Origin: Enterobacteriaceae endosymbiont of Plateumaris braccata
GTDB taxonomy: Bacteria; Pseudomonadota; Gammaproteobacteria; Enterobacterales; Enterobacteriaceae
Reading direction: 5' to 3'
DNA length: 64,000 nt
NCBI RefSeq assembly: GCF_012563325.1
Contig: NZ_CP046232.1
Location: forward strand, 250,321 to 314,320
The notes beneath the pieces are model-generated. The model was not told where the DNA came from. It worked only from the letters and a program-made list of their open reading frames with translations, and searched no databases. This document shows, in pieces, positions 1-64,000 of this stretch. The translations under genes were made by a program, and so were the position numbers. How positions within the stretch are numbered: the first letter of the stretch is position 1; every line of letters starts with the position of its first letter.

Positions 1-1
1 T

Positions 2-502
2 AATATTTCTCATATATATGCTATTGGAGATGTTATAGGACATCCTATGCTAGCTCATAAAGGAATTCATGAAGGTCACTTAGTTGCAGAAATTATATCT
101 GGTAAAAATCATTTTTTTATTCCAAAAGTAATACCTTCTATTGCATATACTGATCCAGAGATAGGTTGGGTAGGAATAACAGAAAAAGATGCAAAAATAA
201 AAAATATAAATTATGGTATCTCATCTTTTCCATGGAATGCGTTAGGTAGAGGATTATGTTCTAATGCAGAAAATGGTTTGACAAAATTAATTTTTGATAA
301 AAACACTAATAAAATCATAGGTGGTTTAATCATTGGATATAATGCTGGAGAACTATTAGGAGAAATTAGTTTAGCCATAGAAATGGGATGTGATGCAGAA
401 GATATATCATTAACAATACATGCTCATCCAACATTTTATGAATCTATAGGTATAACTACAGAAGTATTTTTAGGATCAGCAACAGATATATTAAATAAAT
501 AA
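2..502 (+). CDS. lpdA: Dihydrolipoyl dehydrogenase, C-terminal part (5' end outside window)
   Basis: This is the E3 flavoprotein that reoxidises dihydrolipoamide in the pyruvate and 2-oxoglutarate dehydrogenase complexes, using NAD+. The frame is open from base 2, so the gene is cut by the window edge and about two thirds of the protein is missing. What remains begins in the FAD-binding motif (IYAIGDV, then MLAHKG) and continues through the dimerisation domain. The C-terminal motif TIHAHPTFYES carries the His-Pro and Glu of the redox active site. The protein ends a few residues before the E. coli one. A hairpin follows 34 bases downstream. The family assignment is certain; partner subunits would lie to the left. 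Confidence 0.96.
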   Translation, partial: NISHIYAIGDVIGHPMLAHKGIHEGHLVAEIISGKNHFFIPKVIPSIAYTDPEIGWVGITEKDAKIKNINYGISSFPWNALGRGLCSNAENGLTKLIFDKNTNKIIGGLIIGYNAGELLGEISLAIEMGCDAEDISLTIHAHPTFYESIGITTEVFLGSATDILNK

Positions 503-535
503 TATTTAAAATATTATGTTAATAAAATTATTTAA

Positions 536-570
536 ATGGGAAGTAATTAAATGTATTAATTACTCTCCAT
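536..570 (+). terminator. Hairpin between lpdA and dapE, probable terminator
   Basis: A 15-base arm (536-550) pairs with 556-570 around a 5-base loop, with one mismatch and one G-T pair. It is one of the few GC-containing intergenic stretches. It lies between two convergent genes and could end lpdA transcription, although no strong T-run follows it. Confidence 0.55.
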
Positions 571-593
571 TAATATCTTATTTATATAAATAT

Positions 594-1775
594 TTAATTT
601 TTTAATAAAATATCTTTAATTATATTATAATAAATTTTGCTTAATAAATAAAGATCATTAATTTTTACACATTCATTAATTTTATGAATAGTAGAATTTA
701 TAAGTCCTAATTCAATTATTTGTGATTTGCTTTTTATAATAAAACGGGCATCAGATGTACCACCATCATTAAAAACTGTTGGATATATATTATTTACTAA
801 TTTAATGTTTTTTTTAACAATATTTATTAAATTTTTTGTATTTAAATTATTTATTTCAGGTAAATTTAAAAAAGGTAATCCACTAATATTCCATTTTATA
901 TTAAAATTTTTAATATATTTTTTAATAGTTTTATTAAAAATAATTAAAATATCTTTATAATGAATTTCATTACTAAATCTAAAATTAAATTTCAATAAAA
1001 TATTACTAGGAATAATATTGTTAATATTATTTTTTATAGATGATAACATATGTGTAATTTGCATACTAGTTTTTGGGAAAAATTCATTTCCTTTATCCCA
1101 TTTAATTAATAATAATTCATTTAAAGCAGGGATTATTTGATGAATAGGATTAATTGCTAATTTATGATAAGCAACATGACCTTGAATTCCTTTAACAATT
1201 AACTCAATATTTAAAGAACCTCTTCTACCATTCTTTATATTATCTCCTAATATTTTATTACTTGTTGGTTCTCCTAATATAAAATAATCTAATTTTTCTT
1301 TTCTATTTATTAATTCTTTAATAACTTTTTGAGTTCCATTAACTGCAGTACCTTCTTCATCAGAAGTAATTAAAAAAGCTAAACGACCATTATAACAATT
1401 AGAATATTTATTAAAAAATGTTTTAGCTGCAATAATCATCGCAGCTAAAGCACCTTTCATATCAATAGAACCACGACCATATAATATATTATTTTTAATA
1501 ATAGCTTGAAATGGATTAAATTTCCATTTTTTTATATCTCCTGGAGGCACAACATCTGTATGTCCTGCAAAAATCAATGTATCAACTATATTAATATCTG
1601 TATTATTATGACGATATGCCCAAAAATTTTTAGTATCTTTAATATTAAAAATTTCTATATTAAAATTTAGTGCATGTAAAGCATTTATTAAAATATCTTG
1701 ACATCCTGCATCATAAGGACTGATTGAGGGACAATTAATTAATTTTTTTGTTAAAGTTACTATTTGATTTAACAT
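594..1775 (-). CDS. dapE: Succinyl-diaminopimelate desuccinylase
   Basis: It hydrolyses N-succinyl-LL-diaminopimelate in the succinylase branch of lysine and meso-diaminopimelate synthesis, supplying both lysine and the peptidoglycan cross-linking residue. The protein is 393 aa (E. coli about 375). The M20 metallopeptidase signature is complete: AGHTDVV (metal His and Asp), GRGSIDMKG (bridging Asp), TSDEEG (catalytic and metal Glu), ILGEPTS, and the C-terminal ELGLINSTIHKINE carrying the last metal His. It stands alone, convergent with lpdA and 54 bases from the end of lon. Retained motifs suggest an active enzyme. Confidence 0.96.
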   Translation of the reverse strand: MLNQIVTLTKKLINCPSISPYDAGCQDILINALHALNFNIEIFNIKDTKNFWAYRHNNTDINIVDTLIFAGHTDVVPPGDIKKWKFNPFQAIIKNNILYGRGSIDMKGALAAMIIAAKTFFNKYSNCYNGRLAFLITSDEEGTAVNGTQKVIKELINRKEKLDYFILGEPTSNKILGDNIKNGRRGSLNIELIVKGIQGHVAYHKLAINPIHQIIPALNELLLIKWDKGNEFFPKTSMQITHMLSSIKNNINNIIPSNILLKFNFRFSNEIHYKDILIIFNKTIKKYIKNFNIKWNISGLPFLNLPEINNLNTKNLINIVKKNIKLVNNIYPTVFNDGGTSDARFIIKSKSQIIELGLINSTIHKINECVKINDLYLLSKIYYNIIKDILLKN

Positions 1776-1829
1776 ATTTTTTATTATTTTATATAATATT
1801 AATTAAATAATTATTTATTAAAAATAAAA

Positions 1830-4175
1830 TTATTTATTTAAATAAATTTTATTTTGTAAAGCTAATAACCATACTTCTTCTATTTTTTTTACAGGAAAAA
1901 TTTGTAAATCTGTAATAATATTTTTAGGTATATCTTCTAAATTACGTTTATTTTTTTCAGGAATCAAAACAGTATGTACTCCTCCTCTATGTGCTGCTAA
2001 TAATTTTTCTTTTAATCCACCTATTGGTAAAATTTGTCCTCTTAATGTAATTTCTCCTGTCATAGCTATATTAGCTTTTACAGGATTATTAGTTAAACAT
2101 GATATAAGTGCTATACATATAGCAATTCCAGCACTAGGTCCATCTTTAGGAGTAGCTCCTTCTGGTACATGAACATGTATATCTAATTTTTTATAAAATT
2201 CATTATTAATACCTAATATTTGTGCTCTTGATCTTACTACTGTTAGTGCTGCTTGTATAGATTCTTGCATTACTTCACCTAAAGAACCTGTATATGTTAA
2301 TTTTCCTTTTCCAACCATACATGCAGTTTCAATAGTTAACAAATCTCCTCCAGATTCTGTCCATGCTAATCCAGTAACTTGTCCAATAAGATTTTCTTTT
2401 TCTGATTTACCGTAATCAAATCTTTTTACTCCTAAATATTTTTTTAAATTTAAATTATTTATTATAATAGATTTAATATTTTTTTTTATTAAAATATTTT
2501 TAACTGCTTTTCTGCATAAAGTAGATAATTCACGTTCTAAATTACGAACTCCTGACTCTCTGGTATAAAATCTAATTATATCTATAATAGCTGTATTATA
2601 TATTTTTAACTCATTTTTTTTTAATGCATTTCTATGAAATTGTTTTGGTAATAAATATTTTTGTGCTATATTTAATTTTTCATCTTCAGTATATCCAGAT
2701 AATCTAATAACTTCCATTCTATCTAATAATGGAGATGGAATATTAATAGCTGAATTAGAAGTAGCTACAAACATAACATCAGATAAATCATAATCAACTT
2801 CAAGATAATGATCATTAAAAGAAACATTTTGTTCGGGATCTAATACTTCTAATAATGCTGAAGCAGGATCACCTCTCATATCATATGATATTTTATCTAT
2901 TTCATCTAATAAAAGTAGAGGATTTTTAACACCAATTCTAGATATTTTTTGGATAATTTTACCAGGCATAGAACCTATATATGTACGTCTATGTCCTCTT
3001 ATTTCACCTTCATCGCGAATACCACCTAATGCCATTCTAATAAATTTTCTTCCAGTAGTTTTAGCAATAGATTTACCTAATGATGTTTTCCCTACTCCTG
3101 GTGGACCAACTAAACATAAAATAGGACCTCTTATTTTATTTGATCTATTTTGTACTGCTAAATATTCTAAAATACGTTCTTTTACATTTTCTAATCCAAA
3201 ATGGTCAGCATCTAACATTTTTTTTGCTTTAGATAAATCTTTTTTTAATCTACTTTTAGTATTCCATGGTATTTGTACCAACCACTCTATATAACCTCTA
3301 ACTACTGTTGCTTCTGCAGACATTGGAGACATCATTCGTAATTTTTGTAATTCAGAATCAGCTTTTTCTTTAGCTTCATTTGGCATTTTAGCTAATTCTA
3401 TCTTTTTTTTTAATATTTCATTTTCATCAAGATTATTATTATCCATTTCTCCTAATTCTTTTTGAATAGCTTTAATTTGTTCATTTAAATAATATTCTTT
3501 TTGACTTTTCTCCATTTGTTTTTTTACTCTATTACGGATTTTTTTTTCAACTTGTAATAAATCAATTTCTGACTCCATAATAGCCATAAGGTGTTCTAAT
3601 CTTTCGTTAATATTAGACATCTCTAAAATTAATTGTTTATCTTTTAGTTTTAAAGTCATATGTGAAGCAATAGTATCTGCTAACTTTGCTGCATTATTTA
3701 TATTATTTAATGATGTTAATACTTCTGGAGGTATTTTTTTGTTTAATTTAATATAATTTTCAAATTGATTAATAGCTGTTCGTACTAAAACTTTTTGTTC
3801 TTTTTCTTCAATATTTGGAGAAATGATATAAATAGCTTGAGCAGTAAAATAATTACTATTATCAGTAAGGGTAATTATATGAGCTCTTTGTAATCCTTCT
3901 ACTAATATTTTTACAGTACCATCTGGTAATTTTAACATTTGTAAAATAGAAGTAATGGTACCAACAGAAAATAAATCATCAATGCTCGGATCATCATTAG
4001 ATGCGTCTTTTTGAGCAACTAACATAATTTTTTTATCATTATCCATAGCAGATGATAAACAATGAATAGATTTTTCCCTACCAATAAATAAAGGAATGAC
4101 CATATGAGGATATACTACAACATCACGTAATGGCAACACAGGTATTACAATACGTTCTGAATGTTCAGAATTCAT
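1830..4175 (-). CDS. lon: ATP-dependent protease Lon
   Basis: Lon is a hexameric cytoplasmic AAA+ serine protease that degrades misfolded and regulatory proteins. At 781 aa it matches the E. coli length (784). The N-terminal substrate-binding LON domain is followed by a coiled helical region, the AAA+ module with Walker A GPPGVGKTS near residue 355 and Walker B LLLLDEIDK, and the protease domain. The catalytic Ser is in KDGPSAGIA and the catalytic Lys in GLKEKLLAAHR. It lies downstream of clpX, clpP, tig and bolA in the E. coli block order, all on the minus strand. Nothing looks degraded. Confidence 0.98.
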   Translation of the reverse strand: MNSEHSERIVIPVLPLRDVVVYPHMVIPLFIGREKSIHCLSSAMDNDKKIMLVAQKDASNDDPSIDDLFSVGTITSILQMLKLPDGTVKILVEGLQRAHIITLTDNSNYFTAQAIYIISPNIEEKEQKVLVRTAINQFENYIKLNKKIPPEVLTSLNNINNAAKLADTIASHMTLKLKDKQLILEMSNINERLEHLMAIMESEIDLLQVEKKIRNRVKKQMEKSQKEYYLNEQIKAIQKELGEMDNNNLDENEILKKKIELAKMPNEAKEKADSELQKLRMMSPMSAEATVVRGYIEWLVQIPWNTKSRLKKDLSKAKKMLDADHFGLENVKERILEYLAVQNRSNKIRGPILCLVGPPGVGKTSLGKSIAKTTGRKFIRMALGGIRDEGEIRGHRRTYIGSMPGKIIQKISRIGVKNPLLLLDEIDKISYDMRGDPASALLEVLDPEQNVSFNDHYLEVDYDLSDVMFVATSNSAINIPSPLLDRMEVIRLSGYTEDEKLNIAQKYLLPKQFHRNALKKNELKIYNTAIIDIIRFYTRESGVRNLERELSTLCRKAVKNILIKKNIKSIIINNLNLKKYLGVKRFDYGKSEKENLIGQVTGLAWTESGGDLLTIETACMVGKGKLTYTGSLGEVMQESIQAALTVVRSRAQILGINNEFYKKLDIHVHVPEGATPKDGPSAGIAICIALISCLTNNPVKANIAMTGEITLRGQILPIGGLKEKLLAAHRGGVHTVLIPEKNKRNLEDIPKNIITDLQIFPVKKIEEVWLLALQNKIYLNK

Positions 4176-4297
4176 AGAGATTTCTCTTTATTTTGATGAT
4201 AAATATTAAATTATATAATTTATAAAAATATCAATTAAATTTTAAAACATTAAAAAATATTTATTTAATAAATATTTTTTTGTTTTTAAAAAATTAT

Positions 4298-5551
4298 TTA
4301 AATATTATTTTTATATTGAATAATTGGTTTAGATGAATCATTAATTACTGCACTATTAATTATAACTTTTTTTATATTATTTAATGATGGTATATCATAC
4401 ATTATATTTAATAATTTTTTTTCTATTACAGATCTTAATCCACGCGCACCGATGTTTAATAATATTGCTTTTTTTGCAATAGCATGAATAGCATCATTTT
4501 GAAATTCTAATTTTATATTTTCATATTCAAATAAAGCTTGATATTGTTTAGTTAAAGCATTTTTAGGTTCTAATAAAATTTTTATTAATCCATTTTTATC
4601 TATTTTTTCTAATGGAACAATAATCGGTAATCTTCCTATAAATTCAGGAATTAATCCAAATTTGATTAAATCATCAGGATTAGCTTTTAAAAATGATTGA
4701 AGTTTATTTTTTTTATAATTATTATCTTTTATTTTAATACTAAAACCCATTTTATTAGAAATATTTAATCTATTAGATATAATTTTATCTAAACCATAGA
4801 ACGATCCAGCACAAATAAATAATATATCTTTTGTATCTACTTGAATAAATTCTTCTTGAGGGTGTTTTCTACCTCCTTTTGGTGGTACTGAAGATATTGT
4901 ACCTTCAATTAATTTTAATAAAGCTTGTTGTACTCCTTCACCAGAAACATCCCTTGTTATAGAAACATTTTCTGACTTTTTTGATATCTTATCAATTTCA
5001 TCAATATATATTATTCCTTTTTGTGCTTTTATTATATCATAATTAGATTTTTGTAATAATTTTTGAATAATATTTTCAACATCTTCACCAACATATCCTG
5101 CTTCCGTTAGTGTAGTAGCATCAGTTATAGCAAAAGGAACATCTAAAAATTTTGCTAATGTTTTAGCTAAAAGTGTTTTACCACATCCAGTAGGTCCTAA
5201 TAATAAAATATTACTTTTTTCTATTTCTATATTCTTATTATTACTATATAATCTTTTATAATGATTATAAACTGCTACTGAAAGTATTTTTTTAGCTATT
5301 GTTTGATTTATAACATAATTATTTAAATAATCAAAAATTTCATGGGGTGTAGGTAATTTTTTATTATTATATAAATAAATATTATTATCTTGATTATCAA
5401 ATTCTTCTTGAAGCATGTTATTACATAAAAAAATACATTTATCACAAATATAAACAGAATTTCCAGATATTAATTTATTAACTTCATTTTGATATTTTCC
5501 ACAAAAAGAACAACATAAAAGATTATTTGATTTCTCTTTGTTATTTGTCAT
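4298..5551 (-). CDS. clpX: ATP-dependent Clp protease, unfoldase subunit ClpX
   Basis: ClpX unfolds substrates and feeds them into the ClpP chamber. The N-terminal zinc-binding domain has four Cys at residues 14, 17, 36 and 39. Walker A is GPTGCGKT, Walker [10 protein letters not shown], and the IGF-type ClpP-docking loop region and sensor-2 GARGLRS are recognisable. I chose the ATG at 5551 because it aligns with the E. coli start and has GAGG seven bases upstream; an in-frame ATG 12 bases earlier overlaps that ribosome binding site. The product is 417 aa (E. coli 424). The gap to clpP is 52 bases, consistent with co-transcription. Confidence 0.97.
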
Positions 5552-5603
5552 TAAATACCTCATTCATAAATAATGAAACTTATATATTTTAATAATATTA
5601 ATC

Positions 5604-6230
5604 TTATTTACGATTATATATAATATTATCTATAAGACCATATTTTACCGCTTCTTCAGCTGATAAAAATCTATCTCTATCAGTATCTTTTTCAATAAGA
5701 TCAATTGATTGACCAGTATGAAATGACATTAATTTATTTATATGATTTTTAATTCTCAAAATTTCTTGAGTATGAATTTCAATATCTGTTGCCTGTCCTT
5801 GATAACTACCTATTGGCTGATGTATCATCATTCTTGCATTAGGTAAACAAAATCTTTTATTTTTTTTCCCTGATAAAAGTAAAAAAGCAGCCATTGAACA
5901 TGCTTGTCCTATGCATATAGTACTAATATCTGGTTTAACAAATTGCATTGTATCATATATTGACATTCCTGATGTTATAGTACCTCCTGGACTATTTATA
6001 TAAAGATATATATCTTTATTAGAATTTTCTGATTCTAAAAATAAAATTTGAGCAACTATTAAATTAGCCATATTATCTTCAATATTTCCTATAAGAAAAA
6101 TAATTCTTTCTTTTAATAATCTAGAAAAAATATCATAAGATCTTTCTCCTCGAGGAGTTTGTTCAATAACCATTGGAATCATATTTAATTTATTTTTAAC
6201 AAAAATTTTGTTATTATTTGTATATAACAT
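5604..6230 (-). CDS. clpP: ATP-dependent Clp protease, proteolytic subunit ClpP
   Basis: ClpP forms the two-ring serine protease chamber used with ClpX. The product is 208 aa (E. coli 207) with the complete triad: Ser112 in GQACSMAA, His137 in MMIHQPIG and Asp186 in DTDRDRF. The N-terminal stretch before [12 protein letters not shown] corresponds to the propeptide removed in E. coli. It lies between tig and clpX. An inverted repeat occupies most of the 99-base gap to tig. Confidence 0.98.
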
Positions 6231-6240
6231 TATTTATCCT

Positions 6241-6322
6241 TTATTTATGTATATATTTATTTTTTATATAAGATAATTATATATATTTCATATAATAGTT
6301 GTATAATTATATACATAAATAA
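6241..6322. repeat. 15-bp perfect inverted repeat between tig and clpP
   Basis: TTATTTATGTATATA at 6241-6255 is exactly complementary to 6308-6322, with 52 bases between the arms. The arms fill the intergenic space, so on the minus strand the structure could form between the tig stop and the clpP start. It may act on transcription or mRNA processing, but the arms are almost pure A/T and function is unproven. Confidence 0.4.
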
Positions 6323-6329
6323 TTAAATT

Positions 6330-7649
6330 TTATTTTAAACTTATATTTAAATATTCATGTTTTATATCTTTATAACTATATTGAATTTTATTTACTAACA
6401 TTGTTTTTAAAATTACTTGAATTGCTTGATATTCTAATATTGAATTATATAATTTTTGTTTTAAATTTTTATTTATTAAATAATATTTTATTATTTTTTG
6501 TAATTGAAGATTATCGTAATAACATGTATAAGAAGATAATTCTTCATAAATAAAATCTATTATTAAATTTTTGTTAAATTGAATTTTAAAATCAGTAATA
6601 ATTTTATTTATTAAAATTTTTATTAAAGTATATTTTTTAGCTTTATTATATAAAGTATTTAAATTTAATTTATTAAATTTATTTTTATTTTTTTTATATA
6701 TTTTATTAATAGAATTAAATTCTGAATTTACTAATAATAATGGTAATTTAATCTCTTTATGTAAATTAACTAAAATAGTTATTACTTTATATTTAATAAT
6801 ATAGCGAATCATTTTATTTGTTTTAAATTGTAGTTGTTTTTTAACTATTTTATATAAATCTGTAAAAGTAAAATTAGTAATAAAATTAGAATTAAATATA
6901 TTTTTTTTATTTGTAAAGAAAATTTTTTGAGTTTCTACTTTTTTAATTAAAATAAAAAAATGTTGTTCTGTTCCAATTAATTGTTTATTAGGATAATTAT
7001 TAGAAATTAATACTTTAATATTAAATTTATCTCCACTTTTTTTACCAATAATATTTGGTTCTAAATTAGGTATTAATGTCCATTTATCAGATAAAAATAA
7101 TTTGACATTAGTAAATATTTTATTTTTATAATTATTCATATATATAAATATATCAATAATTACTCTGTCTGATAAATCAGCTGTTTGATTTTTTTTATCT
7201 ATCCATATAATTTTTTTATTATAAATTTTATAAATATAATTATTAATATCATTATTATCAATTTTTACTGTTGGTATATTTATTTTTATATTATTTAATT
7301 TTAATAAATTAAATTCAGGATAAATTTGAAATGTTACAGTAAAAATAAAATCCTTATTTATTTCATATTTATTATAATTATATTTAGGTAATCCTATTAT
7401 ATTTATTTTTTTCAATTGAATTTCTTTTAAAAATTTTTTTTTCATTAAATTATTTAATACATTTAACTGTACTGATTTTTTATAAAGATTATTAATAAGA
7501 TTCAAAGGAGCTTTCCCTTTACGAAATCCTTTAATTATTTTATTTTTTGATAAAATTTTTAATTCTTTTTGAATAATATTTTCTATGTTTGTACTATTAA
7601 GTTTAAGAATCATTTTATGATTGATATTTTGTAATTCTAAATCATACAT
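6330..7649 (-). CDS. tig: Trigger factor (ribosome-associated chaperone and prolyl isomerase)
   Basis: Trigger factor binds the ribosome exit tunnel and shields nascent chains. The protein is 439 aa (E. coli 432). The ribosome-docking signature KGFRKGKAPLN lies near residue 42, and a diverged FKBP-like domain and C-terminal helical arms follow. Sequence similarity is modest outside the docking motif, the protein is very rich in Lys, Asn and Ile, and the FKBP part is eroded, so isomerase activity is doubtful. Position between bolA and clpP matches E. coli. Confidence 0.93.
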   Translation of the reverse strand: MYDLELQNINHKMILKLNSTNIENIIQKELKILSKNKIIKGFRKGKAPLNLINNLYKKSVQLNVLNNLMKKKFLKEIQLKKINIIGLPKYNYNKYEINKDFIFTVTFQIYPEFNLLKLNNIKINIPTVKIDNNDINNYIYKIYNKKIIWIDKKNQTADLSDRVIIDIFIYMNNYKNKIFTNVKLFLSDKWTLIPNLEPNIIGKKSGDKFNIKVLISNNYPNKQLIGTEQHFFILIKKVETQKIFFTNKKNIFNSNFITNFTFTDLYKIVKKQLQFKTNKMIRYIIKYKVITILVNLHKEIKLPLLLVNSEFNSINKIYKKNKNKFNKLNLNTLYNKAKKYTLIKILINKIITDFKIQFNKNLIIDFIYEELSSYTCYYDNLQLQKIIKYYLINKNLKQKLYNSILEYQAIQVILKTMLVNKIQYSYKDIKHEYLNISLK

Positions 7650-7732
7650 AATGTTATAACCTTATATACATATTACATTTAATAATTTATAATAGATTTA
7701 TTTTTTAAATGAATTCTTTATTTATTATTATT

Positions 7733-8026
7733 TTAATTATTTGAAATAATAGGTATTGTATATTTTAATTTTTTCCATTCTTTATTAGTGTAAGTATATA
7801 ATGATAGTGCATGGATATTATTTAATTCTTTATTTAATATATTATATACAGATCTATGACGAGTAATAAATCGTTGTCCATTAAAATTATCACTTACTAT
7901 AATAATTTTAAAATTACTTTTAATATTATTAAATATATTATTTGAATTATTATTCACGTAATTAATTTCTAAATATATAGGATTAAATATGGTTTTTAAT
8001 TTATTTTCTATTTGTGTTTTAAACAT
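7733..8026 (-). CDS. bolA: BolA family protein
   Basis: A 97-aa protein with the BolA fold. The family works with monothiol glutaredoxins in iron-sulfur cluster trafficking and influences cell shape in E. coli. The diagnostic segment FNGQRFITRHRSVYNILNKEL (His in the helix-turn-helix-like part) and HALSLYTYTNKEW are clear. It is the first gene upstream of tig, as in E. coli. The assignment rests on motif and context together. Confidence 0.92.
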   Translation of the reverse strand: MFKTQIENKLKTIFNPIYLEINYVNNNSNNIFNNIKSNFKIIIVSDNFNGQRFITRHRSVYNILNKELNNIHALSLYTYTNKEWKKLKYTIPIISNN

Positions 8027-8160
8027 AATTTTTACTTTATTAAATTAAATTTAATATGAACTAATAAGTTTTCTGTTTACATATAAATTTTTATAAAAAA
8101 TTAATAATTTTTTATAAAAATAAATATATTATTTTAAATATAAAAAATATAAATTTAAAA

Positions 8161-8940
8161 TTAATATTTTTTCATTTCAGAAATAATAAATTTTATTATA
8201 GTGGAATTTCCAGCTAATATATTTTTTGAATATTTATAATTACAATTTCCTAAAAAATCTGTTATTAATCCTCCTGATTCTTTTATAATAAGTTCTCCAG
8301 CAATAAATTTATCAAAATTAGTAATATTATTACTTATATAACAATTAATTCTATTAGCAGCTAAATATGCTAAATCTAAAGATAAAGAACCACTAATACG
8401 AAAAGATATTAAATTATTTATAAATAATTTAATTAAATTAATATTTATATTATTCTCAGAAATAAAATTTTTATTTAAAGCAAGTAACATTTTACTATTT
8501 AAATAATGATTAATACGTAATCTATAACCATTTAATTGAGCATCTTGACCTCGAATAGCTGTAAATAAATCATTTTTTAATGGATCATAAATTAATGATA
8601 TTTCAGTTTTACCTTTTATACAAATAGCAATAGAAGTAGCAAAATGAGGTAATTTATTTATAAAATTTATAATTCCATCTAAAGGATTTATGATCCATTT
8701 AGTTTTTTTATATTGAATAATAAAAATTCCTTTTTTATTAAAAATAATAATTTTTTTTGAATATATATCAGAAAATTTCTGTAAAATAATATTTTTTATA
8801 CTTTTATTTATTTTTTCTATAAAAATATCAATATTTATTTTTTTATTTAAAATATTAGTTGTTTGTATCTCATAATTTTTTATAATAATATTACCAATTT
8901 CTCGAATTATACGTATAGCAATATTAAGCATAGGACGCAT
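8161..8940 (-). CDS. suhB: SuhB, inositol-monophosphatase-fold protein with altered active site
   Basis: The protein is 259 aa (E. coli 267) and collinear with E. coli SuhB, starting MRPMLNIAIR and containing LPHFATSIA, YDPLKNDLFTA and RGQDAQLNGYRLR. The metal site is damaged: the E. coli TEESG motif reads FNKKG, the first Asp of DPLDGTTNF is Asn85 with both Thr replaced by Ile (NPLDGIINF), and WDFAAGE reads FDKFIAGE with one extra residue. Phosphatase activity is therefore unlikely. E. coli SuhB also acts with Nus factors in rRNA transcription and 30S assembly, a role reported not to need catalysis. I infer that this role, or decay, explains the frame. Confidence 0.93.
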   Translation of the reverse strand: MRPMLNIAIRIIREIGNIIIKNYEIQTTNILNKKINIDIFIEKINKSIKNIILQKFSDIYSKKIIIFNKKGIFIIQYKKTKWIINPLDGIINFINKLPHFATSIAICIKGKTEISLIYDPLKNDLFTAIRGQDAQLNGYRLRINHYLNSKMLLALNKNFISENNININLIKLFINNLISFRISGSLSLDLAYLAANRINCYISNNITNFDKFIAGELIIKESGGLITDFLGNCNYKYSKNILAGNSTIIKFIISEMKKY

Positions 8941-9119
8941 ATGTATTTCTCATTAAATTAATATATAAATTAAATAATACCTTAAACATGTATTTAAATT
9001 TTATTAAATATAAAATATTTTATTTTTTTATAAAAAGTTATTTATATATAATATATTGTGATTTTTTTTCAAAGATATTATAAAATATCTTTTATCAATA
9101 ATAAATTTAATTAATTTTT

Positions 9120-9695
9120 ATGTTAAAAATTACTAGTACAGCAGAAAAATATCTTTATTATTTATTATCTTCTAAAAAAAATAAACAAATTAGAATTAGA
9201 ATTCTAAAAAATGAAAACAATTCTTTTACAGGAAATGTTTATTTTTGCGATACAAAAAAAATAAAAGATACTGATTTTGAAATTAAATTAAAAAATTTTT
9301 CTATATTTATTGAAAAAAATAATTTTAAATTATTACAAAAATTAAAATTAGATTTAATTAATGATAATTTAAGTAAAAAATTATTATTTACAATAACACA
9401 AAACAATATTAATAAAAATAATAAAAATCTAATTTTTTTAAAAGAAAAAATTAATTTTTTTTTAAAAGAAAAAATTAATCCTAAATTATTAAATCATGGT
9501 GGTTATGTAATATTAAAAAAAATTACTCCAGATTATTTATTAATGTTAGAGTTTTATGGAGGTTGTAAAGGATGTTCTATGATTAATAATACTTTTAAAT
9601 ATTGGATAGAAAAAGAATTATTAAGTAATTTTACCGAATTAAAAGGAATTTTAGATATTACAAAACATAATATTAATAAATTTTCTTATTATTAA
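9120..9695 (+). CDS. nfuA: Fe-S biogenesis protein NfuA
   Basis: NfuA carries [4Fe-4S] clusters to client enzymes. The 191-aa product equals the E. coli length: a degenerate A-type domain (residues 1-100) and a C-terminal Nfu domain with the ligand motif FYGGCKGCSM, whose two Cys bind the cluster across the dimer. The protein ends in SYY, like E. coli. A 24-bp near-tandem duplication at 9435-9482 encodes two FLKEKIN units between the domains. It faces away from suhB and precedes metA with a 133-base gap. Confidence 0.96.
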   Translation: MLKITSTAEKYLYYLLSSKKNKQIRIRILKNENNSFTGNVYFCDTKKIKDTDFEIKLKNFSIFIEKNNFKLLQKLKLDLINDNLSKKLLFTITQNNINKNNKNLIFLKEKINFFLKEKINPKLLNHGGYVILKKITPDYLLMLEFYGGCKGCSMINNTFKYWIEKELLSNFTELKGILDITKHNINKFSYY

Positions 9696-9828
9696 TAAAT
9701 AATTTAATTATTAAAAATTTATATTTTAATATAAATTATATATAAAAATATATTTTGTTATTTATTTAACATAAATATTTAGCTTTTTATATGTAAATAT
9801 ATTAAAATATATATAAAAAGGAAGAAAT

Positions 9829-10716
9829 ATGCCAGTAATAGTACCAGAAAAATTACCTGCTATTGATTTTTTAAAAAAAGAAAATATAGTTTTATTGACT
9901 AAGCCTAAAAATTATAAAAAAATATTTTGTTCAAAAAAAATTATTATTTTAAATCTTATGTTTAAAAAAATAAATACAGAAAATCAACTTATTAGATTAT
10001 TGTCAAATTCTCCTTTATTAATCAATTTATCTTTATTATGTATAAATGATTGTCAATCTAATAATATATCTTCTATAAAACATACAAAAAAATTTTATTT
10101 TACTCTAGAAGAAATCAAAAATGAATATTTTGATGGATTAATTATTACTGGTGCTCCTTTAGGATTAATTGATTTTTCTCAAATTAGATATTGGAAAAAA
10201 TTTATAAAAATAATAACATGGGCAAAAAATCACGTACATTCTATTTTATCTATATGTTGGTCAGTACAAGCGATATTAAATATATTATATGATATTCCTA
10301 AAAAAATTAATAAATTTAAATTATCAGGAATATTTAAACATAAGATTTTATTTAAAAATAATCTTTTAACAAAAGGATTTGATGACTATTTTTTTGTTCC
10401 ACATTCTAGATATGCTAATTTTTCTATAGATATAATAAAAAACTATACAGATTTAAATATTTTATCCGATTCTAAAAAAGCTGGAGTTTATTTATTAACT
10501 AGTAATAATAAACAATATACATTTATAACTGGCCATCCAGAATATGATGCTGAAACTATAGCTGAAGAATATAAATATGACTCCAGTATTAATTTAAATC
10601 CTCCAATTCCATTTAATTATTTTCCTAATGATGATATCACATTAACTCCTAAAGTTAATTGGAGAAGTCATGGTAGTTTATTATTTTCTAATTGGTTACA
10701 TTATTTTGTTTGTTAA
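9829..10716 (+). CDS. metA: Homoserine O-succinyltransferase
   Basis: It transfers a succinyl group from succinyl-CoA to homoserine, the first committed step of methionine synthesis. The protein is 295 aa, lacking about 14 C-terminal residues of the E. coli enzyme (309). The active-site Cys143 sits in SICWSVQA, and the catalytic His and Glu are in TGHPEYDA; NLMFKKINTENQ and RLLSNSPL are diagnostic. AGGA lies just before the ATG. No other methionine gene is in the window, so whether the pathway is complete is unknown. Its neighbours differ from those in E. coli. Confidence 0.97.
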   Translation: MPVIVPEKLPAIDFLKKENIVLLTKPKNYKKIFCSKKIIILNLMFKKINTENQLIRLLSNSPLLINLSLLCINDCQSNNISSIKHTKKFYFTLEEIKNEYFDGLIITGAPLGLIDFSQIRYWKKFIKIITWAKNHVHSILSICWSVQAILNILYDIPKKINKFKLSGIFKHKILFKNNLLTKGFDDYFFVPHSRYANFSIDIIKNYTDLNILSDSKKAGVYLLTSNNKQYTFITGHPEYDAETIAEEYKYDSSINLNPPIPFNYFPNDDITLTPKVNWRSHGSLLFSNWLHYFVC

Positions 10717-10788
10717 CATAAATGAATAAAAATTATTTATCACTTACAAAAATGTATTATTTAATTTATTATTAATAGGATTAAATGA

Positions 10789-12519
10789 ATGTTAGCTAGT
10801 AAATATTTATTTTTTACATCTAAAAATATAATAACAAATAATAAAATAGATAGTTATTATTTAATGACAAAAGCTGGTATGATTAAAAAATTATCTTCAG
10901 GTATATATACTTGGTTACCTACAGGTTTAAAAATTATTAAAAATTTTAAAAAAATAATACGTCATGAAATGAATAATATAAATTTTATTGAAATTTTAAT
11001 GCCTATAATACAACCTAGTAATATATGGAAAACAAGTGGACGTATTAATGATTATGGAAATGAGTTATTTAAAATTTCAGATCGTAATAAAAAAAATTTT
11101 TTTTTAGGTCCTACTCATGAAGAAGTAATTACTTATTTAATTAATAATGAAATAAAATCATATAAAAATTTACCTTTAAATTTATATCAAATACAAGTAA
11201 AATTTCGTGATGAAATTAGATCTCGTTTAGGTGTAGTACGTTCTAAAGAGTTTTTAATGAAAGATGGATACTCTTTTCATATTGATGAAAAATCTTTAAA
11301 AAAAACATATAATATTGTATTAAATACATATAAAAAAATTTTTGATTTAATTAAATTAAAATATTATATTGTAAAAGGTGATAATAGTTTTATAGGTGGA
11401 AAAATTTCTCATGAATTTCATATTTTATCTAATAATGGAGAAGATTCTATTGCGTTATCAAAGTATGGACATGCATATAATATTGAATCAGTAAAATTTT
11501 TTATTCCTAAAATAAAATTAAATATTAATACAAAATTTTTAATTAAACAATTAATAAAAATTGATAAATCAGTAAATTTTGAATATATTGCTAAAAAATT
11601 ACATTCAACAATAAATAATATTATTAAAATTATTATAATTAAAAATACAGAAAAAAAATTTCCTTTAGTAGCATTATTAATTAGAAGTGATTATGAAATA
11701 AGTATTTCTAAAATAGAAAAACTAAATAAAAATATATTTAAACCATTGTATATATTATCTCAAAAAGAAATTAGTCATCATTTTAAAATCAATAAATATT
11801 CTTTAGGTCCTATAAATTTAAATATACCTATAATTGCTGATTATTCTGTAGTTTCTATGATTAATTTTATAATAGGATCAAATATTAATAATAAATATTA
11901 TATAAATATTAATTGGAAAAGAGATTTACCTTTACCAGAAAATATTCAAGATATTCGTAAAACATATAATAAAAAGTTTATTTTTGATAAAAAAAATTCA
12001 ATAATAATTAAAAAGAGTATTGAAATAGCTCATATTTTTCAATTAGGTACAAAATATTCTAAATTAATGAATACTTTTATACAAAATGAAAAAGGGAATA
12101 AAGTTCCTTTATATATGGGATGTTATGGTATTGGAGTTTCTCGTATAATTGCTTCAATTATAGAACAAAATCATGATATAAATGGAATTTTTTGGCCTTC
12201 TTCATTACTTGCACCTTTTAAAGTCGCAATAATACCGATTAATATGTATAAATATAATTTAATTAAAAAAATATCTTTTGATATTTATCAGAAAATTACT
12301 TCTATTGGAATAGAAGTAATTTTAGATGATAGAAAAGAAAGTCCTGGAGTTATGTTTGCAGATATAGATCTTATAGGTATACCACATATGATTATTATCA
12401 GTAATAATAATATTATAAATAATAATGTTGAATATAAGTTTCGACAAACAGGAGAACAAAAAATAATATCTGTTAATAATATAGTTGATTTTATTTCAAA
12501 TAAAGAAAAATTTAATTAA
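10789..12519 (+). CDS. proS: Prolyl-tRNA synthetase
   Basis: This class II synthetase charges tRNA-Pro. The product is 576 aa (E. coli 572) with motif 2 (FRDEIRSRLGVVRSKEFLMKD), motif 3 (MGCYGIGVSRI) and the C-terminal anticodon-binding domain (LDDRKESPGVMFADIDLIGIPH). The insertion editing domain, roughly residues 225-390, is present and keeps the Lys of IIIKNTE, but the GKHYFG motif of E. coli reads NKYYIN, losing its His. A tRNA-Pro (TGG) occurs at 36.9 kb. The 3' end overlaps convergent tilS by 8 bases. Confidence 0.98.
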   Translation: MLASKYLFFTSKNIITNNKIDSYYLMTKAGMIKKLSSGIYTWLPTGLKIIKNFKKIIRHEMNNINFIEILMPIIQPSNIWKTSGRINDYGNELFKISDRNKKNFFLGPTHEEVITYLINNEIKSYKNLPLNLYQIQVKFRDEIRSRLGVVRSKEFLMKDGYSFHIDEKSLKKTYNIVLNTYKKIFDLIKLKYYIVKGDNSFIGGKISHEFHILSNNGEDSIALSKYGHAYNIESVKFFIPKIKLNINTKFLIKQLIKIDKSVNFEYIAKKLHSTINNIIKIIIIKNTEKKFPLVALLIRSDYEISISKIEKLNKNIFKPLYILSQKEISHHFKINKYSLGPINLNIPIIADYSVVSMINFIIGSNINNKYYININWKRDLPLPENIQDIRKTYNKKFIFDKKNSIIIKKSIEIAHIFQLGTKYSKLMNTFIQNEKGNKVPLYMGCYGIGVSRIIASIIEQNHDINGIFWPSSLLAPFKVAIIPINMYKYNLIKKISFDIYQKITSIGIEVILDDRKESPGVMFADIDLIGIPHMIIISNNNIINNNVEYKFRQTGEQKIISVNNIVDFISNKEKFN

Positions 12520-13837
12520 TATTTTTTTTATTCCAAAAAATAAAAATTTTTTCTTTATTATCGTTTCCTTCTAAAGTTACTATATTATTTTTTAATTCAG
12601 CAATAAATAAATTGTTATAAAACAATAATGGAATATTATATCTTTCCCATATAGGAATATTTAATTTTTTCCATATATCATGTATTTTAGTTTTTTTTTT
12701 CATATTATTTAAAAAAAAATATTCACCAGTAACAAAAAATTTTATATATACTTTTTCTTTGTTTTTAGGTTTTCTTATTTGTAGAGTATTTTTTTTATAT
12801 TTATTTAAAATAAATAATTTTCCTAAATTATTAGGTAATATAAATGGTAATGATATATTACTCCAATAATAAACTTTGTTTTTTAATGTGAAAAAATTTT
12901 TTATACAAAATAAATGAAAATTATATTTTCTAATTTGATAAATACCTATTTTTAAATAAGATTTATAATCTGATTTTGAACAAACAATATTTTTCCATAT
13001 TATAGATAATATTTTTTTAGAAGGCATTTGACATTGATTAAATTCTATCCATTTTCTGATTATAGAATTTCTTTTTACAATGCTAAATTTATATAATGGA
13101 ATAAAAAATAAACTATTATTAGATTGTATTAATCTTTTCATAACAGAATTTAATAATTCTGTTATTAATTCTTCTTGTTCACGACAAATAGATGAAGTTT
13201 TTAATACAGATTTTTTAAAAAAAGGCCATCTATTATGTATTTGGGGTAAAATTACGTTACGTAAAAAATTTCTGTCATATTTATTATTTAAATTACTCTG
13301 GTCTTCTACCCAATGTAAATTATTATTTATAGCATAATGTAATAATTCTTTACGACTTATATCTAATAAAGGACGAAATAATCTTAACTTATTTATGATA
13401 TTTATTTGTGATATACCTGATAATCCCTTTAAGCCACTTCCTCTTTTCAAGAATAATAAAATAGTTTCATAATGATCATCTAAATGATGAGCTGTTACTA
13501 TAATTTCGTTGTTTTCAATAAAATCATTAAATATTTTATATCGTTCTAAACGTGCTTTTTCTTCAATATTACCTTGTTTTTTATTTAAAATTATATTTTT
13601 GCATATAAATGGTATATTCCATTTTTGACATTGTAAAAAACACATTTTAGACCATTGATTTGAATAAAAATTTAGATTATGATTAACATGAATAGCTCTT
13701 AATTTTATATAAGGATATATTTTACGTAATTTTACTAAATTATATAATAAAACTGTAGAATCTAATCCTCCACTATATGCTACTAATATTTTTTGAAATT
13801 TATGTAAAATAAATTGTGTCTTTTTTTTAAAAATCAT
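12512..13837 (-). CDS. tilS: tRNA(Ile)-lysidine synthase
   Basis: TilS converts cytidine 34 of the CAT-anticodon tRNA-Ile into lysidine so that it reads AUA, a frequent codon in this A+T-rich genome. The product is 441 aa (E. coli 432). The N-type ATP pyrophosphatase P-loop SGGLDST is at residues 22-28, followed by HHLDDHYET and RNFLRNVILP. The C-terminal tRNA-recognition domains are diverged but present. It lies 77 bases downstream of dnaE; accA, which sits near here in E. coli, is absent. Confidence 0.96.
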   Translation of the reverse strand: MIFKKKTQFILHKFQKILVAYSGGLDSTVLLYNLVKLRKIYPYIKLRAIHVNHNLNFYSNQWSKMCFLQCQKWNIPFICKNIILNKKQGNIEEKARLERYKIFNDFIENNEIIVTAHHLDDHYETILLFLKRGSGLKGLSGISQINIINKLRLFRPLLDISRKELLHYAINNNLHWVEDQSNLNNKYDRNFLRNVILPQIHNRWPFFKKSVLKTSSICREQEELITELLNSVMKRLIQSNNSLFFIPLYKFSIVKRNSIIRKWIEFNQCQMPSKKILSIIWKNIVCSKSDYKSYLKIGIYQIRKYNFHLFCIKNFFTLKNKVYYWSNISLPFILPNNLGKLFILNKYKKNTLQIRKPKNKEKVYIKFFVTGEYFFLNNMKKKTKIHDIWKKLNIPIWERYNIPLLFYNNLFIAELKNNIVTLEGNDNKEKIFIFWNKKNIN

Positions 13838-13914
13838 ATATATATTGTGTAATAATTTTATTATAAATTTTAATTTAATAAAAAATTATATTTAATTTTA
13901 TTAAATTATTTGTT

Positions 13915-16900
13915 TTATTTATTAAAATTAAATTTTAATTTTAATTTGTTTTTTTCTAAAATATATTTTAATTTTTTTAATAAAATTTCATCGATTAATA
14001 TTTTATATGTTTGATGATATATTTTTATAATATTATCCTTATAATAAAAAAATATAGGTACTCCTTTAATATTAATATTTTCTAATAAAAAATTTTTTAA
14101 AATTTTAAAAAATTTTTTATTAGAAAATATTTCTTTTTCTTGAATAATTATTATTATACTATATATATTTTTTTTATGAAAAGTTTCAATATCTATTATA
14201 TTATTTCCTTGAAACTTAATTTTTTTTGTAAAATGATCAAAAAATAAAAATCCTCTTATAATAAGAATATTTTCTAATGTTATTAAAGAAGAAAATTTAT
14301 TAAAGATATCTAATGTTAAATTAACTTCTATTATTTCTGTATGATCATCAATGTCAAAAGCTATTATTTTATTTTTTTTCATATTATAAATATAATGTAT
14401 ATTACTAATAACTCCTGCTATTTTAAAATTTAAATTATTTTTTTTAAAAAATAATTTTATATTTTTTATATTATTAATTTTATAAAAAATTTTTATTTCT
14501 TTAGAATATTCAATAAAAGGATGACCAGATAAATAAAAACCTAAAGTATTTTTTTCTTTTAAAAATTTTTCTTTATTTGACCAAATTAAATTTAAATCAT
14601 TTAAAATATTTTGATTTTTATTTATTAATTTAAACATATCTATTTGACCTGTTCTTTTTATTTTTAAATATTGTTGTGCTGTTCGTATAGTTTCATTTAA
14701 TTTATTAAATAAAATGCCTCTATTATATTCAAAACAATCCATTGCACCTGAAGTTATTAACTTTTCTATAACACCTTTATTTATTTTTTTAAAATTTGTA
14801 TTTATACATAAATTTACTATTGATTTATAAGGTCCATATTTTTTTCTAGTATTTAAAATATGTTTAGCTTGATGTTTTCCTATTCCTTTTATTGCTCCAA
14901 AACCATATATAATACTATCTTTTTTATTTACATGAAATTCATAAATACTAGTATTAATATTAGGTGGTAATAAATTTATTTTAATGTTACAACATTCATT
15001 TACTAAATTAATAATTTTTTTTGTATTATCCATCTCCGATGTTAATACAGCTGCCATAAATTCTGCTGGATAATATACTTTTAACCAAAGTGTTTGGTAT
15101 GATATTAATGCATAACCTACAGAATGAGATTTATTAAAACCATAAGCAGCAAAATTTTCTAAAAAATCAAAAATTTTCATTGACAAATTAGTATCAATAT
15201 TAAGTTTTTTTGATCCTTTTAAAAAATAAGTTCTTTGTTTTAACATTTCTTTATGTTGTTTTTTACTAATTACTCTACGTAAAACATCAGCTTTACCTAA
15301 ACTATATCCAGCAAGTATCTGTGCTATTTTCATAACTTGTTCTTGATATAAAATAATACCGTATGTAGATTTTAATACTGATTTTAATTTTTTATGTTGC
15401 CATTTAATATTTGGATAAGAAATAATTTCTTTCCCATGTTTTCTATTAATAAAATTTTCAACCATACCAGATTGTAATGGACCAGGACGAAAAAGAGCTA
15501 ATAAAGCAATAATATCTTCAAAATTATCTGGTTTTAATTTTTTTATTAAATCTTTTATACCTTTAGATTCTAATTGAAATATTGCAGTTGTATTAGCTTT
15601 TTTTAAAAAAGAGTAAATTTTTTTATCATCTAAATTAATAGAATTAATATCAACTGGTATTTTATTTTCCTTTATGTTTTGCTTATTAATTATTTTTAGC
15701 GCATGATTAATTACAGTTAATGTTCTTAATCCTAAAAAATCAAATTTTACTAATCCAATATCTTCTATATCATCTTTATCAAATTGAGTAACTATATTAT
15801 CACCTTTACTATCACAATATATAGGAGTGAATTTTATTATTTGAGATGGTGCTATAACAACACCACCTGCATGTTTACCAATATTACGTATTGTACCTTC
15901 TAGTTTTAAACTAGTATTTACTAAATCTTTTACATTATTATCCAATTTATATAAATTAGATAATTTTTTATTTATAATAAAAGCTTTTTTTAGACTTATT
16001 CCAATATCTAAAGGAATTAATTTTGAAATGCGATTAACAAAATCATAAGGATATCCTAATACTCTTCCAACATCTCTAATTACTGCTTTTGCTGTCATAG
16101 TACCAAATGTTATAATTTGAGATACTTTTTCATAACCATATATACTCTTTACATGTTCAATAACTAAATCTCTTTTTTCCATACAAAAATCAATATCAAA
16201 ATCCGGTAAAGATATTCTTTCAGGATTAAGAAATCTTTCAAAAATTAAATCAAATTTAATTGGATCAATATTAGTAATATTTAAACAATAAGCAACTAAT
16301 GATCCAGCACCAGAACCTCTAGCAGGTCCAATAGGTATATTATTATCTTTAGACCATTGAACGAATTCCATAACTATAAGAAAATAACTAGGGAAACCCA
16401 TTTGATTAATAACATCTAATTCTTTTAATAATCTTTGTTCATATATATTTTTTTTAGAATTTCTTATTTTATTATTAGGAAATAAATTTTTTAAACGATT
16501 TTTTAATCCAATTTTTGCTTTTTCTATAAGATAATCTTTATTATTTACACATTTACTAAATTTAGGTAAGAAATGTTTACCTAATGTTAAAAATACATTA
16601 CATCTTTTTGCTATTTCTATACTATTTTCTAATGATTCAGGAATATCATAAAATAAATCATTCATTTCTTTAGAACTTCGAAAAAATTGTTCTGAACTAT
16701 AATTAGATTCTTTTTTAAATTGATTTAAAGTATATCCTTTATTAATAGATACACGAATTTCATGAGCAAAAAAATCCTTTTTATCTAAAAAACACACATC
16801 ATTTGTTGCAACCACAGGTAAATTAAAATCATTAGCTATATTTAAAATTAAATATATATATTTTTCTTCATCAATGCGATTAGTACGAGTTAATTCTAAA

Positions 16901-17406
16901 TAAAAGTTATTTGTAAAATATTTTTTGTAAAAATTAATAATTTTTTTGACTAAAAAAATATTTTTATTTAAAATATTTTTTCCAACATCACCTTTAACAC
17001 CTCCTGATAATATAATTAGACCATTGTTATATTTTACTAACATTTTATAAGTTATAAAAGGTCCAATCACATTATTATAACCATCTTTATAAGCATCAGA
17101 TATAAGCAATTTTAAATTATGATAACCAATATTATTTTTAGCTAAAATTGTTATTTGAGTAAAATAATTATATGAATTAATACAATTTTTTATTATAAAT
17201 TCACATCCAATGATTGCTTTAATTCCTGAATTATAAGATTTTTTATAAAATTTTATTAATCCAAATATATTAGTAATATCTGTAATAGCTAATGCAGGCA
17301 TATTAAATTCAACTGTTCTCTCAACTAAATGTTCAATTTTTGCTAATCCATCTTTCATTGAATAATCACTATGAACATGTAAATGAATAAAGTTATTTTT
17401 GTTCAT
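13915..17406 (-). CDS. dnaE: DNA polymerase III alpha subunit
   Basis: The catalytic subunit of the replicative polymerase. The 1163-aa product matches E. coli (1160). The N-terminal PHP domain begins HLHVHSDYSMKDG; the palm acidic residues are in LPDFDIDFC and VKFDFLGLRTL; GPARGSGAGSLVAY and AYGFNKSHSVGYALISYQT are intact; OB-fold and tau-binding parts follow with lower similarity. In E. coli, rnhB and accA flank it; here it lies between tilS and bamA. Confidence 0.99.
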   Translation of the reverse strand: MNKNNFIHLHVHSDYSMKDGLAKIEHLVERTVEFNMPALAITDITNIFGLIKFYKKSYNSGIKAIIGCEFIIKNCINSYNYFTQITILAKNNIGYHNLKLLISDAYKDGYNNVIGPFITYKMLVKYNNGLIILSGGVKGDVGKNILNKNIFLVKKIINFYKKYFTNNFYLELTRTNRIDEEKYIYLILNIANDFNLPVVATNDVCFLDKKDFFAHEIRVSINKGYTLNQFKKESNYSSEQFFRSSKEMNDLFYDIPESLENSIEIAKRCNVFLTLGKHFLPKFSKCVNNKDYLIEKAKIGLKNRLKNLFPNNKIRNSKKNIYEQRLLKELDVINQMGFPSYFLIVMEFVQWSKDNNIPIGPARGSGAGSLVAYCLNITNIDPIKFDLIFERFLNPERISLPDFDIDFCMEKRDLVIEHVKSIYGYEKVSQIITFGTMTAKAVIRDVGRVLGYPYDFVNRISKLIPLDIGISLKKAFIINKKLSNLYKLDNNVKDLVNTSLKLEGTIRNIGKHAGGVVIAPSQIIKFTPIYCDSKGDNIVTQFDKDDIEDIGLVKFDFLGLRTLTVINHALKIINKQNIKENKIPVDINSINLDDKKIYSFLKKANTTAIFQLESKGIKDLIKKLKPDNFEDIIALLALFRPGPLQSGMVENFINRKHGKEIISYPNIKWQHKKLKSVLKSTYGIILYQEQVMKIAQILAGYSLGKADVLRRVISKKQHKEMLKQRTYFLKGSKKLNIDTNLSMKIFDFLENFAAYGFNKSHSVGYALISYQTLWLKVYYPAEFMAAVLTSEMDNTKKIINLVNECCNIKINLLPPNINTSIYEFHVNKKDSIIYGFGAIKGIGKHQAKHILNTRKKYGPYKSIVNLCINTNFKKINKGVIEKLITSGAMDCFEYNRGILFNKLNETIRTAQQYLKIKRTGQIDMFKLINKNQNILNDLNLIWSNKEKFLKEKNTLGFYLSGHPFIEYSKEIKIFYKINNIKNIKLFFKKNNLNFKIAGVISNIHYIYNMKKNKIIAFDIDDHTEIIEVNLTLDIFNKFSSLITLENILIIRGFLFFDHFTKKIKFQGNNIIDIETFHKKNIYSIIIIIQEKEIFSNKKFFKILKNFLLENINIKGVPIFFYYKDNIIKIYHQTYKILIDEILLKKLKYILEKNKLKLKFNFNK

Positions 17407-17751
17407 TTTATATATAAGATTTTTTATTAAAAATATTAACGTATAATTTCATATGAATATATATTTAATGCTAAAATTTTTTATTTAGCATTAAATAATT
17501 ACTTAAAAAAAATTTTTTTATCTTTAAAATTTACACCTAAATAAATTTTATTAATTATATTTTTAATATTTTTTATAAAAGTAAAATTTAAAATTTTATA
17601 AAAATATTATTTTGTTAACTATATTTATTTTTTTATAATTTTTTTATTTATATATTATATATTATTATAATATATTATAATAAAAATTTTTTAAAAAAAT
17701 TTTATATTTATATAAATTTTATTTAAATTATTTATTATAAATAAACTATTT
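17407..17751. other. 345-base intergenic gap at the site of the missing lpx genes
   Basis: This A/T-rich interval replaces the E. coli skp-lpxD-fabZ-lpxA-lpxB-rnhB genes between bamA and dnaE. I recognise no coding remnant. It contains the dnaE 5' region at the left and one clear hairpin, listed separately. Confidence 0.6.
17464..17495 (-). terminator. 12-bp hairpin upstream of dnaE, possible terminator of the bamA transcript
   Basis: TTTAATGCTAAA at 17464-17475 is perfectly complementary to 17484-17495, with an 8-base loop. It lies about 255 bases beyond the bamA stop and 58 bases before the dnaE start. It could separate the two transcription units; there is no strong T-run, so confidence is limited. 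Confidence 0.4.
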
Positions 17752-20235
17752 TTATATTTTACCTATATTAAATTGAAATTGTTCAATTTGATCCTGATCA
17801 TATTTCATTAGAGGATATGCATAAGAAAAAATCATTACTCCAAAAGGAGAATTCCATTTAAAAGCAATACCAATAGAAGATCTCATATTAGTTAATATAT
17901 TTACTTTAGAAAAGTTATATAATTTTATTAAATAATTATCTTTAAGAAAAGTATCCCAAATATTTCCAATATCTAAAAAAATAGAAGTACGTATATTTTT
18001 TTTATATGATTGTTTTATAAAAGGAAGAGGAAAAATAATTTCAGTACTAAAATTAGCTATTAAATTACCTCCAATATAATCATGAGTTTTACAAATTATA
18101 TGTTTATTTTTACAAAAATGTTTTGATGAATTATAATATATTGCTTTTGGACCTATATGATTTATTTTAAAACCACGTAATGTTTCTTGTCCACCTAAAA
18201 AAAAATTTTTATTGAAAGGAAAATTGCCATTTGTAAAACCATTACCATATCCAATATTATTTTTAAATAAAAAAATCAATTTTGAAAAAGGATTAAATTT
18301 ATTATTTTTTATTAAGAAATATAAAGGAATATATGTAGAATTATAAAAATTTATTTTGTAAAAATAACTTTTAGATATCGGAATATTAAACATTATATTT
18401 AATATGCTCAAGTAACCCTTACTAGGCAAAAATTTATCATTTAAAGTATTTAAAATTAATGAATTATTTAAATTTAAATTATTTATAATATATTTATTCG
18501 AATTATTTAAGTTAAATTTATAACCTATTTTTTTTAAATAATTCCAAACAGATATTTGAGGTTTGACATTTAAAAAATTATTAATATTATATTCAAGATT
18601 ATTTTGTATTTGTAAATTTTTACTAAGTGGATAAGTTAATATACCTGAAATACCTCTACTTCTATTTATAAGATTAGAATTTTTTATTTTAAGATTATGA
18701 AAAAATAATTTTGTACCTAAACTAACATTATTATTTAAAAAATAAGAATTCATTAAAGAAAATTCTAAATAAGTTTGTAATGAATCTATATTAACTTTAA
18801 TATTTATATCATTACCTGTACCAAGAAAATTATCTTCTCCTACATCTGAAAGTAATGAAAAATTATGATGAGTACTATAACCAAAATGAATATTAAAAAT
18901 ACCACTATCACGTTCATTAACTTTAAAAATTAAATCTATTGTATTATTTAAATCATTATTTTTTTTTAAAAAAATTTCTATATTATTAAAATATCCTAAT
19001 AAATTTAAACGTTTTTTAGTTTTTTTTATTAAATCACTATTAAACCAAGTATTTTCCATTTGTATGGTTTCATTACGCAAGATCTTATCTTTAGTTAAAT
19101 AGTTCCCTAAATATTCTATTTTTCTTATAAAATATTTTTTACCTGTATAAATGTTAAATGTTATTTGAACAGAATGATTATTTATATTAAATTTATTAAA
19201 AATTTTAATTTTAGGATATAAATATCCATATTTTCCTAAAATATTTATTATTTTATTTTTAATTTGTATAATTTTATTATTATTATATAAATCTCCTGAT
19301 TTAATTTTTATTGAATTTTGTATTTTATCTAAAAATTCTTTTTTATTAATAAAATATATAATATTTTCGAATATATATTTTTTATTTTCATTAATTTTTA
19401 AAGTAATATATATGTTTTTTTTATTTTTTGAAAAATTATGAGAAATAGATTCTATTTTAAAAAGAGCAAATCCTTGATTTAAATAAAAATTTGTTAAATT
19501 TTCTATAAAATTATGAACATATTGTGTATGATAATTATTTTTTAAAAAAAAGTCTATAAAAGATCTTCTAGAAATCCATTTTAAATAATAGAATAAATAT
19601 TCTTTTGAATAATAATCATTTCCTAAAATATTTATTTGTTTTATTTTTGTAATTGTTCCTTCATAAATTATAAATTTAATAACAACATTATTATATTGTG
19701 AGTTTCTAATAATTTTAATTTTAACTTTAGAATTAAACATTCCATTATCTAAATAAATATGTTCTATTTGTTTTTTGACAAAAAATAATGCTGGATAATC
19801 AATTATGATACCTTTGGTTATTCCAATATTATTAATAATATTTACTAATACATCATTTTTAAGTAATTTATTACCGCTAAAAAAAATGTCAGAAATAGTA
19901 GGTTTTTCTAAAAATTTAATTACTATATGATTTTTATCTCTAAAAACATTTATATTTTCAAATATACCAATATCAAATAAAATATGAATTAATTTAGTTA
20001 AATCTTCATTTTTAATATAATCTCCTTTTTTTATAGGTAAATTTTGCATTATATTATTTTTATTAAAATTATTTAATCCAAAAATTGTGATTTTATTTAT
20101 ACAAAAAATATCGTTTCGATTAAAATCTATAGTTGTACAATAAATATTATTACTAATAATTATTATACATAAAATAAAATATTTAATTTTTTTTATATAA
20201 AATAAATATTCATGTTTATAATTGTGAAAAATCAT
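17752..20235 (-). CDS. bamA: Outer membrane protein assembly factor BamA
   Basis: BamA is the essential core of the machine that folds beta-barrel proteins into the outer membrane. The 827-aa product (E. coli 810) has an N-terminal hydrophobic signal region around residues 17-33, five POTRA repeats and a C-terminal 16-strand barrel. The loop-6 lock motif appears as LRGF, and the barrel motifs FDIGNIWD and WNSPFGVMIFSYAYPL are clear. The start overlaps rseP by 20 bases. A BamA gene implies that the cell keeps an outer membrane with at least some barrel proteins, even though lipid A genes are missing here. Confidence 0.97.
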   Translation of the reverse strand: MIFHNYKHEYLFYIKKIKYFILCIIIISNNIYCTTIDFNRNDIFCINKITIFGLNNFNKNNIMQNLPIKKGDYIKNEDLTKLIHILFDIGIFENINVFRDKNHIVIKFLEKPTISDIFFSGNKLLKNDVLVNIINNIGITKGIIIDYPALFFVKKQIEHIYLDNGMFNSKVKIKIIRNSQYNNVVIKFIIYEGTITKIKQINILGNDYYSKEYLFYYLKWISRRSFIDFFLKNNYHTQYVHNFIENLTNFYLNQGFALFKIESISHNFSKNKKNIYITLKINENKKYIFENIIYFINKKEFLDKIQNSIKIKSGDLYNNNKIIQIKNKIINILGKYGYLYPKIKIFNKFNINNHSVQITFNIYTGKKYFIRKIEYLGNYLTKDKILRNETIQMENTWFNSDLIKKTKKRLNLLGYFNNIEIFLKKNNDLNNTIDLIFKVNERDSGIFNIHFGYSTHHNFSLLSDVGEDNFLGTGNDINIKVNIDSLQTYLEFSLMNSYFLNNNVSLGTKLFFHNLKIKNSNLINRSRGISGILTYPLSKNLQIQNNLEYNINNFLNVKPQISVWNYLKKIGYKFNLNNSNKYIINNLNLNNSLILNTLNDKFLPSKGYLSILNIMFNIPISKSYFYKINFYNSTYIPLYFLIKNNKFNPFSKLIFLFKNNIGYGNGFTNGNFPFNKNFFLGGQETLRGFKINHIGPKAIYYNSSKHFCKNKHIICKTHDYIGGNLIANFSTEIIFPLPFIKQSYKKNIRTSIFLDIGNIWDTFLKDNYLIKLYNFSKVNILTNMRSSIGIAFKWNSPFGVMIFSYAYPLMKYDQDQIEQFQFNIGKI

Positions 20236-21589
20236 TGATCAATGCAATCCCCATTATTAAGAATAAAAATATTAAACTAATATTATATATTAATTCTTGT
20301 GTTTTTTTTGATACTTTATGTCCTGTAATTTTAGTATATAATAAAAAAGATATTTGACCACCATCTAATACTGGTATAGGTAATAAGTTTATAATACCAA
20401 GATTAATACTAATTAAAGCTAAAAACATAAAATAATATACAAAATGATCACGAGATAATATTCCAGCATTATGTGCTATAGAAACAGGACCATTAATACT
20501 ATGAAAACTTATATTTCCATGAAATAAATTAATAATAATAATTAGCATTAATTTAATTAATATATAAGTTTTACCAATTGCTTTAATAAAAGATTGATAA
20601 ATATTATACCTATATGTTGTAAATTCATTACTATTTCTATAATGTAATACTTGTGGAATTAATCCTATAAATCCATTTTTTTTATTATATAAATATTCTT
20701 TATTAGGATTTAAAATAATATTTACATTTTTTTTATCTCTTTTTACAGTAATTAAAATAGATTTATTTATATTACTAGAAATAATTTTTTGAAAATCATA
20801 CCAATTTGTAAAATTTTTTCCTTGTATTTTTATAATTTTATCTCCTACATTAAATTTTACTTTTTCTGCAGGTGATTGAGTAATTATCTGAGTAATAATA
20901 GGCGTTATTTTAAATCCTCTTGGCAAAATACCTAAACTTGTTATCAAATAATTTTTATTAAGTTTAATGAAATCTTTTGTAAGAATTATTTTTTTTTTAG
21001 ATAAAATATTTGAATTTAGATTACTGACTTCTAAATCAATAAAATTTTTATGTATATTTTGAATTAATACTGTATTAACAGTATCCCAATCAGAAGTTTT
21101 AATTCCATTAACTTTTTTAATTATTGTATTCGGAGTTAATCCAGAAATATCTGCTAATGAAGAATAATAAATTTCATTAATAATAGGTTTATGAATAGGA
21201 AATCCTGTAAAAAAAACACTCCAATAGATCATTACTGAAAATAATAAATTAAATATAGGACCAGAAAGTATAATTAAACATTTTTTAAAAAAAGCTAAAT
21301 TATTAAAATATAATAACTTATATTTATTTATATATTTAATTTGGTTAGTTGTAATATGATGATTATCAGGCATTTTGATATAACCACCTAAAGGTATTAA
21401 TCTAATTACAAAACTAGTTCCATATTTATCACGATATTGTAATATTTTTTTTCCAAATCCAATAGAAAAACATTCAATATATATATTAAAATAACGTGCA
21501 ACATAAAAATGTCCAAATTCATGCACCATTATTAATGTACTTAAAGTTATAATAAATATTATTATATCCCAAATAACATTAAACAACAT
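20216..21589 (-). CDS. rseP: Site-2 intramembrane zinc metalloprotease RseP
   Basis: RseP cleaves membrane substrates such as the anti-sigma factor RseA and leftover signal peptides. The HExxH zinc site is in MVHEFGHFYVAR, the third metal ligand in NLLPIPVLDGG; two PDZ-like domains lie between. Four membrane segments are evident. I start at the ATG at 21589 because it aligns with E. coli and AGGAG lies six bases upstream, giving 457 aa (E. coli 450). An earlier in-frame ATG adds six residues. E. coli cdsA, normally between rseP and uppS, is missing. Confidence 0.96.
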   Translation of the reverse strand: MLFNVIWDIIIFIITLSTLIMVHEFGHFYVARYFNIYIECFSIGFGKKILQYRDKYGTSFVIRLIPLGGYIKMPDNHHITTNQIKYINKYKLLYFNNLAFFKKCLIILSGPIFNLLFSVMIYWSVFFTGFPIHKPIINEIYYSSLADISGLTPNTIIKKVNGIKTSDWDTVNTVLIQNIHKNFIDLEVSNLNSNILSKKKIILTKDFIKLNKNYLITSLGILPRGFKITPIITQIITQSPAEKVKFNVGDKIIKIQGKNFTNWYDFQKIISSNINKSILITVKRDKKNVNIILNPNKEYLYNKKNGFIGLIPQVLHYRNSNEFTTYRYNIYQSFIKAIGKTYILIKLMLIIIINLFHGNISFHSINGPVSIAHNAGILSRDHFVYYFMFLALISINLGIINLLPIPVLDGGQISFLLYTKITGHKVSKKTQELIYNISLIFLFLIMGIALINDFSQL

Positions 21590-21769
21590 ATTAACTCCTC
21601 TAAACATTAAAAATATAAATAGTTAATTAAAATTATAATTTTTATAATTATTATTAATTATATATAAAAAATTTTATTTTTTATTTCTGATTAATATAAA
21701 AAAACATTTATATATAATAATTAAAATTTAAAAATTTTTGTAAAATATTATTTTATAATAATTTGATTA

Positions 21770-22537
21770 TTAATTATTACCACCAAATCGACGTTTTCTT
21801 TTAGAAAATTCTTCTAAAGCATCTTTAAAATTTTGTTTATTAAAGTCCGGCCATAATATATTAGTAAAATAAAGTTCTGAATAAGCAATTTGCCAAATTA
21901 AAAAATTGCTAATACGTAATTCTCCTCCAGTTCTTATTACTAAATCTACAGGAATTATATTATTTAAACATAAATATTTAGAAAAATTATATTCATTAAT
22001 TGTTTTAGGATTTAATAAACCTTTTTTAATTTTTACAGCAATTTTTTTTATTCCCGAAATAATATCCCAACGTCCTCCATAATTAACAGCTATATTTAAA
22101 ATTAATCCATTATTATTTTTAGTAAAATTTTCAGCTTTAATAATAGATTTTTGTAAATTAATATTAAATTTACTAATATTACCAATAATTTTTAAACAAA
22201 TATTTTTTTTTTTAAAATTTATTGTTTCATTATTTAAAACTTTAGTAAATAAATTCATTAAAAATGTAATTTCATTAACAGATCGTTTCCAATTTTCACT
22301 ACTAAAAGCGTATAATGTTAATACTTTTAATCTATAATATAATGCAGAATTAATAATTTTTTTTACAGTATTTACCCCTTCTTTATGACCTGAAAATTTC
22401 CACATTTTTTTTTTTTTTGCCCATCTTCTATTACCATCCATAATAATAGCTACATGATTTGGATAAGATGTATTTTTTAATTTTAAATTTATTTTATTAA
22501 TTATCATTTTAATTTTATTAATAATATTAATATACAT
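21770..22537 (-). CDS. uppS: Undecaprenyl diphosphate synthase
   Basis: It condenses isopentenyl diphosphate units onto farnesyl diphosphate to make the C55 lipid carrier for peptidoglycan. The 255-aa product has the catalytic Asp in IIMDGNRRWAK, then TLYAFSSENWKR, NYGGRWDI, RTGGELRISNFL and SELYFT. A 14-A run (22405-22418) encodes the KKKK stretch after WAK and is a slippage-prone site in an otherwise intact frame. The start overlaps the end of dxr by 11 bases; the second Met, ten codons on, is an alternative start. Confidence 0.97.
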   Translation of the reverse strand: MYINIINKIKMIINKINLKLKNTSYPNHVAIIMDGNRRWAKKKKMWKFSGHKEGVNTVKKIINSALYYRLKVLTLYAFSSENWKRSVNEITFLMNLFTKVLNNETINFKKKNICLKIIGNISKFNINLQKSIIKAENFTKNNNGLILNIAVNYGGRWDIISGIKKIAVKIKKGLLNPKTINEYNFSKYLCLNNIIPVDLVIRTGGELRISNFLIWQIAYSELYFTNILWPDFNKQNFKDALEEFSKRKRRFGGNN

Positions 22538-23747
22538 TAGTTAATGTATTTCTAAATTTGTTTTTTAATATATATTTAGTATATTTACGTACATAATTAT
22601 CTATCCATAATATATCATGAATAGATTTTGGATTATTAAAAGATAATGTATTAATTATAGTATGATTTAAGGAAGAAATATCATTAAATGATATTTCTTC
22701 CTTAATAAAAGATTTTATAGCTATTTCATTTGCTGCATGTAATATTATTGATGAAGAAATATTTTTTGTATAACAAACTTCAATCGCTAATTTTAAACAA
22801 GAATATTTTATATAATCTGGTTTTAAAAATGTTAAAAATTTCAATTCTTGTAAATTAATTTGTTTAACTCCGGAATCTATTTTAATAGGCCAATTTATCA
22901 TACTAGCAATAGTAACACGTATATCAGAAATACTTAATTGTGTTGAAATACTACTATCTTTAAATTTCACCATAGCATTAATTTTTGATTCAGGATGAAT
23001 AACAATTTCTATTTGATTTTTTTTTGCATTAAATAAATATTTACTAGCTATATATTCTAATCCTAAATTCATCATAGTAGCTGAATTAATTATTGATTTT
23101 TTTTTCATATTACCATGTGTATATTTACATACATCTTTCATATTAATATATTTAAATTTTTTTTTAGGAGTATGTAGAAAAGGACCACCAGAATGAGTAA
23201 GAATAATTTTTTTAATATTATTTTGATTAAAATCACAAAATCCTAATTGTTTTTGAATATTTGTAGGCATCATTTGAAAAATAGAACTATGATTTTTATT
23301 TAAAGGAAAAATTTTAGCTTGAAATTTTTTAGCTTCATACATTAAAATATTACCAGAAATTACAATTAATTCTGTATTTGCTAATAATACATTTTTTCCT
23401 GCTCTAATAGCAGATAGTACAGATAAAAATCCAGCTGTTCCATTTATAGCAGCAATAACTTGATCTACATCATCTAAAGATGCTAATTGTTCTATTTTTT
23501 GTTCACCAAATAAAATTTGTGTTTTTATTTCAGTATTAGATAAATTACTTTTTAATTTTTCAGCTGCATTTTGTTTTAACATAGCTGCATAGTCAGGATT
23601 AAATAAAATACATTGTTTAGTCATTAACTCTACATTACTATGAGAAACTAATACTTTTATTTTAAATAATTCAGGATTTGTTAATACTACTGATAAAACA
23701 TTTCTTCCTATATATCCTGTTGAACCTAATATAGTTAAGTATTTCAT
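22527..23747 (-). CDS. dxr: DXP reductoisomerase homologue with a disrupted active site
   Basis: The frame is collinear with E. coli Dxr, which makes methylerythritol phosphate in the non-mevalonate isoprenoid pathway. The chosen ATG aligns with E. coli residue 1, giving 406 aa (E. coli 398), and residue numbers coincide. Catalytic residues are replaced: K125T, D150N and E152N (metal ligands), S151K, H209Y, W212G, K228L and H257N. E231, S222, N227, S186 and H153 remain. I infer a catalytically dead product, a pseudogene still lacking stop codons. A TTG three codons upstream is also in frame. A 39-nt palindrome lies within the coding region. Confidence 0.9.
   Translation of the reverse strand: MKYLTILGSTGYIGRNVLSVVLTNPELFKIKVLVSHSNVELMTKQCILFNPDYAAMLKQNAAEKLKSNLSNTEIKTQILFGEQKIEQLASLDDVDQVIAAINGTAGFLSVLSAIRAGKNVLLANTELIVISGNILMYEAKKFQAKIFPLNKNHSSIFQMMPTNIQKQLGFCDFNQNNIKKIILTHSGGPFLHTPKKKFKYINMKDVCKYTHGNMKKKSIINSATMMNLGLEYIASKYLFNAKKNQIEIVIHPESKINAMVKFKDSSISTQLSISDIRVTIASMINWPIKIDSGVKQINLQELKFLTFLKPDYIKYSCLKLAIEVCYTKNISSSIILHAANEIAIKSFIKEEISFNDISSLNHTIINTLSFNNPKSIHDILWIDNYVRKYTKYILKNKFRNTLTNVY
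22667..22705. repeat. 39-nt palindrome within dxr
   Basis: TTAAGGAAGAAATATCATT (22667-22685) is followed by one base and then its exact reverse complement (22687-22705). The 19-bp arms are perfect. It lies in the 3' part of dxr, where the protein reads KEEISFNDISSLN. In the transcript it would form a very stable hairpin upstream of uppS. Confidence 0.9.
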
Positions 23748-23796
23748 ACAATCCAATTATAATATTGAAAATAAAATATTTAATAAAATTAAATTT

Positions 23797-24360
23797 TTAT
23801 TTAAAACTTAATAATTCTTTTTCTTTTTTTTTTAAAATATCAGATATATAATTTATATAGTAAATTGTTTGTTTTTGAATATATTTATATAATTTTTTTT
23901 CTTCATTTTCACTTATTTTTTTTTCTTTTAAGTAAAATTTAATTTTATTGTTAGAATCTCTTCTAATATTACGTATATTAATACGATTTTGTTCAGTTTC
24001 TTCTTTTATGATTTTAATCATATTAATTCGTCTAGATTCTGTAAGAGGAGGTATTATAACATAAATATTATTTGATGTTATCAATTTAATACTTAAATTT
24101 AAATTTGCTAATAATATAGCTTTTTCAATTTTTTTTAACATTAAAAAATCAAAAGGAGTAATTTTTAAAGTATTTGAATTTTCTACTACTATAGTAGCTA
24201 TGTATTTTATTAATATAAATTTATTAGAAATTTTAATACTGATTTTATCAAGTAAATGTGGAGAAATTCTACTAATATATATTGTATTAATTTTATTCTG
24301 AAAAATATCTAAACACTTTTTCATATTTTTTTCATTATTCTGTAATATATAATTATACAT
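23797..24360 (-). CDS. frr: Ribosome recycling factor
   Basis: RRF, with EF-G, splits post-termination ribosomes. The 187-aa product (E. coli 185) shows the domain I long helices and the conserved PPLTESRRINMIKIIKEETEQNRINIRNIRRDSN segment. The domain II region is variable. It sits between pyrH (45 bases upstream) and dxr, in the E. coli order. Confidence 0.97.
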   Translation of the reverse strand: MYNYILQNNEKNMKKCLDIFQNKINTIYISRISPHLLDKISIKISNKFILIKYIATIVVENSNTLKITPFDFLMLKKIEKAILLANLNLSIKLITSNNIYVIIPPLTESRRINMIKIIKEETEQNRINIRNIRRDSNNKIKFYLKEKKISENEEKKLYKYIQKQTIYYINYISDILKKKEKELLSFK

Positions 24361-24405
24361 ATTGTTGTTCCATATATTTAAATTTAAATAAATTTAAAAA
24401 TTTAA

Positions 24406-25137
24406 TTATAATGATATTATCGTACCTTCTATTTCTCCCGTAAGAACACGATATAATGATCCTGATCTATTAATATTAAATATATGGATTGGAATATCAT
24501 AATCACGAGCTAAAATAAAAGCAGTATCATCCATTACTTGTATTTTTTTTTTTAAAACATAATCATATGTTAATTTACTATAAAATTTTGCATCATAGTT
24601 TTTTTGTGGATCTTTAGAATATACTCCATTAACTTTTGTTGCTTTTAATATAGCATCAGCTTCTAACTCAATTCCTCTTAAAGAGACAGTTGTATCAGTT
24701 GTAAATAAAGGATTACCAATACCGCCTGATAATATAATTATATTATCTTTAATTAAGTTTCTAGCTTTCATTATATCATATTCATCACAAATACCATTTA
24801 TTTTTATAGAAGACATTAAATAAATATTTTTTAAGTAAAGTTTCATAGAATTATATAATGCTAAACCATTTATTATAGTTGCTAAAATTCCCATTTGATC
24901 AGCAATTATACGATCAAGATTATTGTTTAAAACAATAGATTTACCTCTAAATAAATTTCCTCCTCCTATTACAATACCAATTTGTATTCCTAAAGGTAAT
25001 ATTTTTTTAATTTCTTGAATTATATAATTTAATTGATTAATATTTATAGTTATACTTAAATCATTTCTATCCTGTAAAAATTCACCACTGATCTTAATAA
25101 TTACTCTTTTATAAATTAATTTATTTTTTATCTTCAT
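24406..25137 (-). CDS. pyrH: UMP kinase
   Basis: It phosphorylates UMP to UDP, the first step from UMP to all pyrimidine nucleotides, as a hexamer. The 243-aa product (E. coli 241) keeps KISGEFLQ, VIGGGNLFRG, DQMGILATIING, ILSGGIGNPLFTTDT and VNGVYSKDPQKN. The order rpsB-tsf-pyrH-frr is as in E. coli; the gap to tsf is 71 bases. Confidence 0.98.
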   Translation of the reverse strand: MKIKNKLIYKRVIIKISGEFLQDRNDLSITININQLNYIIQEIKKILPLGIQIGIVIGGGNLFRGKSIVLNNNLDRIIADQMGILATIINGLALYNSMKLYLKNIYLMSSIKINGICDEYDIMKARNLIKDNIIILSGGIGNPLFTTDTTVSLRGIELEADAILKATKVNGVYSKDPQKNYDAKFYSKLTYDYVLKKKIQVMDDTAFILARDYDIPIHIFNINRSGSLYRVLTGEIEGTIISL

Positions 25138-25208
25138 AATATTAATTACACATAATTAAAATTTTTTATTTATTTTTTATTTTAAAATATATAAATATAA
25201 CAATTAAT

Positions 25209-26012
25209 TTAAAGTAGTTTTTCACCTAATTCAAAACGTATAAATTTAGAAATACAAACATTATTTTTATTTAAAAATTGTAATACTGTTTGATTGCTAT
25301 CAAATAAAAATGGTTGATTAATTAAAGTTATATTATTTATAAATTTATTTATACGTCCTGTTACTATTTTTTCTATTATATTAGAAGGTTTTTTAAATTT
25401 TTTTGCAATTTCCATTTGTAACTTATATTCATTTTGAATAATTTTTTTAGATACATCTTTTTTACTTATATATTGTGGTTTTAATACAGCTATATGCATG
25501 GCTATTTTTTTTATTATTAACGGATTATTTATATTAGATTGTACTATTACACCGATACGTTTGCTATGATGTAAATATTTTCCTATAAAATTTCCTATAA
25601 TTACACCTAAACGATTAATAATAATATTTTCTTTCATAATATTAATTAATTTTATTCTTTTTTCTTCAAAAATACTTTTTATATCAGTTATATTCGTAAT
25701 TTTTTTTTCAAAAGAATATTTAATTATATCTTTAGCAAAGTTTTGCACTAAACTATGTTTAGCAACAAAATCTGTTTGAGAATTTATTTCTAATAAAATT
25801 CCATAATTATCTTGTATAAAATCTATAATAAATCCTTCTTTTGTTATAAGAACTGATTTTTTTATAGATTGTACTTTTGAAAATTTACGAATATAGTTTA
25901 TAGCTAACTTTATATTTCCGTTTGTTTTTATTAATGCTCTTTTACATTCCATGATACCTATACCAGTAATATTTCTTAATTCTTTTACCTGATTAGCAGT
26001 AATTTTAATCAT
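25209..26012 (-). CDS. tsf: Elongation factor Ts
   Basis: EF-Ts exchanges GDP for GTP on EF-Tu. The 267-aa product (E. coli 283) begins with the UBA-like domain VKELRNITGIGIMECKRALI and contains NSQTDFVAKH, the family core that contacts EF-Tu. The C-terminal part is shorter and more diverged than in E. coli. It follows rpsB after 18 bases in the usual operon. Confidence 0.96.
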   Translation of the reverse strand: MIKITANQVKELRNITGIGIMECKRALIKTNGNIKLAINYIRKFSKVQSIKKSVLITKEGFIIDFIQDNYGILLEINSQTDFVAKHSLVQNFAKDIIKYSFEKKITNITDIKSIFEEKRIKLINIMKENIIINRLGVIIGNFIGKYLHHSKRIGVIVQSNINNPLIIKKIAMHIAVLKPQYISKKDVSKKIIQNEYKLQMEIAKKFKKPSNIIEKIVTGRINKFINNITLINQPFLFDSNQTVLQFLNKNNVCISKFIRFELGEKLL

Positions 26013-26030
26013 TAAATATCTCTTTTATTT

Positions 26031-26759
26031 TTAATAAATTTTATAATTTTCAATTTTGTTTTCTAATGTTATATTATTATTTATTATTTGACTTTGTAAA
26101 ATAGCTTTTTTTATATAATATAAATATAATTTTATAGCACGTATAGCATCATCATTTCCAGGAATAATAAAATTAATACCTTCAGGATTTGAATTAGTAT
26201 CAACAATAGCAAAAATTGGAATATTTAATTTATTTGCTTCTTTAATCGCAATTTTTTCATAATTAGCATCTATTATAAATAATGCATCAGGTAATCCTCC
26301 CATATTTTTTATACCTCCTAAACTTTTTTCTAATTTTAATAATTTTCTTGTTCTAATTAATGCTTCTTTTTTTGTTAACTTAATAAAAGTACCATCTTTA
26401 CTTTCAATTTCTAATTCTTTTAATTTTTTAATAGATTGTTTTACAGTTTTCCAATTTGTTAACATTCCTCCTAACCAACGATGATTAACAAAAAATTGAT
26501 TACAAGTATTAGCTGTTTCTTTAATTAAATTTGAAGCTGATTTTTTTGTACCTACAAATAAAATTTTTCCTTTACGAGAACTAATTTTTTTTAATTCTAT
26601 TAAAGCAATATTAAACATAGCAATAGTTTTATCTAAATTAATAATATGGATTTTATTACGTTTATTAAAAATAAATTCTTTCATCTTTGGATTCCAATAA
26701 CGTGCTTGATGTCCAAAATGTATACCAACATTAAACATTTTATTTATGGAGATATCCAT
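26031..26759 (-). CDS. rpsB: 30S ribosomal protein S2
   Basis: The 242-aa product (E. coli 241) shows [29 protein letters not shown] and [29 protein letters not shown], the standard S2 blocks. A GAGG-containing ribosome binding site precedes the ATG. It is the first gene of the rpsB-tsf-pyrH-frr unit and is divergent from map, with 114 bases between them that must hold both promoters. Confidence 0.99.
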
Positions 26760-26873
26760 TATTACACTCCTCTCTATTATTTTTGTATTAATTATTTGTA
26801 AAATTATTATTTTATTAGTTATTTATAATGTAATATTAATTATTATACAATTAATAATTATATTGAAATATTA

Positions 26874-27653
26874 ATGACTATTCTAATTAAAAATGATGAA
26901 GAAATAAAAAAAATAAATAAATCATGTCAATTAGCAGCAGAAGTTCTTGAAATGATTGAAAAATATATAAAACCAGGTATTAATACAGAAAAATTAAACA
27001 ATATATGTCATGATTATATTGTAAATGTTCAAAAAGCTAAACCAGCCACATTAGGATATAAAGGATTTCCAAAATCTGTATGTATTTCTGTTAATGATGT
27101 TGTATGTCATGGTATTTCTAATAAACAAGAATGTTTACAATACGGTGATATCCTAAATATAGATGTTACTATATTTAATAATAATTATTATGGTGATACT
27201 TCTAAAATGTTTGTAGTTGGTGATTATATATCTGAAAAATCAAAATTATTATGTTTAACAGCTAAAAAAAGTTTATATAAAGCTATTAATATAATTAAAC
27301 CTGGTATATCTTTAAGTTTAATCGGAAAAACTATTCAACAATATGTTGAATCTAAAAATTTTTCTGTTGTTAGACAATATTGTGGTCATGGTATTGGAAA
27401 AAATTTTCATGAAGAACCACAAATTTTACATTATGATGCTTATGATTATGGAATTATATTAAAACCAGGTATGGTTTTTACTATTGAACCTATGATAAAT
27501 ATTGGTAAACATCATGTTTATTTGTCAAATGATGGATGGACAGTAAAAACAAAAGATAAAACTTTATCTGCACAATATGAACATACTATTTTAGTTAATA
27601 ATAATGGATGTAAAATATTAACGATACGTAAAGAAGAATATAACAAAATATAA
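26874..27653 (+). CDS. map: Methionine aminopeptidase type I
   Basis: It removes the initiator Met after deformylation. The 259-aa product (E. coli 264) has all five metal ligands of the pita-bread fold: two Asp in NIDVTIFNNNYYGDTS, His in CGHGIGKNFHEEP, Glu in FTIEPMI and Glu in AQYEHTI. It is divergent from rpsB, as in E. coli. Peptide deformylase, which acts just before it, is encoded at 45 kb. Confidence 0.98.
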   Translation: MTILIKNDEEIKKINKSCQLAAEVLEMIEKYIKPGINTEKLNNICHDYIVNVQKAKPATLGYKGFPKSVCISVNDVVCHGISNKQECLQYGDILNIDVTIFNNNYYGDTSKMFVVGDYISEKSKLLCLTAKKSLYKAINIIKPGISLSLIGKTIQQYVESKNFSVVRQYCGHGIGKNFHEEPQILHYDAYDYGIILKPGMVFTIEPMINIGKHHVYLSNDGWTVKTKDKTLSAQYEHTILVNNNGCKILTIRKEEYNKI

Positions 27654-27675
27654 TAATTTATTTACCTAAATTTTA

Positions 27676-27722
27676 GATATAATCAAATAATTTATTATTC
27701 ACAATAGTTACTTGATTATATC
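27676..27722. terminator. Hairpin between convergent map and rpoD
   Basis: GATATAATCAA at 27676-27686 is exactly complementary to 27712-27722, with a 25-base spacer. It fills the 89-base gap between the two convergent genes and could terminate both transcripts; six A's follow the right arm. No T-run follows on the map strand. Confidence 0.4.
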
Positions 27723-27742
27723 AAAAAATAATTAAATATGAT

Positions 27743-29563
27743 TTAATCATCTAAAAAACTTTTAAGTATTTCTGAACGACTTGGATGACGTAATTTTCTT
27801 AATGCTTTAGCTTCGATTTGACGTATTCTTTCTCGAGTTACATCAAACTGTTTTCCTACTTCTTCTAATGTATGGTCAGTATTCATATCAATACCAAATC
27901 TCATTCTTAATACTTTAGCTTCTCTTGGAGTTAAACTAGACAATATATTATATGTAGCTAAGCGTAAACTTTCTGAAGTTGCTGATTCTAAAGGTAATTC
28001 TAGAGAACTGTCTTCAATAAAATCACCTAAATGTGAATCTTCATCATCTCCTATAGGAGATTCCATAGAGATAGGTTCTTTTGCTATTTTTAATACTTTT
28101 CTAATTTTATCTTCTGGAATCATCATTCTATCTGATAATTCTTCAGGAGTAGGTTCTCTACCAATTTCTTGTAATATTTGTCTAGAAATACGATTTAATT
28201 TATTAATAGTTTCAATCATATGAACTGGAATACGTATAGTTCTAGCTTGATCAGCAATAGATCTTGTTATAGCTTGTCTTATCCACCAAGTGGCATATGT
28301 GGAAAATTTATAACCTCTTCTATATTCAAATTTATCTACTGCTTTCATTAAACCAATATTACCTTCTTGAATTAAATCAAGAAACTGTAATCCTCTATTT
28401 GTATATTTTTTTGCAATAGAAATAACTAATCTTAAATTAGCCTCAACCATTTCTTTTTTAGCACGTTTAGCTTTAGCTTCACCTATTGATATTTTTTTGT
28501 TTATATTTTTTATTTGATTAATAGTTAATCCAGTTTCTTTTTCAATTTTAATTAATTGTATAAAACTATTTTCTATTTTTTCAAATAAATTTTTTAATTC
28601 TGATAATGATAATTTATTATTTATTTTTAATTTTTCTAATTGATTACAAAAATTATTTATATTAGTTTTACTTGAAACAAGTAATAAAATAGTTTTATTT
28701 TTAGATATTTTACATTTTTCAACACATAATTTTGTTATATAACGTTCTTGTATACGAATACGTGACATTATAGAACGAATATTATTAACTAAAAAATCAA
28801 ATTCTTTAGACACTAAACGAAATTGTTTAAATATTTCTGCAAGATTCTGTATTTCATTTATAGAATGATTATGATTTCTACCTTTTTCTTTTATTATAAA
28901 AGATGTAATATGATATTGATTTCTTAATTCTGAAAATTTTTCTTTAGCTAATTTAGGATCTATAATATTTTCATTATCACTTGATTCATTTTCTTCTTCA
29001 GAGAATTCTTTTTTAATATTAATAATTTTATTTAACATAATTTCTTCATTAATATTTATATTAATAAAACCGTTAATCAAATCAGATAAACGAATATTTC
29101 CTAATTCTACTTGATCATATTTTTTTAATAAATAAATAATAGCTTTTGGATATTCAACAAAAGAACACTGTACTTGATTAATACCTTCTTCTATTCTTTT
29201 AGCAATATTAATTTCGCCTTTTCTTGTTAATAGTTCTACCGTACCCATTTCACGCATATACATACGTACTGGATCTGTAGTCCTACCTATTTCTGAATCA
29301 ATATTAGTAGATAACACTTGTACTAAAGATTCTTCTTCTGTTTCATTGTTTATATTATCATTTTGATTTAAATCGTCTTCATCAGGAGCTTCTTCCATTA
29401 TTTGAATTCCCATATCATTTATCATTTGAATAATATCTTGAATTTGATCGGAACCAATAATATCATCTGGTAGATGATCATTAACTTCTGAATAAGTTAA
29501 ATATCCTTGTTCTTTACCACGTATAACAAGAAGTTTAAACTGTAATTGTGAGTTATGCTCCAT
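27743..29563 (-). CDS. rpoD: RNA polymerase primary sigma factor (sigma 70)
   Basis: This is the housekeeping sigma factor. The product from the ATG at 29563, which aligns with E. coli MEQNPQSQ, is 606 aa (E. coli 613); an earlier in-frame ATG adds four residues. Region 1.1, region 1.2 ([21 protein letters not shown]), a shortened acidic non-conserved region, region 2 ([42 protein letters not shown], near identical to E. coli), region 3 and region 4 ([24 protein letters not shown]) are intact. The order rpsU-dnaG-rpoD is that of the E. coli macromolecular-synthesis operon. Confidence 0.98.
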
Positions 29564-29698
29564 AAAAAATTCCATACTTCTACTATCATATTTTATAAGA
29601 TTATTATTTTACAAAAACAAATAAAAAACGAATATTTTATTCATAATTATATTATAATATATATCTAATATTTAATAAAAAATAAAATTTAATATATT

Positions 29699-31458
29699 TT
29701 AAAAATTTTTTTTAATTTTAACCAAATTTTTATTTAAAGACCATAATTCTTTTTTTTTTTTCAGATCTAATCCCTCTTTTCTATCTAAAAAAATTAAATA
29801 TTCTTGTCTTTCTTCTATAAGATTCATTTTTAACTTATTAATTAAATGTATAAAAAAATTTTCTATTTCTTCTTCTGGAACCATATGGTTCCATACTGCT
29901 AATATTTCAAGAGGTTTTTTAAATTTTGTTCCTCTATATCGTTCTAATATTTGTACTGTTGTGATTTTTTCTTTATTACAAATCTTGATTAATTCTACAA
30001 AAAAATTTAAACCATTAATATTAGATGTTTTAAATAATTTTAATTTTGGTATAATTTTAATTAATTCAGGTTTTTGTAATAATAAACTAATTAACATTCG
30101 TACTGTTGTTTTTCTAAAGTTACTTAAATAATCATTATTGAATAATTTTTTTATATTTTTTTTTTTAATAGTTAACTGATATATTTCAAAAAAATTTAAA
30201 ATACCTATTTTTTCTCCTATTTTTTTTATTAAATTAACTTGAAAAATATAATCTGGTATACTATGTATTAATGATAATGCTATATTAATAAATTTAGTTT
30301 TTCCTTCGCAATCTTTAAGATTTATTTTATTTATTAAAACTTTAAAAAAAAAATCTGAAAATGATAAACTATTATTAATATGTTTTTCAAACAAAATTTT
30401 TCCTTCTTTTTTTATTAAACTATCCGGATCTTCTCCATCTGGAAGCAGTAAGAAATTTATTTGTTTACCATGTACCATATGAGATAAGCTAATTTTTAAT
30501 GAATGCCAATTAGCTTTTCTTCCAGCATTATCCCCATCATAACAATAAATAATTTTATTAGTAATTTGAAATAACTTTTTTATATGTTCATTTGTGATGG
30601 ATATACCTAAAATTGCTACTACATATTTTATATTAAATTGAAATAAACTAATAACATCAGTATATCCTTCTACAACTAAAATTTTTTCTAATAAATGAAA
30701 TTTTTTTTTTATTTCATATAAACCATATAACTCATTTCTTTTATGAAAAAAAATATTCTCTGGGGAATTTAAATATTTTGGTTCTTTATTTTCTAAGGTT
30801 CGACCACCAAAACCAATAATTTGACCTTGTATATTTTTAATTGGAAATATTATACGATTATAGAAAATATCAAAATAGTTTTTTGTAGTTTTACTATAAA
30901 TTAATATTTTTAATTCTTTAATCAAATATTTTTTTTTTTTTCATCATCACATATGAAATAAATTAAATTTTTATTAGAAAAACCAATAGAAAACTCATCC
31001 AATATTTTTTTATTAAAACCACGATTTAATAAATACTGATAAGCTTTTTTTCCTAAAGAAGAATTTACTAAAGAATCTTTATATAATTTATTAATATCAA
31101 ACATTAAATTATATATATATTGTTTTTTATTTATATTATGTAAATTGTTTTTGTCATTTTTATAAGGAATTATAATACCAAAAAAATTAGATATTAATTT
31201 AACACTTTCAATAAAATTAATATGATCATAATTCATTATAAAGTCAATTATATTACCATGTACTCCACAGCCAAAACAATGATATAATTGTTTTTCTTCA
31301 CTAACAACAAATGAAGGATGTTTTTCTAAATGAAATGGACAAATACCAAAAAAATTTTTACCTCTTTTTTTTAATTGTATCCTGTTTTGTATTATTGATA
31401 AAATATTACTTTTACTAAGTAAATCATTTATATATGTATGGGAAATATATGTTTTCAT
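29699..31458 (-). CDS. dnaG: DNA primase, split into two frames at a poly(A) run
   Basis: DnaG makes the RNA primers for replication. The 5' frame (31458 to 30922, 178 codons) holds the CHC2 zinc domain (CPFHLEKHPSF, YHCFGCGVHGNIIDF) and ends in DDEKKKNI. The 3' frame (30925 to 29699) begins at the next matching residue and contains the Toprim core (VVEGYTDVISL, YDGDNAGR) and the DnaB-binding tail. Together they cover the whole E. coli protein without loss. The break falls at 13 A's (30929-30941); 14 or 11 would fuse the frames. The gene is essential, so I infer slippage, two cooperating fragments, or a base-calling error, not a dead gene. Confidence 0.92.
30929..30941 (-). other. dnaG: 13-A homopolymer at the dnaG frame break
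   Basis: Thirteen T's on the plus strand read as 13 A's in the dnaG mRNA. With 13 the 5' frame stops at TGA just after AAT ATT. One extra A would read GAA followed by four AAA codons and TAT TTG ATT AAA, joining the fragments in frame. Such runs are known sites of RNA polymerase slippage. Confidence 0.85.
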
Positions 31459-31535
31459 GGATATGATATATTATTTAAATAAGTAAATAACTATTTATAT
31501 TTGTATATTATCTATTTACTCTAGTTATATATTTA

Positions 31536-31751
31536 TTAATATAAACGAATTTTTTTTAAATTTTCTCTTGCTATTTTTTTTGCATGTCGTTTAATTGCTG
31601 ATGCTTTAGTTCTTTTTCTTTCTGTTGTAGGTTTTTCATAAAATTCTCGACGTCTAACTTCTGATAAAATACCTGCTTTTTCGCAAGCACGTTTAAAACG
31701 TCTTAAAACTAAGTCAAATGGTTCATTTTCACGTACTTTAATTACTGGCAT
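31536..31751 (-). CDS. rpsU: 30S ribosomal protein S21
   Basis: S21 is a small basic protein near the mRNA exit that helps translation initiation. The 71-aa product equals the E. coli length, with [25 protein letters not shown] and EKPTTERKR. It precedes dnaG and rpoD as in E. coli, with a 77-base gap, and is divergent from tsaD. Confidence 0.99.
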
Positions 31752-31885
31752 TTTTTAAAATTCTCTATTATATATAATTACTATTATAAGTAATAAATTA
31801 TATCATATTTTATAATATATACTATAAAATATATTTTTTTTAGTTAAATATAATTTATATTAAAAATTTTATTATAGGTGAAAAA

Positions 31886-32899
31886 ATGTTAGTAATGGGG
31901 ATAGAAACATCATGTGATGATACTGCTATATCTATTTATGATAGTATACATGGATTATTATGTAATAATGTTTATAATCAAAAAATACATAAAAAATATA
32001 AAGGTATCGTTCCTGAATTAGCTGCTAGACAACATTTAAAAAAAATTATTCCGTTAATTAAAAAAACATTATTTTTTAGTAGAAAAAAAATAAATGAAAT
32101 TAATATGATTGCTTATACTGCAGGTCCAGGATTAATTAATTCATTAATGATAGGTGCAATTATGGCACATACATTAGGATTTTCTTTAAAAATACCAGTT
32201 ATTCCTATTAATCATATTGAAGGACATTTGTTATCTATAATGTTAGAAAAAAAAAAACCAGATTTTCCTTTTATTGTTTTAGTAGTTTCTGGAGGTAATA
32301 CACAATTAATTTATGTTTATAAGTTTGGAAAATATAAAATATTAGGACATAATATTGATGATGCAGCTGGAGAGGCTTTAGATAAAATTGCAATAATGTT
32401 AGGTTTAAATTTTCCAGGAGGAAAAAATTTATCTAAAATAGCTAAATTTGGTATTTCAAAACGTTTTATTTTTCCTAGACCTATGATAAAAAATAAAAAT
32501 AATTTAAATTTTAGTTTTTCTGGATTAAAAACTTTTACCAAAAATTTTATTAATAAATATAATTTTTTAAATTTTCAAACAAAAGCAGATATTGCTTGTG
32601 CTTTTGAAGATGCTGTTATAGATACTCTTTTTATAAAAAGTTTATGGGCCTTAGAAAAATATAAAATAAAAAAATTAGTAATTTCAGGAGGAGTAAGTGC
32701 TAATAAAAAATTAAGATCATATTTAATAAAAAAATTTAAAAAAACTAAAATTAAAATTTTTTATAATACTACTAAGTTATGTACTGATAATGCAGCGATG
32801 ATTGCATATGTTGGTATAAAAAAATTTTATCAAAAAAATAATTATATATCACACAATATTATTATTAATAATAAATTAAAATTAAATTTTAATAAATAA
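31886..32899 (+). CDS. tsaD: tRNA N6-adenosine threonylcarbamoyltransferase TsaD
   Basis: TsaD transfers the threonylcarbamoyl group to A37 of ANN-decoding tRNAs, using the adenylate made by TsaC (encoded at 44 kb). The 337-aa product equals E. coli. The start MLVMGIETSCDDTA, the metal site NHIEGH, the loop SGGNTQLI, and GLKTF and SGGVSANKKLR are intact. An 11-A run near 32247 keeps its frame. It is divergent from rpsU and 23 bases upstream of uppP. Confidence 0.98.
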   Translation: MLVMGIETSCDDTAISIYDSIHGLLCNNVYNQKIHKKYKGIVPELAARQHLKKIIPLIKKTLFFSRKKINEINMIAYTAGPGLINSLMIGAIMAHTLGFSLKIPVIPINHIEGHLLSIMLEKKKPDFPFIVLVVSGGNTQLIYVYKFGKYKILGHNIDDAAGEALDKIAIMLGLNFPGGKNLSKIAKFGISKRFIFPRPMIKNKNNLNFSFSGLKTFTKNFINKYNFLNFQTKADIACAFEDAVIDTLFIKSLWALEKYKIKKLVISGGVSANKKLRSYLIKKFKKTKIKIFYNTTKLCTDNAAMIAYVGIKKFYQKNNYISHNIIINNKLKLNFNK

Positions 32900-32922
32900 T
32901 TTTTATAAATTAAATTTATATT

Positions 32923-33732
32923 ATGATTATATTACAATATTCTACAATTATTTTATTAAGTATTATTGAAGGATTAACTGAATTTTTACCTATATCATCT
33001 ACAGGACATATGATTATATTTAATAATATACTTAATATAACTGAAAATGAAAAAATAAAAATTTTTGAAATAATAATTCAATTAGGATCTATAACATCAG
33101 CTTGTATTATTTTTTGGTCTAAAATAATTAAAATTATTAATAATACATTAACTTATGGTATTTTTTATAAAAAGAAACTAACATTATTACATATAATAGT
33201 ATGTATATTACCAATAATTATTATTGGATTATTATTTTATAATAAAATTAAATCTTTCATGAATATTATTACAGTTATTTACGGATTAATGTTTGGTAGT
33301 ATAATGCTATATTTATCTGAAATATTTAAACCAAAGACACCTAGCATTAATAATATTAATTGTTTAACATATAATCAAATATTAATTATTGGATTTTTTC
33401 AATGTTTATCTTTATTTCCTGGTATATCTAGATCAGGTTCAACTTTATCAATTAGTTTGTTATTAGGAATAAGTCGTTTAGCATCATTAGAATTTTGTTT
33501 TATCATAGCAATACCAATAATTTTTGGCGCTAGTTTTTTAGAAATGTATAAACATTTTCGAATATTTTCTATAGAAGATATTAAATTTATTATTATAGGT
33601 TTCATCATATCATTTATTATTAGTTTAATGACTATTAAATTTTTTTTATATATTATAAGTAATTTTTCTTTAAAATGGTTTGCTATATATCGTCTATTCA
33701 TTGTTTTATTTTTATATATAAAATTTATTTAA
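32923..33732 (+). CDS. uppP: Undecaprenyl-diphosphatase
   Basis: This polytopic inner-membrane phosphatase recycles undecaprenyl diphosphate to the monophosphate for peptidoglycan synthesis, complementing uppS at 22 kb. The 269-aa product (E. coli 273) has EGLTEFLPISSTGHM and PGISRSGST, the two active-site motifs, and about eight hydrophobic segments. The stop overlaps convergent cca by 8 bases. E. coli folB and plsY, normally near here, are absent. Confidence 0.97.
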   Translation: MIILQYSTIILLSIIEGLTEFLPISSTGHMIIFNNILNITENEKIKIFEIIIQLGSITSACIIFWSKIIKIINNTLTYGIFYKKKLTLLHIIVCILPIIIIGLLFYNKIKSFMNIITVIYGLMFGSIMLYLSEIFKPKTPSINNINCLTYNQILIIGFFQCLSLFPGISRSGSTLSISLLLGISRLASLEFCFIIAIPIIFGASFLEMYKHFRIFSIEDIKFIIIGFIISFIISLMTIKFFLYIISNFSLKWFAIYRLFIVLFLYIKFI

Positions 33733-34957
33733 GTTTTTTAGATAAGATAAATAATTTTAATAATTTTAATCTACGTTGATTTATTATTTTAGAAATATTG
33801 AATCCTTTGATACCAGTTTGAATTATATCCTTATTATTTATTTTAAATATATGTTTATATATATCAATAAAATATTTTCCTTGTTTATAACAAATAGAAT
33901 CTAATGTAAATCTTCCTCTAGCATCAGATTCACTAATTAATGCAATTTGTTTAACTCTATAAGGTTTTCTCCATGCATCAATTATATTATATATATTAAG
34001 TATATCTTCTGCTTTTTGATTATAAATATCATGTATTATATCATGTACTTTAGCAGATAAAACAGCTAAGTCACGAATATTATTTGGTATTTTTAATCTT
34101 TTACATAATTTTTTTATTAAAGGTATTCCAGCAATACCATGTCCATGATGTCTAGGCCATAATTTTTTAGGAGTAATTCCTTTACCTAAATCATGACATA
34201 AAGCAGCAAATCTTATTTCTATATTAGAAGTTAATTTTGATGCAATAGATAATGTCATCATAGTATGAATTCCAGTATCTATTTCAGGATGCCATTTAGC
34301 TGGAGCCGGAACGCCATATAATTTATCAATTTCTGGAAAAATTATAGATAATGCACCACATTTTCTTAATGTTTTAAAATATATATGTGGATTTGATCCT
34401 TTAAGAGCATTTTCAGTTTCTTTCCAAATTCTTTCTGGTTTTAAGTAAGATAATTCTCCAGAAGAACTCATTATTTTCATTAATTTAAATGTATTTTTAT
34501 CGATACTAAATTTTAAATGTGATAATTTTGCAGCAAATCTAGCAACTCTTAATACTCTTAAAGGATCATCTTTAAAAGAACTAGAAACATGTTTAAGTAA
34601 TTTATCATGAATATCTTTTATTCCATTATATGGATCATAAAATTTTCCAGATTGATCTTGAGCAATAGCATTAATAGTAAGATCTCTACGTAATAAATCT
34701 TCTTCTAATGTAACATTAGGTGATGAATAATAAGTAAATCCTTCATATCCATGTCCTGATTTTTTTTCAGTTCTAGCTAATGCATATTCTTCATGTGTTA
34801 TTGGATGTAAAAATACAGGGAAATCTTTTCCAACTAATTTATAACCTAATTTAATCATTAAATTTATGTCTGCACCTACTACTAACCAATCTCTATCTGA
34901 AAATTTTAAATTTAAGATAATATCTCTAACAGCACCACCTACTAAATAAATTTTCAA
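33725..34957 (-). CDS. cca: CCA-adding tRNA nucleotidyltransferase
   Basis: It adds and repairs the 3' CCA of tRNAs. The 410-aa product (E. coli 412) starts KIYLVGGAVRD and has the catalytic pair in KFSDRDWLVVG, the RRDLTINA and RVLRVARFAA motifs and a C-terminal HD domain (CHDLGKG, RHHGHG). None of the four complete tRNA genes in this window encodes CCA, so the enzyme should be indispensable here. It converges with uppP. Confidence 0.98.
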   Translation of the reverse strand: MKIYLVGGAVRDIILNLKFSDRDWLVVGADINLMIKLGYKLVGKDFPVFLHPITHEEYALARTEKKSGHGYEGFTYYSSPNVTLEEDLLRRDLTINAIAQDQSGKFYDPYNGIKDIHDKLLKHVSSSFKDDPLRVLRVARFAAKLSHLKFSIDKNTFKLMKIMSSSGELSYLKPERIWKETENALKGSNPHIYFKTLRKCGALSIIFPEIDKLYGVPAPAKWHPEIDTGIHTMMTLSIASKLTSNIEIRFAALCHDLGKGITPKKLWPRHHGHGIAGIPLIKKLCKRLKIPNNIRDLAVLSAKVHDIIHDIYNQKAEDILNIYNIIDAWRKPYRVKQIALISESDARGRFTLDSICYKQGKYFIDIYKHIFKINNKDIIQTGIKGFNISKIINQRRLKLLKLFILSKKLK

Positions 34958-35103
34958 TTATTATACTCCTTAATTAAATATAATTTATGTTATAAATTTG
35001 TTAAAATATTAATTTTATATAAATATTATTTTTATATTAAATTTATTATAATAAAACTATTTAATATAATTATAAACTAAGATTATTATAATGGACTATT
35101 AAA

Positions 35104-36072
35104 ATGAAATTAATATTACCTGATTTAAAATACAAAACAATTTTAGTAGTAGGTGATATAATGTTAGATCGCTATTTTCATGGATCAATAAATAAAATAT
35201 CATCAGAAGCTGATGCACCAGTAATAAAAATTAAAAATATAAATTATATACCTGGAGGAGCAGCAAATGTTGCTATGAATATAGCTTCTATTGGTGCTAA
35301 TGTTAAATTATTTGGCTTATTAGGTATAGATTATGCAGCAAATATCATTAAAAATAAATTAAAAAAAAATCATGTTGATTATAATTTTATTCAAAGTATT
35401 AAGTTTAAAACTATAATTAAAACAAGAGTATTATCTTTAAATAAACAATTAATACGATTAGATTGTGAAAAAAAATATAAAAATATACATTATAATAATC
35501 TTTTATTAGAAAATATTAGAAAAATTATATCTAATATTAATATTATTGTTTTTTCTGATTATAATAAAGGAACATTATGTAATATACAATCTATGATTAA
35601 ATTAGCTAATTTGTCAAAAATACCCGTTATTATTGATCCTAAAGGCAAAAATTATGAAAAATATTCTGGTGCTACATTATTAACTCCTAACTTAACTGAA
35701 TTTGAATTAGTAGTAGGTAAATGTAATTCTGAAAAAGAATTAGTTAATAAAGGTTTAAATTTAATTTTACGTTATAATATAAATTCATTGTTAGTCACTA
35801 GGTCAGAACATGGAATGAGTTTAATTCAAAAAAATAAAAAACCTATTCATTTTAAATCTCAAGCAAATCAAGTTTTAGATGTAACTGGTGCTGGTGATAC
35901 TGTTATTGGTGTTTTATCAGCATTTTTAGTTCAAGATAAAATATCACTTGAAGATTCATGTTTTTTATCTAATATGGCAGCAAGTATAGCAGTTAGTAAA
36001 TTTGGTACTGCTACTGTTAGTTTTGATGAATTAAAAAATTTAATAAAAGAAAATTTTGATAAACATCAATAA
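35104..36072 (+). CDS. hldE: Heptose-7-phosphate kinase domain of HldE, nucleotidyltransferase domain absent
   Basis: The 322-aa product matches only the N-terminal ribokinase-like domain of E. coli HldE (477 aa), which phosphorylates D-glycero-beta-D-manno-heptose 7-phosphate for LPS inner core. GGAANVAMNIASIG, VIIDPKG, LLTPNLTEFE and the anion-hole motif VTGAGDT are intact. The stop follows the domain directly, and the next 91 bases show no trace of the C-terminal domain. It may be an active monofunctional kinase (HldA-like) or a relic of a lost LPS pathway. Neighbours cca and ribB are syntenic with E. coli. Confidence 0.93.
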   Translation: MKLILPDLKYKTILVVGDIMLDRYFHGSINKISSEADAPVIKIKNINYIPGGAANVAMNIASIGANVKLFGLLGIDYAANIIKNKLKKNHVDYNFIQSIKFKTIIKTRVLSLNKQLIRLDCEKKYKNIHYNNLLLENIRKIISNINIIVFSDYNKGTLCNIQSMIKLANLSKIPVIIDPKGKNYEKYSGATLLTPNLTEFELVVGKCNSEKELVNKGLNLILRYNINSLLVTRSEHGMSLIQKNKKPIHFKSQANQVLDVTGAGDTVIGVLSAFLVQDKISLEDSCFLSNMAASIAVSKFGTATVSFDELKNLIKENFDKHQ

Positions 36073-36163
36073 ATCAAATAATTGATATTTAATTAATTTG
36101 ATATTTTAATTTATTATTTATAATGAATATATTAATTTTATTTAAAGTTATTATATATATATT

Positions 36164-36820
36164 ATGAATAATCATAGTTTACTTTGTTATCAATTTGGTA
36201 ATTCAATTACTAGAATAAATAATGCAATTTTATCTCTTAATAATGGAAATGGTGTATTAATATTAGATAATGAAAATCGTGAAAATGAAAGTGATATTGT
36301 TTTTTCTGCAGAAAAAATTACTGTAAAACAAATAGCTTTAACTATTAGATATGGGAGTGGTATTATTTGTTTATGTATTACTGAACATTTACGTAAAAAA
36401 TTACATTTACCTATGATGGTCAAAAATAATACTAATTTTTATAAAACAGGTTTTACAGTTACAATTGAAGCAGCAAAAGGTATTACTACTGGAGTATCCG
36501 CACAGGATCGATTTACAACTATTAAAACAGCTATAAATATTAATGTAAAACCTAAAGATTTAAATAGACCTGGACATATTTTTCCATTAAGAGCTGTTAA
36601 AGAAGGAGTTTTAAAAAGAAAAGGACATACAGAAGCTACTATAGATTTATTAAAAATAGCAAAAATGAATCCTACAGGAATACTATGCGAATTAACAAAT
36701 GATAATGGATCAATGGCTCGTATTAAAGATACTATTTTATTTGCTAAAAAAAATCATATGCCAGTATTAACTGTAAAAGATATCATTAACTTTAGAATTA
36801 AATATAATCTTTTTTTTTAA
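36164..36820 (+). CDS. ribB: 3,4-Dihydroxy-2-butanone 4-phosphate synthase
   Basis: It converts ribulose 5-phosphate to the four-carbon unit of riboflavin. The 218-aa product (E. coli 217) keeps the acidic loop ENRENESD (Glu metal ligand and catalytic Asp), the Cys in SGIICLCI, TGFTVTIEA, RPGHIFPLRA and GHTEATIDL (His metal ligand). Other riboflavin genes are not in the window. Riboflavin is a frequent contribution of insect symbionts, though this gene alone does not show that. Confidence 0.97.
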   Translation: MNNHSLLCYQFGNSITRINNAILSLNNGNGVLILDNENRENESDIVFSAEKITVKQIALTIRYGSGIICLCITEHLRKKLHLPMMVKNNTNFYKTGFTVTIEAAKGITTGVSAQDRFTTIKTAININVKPKDLNRPGHIFPLRAVKEGVLKRKGHTEATIDLLKIAKMNPTGILCELTNDNGSMARIKDTILFAKKNHMPVLTVKDIINFRIKYNLFF

Positions 36821-36846
36821 AAAAAAATAATAATAATTAATAATTA

Positions 36847-36920
36847 TCGGCGAGAGAGGATTTGAACCTCCGACCCACTGGTCCCAAACCAGTTGCGCTA
36901 CCAAACTGCGCTACTCGCCG
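36847..36920 (-). tRNA. tRNA-Pro (anticodon TGG)
   Basis: It folds into a full cloverleaf with acceptor CGGCGAG/CTCGCCG, anticodon stem-loop TTTGGGA and TTCAAAT T-loop. No CCA is encoded. It is the proM position of the E. coli argX-hisR-leuT-proM cluster; leuT is missing between this gene and tRNA-His, only 15 bases away. Confidence 0.98.
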
Positions 36921-36935
36921 TTAATTTTTCTACAT

Positions 36936-37010
36936 GGGTGGCTAATGGGATTTGAACCCATGACAACCGGAACCACAATCCAGTGCTCTACCAACTGAGC
37001 TATAGCCACC
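36936..37010 (-). tRNA. tRNA-His (anticodon GTG)
   Basis: The sequence is close to E. coli hisR, with anticodon GTG in TTGTGGT. An encoded G at position -1 pairs with C73, the identity element for HisRS. No CCA is encoded. It is the middle gene of an Arg-His-Pro cluster. Confidence 0.98.
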
Positions 37011-37037
37011 ATAATAAATAATATTAAATAAATTTTA

Positions 37038-37111
37038 TGCACCCGACAGGAATTGAACCTGAAACCTCTGTTTTCGGAAAACAGTACTCTATCCTACTGA
37101 GCTACGGATGC
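37038..37111 (-). tRNA. tRNA-Arg (anticodon CCG)
   Basis: The anticodon loop is TTCCGAA, giving CCG, which reads the CGG codon. The acceptor stem GCATCCG/CGGGTGC has one G-T pair. No CCA is encoded. It corresponds to argX, first gene of the cluster, and lies 207 bases downstream of rho. Retaining a tRNA for so rare a codon in an A+T-rich genome is notable. Confidence 0.97.
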
Positions 37112-37318
37112 TTTAATTATTTATATAATTGATATTACAAATTCATAACTTTAATGTCTAGTAATTTTGATAAAAAATATAAAAAATTTTAGTAAATAAA
37201 ATGTTTATATAAATATATGTAAAATTAAAAATTTCAAATGTATATTGTATATATTATTTTTATTATGAAAAATAATTTCTTTAGTTTAAATAAATAATAA
37301 ATTTTATAAATTTATCAT

Positions 37319-38578
37319 TTATGATCTTTTCATCATATCAAAAAATTCATCATTTGTTTTAGTCATAGATAATTTATTTATAAGAAACTCCATAGCATCA
37401 ATTTCACTCATAGGATGAATAATTTTTCTTAAAATCCACATTTTTTGTAAATCTTCTTGAGAACTTAATAACTCTTCTTTTCTAGTTCCAGAACGATTAT
37501 AATCAATAGCAGGAAAAACTCTTTTTTCAGCTATCTTACGTGATAAATGTAATTCCATATTACCTGTGCCTTTAAATTCTTCATAAATTACATCATCCAT
37601 TTTAGATCCAGTATCAATTAATGCTGTTGCTATTATAGTTAAACTACCACCTTCTTCAACATTCCTTGCAGCACCAAAAAAACGTTTAGGACGATGAAGA
37701 GCATTAGCATCTACACCACCTGTTAATACTTTACCTGAAGCAGGAGCAATTGTATTATAAGCTCTAGCTAAACGAGTCATAGAATCTAATAAGATTACAA
37801 CATCTTTTTTATGTTCAACTAATCTTTTAGCTTTTTCAATAACCATTTCTGATACTTGAACGTGTCTAGATGCAGGTTCGTCAAAAGTTGATGCAATAAC
37901 TTCTCCTTTAACTAATCTTTGCATTTCAGTAACTTCTTCAGGGCGTTCGTCAATTAATAATACTATTAACATACATTCTGAATGATTATAAGCTATACTT
38001 TGTGCTATGTTTTGTAATAACATAGTTTTTCCAGCTTTAGGTGGTGCTACAATTAATCCTCTTTGACCTCTTCCAATAGGTGAAGCTAAGTCTAAAACAC
38101 GAGCTGTTAAATCTTCTGTAGATCCATTACCTCTTTCCATACTTAATCGAGAATTAGCATGTAATGGAGTTAAATTTTCAAAAAGAATTTTGCTACGAAC
38201 ATTTTCAGGTTTATCGTAATTAACTTTATTAACTTTTAACAAAGCAAAATATCTTTCTCCTTCTTTTGGAGGACGTATCTTACCTGAAATTGTATCTCCA
38301 GTACGTAAATTAAAACGTCTAATTTGACTTGGAGAAACATAGATATCATCCGGTCCAGCTAAATAAGAGCTATCAGATGAACGTAAAAATCCAAATCCAT
38401 CTTGTAATATTTCCAATACTCCATCACCAAAAATATCTTCTCCAATTTTAGAATGTTGTTTTAATATAGCAAAAATAATATCTTGTTTACGCATTCTAGA
38501 TAAATTTTCTAAATTGATACTTTTTCCTAAATTAAGTAAATCCGATATTAGTTTATTTTTTAATCCGGTAAGATTCAT
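37319..38578 (-). CDS. rho: Transcription termination factor Rho
   Basis: Rho is the hexameric RNA helicase that ends transcription at unstructured C-rich sites. The 419-aa product has the same length as in E. coli. The primary RNA-binding domain ([29 protein letters not shown]), Walker A (PPKAGKT), Walker B ([13 protein letters not shown]) and the secondary-site Q- and R-loops are nearly identical. Strong termination hairpins with T-runs are scarce in this window, which makes Rho more important. Confidence 0.99.
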
Positions 38579-38835
38579 AATGGTGAGGTCTTAATCTTTG
38601 AATAAATCTGAAACATTTCTTTTGAAATGGCATTGTTAAATAATTAATATATATATTATATTTAATATTTTAATATAATTTATAAAATTTTAATTAAGTT
38701 ATATATTACTAGTATATATTTTATATCAAAATAAATATTTATAATTAAACATTATAAAATCCTCCTATAATTTATATAATTTATATTATTTTAATAAAAA
38801 TTAATAAATTTAATTTTTATTAAAATATAAATTTA

Positions 38836-39165
38836 TTACTTTAAATGTTTATCTAAAAACTTTGTTAATTGAATTTTATTAATTGAGCCAGTAATTTGAT
38901 CTATGATAATACCATTATTAAATAATATAATTGTTGGTATACTACGGACATCATATTTTTGAGCTATATTTGGATATTTATCAATATTTAATTTAGCAAA
39001 AAATATTTTTTTACTATATTTTTTAAATATTTCATCTAGAACTAAAGAAAACATTTTACATGGATTACACCAATCGGCCCAAAAATCAACTATAATAAAA
39101 TTATTAATATTAATTTGTGTTTTAAAATTTATATCAGTTAAATGAATAATAGTTGAATTTTTCAT
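38836..39165 (-). CDS. trxA: Thioredoxin 1 with a WCNPC active site
   Basis: A 109-aa thioredoxin (E. coli 109) that keeps cytoplasmic disulfides reduced. The fold markers VDFWADWC, KLNIDKYPNIAQKYDVRSIPTIILF (cis-Pro) and the C-terminal helix are intact. The redox motif is Cys33-Asn-Pro-Cys36, not the usual Cys-Gly-Pro-Cys; dipeptide changes here tune redox potential in this family. It lies next to rho, as in E. coli, separated by a 257-base A/T-rich gap. Confidence 0.96.
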   Translation of the reverse strand: MKNSTIIHLTDINFKTQININNFIIVDFWADWCNPCKMFSLVLDEIFKKYSKKIFFAKLNIDKYPNIAQKYDVRSIPTIILFNNGIIIDQITGSINKIQLTKFLDKHLK

Positions 39166-39297
39166 AAAATGAATTAATATCCTTTTGTATATATTTATAT
39201 ATTATTAAAAATAATTGTTTATACTAAATAACTATTTAAAACAAATATGATCTATTATTGTATAATGAATTTAATAAATATACAAATTTAATTTTTA

Positions 39298-40425
39298 TTA
39301 ATATTTAATATTATCTAAATATTTTATTTTATTAAAATTCCATTTCCAATTTTTAACTAAAATGTTTATTTCATAATATTGCCAATTACAAATTTTTTTA
39401 TTTATTGATAATTTTACACGTGTTTTAATATAAAAACATTTTCTAATTAAATCCAATCTTTTTAAATCACCAATTTTAATTAAGTAAATTGTAATTTTTT
39501 TTAACATCATATAATAAGAATCTAATTCTAATGAAGTGATACTACCATCATGTAAATATTTTTTAAAATCGATAGCTAATAATTTAATATTAGGATTTTC
39601 GTATAAATAACTTTCTAATAATAATATTTTTAAGATCGTTTTATAAGGATCTAAATCTATTTTTTTATAAATATATCATAAACTATATTTAAAATAGTTT
39701 TCAACAGAAATGTTTTTTAATCCTCCTAAATCTAACCATTCATTTTTTAATAAAAAATTTTTTTTATATAAAAAATTTACATAATCATTGTAACAATTTT
39801 CTTTATTAATTGGTATAATATTCCATATTATAGGTTTACCAGCCATACGAACAGCTGTTCTATAAAATTCATCTAATAAAAGATTTTTATTAATAATATT
39901 AAAAGAGGGTTTTTTTATTAAAATATTTTCTTTACGAAAATATTTTTCACCTATTAAAAAAAAAATTACTTTCACACCCATTAAATTACACCATTTTTTT
40001 AAAATAGAAAATTTTTTTCTTAAATATAAACATTTTTTTTTACTTAACTATATTTGATGAAACACCCAGATATCAAAATCAGAATTTTTATTTTGACCAA
40101 TGGATGATATACTACCCATAGAATATATTCCTGTAATTGGATTGTTATATTTAAAATATTTCTTTTTTATAAAAATATTAAAATTTTTTGTTAATAAAGA
40201 TAAATATTTTTTGTTAGGATAAAAATTATCTATGCCGTATGGAATATTATCTGAAATATATCCTGGAATTAATGGATGATTATAATGTAATAATATAGGT
40301 AATAAGATATATATTTTTTTAAAAATATAATTCATTAAGTTTATAGATCTATAAATTCTCAATTGATTTAATATATGCATTCTTTTTATATTTTTTTCTA
40401 TATAATAAAAAAAAATTTTTTTCAT
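39298..40425 (-). pseudogene. cyaA: Adenylate cyclase (class I) remnant with two nonsense codons
   Basis: A single reading frame of 376 codons aligns with the catalytic half of E. coli CyaA (848 aa). NQLRIYRSINLMNYIF, LLHYNHPLIPGY, ITGIYSMGSISSIGQNKNSDFDIWVFHQ, LLDEFYRTAVRMAGK, NEWLDLGG and RLDLIRKCFYIK match clearly. It is interrupted by TAG at 40048-40050 and TGA at 39676-39678, both where E. coli has Trp. It ends at a TAA at 39298, and the regulatory half is gone. The absence of frameshifts suggests recent inactivation. Its position near trxA and rho is syntenic with E. coli. Confidence 0.95.
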
Positions 40426-41023
40426 TAAATTCTTTATAATAAATAAAAGTATTAAATATTAAATATTTGTTAATTTATATTTAATATATTTTAGTTGCTA
40501 ATCTTATATTTTAATTATATTATATTTTTTATAAAATTGATAATTTTGAAATATATGATTAATTTTATAGTAAAAAATCTTTTTATTTTACTCATAAGTA
40601 AATATTATTATTATATAATTGTCTATTTAATACATTAAAATATATTTTTATAATTATAAAATATATAGTATAAATAAAAAAAATTAAATTTAGATATTTT
40701 AAGTAAAATTTTATTTATTAAATATAATTTATATATTTCTGAATATATTAAAACTCAAATAGTTTTTTAGTTTTAGATAAATATAAAATATTTTTATATA
40801 TTTATTTATTAAATAAAATTGATTTAAGATAAATACAAATAAATTAATTAAAATAAATTTTAATTACATTAATATATTAAATATATAATATAAAAAATTA
40901 ATATAAAAATTTGTTTATAAATTTTAAAAATTTTTTAAAAATATCTTTAGAAAAAATTTAATAAAACTTAACTTTATCTATACTATCATTAGTAAATATA
41001 ATTAAATACATATTGGAGTAAAT
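40426..41023. other. 598-base A/T-rich gap between cyaA remnant and dksA
   Basis: Almost pure A/T with stops in all frames. It must contain the dksA promoter near the right end, where GGAG lies ahead of the start codon. In E. coli hemC, hemD and hemX start beside cyaA, so this may be where they were lost, but I see no recognisable remnant. Confidence 0.55.
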
Positions 41024-41476
41024 ATGAAAAAAAAAAATAAAATTTTATCTTCTTTAAATATTTTATCTATTGCTGGAGTTTCTCCTTATAAATTAAAACC
41101 AGAAGAAGAATATATGAATGAAAAACAATTATTTCATTTTAAAAAAATATTACAATCTTGGCGAAAACAATTAATAAATGAAAATAGTCATAATATTTCT
41201 TATATTCCAAATGAAATGTCAAAATTTTCTGATCCAATAGATAGAGCTGTACAAGAAGAAGAATTTAATTTTAATTTAAGAAATAAAGATAGAGAAAGAA
41301 AATTAATTAAAAAAATTGAAGTAACTTTAATAAAAATTAAACAAAATAATTTTGGTTATTGTCAATCTTGTGGAATAGAAATTGGTTTAAAAAGGCTAGA
41401 AGCTCGTCCTACTGCGCATCTATGTATTGATTGTAAAACTTTAGCCGAAATTCGTGAAAAACAAATAGCAGGATAA
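41024..41476 (+). CDS. dksA: RNA polymerase-binding transcription factor DksA
   Basis: DksA inserts into the RNA polymerase secondary channel and, with ppGpp, adjusts rRNA and amino-acid promoter activity. The 150-aa product (E. coli 151) keeps the coiled-coil tip with Asp70 and Asp73 (SDPIDRA), [22 protein letters not shown] and the zinc motif [26 protein letters not shown]. Full conservation suggests that stringent-type control of transcription still operates. Confidence 0.98.
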
Positions 41477-41480
41477 ACAA

Positions 41481-41508
41481 TAATTTATAAATTTATATTT
41501 ATAAATTA
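41481..41508 (+). terminator. 11-bp A/T hairpin after dksA
   Basis: TAATTTATAAA at 41481-41491 pairs exactly with 41498-41508 around a six-base loop, starting four bases after the dksA stop. It is composed entirely of A and T and has no T-run after it, so it is only a possible 3' end structure. Confidence 0.35.
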
Positions 41509-42682
41509 GAATAATTTCTGGAAATAATATAAAAAATAAATCTTATTTTTTATATTTTTGTTCAAAATAATTATAGTAAAAAAAGTAAATAAAAAAAACT
41601 CCTTTTGAATAAATTTAAAGAATTTAAAAAATGTAAAATTAAATTAATAATACTAATATTTTTAATAAAATGGTATTTAATAATTCAGCAAAAAAATAAT
41701 ATAGTAATTAAAATACTTATAATAATAAATAAAAATTAAAAATAAATATGTAAGAAAAAATATTAATATAAAATAATTAATAATTTTTCAATATTATGTT
41801 TAAATTTAAATTTTTTAAATGATGAAATAATATTTGAATATAAGTGATTTAATAATATTAATTTTAATTAAATCTAGAACTATAAATTATATAGAATTAA
41901 ATTCTAAAATATTTTTTCTTTATGATCTAATAATTTGACTAAATATGATAAAATATTCTTATATTTTTAAGTAACAAAATTTAGAAATAATTTTTTAGTT
42001 TAGAATATTTATTATTAATACTTATAATCTTATTTAATTTTACTAATTAACTTATATTTAAATTTATAAAATATAAAAATAATTTATTATTATAAATTTA
42101 TAATTTAATTAAAATAATATTTTTTTATAGTTCAAATCTTTAAAAATAATCATATGTAATATTTTAATTTAATAACAATTTTGACTATTAGTATATTTAA
42201 AATTAATAATTGTAAATGATCATATATAAAAAATTTTATTATCATAAAACATCTTTTAATTTCTTCTGATAATATTTAATCTATATAGTTTTTTTATTTT
42301 TATAAATTTAATTTATTAATATATTTTCAATTTTTAATATAATATTTTTCTTTATTCAATAATAAACTTCTTAAGTTATCAATATCTACTATAGTTTTAA
42401 AAGATTAAAATTTTAAATTACTAGACATATTAATTTTTTAATTTAAAATTATTTTTTATTAAATTGCAACTAAAAAATTGAATATTACCTATAAATTTAT
42501 TTATTAATGAACTAAGAATTTTACAATAATTATTACAATAAAGATATTAGATTTAAGTAAAATATAAAATTATTTTTTTAAATATTTACATTTTTATTTA
42601 AATAAATTTTAAATAAATTATTAATTTTTAATTTATATAATAATATTATATTTATAATTTTAATATATTAATTAAAAATTTC
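41509..42682. other. 1.17-kb gene-free A/T desert
   Basis: This is the longest stretch without a gene in the window, between dksA and sodA. Stops are dense in all six frames. A few short minus-strand pieces read like protein (for example codons for SFKTIVDIDNLRSLLLNKEKY near 42340-42400, and LSEEIKRC near 42255), hinting at an eroded gene, but I cannot assign them to a family. Confidence 0.55.
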
Positions 42683-42725
42683 AAACGATATGTTTTATAT
42701 TAAGATATAATAAAACATATCGTTT
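42683..42725 (-). terminator. 16-bp perfect hairpin after sodA
   Basis: AAACGATATGTTTTAT at 42683-42698 is exactly complementary to 42710-42725, with an 11-base loop. It begins 15 bases past the sodA stop and is followed on that strand by GAAATTTTT. This is the best terminator candidate for sodA. Confidence 0.6.
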
Positions 42726-42740
42726 ATAAAAATAAAAAAA

Positions 42741-43367
42741 TTATATTTCACTTTTTAAAAATAAATTTTGTACTTCATCCCAATTTAATACATTCCAAAA
42801 GGCTTTTATATATAAAGATCTTTGATTTTGATATTTTAAATAATATGCATGTTCCCATAAATCTAAAGCTATTAGAGGATAACCAAAAAAACCATTAATA
42901 TTTTTTCCCATTAATGGATTATATTGATTTTTAGTAGTAACTATACTTAAAATGTTATTTTTTTTAATTAACCAAATCCATCCTGATCCAAAAAAATTTG
43001 TAGCAATATTTTCAAAAATTTTTTGAAATTTTTTAAAACTACCAAATGATTTTACTATAGCTTCTTTAATTATATTATTAGGTTGAGTATTTTTTTTTAA
43101 AATTTTCCAAAAAAAGCTATGATTGGCATGACCACCTGCATTATTACGTAAAAAATTTCTTTGTGAAGTTGATAATGGTATTACATCTATCATAGATAAT
43201 AATTCATTTATTGAAATATTTTTTAAATTAATTTTATCAATAATTAAATTAGTATTATTTACATAATTTTGGTGATGTTTTGTATAATGGATTTCCATTG
43301 TTTCTTTATCAAAAAATGGTTCTAATGCAGAATAACTATATGATAAAGATGGTAATTTATAAACCAT
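42741..43367 (-). CDS. sodA: Superoxide dismutase, manganese type
   Basis: It converts superoxide to peroxide and oxygen. The 208-aa product (E. coli SodA 206) has metal ligands His27 ([11 protein letters not shown]), His83 ([13 protein letters not shown]), Asp169 and His173 ([13 protein letters not shown]). The GGHANHS sequence and overall similarity match SodA, not the iron enzyme SodB. It is 13 bases downstream of aroE on the same strand. Confidence 0.96.
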
Positions 43368-43380
43368 ATAAATAATTCCT

Positions 43381-44214
43381 TTATGAATATTTTTTTTTAA
43401 ATTCTTTTAAAATTAATGTAGTATTAGGCATAATTCCATGCCATAAAAAAAATGAATAAGCTGCTTGTTCTATTAGCATCCCTATACCATCAGATATTTT
43501 TTTAGCTCCATGATGTAAACACCATTTTAAAAATGGTGTAATACTAGAATCATAAAATAAATCATAACAAAAAATATTAGAATGTATAATATTAGAAGAA
43601 ATATTTGGAATTTCACCTTTAATACTACTAGATGTTGCATTTATGATTAAATCATAATTTATTTTTTTTTTATTAATTATATTATTAATATCTTCTATTT
43701 TGAGAACATCAATATGTTTTATATTGTTAAAATGTTTTAAAAGATTACAGGAATTTTTATAAGTACGATTAGTTATTGTAATTTTACAACCAAAATTAAT
43801 AAGAGGATATATAATACCTTTAGCTGCTCCTCCTGCACCTAATAACAAGATATTACTATTTTTATGTATAAAATTAATTTTTTGTAAATCTTTTAATAAA
43901 CCAATACCATCAGTATTATCTCCTAATATTTTATTATTTTCAATAATCTTTAATGTATTTACTACTCCACTTTTTATTCCTCTTTCCGTTAAAAAATCAC
44001 ATATATCATATGCATCTTTTTTAAATGGTATTGTGATGTTAGCTCCAAAACCTCCATGTTTAAAAAAATAATTAACTATATTATTAAATTTGTTAATTGG
44101 AACATATATTTTTTTATATTGTTGTAAAATATTTAATTGTTTTGCAAAAAGTTTATGTATTATAGGAGATTTACTGTGTTTTATAGGATTTCCAAAAATA
44201 GCAAACATTTTCAT
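43381..44214 (-). CDS. aroE: Shikimate dehydrogenase
   Basis: It reduces 3-dehydroshikimate to shikimate with NADPH, the fourth step towards aromatic amino acids. The 277-aa product (E. coli 272) begins [17 protein letters not shown] and keeps the catalytic Lys in [12 protein letters not shown], the Asp in GDNTDGIG, the dinucleotide motif GAGGAAKGI and NATSSSI. The order aroE-tsaC is that of E. coli, 20 bases apart. No other shikimate gene lies in the window. Confidence 0.97.
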
Positions 44215-44234
44215 ATTCTATCACTTGTTTATTA

Positions 44235-44783
44235 TTATCCTTTTCTAATAATTGTATTTGTTATACTATCTCTAATTTCAGATGGTTTTTTATATCTTCC
44301 AACAAAACCATTTAAAATTAATATTTTTTTTTTAAAATGAGAATTAATTTCATGAGAATATAAACATGGTTTACAACCTGTTATATTTGCACTAGTAGAA
44401 ATAATAGGTTTTCCATAAAAATGACATAATTGATTAATAGGATAATAATTAGTTATACGAATAGCTATTGAGTTAAAATTTCCTGTTAACCAATAAGGAG
44501 TATTTAATGATATAGGAATTGTCCATGTTATAAATTTTTGACATGATAAAATCATATTAATTTGTTTTAAAGATAATTTAGTTTCATCTATATAAGATAA
44601 TATCTGTTTATAACTTGAAGCTATTAAAATAAATCCTTTATTAATATTACGTTTTTTTATAGATAATAATTTATATACTGCATTTTTGTTATCAGGATCA
44701 CATCCTAATCCAAATGAAGATTCAGTAGGATAAGCAATTATTTTACCTAGTTTTAATGCATCAATAAATATATTAAAATTCAT
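44235..44783 (-). CDS. tsaC: L-threonylcarbamoyladenylate synthase TsaC
   Basis: It makes threonylcarbamoyl-AMP from threonine, bicarbonate and ATP for tRNA t6A37, the step before TsaD (32 kb). The 182-aa product (E. coli 190) has AYPTESSFGLGCDP, KKRNINKGFILIAS and KPIISTSANITGCKPC, the YrdC-family motifs. TsaB and TsaE would be encoded elsewhere. The gene is divergent from def. Confidence 0.96.
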   Translation of the reverse strand: MNFNIFIDALKLGKIIAYPTESSFGLGCDPDNKNAVYKLLSIKKRNINKGFILIASSYKQILSYIDETKLSLKQINMILSCQKFITWTIPISLNTPYWLTGNFNSIAIRITNYYPINQLCHFYGKPIISTSANITGCKPCLYSHEINSHFKKKILILNGFVGRYKKPSEIRDSITNTIIRKG

Positions 44784-44977
44784 AACGTAATTAATTTGAT
44801 AGATTAATATTAATAGTCATATAATTATTAATTGTATTAAGTTTTATTTTATCATATAATCATCTTTTAATAAAAAATATTTTTAAAAAATATATAAATA
44901 TATTATTTATAAGTATTATAAATAATATATTTAATTTAAAATAATAATTTAACAATAAATAATTTTTATAAAAATTT

Positions 44978-45529
44978 ATGTCAATATTAAAATTATTATA
45001 TTTTCCAAATAATGAATTACGTACTATAGCTAAAAATGTAAAAAAAATAGATAATAAAATTAATTTATTAATTAATAATATGATCCAAACTATGTATGCT
45101 TATAAAGGTATAGGTTTAGCAGCAACACAAATAGGAATACATAAACGTATTATAGTTATAGATATATCAAAAAAACAAAATAATCCGTTAATTTTTATTA
45201 ATCCAAAATTAACTATACAAAATAAAAACCAAATTAGCAATGAAGAAGGATGTTTATCAATACCTCAACAAAAATATTTTATTTTTAGATATAAAACAGT
45301 TAAAGTGCAAGCAAAAAATTTAATTAATGAAAATTTTGAAATAGAAGCTGATAATTTATTATCATGTTGTTTACAACATGAAATAGATCATTTAAATGGT
45401 ATTTTATTTATTGATTATTTATCTAATTTAAAATATCAAAGAGTTTATAAAAAAATGAAAAAATTTCATCAAAAAATAATACGTCATAAAAAAAATAAAA
45501 TTATATATAATTATAATGAATGCAAATAA
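44978..45529 (+). CDS. def: Peptide deformylase
   Basis: It removes the formyl group from nascent proteins. The 183-aa product (E. coli 169) has all three motifs: GIGLAATQIG, EEGCLS (metal Cys) and QHEIDHLNG (two metal His and catalytic Glu). The C-terminal tail is longer and Lys-rich. It overlaps fmt by 14 bases, consistent with translational coupling of the two formyl-cycle genes. Confidence 0.98.
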   Translation: MSILKLLYFPNNELRTIAKNVKKIDNKINLLINNMIQTMYAYKGIGLAATQIGIHKRIIVIDISKKQNNPLIFINPKLTIQNKNQISNEEGCLSIPQQKYFIFRYKTVKVQAKNLINENFEIEADNLLSCCLQHEIDHLNGILFIDYLSNLKYQRVYKKMKKFHQKIIRHKKNKIIYNYNECK

Positions 45530-46490
45530 AATTAAAATTATTTTTATGGGTACTTCTCATTTTGCAGTATTTCATTTAAAAGAATTATTAAATTACTATA
45601 AAATAGTTTGTGTTATTACTAAGCCAGATAATTACTCTAATAGAGGACAGAAATTAACTTTTAACCCTATTAAAAAATTGGTTTTACAACATAAAATAAA
45701 TATTTTACAACCTTCATCTTTAAATAATAAAGAATTTTTAAATTCAATACTAAAATATAAATTTAATATAATTATTGTTGTAGATTATGGTTTATTAATA
45801 CCTCCATCAATTTTAAATATACCAAGTTTAGGATGTATTAATGTACATGCGTCATTATTACCTAGATGGAGAGGTGCTGCGCCAATACAAAGAGCTTTAT
45901 ATGAAAATGATACTCAAACTGGTATAAGTATAATTAAAATGAATAGTTATTTAGATGCTGGAGATATTATCTATCAAAAAAAATGTGATATTCATTTAAA
46001 TGAGACATATGGTACTTTACATAATAGATTATGTATATTAGGTTTAAAAGGTCTTTTATATGTTTTAAATATTTTTTCTAAAGGAAAAGATATTATACTT
46101 AAACCTCAAAATCAATATGATATAAAAACAACATATGCTAAAAAAATTTTAAAAAAAGAAAGTAAAATCAATTGGTCTCTTTCAGCTAAAAAAATCGAAT
46201 GTATTATTCGTGCTTTCAATCCATACCCAGGAACATATTTTTTATTAAAAAATGAAAGATTTAAAATATGGTATGCAGAAATAGTAGATAATAATTTTAA
46301 TAAAAAAATATCGGTTCCAGGTGAAATATTATATGTTAATATTAATAGTAGTATTAATATAAATACAATTAATGGAATTTTAAAAATTAAAGTTATTCAA
46401 CCTAGTGGAAGAATACCAATGAATATTAGAGATTTTTTTAACAATAAAAAATATATTAAACTTTTTTCTAAAGGTAAAATTTTAAAATAA
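45516..46490 (+). CDS. fmt: Methionyl-tRNA formyltransferase
   Basis: It formylates initiator Met-tRNA using 10-formyltetrahydrofolate. The 324-aa product (E. coli 315) carries the catalytic Asn and His in CINVHASLLPRWRGAAPIQRAL and the Asp in SYLDAGDI; the C-terminal OB domain begins near residue 210. With def and map it forms the complete N-terminal methionine cycle. rsmB and trkA, next in E. coli, are absent, and it converges with rplQ after 13 bases. Confidence 0.98.
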   Translation: MNANKIKIIFMGTSHFAVFHLKELLNYYKIVCVITKPDNYSNRGQKLTFNPIKKLVLQHKINILQPSSLNNKEFLNSILKYKFNIIIVVDYGLLIPPSILNIPSLGCINVHASLLPRWRGAAPIQRALYENDTQTGISIIKMNSYLDAGDIIYQKKCDIHLNETYGTLHNRLCILGLKGLLYVLNIFSKGKDIILKPQNQYDIKTTYAKKILKKESKINWSLSAKKIECIIRAFNPYPGTYFLLKNERFKIWYAEIVDNNFNKKISVPGEILYVNINSSININTINGILKIKVIQPSGRIPMNIRDFFNNKKYIKLFSKGKILK

Positions 46491-46503
46491 TTTATAATTT
46501 AAA

Positions 46504-46884
46504 TTATGTTTTTTTTTTAATTATTATTTTTCGCTCTAATAATTCTATATATGACATTGGTGCTTTATCACCATTACGAAATCCACATTTTATTATACGT
46601 GTATATCCTCCTAATCTATTTTTAAATCTTGGGGCTATGAAATTAAATAATTTAATTAAATTATTTTTATTATTTATACGAGAACGAATTAATCTTTTAT
46701 TAGAAATATTATTATTTTTTGCAATTGTTATTAATGGTTCTATTGTTCTTTTTAATTCTTTAGCTTTTACAGTTGTTGTTTTAATAATTTCGTATTTAAT
46801 TAAAGAATTAGCCATATTTTTAAACATAGATTTACGATGACTACTAGTTCTATTTAAATGACGACCTATTTTACGATGACGCAT
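46504..46884 (-). CDS. rplQ: 50S ribosomal protein L17
   Basis: Last gene of the alpha operon. The 126-aa product (E. coli 127) starts [20 protein letters not shown] and has [13 protein letters not shown] and [24 protein letters not shown]. It begins 35 bases after rpoA. Confidence 0.99.
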
Positions 46885-46919
46885 ATTATGTTACCTTTAA
46901 TATTAAAAAAATTAAATAA

Positions 46920-47915
46920 TTATTTTTTATCAATTATAATTGGAGGCCAATTTTCTAAACGCATTCCTAATGATAAACCTTTAGAAGCTAAAATATCTTT
47001 AATTTCTGTTAAAGATTTTTTTCCTAAATTAGGTGTTTTAAGCAATTCAACTTCAGTACGTTGTACTAAATCACCTATAAATTGTATCGATTCTGTTTTT
47101 AAACAATTAGCAGATCTAACAGTTAATTCTAAATCATCTACTGGACGTAATAAAATAGGATCAAATTCAGGCTTTTCTTCTTTAATTTCTTGTTGAGGTA
47201 TATCACGTAAATAAACAAAAGTTTCTAATTGTTCTGAAAGAATTGTAGCAGCTTTTCTTATTGCTTCTTCTGGATCTATAGTACCATTAGTTTCCATTTC
47301 TATTATTAATTTATCTAAATCTGTTCTTTGTTCTACCCTTGCAGCTTCAACATTATATATTATTCTTTCAATTGGACTATAACATGCATCAATTAATAGT
47401 CGACCTATTGGACGATCATTATATTTTTCAGAATTAATTTTAGTATATGCAGCAACATATCCTCTACCTAATTCAATTTTAATTTTCATGTTAATTGAAG
47501 TATTTTGATCTGTTAAATTACAAATAATATAATTTGGATTTATTAATTCAATATCATTTCCATGATTTAAATCAGCTGCTATGACTGGACCAATTCCTGA
47601 TTTATTTAAAGTTAAAAAAAATTCTTGTTTATTACTTTTAACTTTTATAGCTAATTTTTTTAAATTTAATAAAATTTCAATAATATCTTCTTGAACTCCT
47701 TCTTTAGTACTATACTCATGTAATATTCCTTCAATTTCTACTTCAGTAACTGCATATCCAGGCATTGAAGATAATAAAATGCGTCTTAATGCATTACCTA
47801 ATGTATGTCCAAACCCTCTTTCTAAAGGTTCAAGAGTAACACTAACAGTAGTTTTATTAATTTTTTTAATATTAACTAAACGGGGTTTCAAAAATTCAGT
47901 TACAGAATTATTCAT
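46920..47915 (-). CDS. rpoA: RNA polymerase alpha subunit
   Basis: Alpha dimerises to nucleate RNA polymerase assembly and contacts UP elements and activators. The 331-aa product (E. coli 329) has the N-terminal domain ([33 protein letters not shown]) and a complete C-terminal domain ([37 protein letters not shown]). Retention of the C-terminal domain suggests that some promoter or activator recognition through it persists. Confidence 0.99.
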
Positions 47916-47939
47916 TTATAATCTCTCAATTTTATAAAA

Positions 47940-48560
47940 TTATTTTGAATATAATTCAATTATTAAATGTTCATTAATATCTGATGATAAATCAGAACGT
48001 TCTGGAATGCGTTTAAATACACCTGTCATTTTATTAGTGTCTACTTCTAACCAATTTGATTTTTCAAATTGACTAGAAAGGTCAATAGCAGCTTTTATTC
48101 TTATTTGTTTTTTTGATTTTTCACATATTTCTATTTTATCATTAATATTTATTTGACAAGAAGGTATATTAACAATATTATTATTAATTTTTACAGATTT
48201 ATGACATATAAGCTGTCTTGCTTCTGACCTGGTAACACTGAATCCCATTCGATATAAAACATTATCAAATCTTTTTTCTAATAAACATAATAAATTCAAT
48301 CCTGTATTTCCTTTCAATCTTAATGCTTTTTTATAATAATTATGAAATTGTTTTTCTAAAACACCATATATACGACGTACTTTTTGTTTTTCTCTTAATT
48401 GTATACCATAATCAGATAATCTGGATTTTTTCATTCCATGTTGTCCAGGAGCTTGTTCTAATTTACATTTTGAATCAATGTTACGAACATTAGATTTTAA
48501 AAATAAATCTGTACCTTCTCTTCTACTTAATCTTAATTTAGGTCCTAAATATTTTGCCAT
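47940..48560 (-). CDS. rpsD: 30S ribosomal protein S4
   Basis: S4 is a primary 16S rRNA binder and, in E. coli, the translational repressor of this operon. The 206-aa product equals E. coli: [50 protein letters not shown] and the S4 domain [10 protein letters not shown]. Confidence 0.99.
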
Positions 48561-48604
48561 TGTATTCTTTATACTCTTTAATATTATTTATAATAATGTA
48601 TATA

Positions 48605-48997
48605 CTATACACGTCTTTTTTTTGGAGGACGACAACCATTATGAGGTATTGGTGTTATATCAGTAATGTTTGTAATACGAAAGCCAGCATTATTTAATGC
48701 TCTAATTGTTGATTCTCTTCCTGGTCCTGGTCCTTTTATCATAACTTCAAGATTTTTTATACCATAATCTTTTACAGATTCTACACAGCGTTCTGCTGCT
48801 ACTTGTGCAGCAAATGGTGTTGATTTACGAGAACCTCTAAAACCAGAACCTCCCGCTGTAGCACACCCTAATGAATTTCCTTGTCTATCTGTAATAGTAA
48901 CAATAGTATTATTAAATGATGCATGTATATGTGCTATACCATCAATAACTTGTTTTTTAATATTTTTTTTAAATTTAGAATTTTGTTTTTTTTTCAT
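48605..48997 (-). CDS. rpsK: 30S ribosomal protein S11
   Basis: A platform protein of the 30S subunit. The 130-aa product has [34 protein letters not shown] and the basic tail [13 protein letters not shown] type ending ([15 protein letters not shown]). It lies 18 bases after rpsM and 44 before rpsD. Confidence 0.99.
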
Positions 48998-49015
48998 ATT
49001 AATAACTCAATAAAA

Positions 49016-49375
49016 TTATTGTTTTTTAAAAATTTTACGAAATTTTTTTCTAGTATGTGCATTTGTTTTAGTACGTTGTCCTCTTACTGGTAAACCCTTA
49101 CGATGTCTTAATCCACGATAACATCCTAAATCAATTAATCTCTTAATATCTAAATTAACTTTTCTTCTTAAATCTCCTTCTACTGTAAATTTAGATACTT
49201 CTACTCTTAGTAGATCTATTTGTTTTTCTGATAATAAATTTACTTTAGTATATTCATTAATATTAATAATTTTACAAATACGTATAGAATGAGAATTACC
49301 AATACCATAAATATATTGTAATGCTATTTTAATATGTTTATTATTAGGAATATTAATTCCTGCTATACGAGCCAC
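49016..49375 (-). CDS. rpsM: 30S ribosomal protein S13
   Basis: S13 lies in the 30S head and contacts the 50S subunit. The 119-aa product (E. coli 118) contains [23 protein letters not shown] and [29 protein letters not shown] sequence (TNAHTRKKF here). It is the second gene of the alpha operon after rpmJ. Confidence 0.99.
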
Positions 49376-49430
49376 ATTAACTCCTTTATTTGTAAAAATA
49401 AAATTAATAATTTTTTATTATTAATTTTAT

Positions 49431-49547
49431 TTAACCTTGACGTTGTTTATGTTTAGGATCTTTTTTACACAAAACACGAACTACTCTATTACGACGAACA
49501 ATTTTACAATCACGACATAATTTTTTAACAGAAGTACGTACTTTCAT
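49431..49547 (-). CDS. rpmJ: 50S ribosomal protein L36
   Basis: A 38-aa zinc-ribbon protein. It reads [20 protein letters not shown], then [18 protein letters not shown], with the CxxC, Cys and His ligands. It equals the E. coli length and sits between secY and rpsM as in E. coli. It was found by reading the sequence, since it is too short for usual length cutoffs. Confidence 0.97.
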
Positions 49548-49605
49548 ATTATAATATATATCCTTTGATAAAAACTATTTTATAAAAAAATGAAATTTTT
49601 AAAAT

Positions 49606-50931
49606 TTATGATTTTAAATTAATTTTTTTTAACATAGATTCATATTGAGTTGACATAATTAATGTTTGTATTTGAGTTATAAAATCTATAGTAACAACTA
49701 CTACTATTAGTAATGATGTTCCTCCAAAATAAAAAGGAACATTTATTATGTTACGCAAAAATTCAGGTACTAAACATATAAAACTAACATATAGTGCTCC
49801 TGTTAATGTTAATCGTAAAATGATTTTTTTAATATATTTAGCTGTTTGTTCTCCTGGACGTATACCAGAAATATAGGCACCTGATTTTTTTAAATTATCT
49901 GCTGTTTCTTTTGGACTAAATACTAAAAGTGTATAAAAAAAACAAAAAAACATAATTAATGATACATATAATATCATATAAAATATTTGTTTAGGTTGTA
50001 AAATAATAGCAATATTTTTAAGCCATTCCCATCCTGTACTATTACCAAACCAAGAAGTTATTGTAACAAAAAATAAAATAATACTTGAAGCAAATATTGC
50101 GGGTATTACCCCTGACATATTAATTCTCAATGGTAAATGAGTATTTTGTTGTTTATATAAGTTTCTTCCGCTATATCTTTTAGCATAATTAACTATTATT
50201 TTTCTTTGACCTCTTTCCATAAAAACAACAAAAAAAGTAATAATAAAAATTATTATTAATAATATTAATATTATAAAAAAATTTAAATCACCTTCGTTAA
50301 TTTGTTCTATCGTATGTCCAATAGCAGTTGGTAATCCTGAAATAATACCTACAACTATAATCATAGAAATACCATTACCAATTCCTTTTTTTGTAATTTG
50401 CTCTCCTAACCACATTAAAAACATAGTTCCTGTAACTAAACTTAACACAGAAACAAAAAAGAAACAGATATTTGGATTTATAATTAAATTATGCATACCT
50501 GACATTTTAGGTAATCCAGTTACAATTCCTATGGATTGTATAACAGATAAAATTAATGTAGTATATTTGGTATATTTACTAATTTTACGTCTACCTGATT
50601 CTCCTTCTTTTTTTAAAGCAATTAATTTAGGATGTAGAACACTTAATAATTGTAAAATAATTGATGCTGAAATATATGGCATAATTCCTAAAGCTAAAAT
50701 AGAAGCTCTACTTAAAGCTCCACCAGAAAACATATTAAACATATCAATAATAGTACCATTTTGATGTTGAATTAATTTATTTAATATATTTAAATTTATA
50801 CCAGGTATAGGAATAAAAGATCCTATACGAAAAATAATTAAAGCACTAATTAAAAATATGAATCTTTGTTTTAATTCACTAAAACCTTTTTTAGTACTTT
50901 GAAAATCTAATTTAGAAAATGGTTTTATCAT
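49606..50931 (-). CDS. secY: Protein translocase subunit SecY
   Basis: SecY is the channel of the general secretion pathway. The 441-aa product (E. coli 443) has about ten membrane segments, the plug region after TM1, the cytoplasmic loops [27 protein letters not shown] and [12 protein letters not shown] that contact the ribosome and SecA. It lies in the spc operon after rplO, with only 7 bases between. It is needed to export BamA and the inner-membrane proteins seen here. Confidence 0.98.
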
Positions 50932-50938
50932 TGATTTT

Positions 50939-51373
50939 TTATTCCTTTATTTTGCCACCTAATTTTTCAATAAAAAGTTTTGCATTTTTTGTACAACGTA
51001 ATTTAATAAGCTTCACTGGTATAAAAATTTTCCCAGTGTTTATAATTTTAACATATTTAATTTTTTTACTAACAATTTTAAATTGTTTTAAAGTATTTAA
51101 ATCAATAATATTACTTTTTATTTTATTTAAATTATTTAATGTAATTTCTTTATAAAATTTTTTTTTACGTGATTGAAAACCAAATTTTGGTAATCTTCTA
51201 TGTAAAGGAGTTTGTCCCCCTTCAAAAGATTTATTTATTTTACTACCAGCACGAGATTTTTGTCCTTTATGCCCTCTACCACTAGTTTTTCCTAATCCTG
51301 AACCAATACCTCTTCCTAAACGTTTTTTATAATGTTTAGATCCTAAAGAAGGAATTAAAGTATTTAAATACAT
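50939..51373 (-). CDS. rplO: 50S ribosomal protein L15
   Basis: The 144-aa product equals E. coli. It has [34 protein letters not shown] and [17 protein letters not shown], the Gly- and basic-rich extension that penetrates 23S rRNA. It starts 1 base after the end of rpmD. Confidence 0.99.
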
Positions 51374-51374
51374 T

Positions 51375-51554
51375 TTAATTACCTATTTTTATCATATAAA
51401 AAATTTTTTTTATCATACCTATAATAATAGGAGTTTTTGTCTTAATTACTGTATGACCTATATGTTTTAAACCTAAACAACTTAAAATTGCTTTATGTTT
51501 TGGTAATCTACCTATAGAACTTTTAATTTGTGTAATTTTAATATTTTTTAACAT
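51375..51554 (-). CDS. rpmD: 50S ribosomal protein L30
   Basis: A 59-aa protein (same as E. coli) reading [20 protein letters not shown], with [20 protein letters not shown] following. It was found by direct translation because it is short. Its ATG lies 17 bases inside the end of rpsE and its stop abuts rplO, so translation of the three genes is probably coupled. Confidence 0.96.
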
Positions 51555-52068
51555 TTTTCATATTCCTTTCTATTTCTTCGACTGTTTTATCCCTTTTGGC
51601 TGCAATCATTTTTAATGATTTCATGCTAGATAAACCTTTTATAGTTGCTCTAACTATATTAATAGGATTAGTTGAACCATAAGCTTTTGCTAAAACATTA
51701 TAAATTCCAGTTACTTCTAAAACAGCTCTCATAGCTCCCCCAGCTATAATACCAGTACCTTCATGAGCTGGTTTCATAAATATATAAGAACTTGTATGAT
51801 TACCTTTAACAGGATATTGTAGTGTACTATTATTTAGTACAATATTAATCATATTTTTTCTTGCTTTTTCCATAGCTTTTTGTATTGCATTAGGAACTTC
51901 TCTAGATTTACCATAACCAAATCCCACACGACCTTTACCATTACCAACAACAGTTAATGCTGTAAATGAAAATATTCGCCCTCCTTTGACAGTTTTAGAT
52001 ACTCTATTTACAGAAATAAGTTTTTCTTTCAATTCATTATTTTGATTTTTATTATCATAAATAGGCAT
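51538..52068 (-). CDS. rpsE: 30S ribosomal protein S5
   Basis: S5 helps maintain decoding accuracy. The 176-aa product (E. coli 167) has a slightly longer N-terminus, then [47 protein letters not shown], and a C-terminal domain with [14 protein letters not shown]. It overlaps the start of rpmD by 17 bases. Confidence 0.99.
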
Positions 52069-52094
52069 TAAATCATTCCTTTAAAATTAAATAA

Positions 52095-52448
52095 TTAAAA
52101 TTGTAGACCTGAATCACGTGCAGCATTTGCTAATGCTTTAATACGTCCATGATACTTGAATCCTGAACGATCAAATGAAACAATAGTGATACCTTTATTA
52201 ATTGATCTTTTTGCAATTTCTTTTCCTGTTATAATAGCAGCTTCTATATTACCCGTATATGATAGTTTTTCACGAATATTTTTTTCTAAAGTAGAAGCAG
52301 TTATTAAAACTTTATTTTTATAAGATATAATTTGAGCATATATATGACGCGAAGTACGATGTATAACTAAACGTGTAGTTTTTAGTTCATAATGTTTTTT
52401 TCGTAATTTAGTTATTCTTCTAATACGAATAATTTTTTTTTTATTCAT
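52095..52448 (-). CDS. rplR: 50S ribosomal protein L18
   Basis: L18 binds 5S rRNA in the central protuberance. The 117-aa product equals E. coli and contains [16 protein letters not shown] and [25 protein letters not shown], the diagnostic C-terminus. Confidence 0.99.
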
Positions 52449-52468
52449 AATATTTAATTTATTTATCC

Positions 52469-52999
52469 TTATTTTTTCTTTATTTCTTTAATTTTTATTT
52501 TTTCATAACTATATCTAATACCTTTTCCTTTATACGGTTCAGGAGTTCTATAAGATCTAATATTAGCAGCTACTTGACCTAATAATTGTTTATTTGATCC
52601 TTTTAAAAGTATTTCATTTTGATTTATATCTGCTTTAATTCCTTCAGGTAAAGTATAATAAATTGGATGAGAATATCCTAACATTAAATTTAAAATATTT
52701 TTGTTAAGAGTAACTCTATAACCTATACCAAATAAAATAAGTTTTTTAAAAAAACCTTTAGTTACCCCTATAATCATAGAATTTAATATAGATCTTGATG
52801 TTCCAGCATATGACCAAACATTATTATTATTTCTTTTAGGTAAAAATAATAACTGTTTATTATTAATTTTAATTTTTATTAAAGGATTAATTAATATTTT
52901 TAATATACCATTTTTTCCTTTAACAATTATCTTTTGTTTATTTATGATAATTTTGACATTATCAGGAATAAAAATAGGGTTTTTAGCTATTCGAGACAT
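52469..52999 (-). CDS. rplF: 50S ribosomal protein L6
   Basis: L6 lies near the GTPase-associated region. The 176-aa product (E. coli 177) has two similar domains, starting [15 protein letters not shown], with LFGIGYR, LGYSHP and the C-terminal [19 protein letters not shown]. Confidence 0.99.
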
Positions 53000-53019
53000 T
53001 TTAATACCTTATTAATTAA

Positions 53020-53412
53020 TCATGAAATATAACAAATTATTTCGCCACCTATTCCATAATTACGTGCAGTATAATCAGTCATTATTCCTTTTGATGTAGA
53101 AATAATAGCAATTCCTAATCCTGCCATAACTTTAGGTAAATTTTTTTTTCTTTGATAAATTCTTAATCCAGGGCGACTTACACATTTAATATTTTCTATT
53201 ACAGCTTTACCTCTAAAATATTTTAAGTAAATTTCTAATTGAGATATATTATTTTTAATAACTTTAAAATTTTTAATATATCCTTCATTTTTTAAAATAT
53301 TTGCAATTGATTGTTTAATTTTTGAATATTGCATTATAATTTTTATTTTTTTTGATAATTGACCATTGCGAATTCTTGTTAACATATCAGCAATAGGATT
53401 TTGTATACACAT
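53020..53412 (-). CDS. rpsH: 30S ribosomal protein S8
   Basis: S8 binds the 16S central domain and in E. coli represses spc-operon translation. The 130-aa product equals E. coli: [43 protein letters not shown] and GGEIICYI. Confidence 0.99.
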
Positions 53413-53445
53413 ATTTTATATCCTATAATATATTTATATTATTCA

Positions 53446-53751
53446 TCACCAACTAGCTTTTTTTAATCCAGGAATTTCTCCTTTCATTGCAGATTCACGT
53501 ACTTTAATTCTACTTAAACCAAATTTTCTTAAAAAAGCATGAGGTCTACCTGTTTGTTTACATCTATTTCTTTGTCTAGAAAGACTAGAATCTCTTGGAA
53601 GAGATTGTAATTTAAAAATTGCATCCCAACGAACTTTATCTGATACATTTAAACTAGATATTAATTTTTTTAATTTTTGTCTTTTTATAAAAAATTTTTT
53701 TGCTAATTTTATTCTTTTAATTTCACGAGCTTTTATAGATTCTTTAGCCAC
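53446..53751 (-). CDS. rpsN: 30S ribosomal protein S14
   Basis: The 101-aa product equals E. coli and is the long, zinc-free form (no CxxC pairs). [26 protein letters not shown] and [13 protein letters not shown] are diagnostic. It starts 10 bases after rplE. Confidence 0.99.
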
Positions 53752-53761
53752 AATAAAATCC

Positions 53762-54301
53762 TTAGTTACGAAATGGAAAATTTAATTCATGAAGTAAAGC
53801 ATAGCCTTCTTTATTAGAATTAGCTGTAGTAGAGATAGAAATATCTAATCCACGAATATAATCAATTTTATCAAAATTAATTTCAGGAAAAATTATTTGT
53901 TCTTTAATTCCTATATTATAATTACCATATCCATCAAAAGATTTTTTAGATAATCCTCTGAAATCTCTTATTCTAGGTATTGCAATAAATAATAAACGTT
54001 CAAAAAAATACCACATTCTTTTACTACGCAAAGTAACTTTGCATCCTATAGGATAACCTTGTCTAATTTTAAATCCTGCTATTGATTTATGAACTTTAGT
54101 AATCAAAGGTTTTTGCCCACTAATTACGGTTAAATCATTTATGGCATTTTCTAAATGTTTTTTATTAGAAATAACTTTTCCTACACCCATATTTAAAGTA
54201 ATTTTACTTATACGAGGAACTTGCATAATAGAGTAGTATTTAAAACTATATATTAAATTTTTTACTATTTTATTTTTATAGTAATTATATAATTTTGACA
54301 T
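53762..54301 (-). CDS. rplE: 50S ribosomal protein L5
   Basis: L5 binds 5S rRNA and contacts the P-site tRNA. The 179-aa product equals E. coli, with [46 protein letters not shown] and [20 protein letters not shown]. Confidence 0.99.
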
Positions 54302-54318
54302 AACATATTACCTATTTA

Positions 54319-54630
54319 TTAAATAATTTTATTATTAGATTTAAAAAAACGTAATTTTTTACCTTTTATAAATTTAAAACCTATACGATCAGGTTTTTTA
54401 GTTTGAGTATTAAATATAGCTATATTAGAAATATGAATAAAATTTTCTTTTTCTATTATTCCACCTGAATTAGAGTTAGAAGGATTAGGTTTAATGTGTT
54501 TTTTTATTAAATTTAGTCCTTCTATAATAACTAATGTAGAATTTAAAAAATATTTTATTTTGCCTTTTTTACCTTTATCTTTACCTGTTAAAATAATAAC
54601 TTCATCATTACAATGTAATTTAGATGCCAT
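54319..54630 (-). CDS. rplX: 50S ribosomal protein L24
   Basis: L24 initiates 50S assembly. The 103-aa product (E. coli 104) has the KOW motif [17 protein letters not shown] and [13 protein letters not shown]. It lies between rplE and rplN in the spc operon. Confidence 0.98.
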
Positions 54631-54648
54631 AATTTTCTACCATCCTAT

Positions 54649-55020
54649 TTAAATTACTTCTGGAGCTAATGAAATGATTTTCATAAATTTTTCATTTCTT
54701 AATTCTCTGGTAACAGGACCAAAAACTCTTGTTCCTATTAATTGTTCATTAGTATCATTCAATAATACACATGCATTATTATCAAAACGGATAACTGAAC
54801 CGTCTAAACGACGTATTCCTCTTTTAGTTCTTACTATAACAGCTTTTAATACATCACCTTTTTTGACTTTACCTTTTGGTATAGCTTCTTTTATAGTTAT
54901 TTTAATTATATCCCCAATATTAGCATAACGACGGCGTGAACCTCCTAATACTTTAATACACATTACTCTACGAGCTCCAGAATTATCTGCAACATTTAAT
55001 ATAGTATGTTCCTGTATCAT
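54649..55020 (-). CDS. rplN: 50S ribosomal protein L14
   Basis: First gene of the spc operon. The 123-aa product equals E. coli: [38 protein letters not shown] and [28 protein letters not shown]. The 91 bases upstream, to the rpsQ stop, are where E. coli has the spc promoter; here they are A/T-rich without a clear Shine-Dalgarno sequence. Confidence 0.99.
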
Positions 55021-55111
55021 AATTATCTTTTTAGTGAATAATAAATTTTTTGTGAAAAATTAATAATTAATAATTAATATTAATTGATTAAAATTTATGA
55101 AAAAATACATT

Positions 55112-55366
55112 TTAAACTATTACTTTTTTAAGAATATTTACTAAAATCCAAGATTTAGTTTTTGACAATGGTCTGCATTCTTTTATTTCAATAAAATCAC
55201 CTATATTACATGTATTTTTTTCATCATGAACATGTAGTTTTGTTGTTTTTTTTATAAATTTTCCGTAAATTGGATGTTTTATAAATCTATTAATATGTAC
55301 TACAATAGTTTTATTCATCTTGTTACTTGTAACTTTTCCTTTTAAAATTTTTTTTTTGTTTTGCAT
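55112..55366 (-). CDS. rpsQ: 30S ribosomal protein S17
   Basis: Last gene of the S10 operon. The 84-aa product equals E. coli and has the OB-fold sequence [19 protein letters not shown] and [11 protein letters not shown]. Its first 44 bases are overlapped by an extended rpmC frame. Confidence 0.99.
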
Positions 55367-55562
55367 TATTCATAATCTCTTTTTTTTGTGATAAAATTGT
55401 TTTAATTTTAGCTATATTTTTTTTAGACTGTTTTAACAAATGAGTTTGCTTAAGATTTCCTGATTTTAATTGTATTTTTAAATTAAATTGTTCTTTAAAT
55501 AAACTAAGTAATTCTTTATTTAATTCTTTATGATTTTTTTTTAATAATTCATTTGTATTCAT
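55323..55562 (-). CDS. rpmC: 50S ribosomal protein L29 with C-terminal extension
   Basis: L29 lies near the exit tunnel and helps bind trigger factor and SRP. The first 64 residues match E. coli (63 aa), including [21 protein letters not shown]. The frame then runs on for about 15 basic residues, overlapping rpsQ by 44 bases; in E. coli the two genes are adjacent. The extension is probably a stop-codon loss tolerated by the ribosome. It overlaps rplP by 4 bases. Confidence 0.97.
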
Positions 55563-55981
55563 AATATTTGTATTATATTTTTTTTATTTAAAAAAATTGT
55601 TTTTACTGGTAATTTTGCCGATCCTAATTTAAAGGCTTTTTGAGCTAATTTTTCTGATATACCATCTATTTCATATAATATTCTTCCAGGTTGTACTAAT
55701 GCTACCCAATATTCTACATTACCTTTACCTTTTCCCATACGAACTTCTAATGGCTTTTCTGTTATGGGTTTATCAGGGAAAATTCTAATCCAAATTTTAC
55801 CTTGTCTTTTCATAGATCTACTAATAGCTCTCCTTGCTGATTCTATTTGTCTTGCAGTAATTCTTCCTCTATGAACTGCTTTTAATGCATAAGAGCCAAA
55901 ATCAATATTCATTCCTACAACAATTCCCTTATTTCTACCCTTATGCATTTTCCTGAATTTTGTACGTTTTGGTTGTAACAT
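55559..55981 (-). CDS. rplP: 50S ribosomal protein L16
   Basis: L16 lies near the A site of the peptidyl transferase centre. The 140-aa product (E. coli 136) has [43 protein letters not shown] and [25 protein letters not shown]. Confidence 0.99.
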
Positions 55982-55994
55982 ATAAAATCCTCTT

Positions 55995-56699
55995 TTATTT
56001 TCTTCCTCTAGTACGTTGTTTTTTAGAATTTAAAATTATCTTATTTAATTTTTGATTATAATCAATAATATTACCTAATATTTCTCCTTTGAAAATCCAG
56101 ACTTTAATTCCAATTATTCCATAAGTAGTATTAGCTTCTGCTAAGCTATAATCAATGTTAGCACGTAAGGTATGTAATGGTACACGACCTTCTCTATACC
56201 ATTCTGTACGAGCTATTTCAGTTCCTCCTAAACGTCCGCTAACTTCTACTTTAACTCCTAATGCTCCTAATCTCATTGAATTTTGTACGGCTCTTTTTAT
56301 AACTCTTCTAAACATAACCCTTTTTTCTAATTGTATCGAAATATTATCAGCAACTAATTTAGCTTCTAATTCTGGTTTACGGATTTCAGTAATATTAACT
56401 TGTGTAGGTACTCCAGAAATTTTAAAAATCATTTTTCTAAGTTTTTCTACATCTTCACCCTTTTTACCTATGACTATACCTGGTCTAGATGTATGTATTG
56501 TTACTCTAATACTTTTAGAAGGTCTTTCAATTGTAATACGAGAGACTGATGCTTTTATTAATTTTTTATTTAAAAATTTTCTTACTTTAAAATCACTATA
56601 CAAATTATTTGCAAAGTCTTTTGTATTAGCAAACCAAGTAGAATTCCATGTTTGAATAATTCCTAATCTTAAACCATTAGGATGTGTTTTTTGACCCAT
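55995..56699 (-). CDS. rpsC: 30S ribosomal protein S3
   Basis: S3 forms part of the mRNA entry channel. The 234-aa product (E. coli 233) starts [24 protein letters not shown], carries the KH motif [18 protein letters not shown] and the C-terminal domain with [27 protein letters not shown]. Confidence 0.99.
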
Positions 56700-56721
56700 T
56701 ATTTATATTTCCTTATCTTAA

Positions 56722-57063
56722 TTAATTAATATTATCATCAGATACAATTATAGTTATATGACTTGTATATTTAAAAATACGATCTGAACGTCCTTTAGCA
56801 CGAGGCATAATACGTTTCATATTAGATCCTATATCTATAAAAATTTTTGATATTTTTAAATTATCAATATCCATACCATTATTATTTTCTGCGTTAGATA
56901 TAGCAGAATTTAATACTTTTTTAATAAGAATAGATGCTTTTTTATTAGAAAAATTTAAAATATCTAAAGCTTTTGATATTTGTTTTCCTCTTATAAGATT
57001 AGCAATTAATCTTAGTTTTCGAGCAGAAGATCGTGAATATAGATGTTTTGCTAAAACTTCCAT
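56722..57063 (-). CDS. rplV: 50S ribosomal protein L22
   Basis: L22 lines the exit tunnel with its beta hairpin. The 113-aa product (E. coli 110) has [24 protein letters not shown] and the tunnel loop [28 protein letters not shown]. Confidence 0.99.
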
Positions 57064-57089
57064 TTTTATCCTTTAATAAAATTAAATAT

Positions 57090-57377
57090 TTATTTTTTTA
57101 TTGTTTTTTTAATTTTTTTATCAGCACTGTGTCCTCTATAAGTACGAGTTGGAGAAAATTCACCTAATTTATGTCCTACCATTTCATCTGAAATAAAAAC
57201 CGGAATATGTTGACGTCCATTATGGACAGCTATTGTTAAACCAATCATATTAGGAAATATAGTAGATCTTCTTGACCAGGTTTTTAATGGTTTTTTAGAA
57301 CTTTGTTCTATTGCTTTTTCTACTTTTTTAAATAAATGATAATCGATAAAAGGACCTTTTTTTAAAGAACGAGACAT
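57090..57377 (-). CDS. rpsS: 30S ribosomal protein S19
   Basis: S19 is in the 30S head beside S13. The 95-aa product (E. coli 92) has [70 protein letters not shown]. It precedes rplV and follows rplB. Confidence 0.99.
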
Positions 57378-57395
57378 ATAAAATTACCTTTTTTA

Positions 57396-58220
57396 TTATT
57401 TATTACTACGATTACGAATAATATATTTATTTGTTCGTTTATTTTTTCTGGTTTTTTTACCTTTAGTTTGGACTCCCCATGGAGTTACCGGATGTTTACC
57501 AAAATTTTTACCTTCTCCTCCACCATGTGGATGATCTATAGGATTCATTGCAGTACCTCTTACAGTAGGTCTAATTCCCATCCATCTTTTAACTCCAGCT
57601 TTTCCTAAAGATTTTAACATGTGTTCATTATTTCCAATTTCTCCTAATGTTGCTCTACAATTAGATGAAATTTTTCTTATTTCTCCAGATCTTAAACGTA
57701 AAGTAACATAAAAACCTTCTTTAGCTATTAATTGTACATATGTTCCAGCAGCTCGAGCTATTTGTCCTCCCTTTCCTGGTCTCATTTCTATATTATGTAT
57801 AATAGATCCTATGGGAATATTATTCATTGGTAATGAATTACCTATTTTTATATCTACATTAGTTCCTGATTGAATAATATCCCCTATTTTCAAATTTTTA
57901 GGTGATATTATATAACGTTTTTCTCCATCTTTATATTTAATTAATGCAATATTTGCAGAACGATTAGGATCATATTCAATACGTTCAACAATTCCTGAAA
58001 CAGAATCTTTATTTCTTTTAAAATCTATAATACGATATAATCTTTTATGTCCACCTCCAATATGTCTAGTTGTTATATGTCCATGATTATTACGCCCACC
58101 AGATTTATTTTTTTTTTCAATTTTAGATTTAAGTGGTTTTCCTTTATACAAAAATGGATTAACTACTTTAATCATATGTCTTCTACCAGGAGATGTAGGT
58201 TTACACTTAATAATTGTCAT
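57396..58220 (-). CDS. rplB: 50S ribosomal protein L2
   Basis: L2 supports peptidyl transfer and subunit joining. The 274-aa product (E. coli 273) has [45 protein letters not shown] and the catalytic-centre loop [14 protein letters not shown], whose conserved His approaches the peptidyl transferase centre. Confidence 0.99.
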
Positions 58221-58239
58221 ATTTACACTTTTTATTATA

Positions 58240-58542
58240 TTAATTTTTATTTATATTAAAATCTATATTTTGACCTTTTTGTAAAGAAATATATGCTTTT
58301 TTCCAATTATTACGATGATATTTATAATTTTTATTTTTTTTTGTTTTTCCTTTTACTATTAAAGTATTTATATTTTTAACTTTAATATTAAAAATTTTTT
58401 GAATGGCTGTTTTAATATCTTTTTTAGTCGCTTTTTTTAATACTTTAATAGTAAAAGTATTTCTTTTTTCTATTGCTAAAGAAGATTTTTCAGATACATG
58501 AGGAGATTCTAAAATTTTAAAAGAATTTTCTGTTAAAATCAT
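58240..58542 (-). CDS. rplW: 50S ribosomal protein L23
   Basis: L23 lies at the exit tunnel and is the main docking site of trigger factor and SRP. The 100-aa product equals E. coli: [42 protein letters not shown]. The trigger-factor-contacting Glu of the VSEK segment is kept. It overlaps rplD by 4 bases. Confidence 0.98.
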
Positions 58543-59144
58543 GTTAATATTTCCTCTATATGTTTAATTGCGTTTATAGTAATAATAACTTTATCATTAT
58601 TAATTAAACTAACTGGATCAATATTCATTGAATTTTTTATTTGTATATAATATAGATTACGAGATGCTAAAAATAAATTATTATCTATAGAAACAGTAAT
58701 AATAGTTGCTTTTTTAAAAATAAAATTTTTTAATTTATCTACTAAGATTTTAGTTTTAGGTTTTTCTATAATAAAATCACTTAACAAAATTATTCTATCT
58801 TTTCTAATAAGTTCTGAAAAAATACTTTTTAATGCATTACGATACATTTTTCTATTAATTTTTTTGTAATATATTTTATTTTTAGCTGCAAAAGTTACAC
58901 CACCAGAACGCCAAATAGGACTTTGAGCTGAACCTGCTCTAGCTTTTCCTGTACCTTTTTGTCTCCATGGTTTTTTCCCAGATCCTTTAACTTCCCCTCT
59001 TGTTTTTTGTGCTTTAGTTCCTTGTCTACCAATTGTTCTATAAGATTCTAATACCTGATGTATTAAAGATCTATTATAATGTTTATTAAAAATATTATCT
59101 GATAATATTACTGTATTTTTTGTATCTTTTGTTATAATTTCCAT
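58539..59144 (-). CDS. rplD: 50S ribosomal protein L4
   Basis: L4 reaches the exit tunnel and, in E. coli, represses the S10 operon through its leader. The 201-aa product equals E. coli: TRGEVKGSGKKPWRQKGTGKARAGSAQSPIWRSGGVTFA is nearly identical. Whether the autoregulatory leader still works is unknown. Confidence 0.99.
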   Translation of the reverse strand: MEIITKDTKNTVILSDNIFNKHYNRSLIHQVLESYRTIGRQGTKAQKTRGEVKGSGKKPWRQKGTGKARAGSAQSPIWRSGGVTFAAKNKIYYKKINRKMYRNALKSIFSELIRKDRIILLSDFIIEKPKTKILVDKLKNFIFKKATIITVSIDNNLFLASRNLYYIQIKNSMNIDPVSLINNDKVIITINAIKHIEEILT

Positions 59145-59167
59145 TTTTATTCCTGAAAGTTAAATTT

Positions 59168-59815
59168 TTAACTTTTAAGATAAGTTTTAATAGCAGGTTT
59201 AACAATAACATTACTTCCAGAAAATCCAGGAATAGCTCCTTTAATTAATAATAAATTTTTTTTTATATTTAATTTAATTATATCCAAATTTTGGATTGTA
59301 ACTTTTTGATTTCCTAATTGACCAGCCATTTTCTTACCTTTAAAAACTTTTCCTGGAGTTTGATTTTGTCCAATAGATCCAGGTACTCTATGAGACAATG
59401 AATTACCGTGACTGGCATCTTGAGTTTTAAAATTCCATCTTTTAACAGTTCCTGAAAAACCTTTTCCTTTAGAGATACCAGTTATATCTACTTTTTTTAT
59501 TTTATTAAAAACTTCAATTGTTATATTTTGACCTATATAAAATGTATTTTGATTATTAGAAAAAAAACGATGTTCCCATAATATATATCCAGCTGAAGTT
59601 TTTGCTTTAGCAAAATGACCTGCTTCAGCTTTATTTATATGACTAACTTTTTTTGTACCAGTTGTCATTTGAATAGCATTATAACCATCATTTATAACAG
59701 TTTTTATTTGTGTAACACTAATAGATTCAAATTTTATTACTGTTATAGGAATAGATATTCCATCTTCAGTAAAAATACGAGTCATACCTAATTTTTTACC
59801 AATTAAATTAATCAT
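59168..59815 (-). CDS. rplC: 50S ribosomal protein L3
   Basis: L3 is an early assembly protein whose loop reaches the peptidyl transferase centre. The 215-aa product (E. coli 209) has [69 protein letters not shown]. It is the second gene of the S10 operon. Confidence 0.99.
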
Positions 59816-59853
59816 GATTATATAACCTTACATAATATTTAAAATAGTATTAA

Positions 59854-60482
<629 letters not shown>

Positions 60483-60926
60483 ATGTTTTTAAATAGAAAA
60501 AATATAACTTTGTTAGCTTTTGATTACGGAACTAAAAACATAGGTGTAGCGATTGGACATACTATTATTGGTATAGCACATACATTAAAAAAAATAAAAA
60601 ATAATAAAAAAGGTAAACCTAATTGGAATAAATTTAAAAAAATAATAAAATATTGGAAACCTAAAAAAATAATAGTAGGATTACCATTAAATATGAATGG
60701 TAGTGAACAAAATACTACAATATTAACTAAAAAATTTGCATATTTAATCAAAAATAAATTTAATATAGATGTAGAATTACATGACGAACGTTTAAGTACT
60801 ATTGAAGCTAAAAACATTTTATTTACAACTGGAGGATGGAAAATGTTAAAAAAAAATGACGTAAATTCTGTATCAGCATCAGTTATTCTTCAAAGTTGGT
60901 TTGAAAATAATAACAAATATTATTAA
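60483..60926 (+). CDS. ruvX: Holliday junction resolvase-like RuvX (YqgF)
   Basis: An RNase H-fold protein; the E. coli homologue is implicated in 5' processing of pre-16S rRNA. The 147-aa product (E. coli 138) has LLAFDYGTKNIGVAIG (catalytic Asp), IIVGLPLNMNGSEQ (YqgF signature), ELHDERLSTIEA and the C-terminal Asp-containing KNDVNSVSASVILQSW. The stop codon lies inside a 32-nt palindrome. Confidence 0.95.
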   Translation: MFLNRKNITLLAFDYGTKNIGVAIGHTIIGIAHTLKKIKNNKKGKPNWNKFKKIIKYWKPKKIIVGLPLNMNGSEQNTTILTKKFAYLIKNKFNIDVELHDERLSTIEAKNILFTTGGWKMLKKNDVNSVSASVILQSWFENNNKYY

Positions 60927-60940
60927 TAATATTTGTTATT
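60909..60940. repeat. 32-nt perfect palindrome at the ruvX stop
   Basis: The segment is identical to its own reverse complement, with 13-base arms AATAACAAATATT (60909-60921) and AATATTTGTTATT (60928-60940) around ATTAAT. It overlaps the last codons of ruvX. It could be a 3' end hairpin, but no T-run follows. Confidence 0.8.
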
Positions 60941-61118
60941 AAATACAATTAAATAATAAATTCTACTAATAAAATAAAAAAATAAAATTATATTTGATTA
61001 ATATTTTATTTAAAAATATATTACTAAATATGAATATTTATAAGCAATATTATTGTTTAGTAACATAATTCTATAATATAATTTTATTAATATAAATATT
61101 CATTATTTTGAGGAATCT

Positions 61119-61679
61119 ATGTTAACATTAATGTTTTTAGCTAAGAGTATATGTGAAATTACTATTATTATATTATTATTGAGAGTCTGGATTTTTTTAG
61201 TTATAAGTAATACTTATAATTATTTCACACAATTTATTAATATAATATCACAACCTATTATTAAACCAATAAAACTATTTATTCCTGATATAAAAAATTT
61301 TGAATTATCATCATTTATTATATTAATAATTGTATGTATAATAAAATATCCTCTGTTAAGATATTTTCAAAAAGATTATCCACCTTGTATATCATTTATA
61401 ATGTATATTATTATAGGTTTTATAGCTTTATTAAAATCTTTTGGATATTTGTTATTTTGGTTAGTTACAATACGTTCTATATTTAGTTGGTTTAATAGAA
61501 ATTACAATGATTTTGATATTGTATTAAATGAATTAACAGATCAATTTCTAGAACCTATAAAAAAATTTATTTCACCTATTTATAATATTGATATGTCACC
61601 TTTTATACTCAGTATTTTTTTATATTTATTATATTATCTAGGTCAAGATATGTTTCCTTCATTTTGGTCAACAATATAA
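61119..61679 (+). CDS. yggT: YggT family membrane protein
   Basis: A 186-aa inner-membrane protein (E. coli YggT 188) with four predicted hydrophobic segments in two similar halves, each carrying the family pattern of an Ile/Leu-Arg segment (LLLRVWIFLV, LVTIRSIFSWFNR) followed by a Pro-Ile-rich turn (SQPIIKPIKLFIP, LEPIKKFISPI). GAGGAA precedes the ATG. The molecular role is not established; relatives affect membrane protein organisation. Its neighbours ruvX and hemW match the E. coli yqgF-yggT-hemW order, with the genes between lost. Confidence 0.93.
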   Translation: MLTLMFLAKSICEITIIILLLRVWIFLVISNTYNYFTQFINIISQPIIKPIKLFIPDIKNFELSSFIILIIVCIIKYPLLRYFQKDYPPCISFIMYIIIGFIALLKSFGYLLFWLVTIRSIFSWFNRNYNDFDIVLNELTDQFLEPIKKFISPIYNIDMSPFILSIFLYLLYYLGQDMFPSFWSTI

Positions 61680-61689
61680 TTTATAACAT

Positions 61690-62841
61690 ATGAAAAAAAA
61701 ATATTATAGTTTATATATTCATATTCCTTGGTGTTTAAAAAAATGTCCTTATTGTGATTTTTATTCTTTGATTATTTCTAATAATAATTCTAGTGAAAAT
61801 ATAAAAAAAAAATATATAAATAATTTATTATTTGATTTAGAAAATGATTTGTTTTTTTTAAAAGAAAAATATATTTATATTAAAAGTATCTTTTTTGGTG
61901 GAGGAACACCTAGTTTAATAAATGGAAAATTAATTGATTATTTATTAAATGAAATAAATAAAAAAGTATATATAAAAAAATCAGCTGAAATTACTATAGA
62001 AACAAATCCTTCATCTATTAATAAAAAAAATATTTTAGAATATAAAAAAAGTGGCATTAATCGTGTTTCTATAGGTGTTCAAAGTTTTCATGATATTAGT
62101 TTAAAATTGTTAGGAAGAATTCATTCCGCTCAAGATGCCATTAATTCTATTAACACAGTAATTGATAATGGTTTTATAAATTTTAATATAGATTTAATGT
62201 ATGGTATACCAGGACAATCTTTAAAAGAAGCAAAAAATGATTTATACCAAACATTATTATTTAATCCTAAGCATATATCATGGTATCAACTTACAATAGA
62301 ACCAAATACAATTTTTAATAAATATAAACCAATAAATTTACCAAAATTTAATACTTTATGGAAAATTTTTAAAGAAGGAAAAAAAATTTTAAAAGAATAT
62401 GGATATATAAATTATGAAATATCTTCTTTTGTAAAAGAAGATATTTTTAAATGTAAACATAATTTAAATTATTGGAATTTTGGAGATTATATTGGTATAG
62501 GTTGTTCTGCTCATGGAAAATTTACTATGAATGATGGTAGTATTATTCGTACTATTAAAAATAATAATATTATAAAATATATGGATGGCAATTATTTATT
62601 TACTCATAAAAAAGTTAAAGATTGTGATAAAATATTAGAATTTTTTTTAAATAGATTTCGTTTATTTGAAAAAATTTCTAAAAAAGATTTTACTTTAACT
62701 ACAGGAATAAAAATAAATTCTATCAATTCTAATATAGAAAAATCAATAAAATTAGGATATATGAAACATAATAAAAATTATTTAATAATTACTAAAAAAG
62801 GTTATTTATTTTTAAATAATTTATTGGAAATCTTTATTTAG
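61690..62841 (+). CDS. hemW: Radical SAM protein HemW
   Basis: HemW resembles coproporphyrinogen III dehydrogenase and is considered a heme chaperone in E. coli. The 383-aa product (E. coli 378) has the radical SAM motif CLKKCPYC with Cys15, Cys19 and Cys22, then FFGGGTPSL, ETNPSS, NRVSIGVQSF and DLMYGIPGQS. The C-terminal HemN domain is present. It starts 10 bases after yggT. The missing fourth Cys of true HemN supports HemW. Confidence 0.95.
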   Translation: MKKKYYSLYIHIPWCLKKCPYCDFYSLIISNNNSSENIKKKYINNLLFDLENDLFFLKEKYIYIKSIFFGGGTPSLINGKLIDYLLNEINKKVYIKKSAEITIETNPSSINKKNILEYKKSGINRVSIGVQSFHDISLKLLGRIHSAQDAINSINTVIDNGFINFNIDLMYGIPGQSLKEAKNDLYQTLLFNPKHISWYQLTIEPNTIFNKYKPINLPKFNTLWKIFKEGKKILKEYGYINYEISSFVKEDIFKCKHNLNYWNFGDYIGIGCSAHGKFTMNDGSIIRTIKNNNIIKYMDGNYLFTHKKVKDCDKILEFFLNRFRLFEKISKKDFTLTTGIKINSINSNIEKSIKLGYMKHNKNYLIITKKGYLFLNNLLEIFI

Positions 62842-62846
62842 TTAAA

Positions 62847-63530
62847 TTAACTAATTTTTGTATATTCTAAAATCCATATTTGTCTATTTTTTTTTTTTGC
62901 TTTATTCGAAAATTTAGTTGACAGCAAATTATGAAAATTTTTATATATTTTTTTAAATTTATTTGATGGAATAATATAATTATTATAATTAATATTATTA
63001 ATATTAATTATTATGTTGTCTTTATATTGTGTATCATCTGTATTAATATATAATATTCCTTTATTTTGTAATAACAAAAATATTTGTTTTAGAAAATGAT
63101 TATTTAATAATCTCCTTTTTTTATGTTTTAGTTTTGGCCAAGGATCAGGAAAATATATTTGAATTAATTTTATTAAGTTATGAGGAATCATTTTTTGTAA
63201 AACATCTACAGCATTATAATTAATTAATTTTAAATTTTTTATTTTATTTATACTAATGTTTTTCAAACAATGAATTATTCCTGGTATATATACTTCAATA
63301 CCAATAAAATTGTATTGAGGATTATTCATAGCAATATTAATAAGTAATTCTCCTGTTCCAAAACCAATATCAATTATAACAGGTAAATTATTATGAAATA
63401 TTAAATGAAAATTTATAGGAATTGTTTGAAATTTAATATTAAATATACATGAATATTTTTCTAATATTTTTTTTTGTAATTGACTTAATTTTCTATAACG
63501 ACAAATAAAACTTTTAATATTATTTTTCAT
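62847..63530 (-). CDS. trmB: tRNA (guanine-46-N7)-methyltransferase
   Basis: It makes m7G46 in the variable loop of tRNAs, using S-adenosylmethionine. The 227-aa product (E. coli 239) has the SAM motif PVIDIGFGTGELLINIA, NFIGIEVYIPGI, and the TrmB signature YFPDPWPKLKHKKRRL. It converges with hemW after 5 bases; in E. coli it lies between hemW and yggX. Confidence 0.96.
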   Translation of the reverse strand: MKNNIKSFICRYRKLSQLQKKILEKYSCIFNIKFQTIPINFHLIFHNNLPVIIDIGFGTGELLINIAMNNPQYNFIGIEVYIPGIIHCLKNISINKIKNLKLINYNAVDVLQKMIPHNLIKLIQIYFPDPWPKLKHKKRRLLNNHFLKQIFLLLQNKGILYINTDDTQYKDNIIININNINYNNYIIPSNKFKKIYKNFHNLLSTKFSNKAKKKNRQIWILEYTKIS

Positions 63531-63646
63531 TTTAATGATTTTTGTTATATTTATATATTATATAGTAAATTTTTTTTTAAATTTAATTAAATAATTTAAA
63601 TTATATTAAATAAAATAATAAAATCCCATATTTGGAAATATTTTAT

Positions 63647-63883
63647 ATGTCTAGAAAAATTTTTTGTATATTTTACCAATGCGAAATGAAAGGATTAGAT
63701 TATCATATATATCCTGAATACATAGGTGAAATTATTTTTAATCAAATATCTCAAGAAGCATGGAATCAATGGTTAATTAAACAAACTAAATTAATTAATG
63801 AAAATAATTTAAATATGATAAATGAAAAACATTTCAATTTTTTAAAAAAAAATATGATATATTTTCTTTTTATGAAACATTGA
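63647..63883 (+). CDS. yggX: Fe(2+)-trafficking protein YggX, C-terminally short
   Basis: YggX is a small cytoplasmic protein linked to iron handling and oxidant protection of Fe-S enzymes. From the ATG at 63647, which aligns with E. coli MSRTIFC, the product is 78 aa (E. coli 91). The conserved Cys in SRKIFCIF and the core SQEAWNQWLIKQTKLINENNLNM are intact; the last 13 or so residues are missing. An in-frame TTG five codons upstream is less likely. It ends 9 bases from tRNA-Ala on the opposite strand. Confidence 0.95.
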   Translation: MSRKIFCIFYQCEMKGLDYHIYPEYIGEIIFNQISQEAWNQWLIKQTKLINENNLNMINEKHFNFLKKNMIYFLFMKH

Positions 63884-63892
63884 TAAACTTAT

Positions 63893-63965
63893 TGGAGCTA
63901 AGCGGGATCGAACCGCTGACCCTCTGCGTGCAAAGCAGATGCTCTACCATCTGAGCTATAGCCCC
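63893..63965 (-). tRNA. tRNA-Ala (anticodon TGC)
   Basis: A full cloverleaf with acceptor GGGGCTA/TAGCTCC, as in E. coli alaT-type genes, and anticodon loop TTTGCAC. No CCA is encoded. It lies five bases downstream of tRNA-Ile, the spacer-tRNA order of rRNA operons, but the 23S gene expected after it is replaced by yggX. Confidence 0.98.
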
Positions 63966-63970
63966 TTTTT

Positions 63971-64000
63971 TAGGCTTGAGTGGATTTGAACCACCGACCT
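63971..64000 (-). tRNA. tRNA-Ile (probably GAT), 3' part only
   Basis: The last 30 bases of the window read, on the minus strand, as the 3' third of a tRNA: AGGTCGGTGGTTCAAATCC then ACTCAAGCCT and the discriminator A. This matches the T-arm and acceptor of E. coli tRNA-Ile(GAT), the usual partner of tRNA-Ala(TGC) in rRNA operons. The anticodon is outside the window. Confidence 0.85.

Follow-up and report, generated by a model that had tools for sequence, protein, structure and literature searches.

How does an endosymbiont replicate its chromosome when its primase gene lies in two different reading frames? This question is raised by dnaG of the Enterobacteriaceae endosymbiont of Plateumaris braccata, which was analyzed here within a stretch of 64,000 nucleotides (hereafter the window, in whose numbering positions are given). 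As assigned with Pfam and TIGR01391, an upstream ORF of 178 aa on the minus strand (30922..31458) carries the zinc ribbon and enters the RNA polymerase domain, which is completed in a downstream open frame (29699..30940), also on the minus strand, and is followed there by Toprim and the DnaB-binding domains. The downstream ORF as listed spans 29699-30925 and encodes 408 aa from a TTG start, and its frame remains open for 15 nt further, to 30940. The upstream and downstream frames share 16 nt (30925-30940), 12 nt of which lie inside a run of 13 A's in the mRNA (30929..30941, minus strand; T13 on the plus strand), and the TGA stop of the upstream frame (30922..30924, minus strand) comes immediately after the overlap. 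These ORFs and the T13 bear out an earlier note on this DNA, in which dnaG was described as divided into two frames meeting at a 13-A run. A small ORF (31536..31751, minus strand) is the upstream neighbor of dnaG, and the next downstream gene (27743..29575, minus strand) served as a control in our analyses; we take them, from their sequences, to be rpsU and rpoD, which would give the order rpsU-dnaG-rpoD at the braccata locus.

Relative to the upstream frame, the downstream one is shifted by -1 and would thus be joined to it by a run of 14 or 11 A's, as had been proposed. Both halves were also said to keep their domains, and this holds: the bacterial DnaG domain set (zinc ribbon, Toprim, DnaB-binding) is complete over the two ORFs combined, with the zinc ribbon and the first third of DNAG_N found by Pfam in the first ORF and the remaining DNAG_N, Toprim and two DnaB-binding domains in the second. 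The scores against TIGR01391 were 175.1 bits for the upstream and 244.8 bits for the downstream ORF, both below the whole-protein cut-off of 283.6. Primase structures were matched by the upstream half up to the FSIGF motif and by the downstream half from residue 16 (counted from the listed start), limits that place the break within the polymerase domain, at a variable stretch, rather than in the zinc-domain linker. This position speaks against the possibility, listed as an alternative in the earlier note, that primase is made as two separate, cooperating polypeptides, a zinc-domain part and a catalytic part, although the zinc and polymerase domains of primases can act between molecules. The braccata symbiont genome consists of two contigs (512,214 and 5,287 bp; 517,501 bp in total), in which dnaG is single-copy, with one match per half. 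The lack of a second dnaG match in this genome and the retention of DnaB argue against a dead dnaG whose work is done otherwise, a reading that the broken frame might suggest and to which we attach next to no probability.

Comparison with close relatives, the check proposed together with these claims, was carried out for 24 of the 26 reed-beetle symbionts of PMC7289800 Table 1, those of D. versicolorea and D. semicuprea being absent from the sample. Every one of the 60 genomes searched, the braccata symbiont included, contained a dnaG match. The frame was broken in all five Plateumaris symbionts, each with a 413-aa downstream open frame and an upstream ORF ahead of it in a different frame, and in none of the 19 other reed-beetle symbionts examined; 18 of these, read by script, had one dnaG frame of 580-596 aa and the nineteenth (Donacia piscatrix) had one of 629 aa. 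As an independent check, the DnaG protein of Macroplea mutica aligned in two frames in each of the five Plateumaris symbionts. The run measures 13 nt in all five, as A13 in braccata, consimilis, rustica and sericea and as A11-G-A in pusilla. A homopolymer sequencing or assembly error, the other alternative named earlier, might be suspected from the origin of the data, given that the reed-beetle symbiont genomes, with the exception of that of Macroplea mutica, were assembled in one laboratory from short reads (150-base Illumina pairs; PMC7289800). Against it, in-frame A14 runs are reported in the braccata, consimilis and rustica assemblies, and an error is rendered very unlikely by the agreement of five assemblies in phase and by the G interrupting the pusilla run, which contradicts such an error unless that base is wrong too.

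The 64-kb windows of the five Plateumaris symbionts differ by 6-12% among themselves, and a single ancestral event would be the simplest history of the break. The European and North American-Asian lineages of Plateumaris have been reported to diverge in the Eocene (PMC10483391), and the break may be of that age, depending on how the five species are distributed over these lineages. Nine runs of at least 11 nt occur in the braccata window, and only two of them, the dnaG run and an A11 at 41024, keep at least 11 uninterrupted nt in each of the five species. The latter (41024-41037) lies just behind the start codon of a gene that we take to be dksA-like, and it has the same length in the five Plateumaris symbionts and is in frame. 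The braccata chromosome as a whole contains 22 runs of at least 12 nt, two of which are located at a frame break (the others were judged by open frames only), namely that of dnaG and that of a gene presumed to be truB-like (G000:C1:342889-345301). The truB-like gene is out of frame at A13 in braccata and in frame at A14 in consimilis and rustica, indicating that such runs can change length within the genus.

With one A added to the dnaG run, the junction comes to 52 residues in each of the five Plateumaris symbionts, a length also observed in 17 of 18 aligned intact relatives (51 residues in the remaining one), so that the joined reading restores the length of the relatives exactly. Separately made fragments could draw on several codons near the beginning of the downstream frame, including a TTG at +15 in braccata, an ATG at +33 in rustica, pusilla and sericea, and ATT, a rare start codon, at +18 in all five. 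However, no ATG, GTG or TTG is common to the five species, and the first one in consimilis is an ATG at +462, which would cost most of Toprim. Besides, the A run would be needless for two fragments, yet at least 11 A's have been kept in five of five species. Taking the lack of a conserved ATG, GTG or TTG start as disfavoring them, we regard two cooperating fragments as improbable.

Both halves of dnaG are under purifying selection in the Plateumaris symbionts. In 20 comparisons (10 pairs, two halves), pN/pS was 0.11-0.52 in frame versus 0.58-2.85 when the same sequence was read in its two shifted frames. The dN/dS values among Plateumaris ranged from 0.23 to 0.49 (median 0.30) for the downstream half and from 0.10 to 0.48 (median 0.44) for the upstream half, and these medians do not exceed the values obtained for non-Plateumaris pairs at comparable distance (0.36 downstream, 102 of 153 pairs; 0.61 upstream, 109 of 153), so that no relaxation was seen. 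No stop has arisen in the downstream half despite at least 290 substitutions (94, 48 and 148 at the first, second and third codon positions), an outcome with a neutral probability of roughly 2e-11 given the mutation weights assumed. Moreover, no frame-shifting indels relative to braccata were found in dnaG, rpoD or dnaE of the four other Plateumaris symbionts. Purifying selection and the lack of any further frame-shifting indel among the five species also speak against a dead gene. Elsewhere, seven frame-shifting indels relative to braccata were counted in rustica, and none in the other three species, in a decaying cyaA-like remnant, and 30-37 per species, partly alignment noise, in the region 41500-42700; the aligner also placed such indels in tsaD (rustica, pusilla, sericea) and in a tig-like gene (rustica, pusilla), among which only the rustica tig was examined.

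Some of these neighboring genes differ in state among the Plateumaris symbionts. The gene at 39676-40425, presumably cyaA-like, forms two short ORFs in braccata but a single ORF (375-396 aa) in consimilis, pusilla and sericea; in rustica it is partly deleted. The remnants of a gene pair at about 41457-42640, which by motif we take to be an ABC transporter permease and ATPase, are whole in pusilla and sericea and broken in braccata and consimilis. The trigger-factor-like gene carries two frame changes near its start in rustica only, with no run of at least 9 nt there as far as read.

Taken together, the frameshift in this essential gene is genuine, old and conserved to an unusual depth, and is most likely rescued by transcriptional slippage; the slippage put forward in the earlier note is favored as the best reading by purifying selection, restoration of length and the lack of a conserved usual start. 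One indel in the ancestral Plateumaris symbiont would have shifted the frame of its only dnaG at a long A run, and the gene would have stayed functional through slippage of RNA polymerase at the run, with one A added in part of the transcripts. A fraction of the dnaG mRNA would then encode a full-length DnaG of ~586 aa, and selection since then would have kept both halves, the A run and the phase. From the genomes we infer that slippage in the RNA may yield the full-length protein at a level sufficient for replication. Two features of poly(A)-frameshifted symbiont genes are present in dnaG, a single frame break inside a long A run of a gene otherwise intact, and conservation without decay in five of five Plateumaris symbionts. 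In Buchnera, 151 of 157 measured transcription insertions occurred in homopolymer runs, about 80% of the insertions were single bases, and they became more frequent as runs lengthened, to the measured maximum of 11 nt (PMC5574713); the correction needed in dnaG is one inserted A. Corrected transcripts amounted to 12-50% in other frameshifted symbiont genes (PMC5009743). Several observations count against transcriptional slippage. PMC5574713 reports no case of a frame restored by transcription error, the pusilla run is only A11 and holds a good -1 ribosomal site, pairs of Plateumaris with other symbionts gave higher dN/dS values (0.57 downstream, from 9 of 90 pairs in the distance range; 0.94 upstream, from 10 of 90), and no Plateumaris lineage is back at A14, although truB shows that such a change is possible.

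The frames could likewise be joined, with an identical protein as the product, by a -1 slip of the ribosome on A AAA AAA or A AAA AAG, which may act together with transcriptional slippage and which we consider unlikely, if the most serious of the alternatives. A AAA AAG is a classic -1 ribosomal frameshift site and is the zero-frame heptamer in pusilla, with A AAA AAA in the other four species, and the direction of the shift is -1 in all five. Additionally, the dnaX site of E. coli is highly shift-prone owing to a sole tRNA-Lys (PMC5009743). However, structure in the 80 nt downstream of the run is not conserved (z of -1.96 in braccata and of 0.13, -0.10, 0.83 and 0.40 in the others), the 25 nt upstream contain no obvious Shine-Dalgarno-like stimulator as judged by eye, and the dnaG run exceeds the length that a ribosomal site needs. 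Breaks in both directions at one place in dnaE of another genus, described below, also argue against a ribosomal slip.

Poly(A) frameshifts in Buchnera and Blochmannia are already known (Tamas 2008 and Wernegreen 2010, as cited in PMC5009743, PMC3017870 and PMC4389277), as is that of dnaG in Blochmannia vafer (PMC3017870), and Plateumaris dnaG resembles these cases as a conserved gene out of frame at a long A run. It differs from the Buchnera and Blochmannia cell-wall and histidine genes, for which there is RNA evidence, in being a replication primase known from sequence alone. In the ant symbiont B. vafer, dnaG was described as frameshifted in a homopolymeric A/T run and otherwise in frame, and transcriptional slippage was proposed, not shown (Williams and Wernegreen 2010, PMC3017870). 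The gene and the kind of run are the same in both systems, but the B. vafer break was exclusive to one of three genomes and the Plateumaris break is common to five species of another symbiont lineage. Slippage in dnaX is ribosomal in E. coli and transcriptional in Thermus (PMC5009743), and dnaX shares with Plateumaris dnaG an A-rich slippery site in a replication gene; unlike dnaX, both products of which have roles, only the shifted product of Plateumaris dnaG has the Toprim part, and no stimulator was seen. Our literature search, whose coverage lay outside most subscription papers, found no report of a split dnaG in reed-beetle symbionts. In the main text of PMC7289800 (Reis et al. 2020), there is no mention of dnaG, primase, slippage, homopolymer, pseudogene or replication, and in that of a later reed-beetle transcriptome study (PMC12508126), none of Plateumaris, dnaG, primase, slippage or frameshift. 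What is new is the conservation across five species, together with the finding that A runs also break dnaG in two further genera of symbionts.

In the genus g77, with chromosomes of 411-425 kb, dnaG is broken in five of six genomes, between the polymerase core and the helicase-binding domain, and the sixth genome has one 600-aa frame. The longest runs in the g77 frame overlap are A11, A12, A15, A17 and A22, and in three of the five the overlap extends over 37-52 nt, so that the shift need not occur in the longest run. In genome G096, dnaG is broken at an A12 inside the polymerase core. All of these breaks, as well as those of the five Plateumaris dnaG genes and the braccata truB-like gene, are -1 and mendable in principle by one more A. 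The exception to this direction is dnaE in genus g134, broken at the same place at A11 in G156 (+1) and at A15 in G262 (-1).

The frequency of such breaks was surveyed in a set limited to 80 small genomes of the family, with the length of open frames and paired matches as criteria. The set comprised 61 genomes not earlier shown to be intact, which include all of the broken ones, and 19 intact ones; of the 23 small genomes beyond this limit, most had been seen to have an intact dnaG, the rest being fragmented, contaminated, with two full copies or with no match. Six of the 80 genomes had a broken dnaG (five at A runs in two genera, one at an in-frame TGA in G162), a proportion that is an overestimate, since the genomes left out are mostly intact. 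In the same 80 genomes, and among the matches listed, there were no broken frames for proS and one two-frame case for rpoD, in G169, caused by Ns; dnaE was broken in two genomes, both at A runs in one genus, and several of its matches had stops near the ends. Counted per genus, broken dnaG, proS, rpoD and dnaE were found in 2, 0, 0 and 1 of 34 genera. Genus g155, with genomes of about 700-800 kb, had one dnaG frame in 14 of 14 genomes, which argues against a wide recurrence of dnaG breaks.

Selection might also have kept the out-of-frame run as a control element that, through slippage, provides a steady low dose of full-length primase, with dnaG as a repeated target in symbionts, although we think this rather doubtful. 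Were it true, the repeated targets would be the Plateumaris symbionts, g77 (five of six genomes), G096 and B. vafer, broken runs that survive would usually lack a single A, since insertions by RNA polymerase are mostly of one A, and the unslipped product in g77 would be a primase without its helicase-binding domain. That dnaG is a hotspot or special target was not established, dnaE being broken likewise in one genus.

If transcriptional slippage does rescue it, Plateumaris dnaG would make a clean natural experiment on the persistence of an essential gene out of frame, with a single break in five species, sister genera in which the gene is intact, and a split within Plateumaris for which an Eocene age has been published (PMC10483391). 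It could be tested whether frameshifts rescued by slippage simply persist or are maintained in a favored phase, and, from measured transcription errors, one-short runs would be expected to outnumber one-long runs among the broken A runs that survive. For slippage-rescued genes, annotation as pseudogenes or fragments would be inappropriate.

Other interruptions of dnaG were observed away from long A runs. The large genomes G208 and G388 have dnaG in two frames without an A or T run of at least 9 nt, perhaps as a result of assembly errors. The dnaG of G162 carries its single in-frame TGA away from an A run, at a position where other reed-beetle symbionts have Trp, which we take to be the E. coli residue as well. 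Finally, in-frame TGA codons occur in the dnaG, proS, rpoD and dnaE matches of genus g126 (G148, G257, G329 and G389; about 300 kb), a pattern that looks as if UGA were read as an amino acid, which is known for some symbionts.
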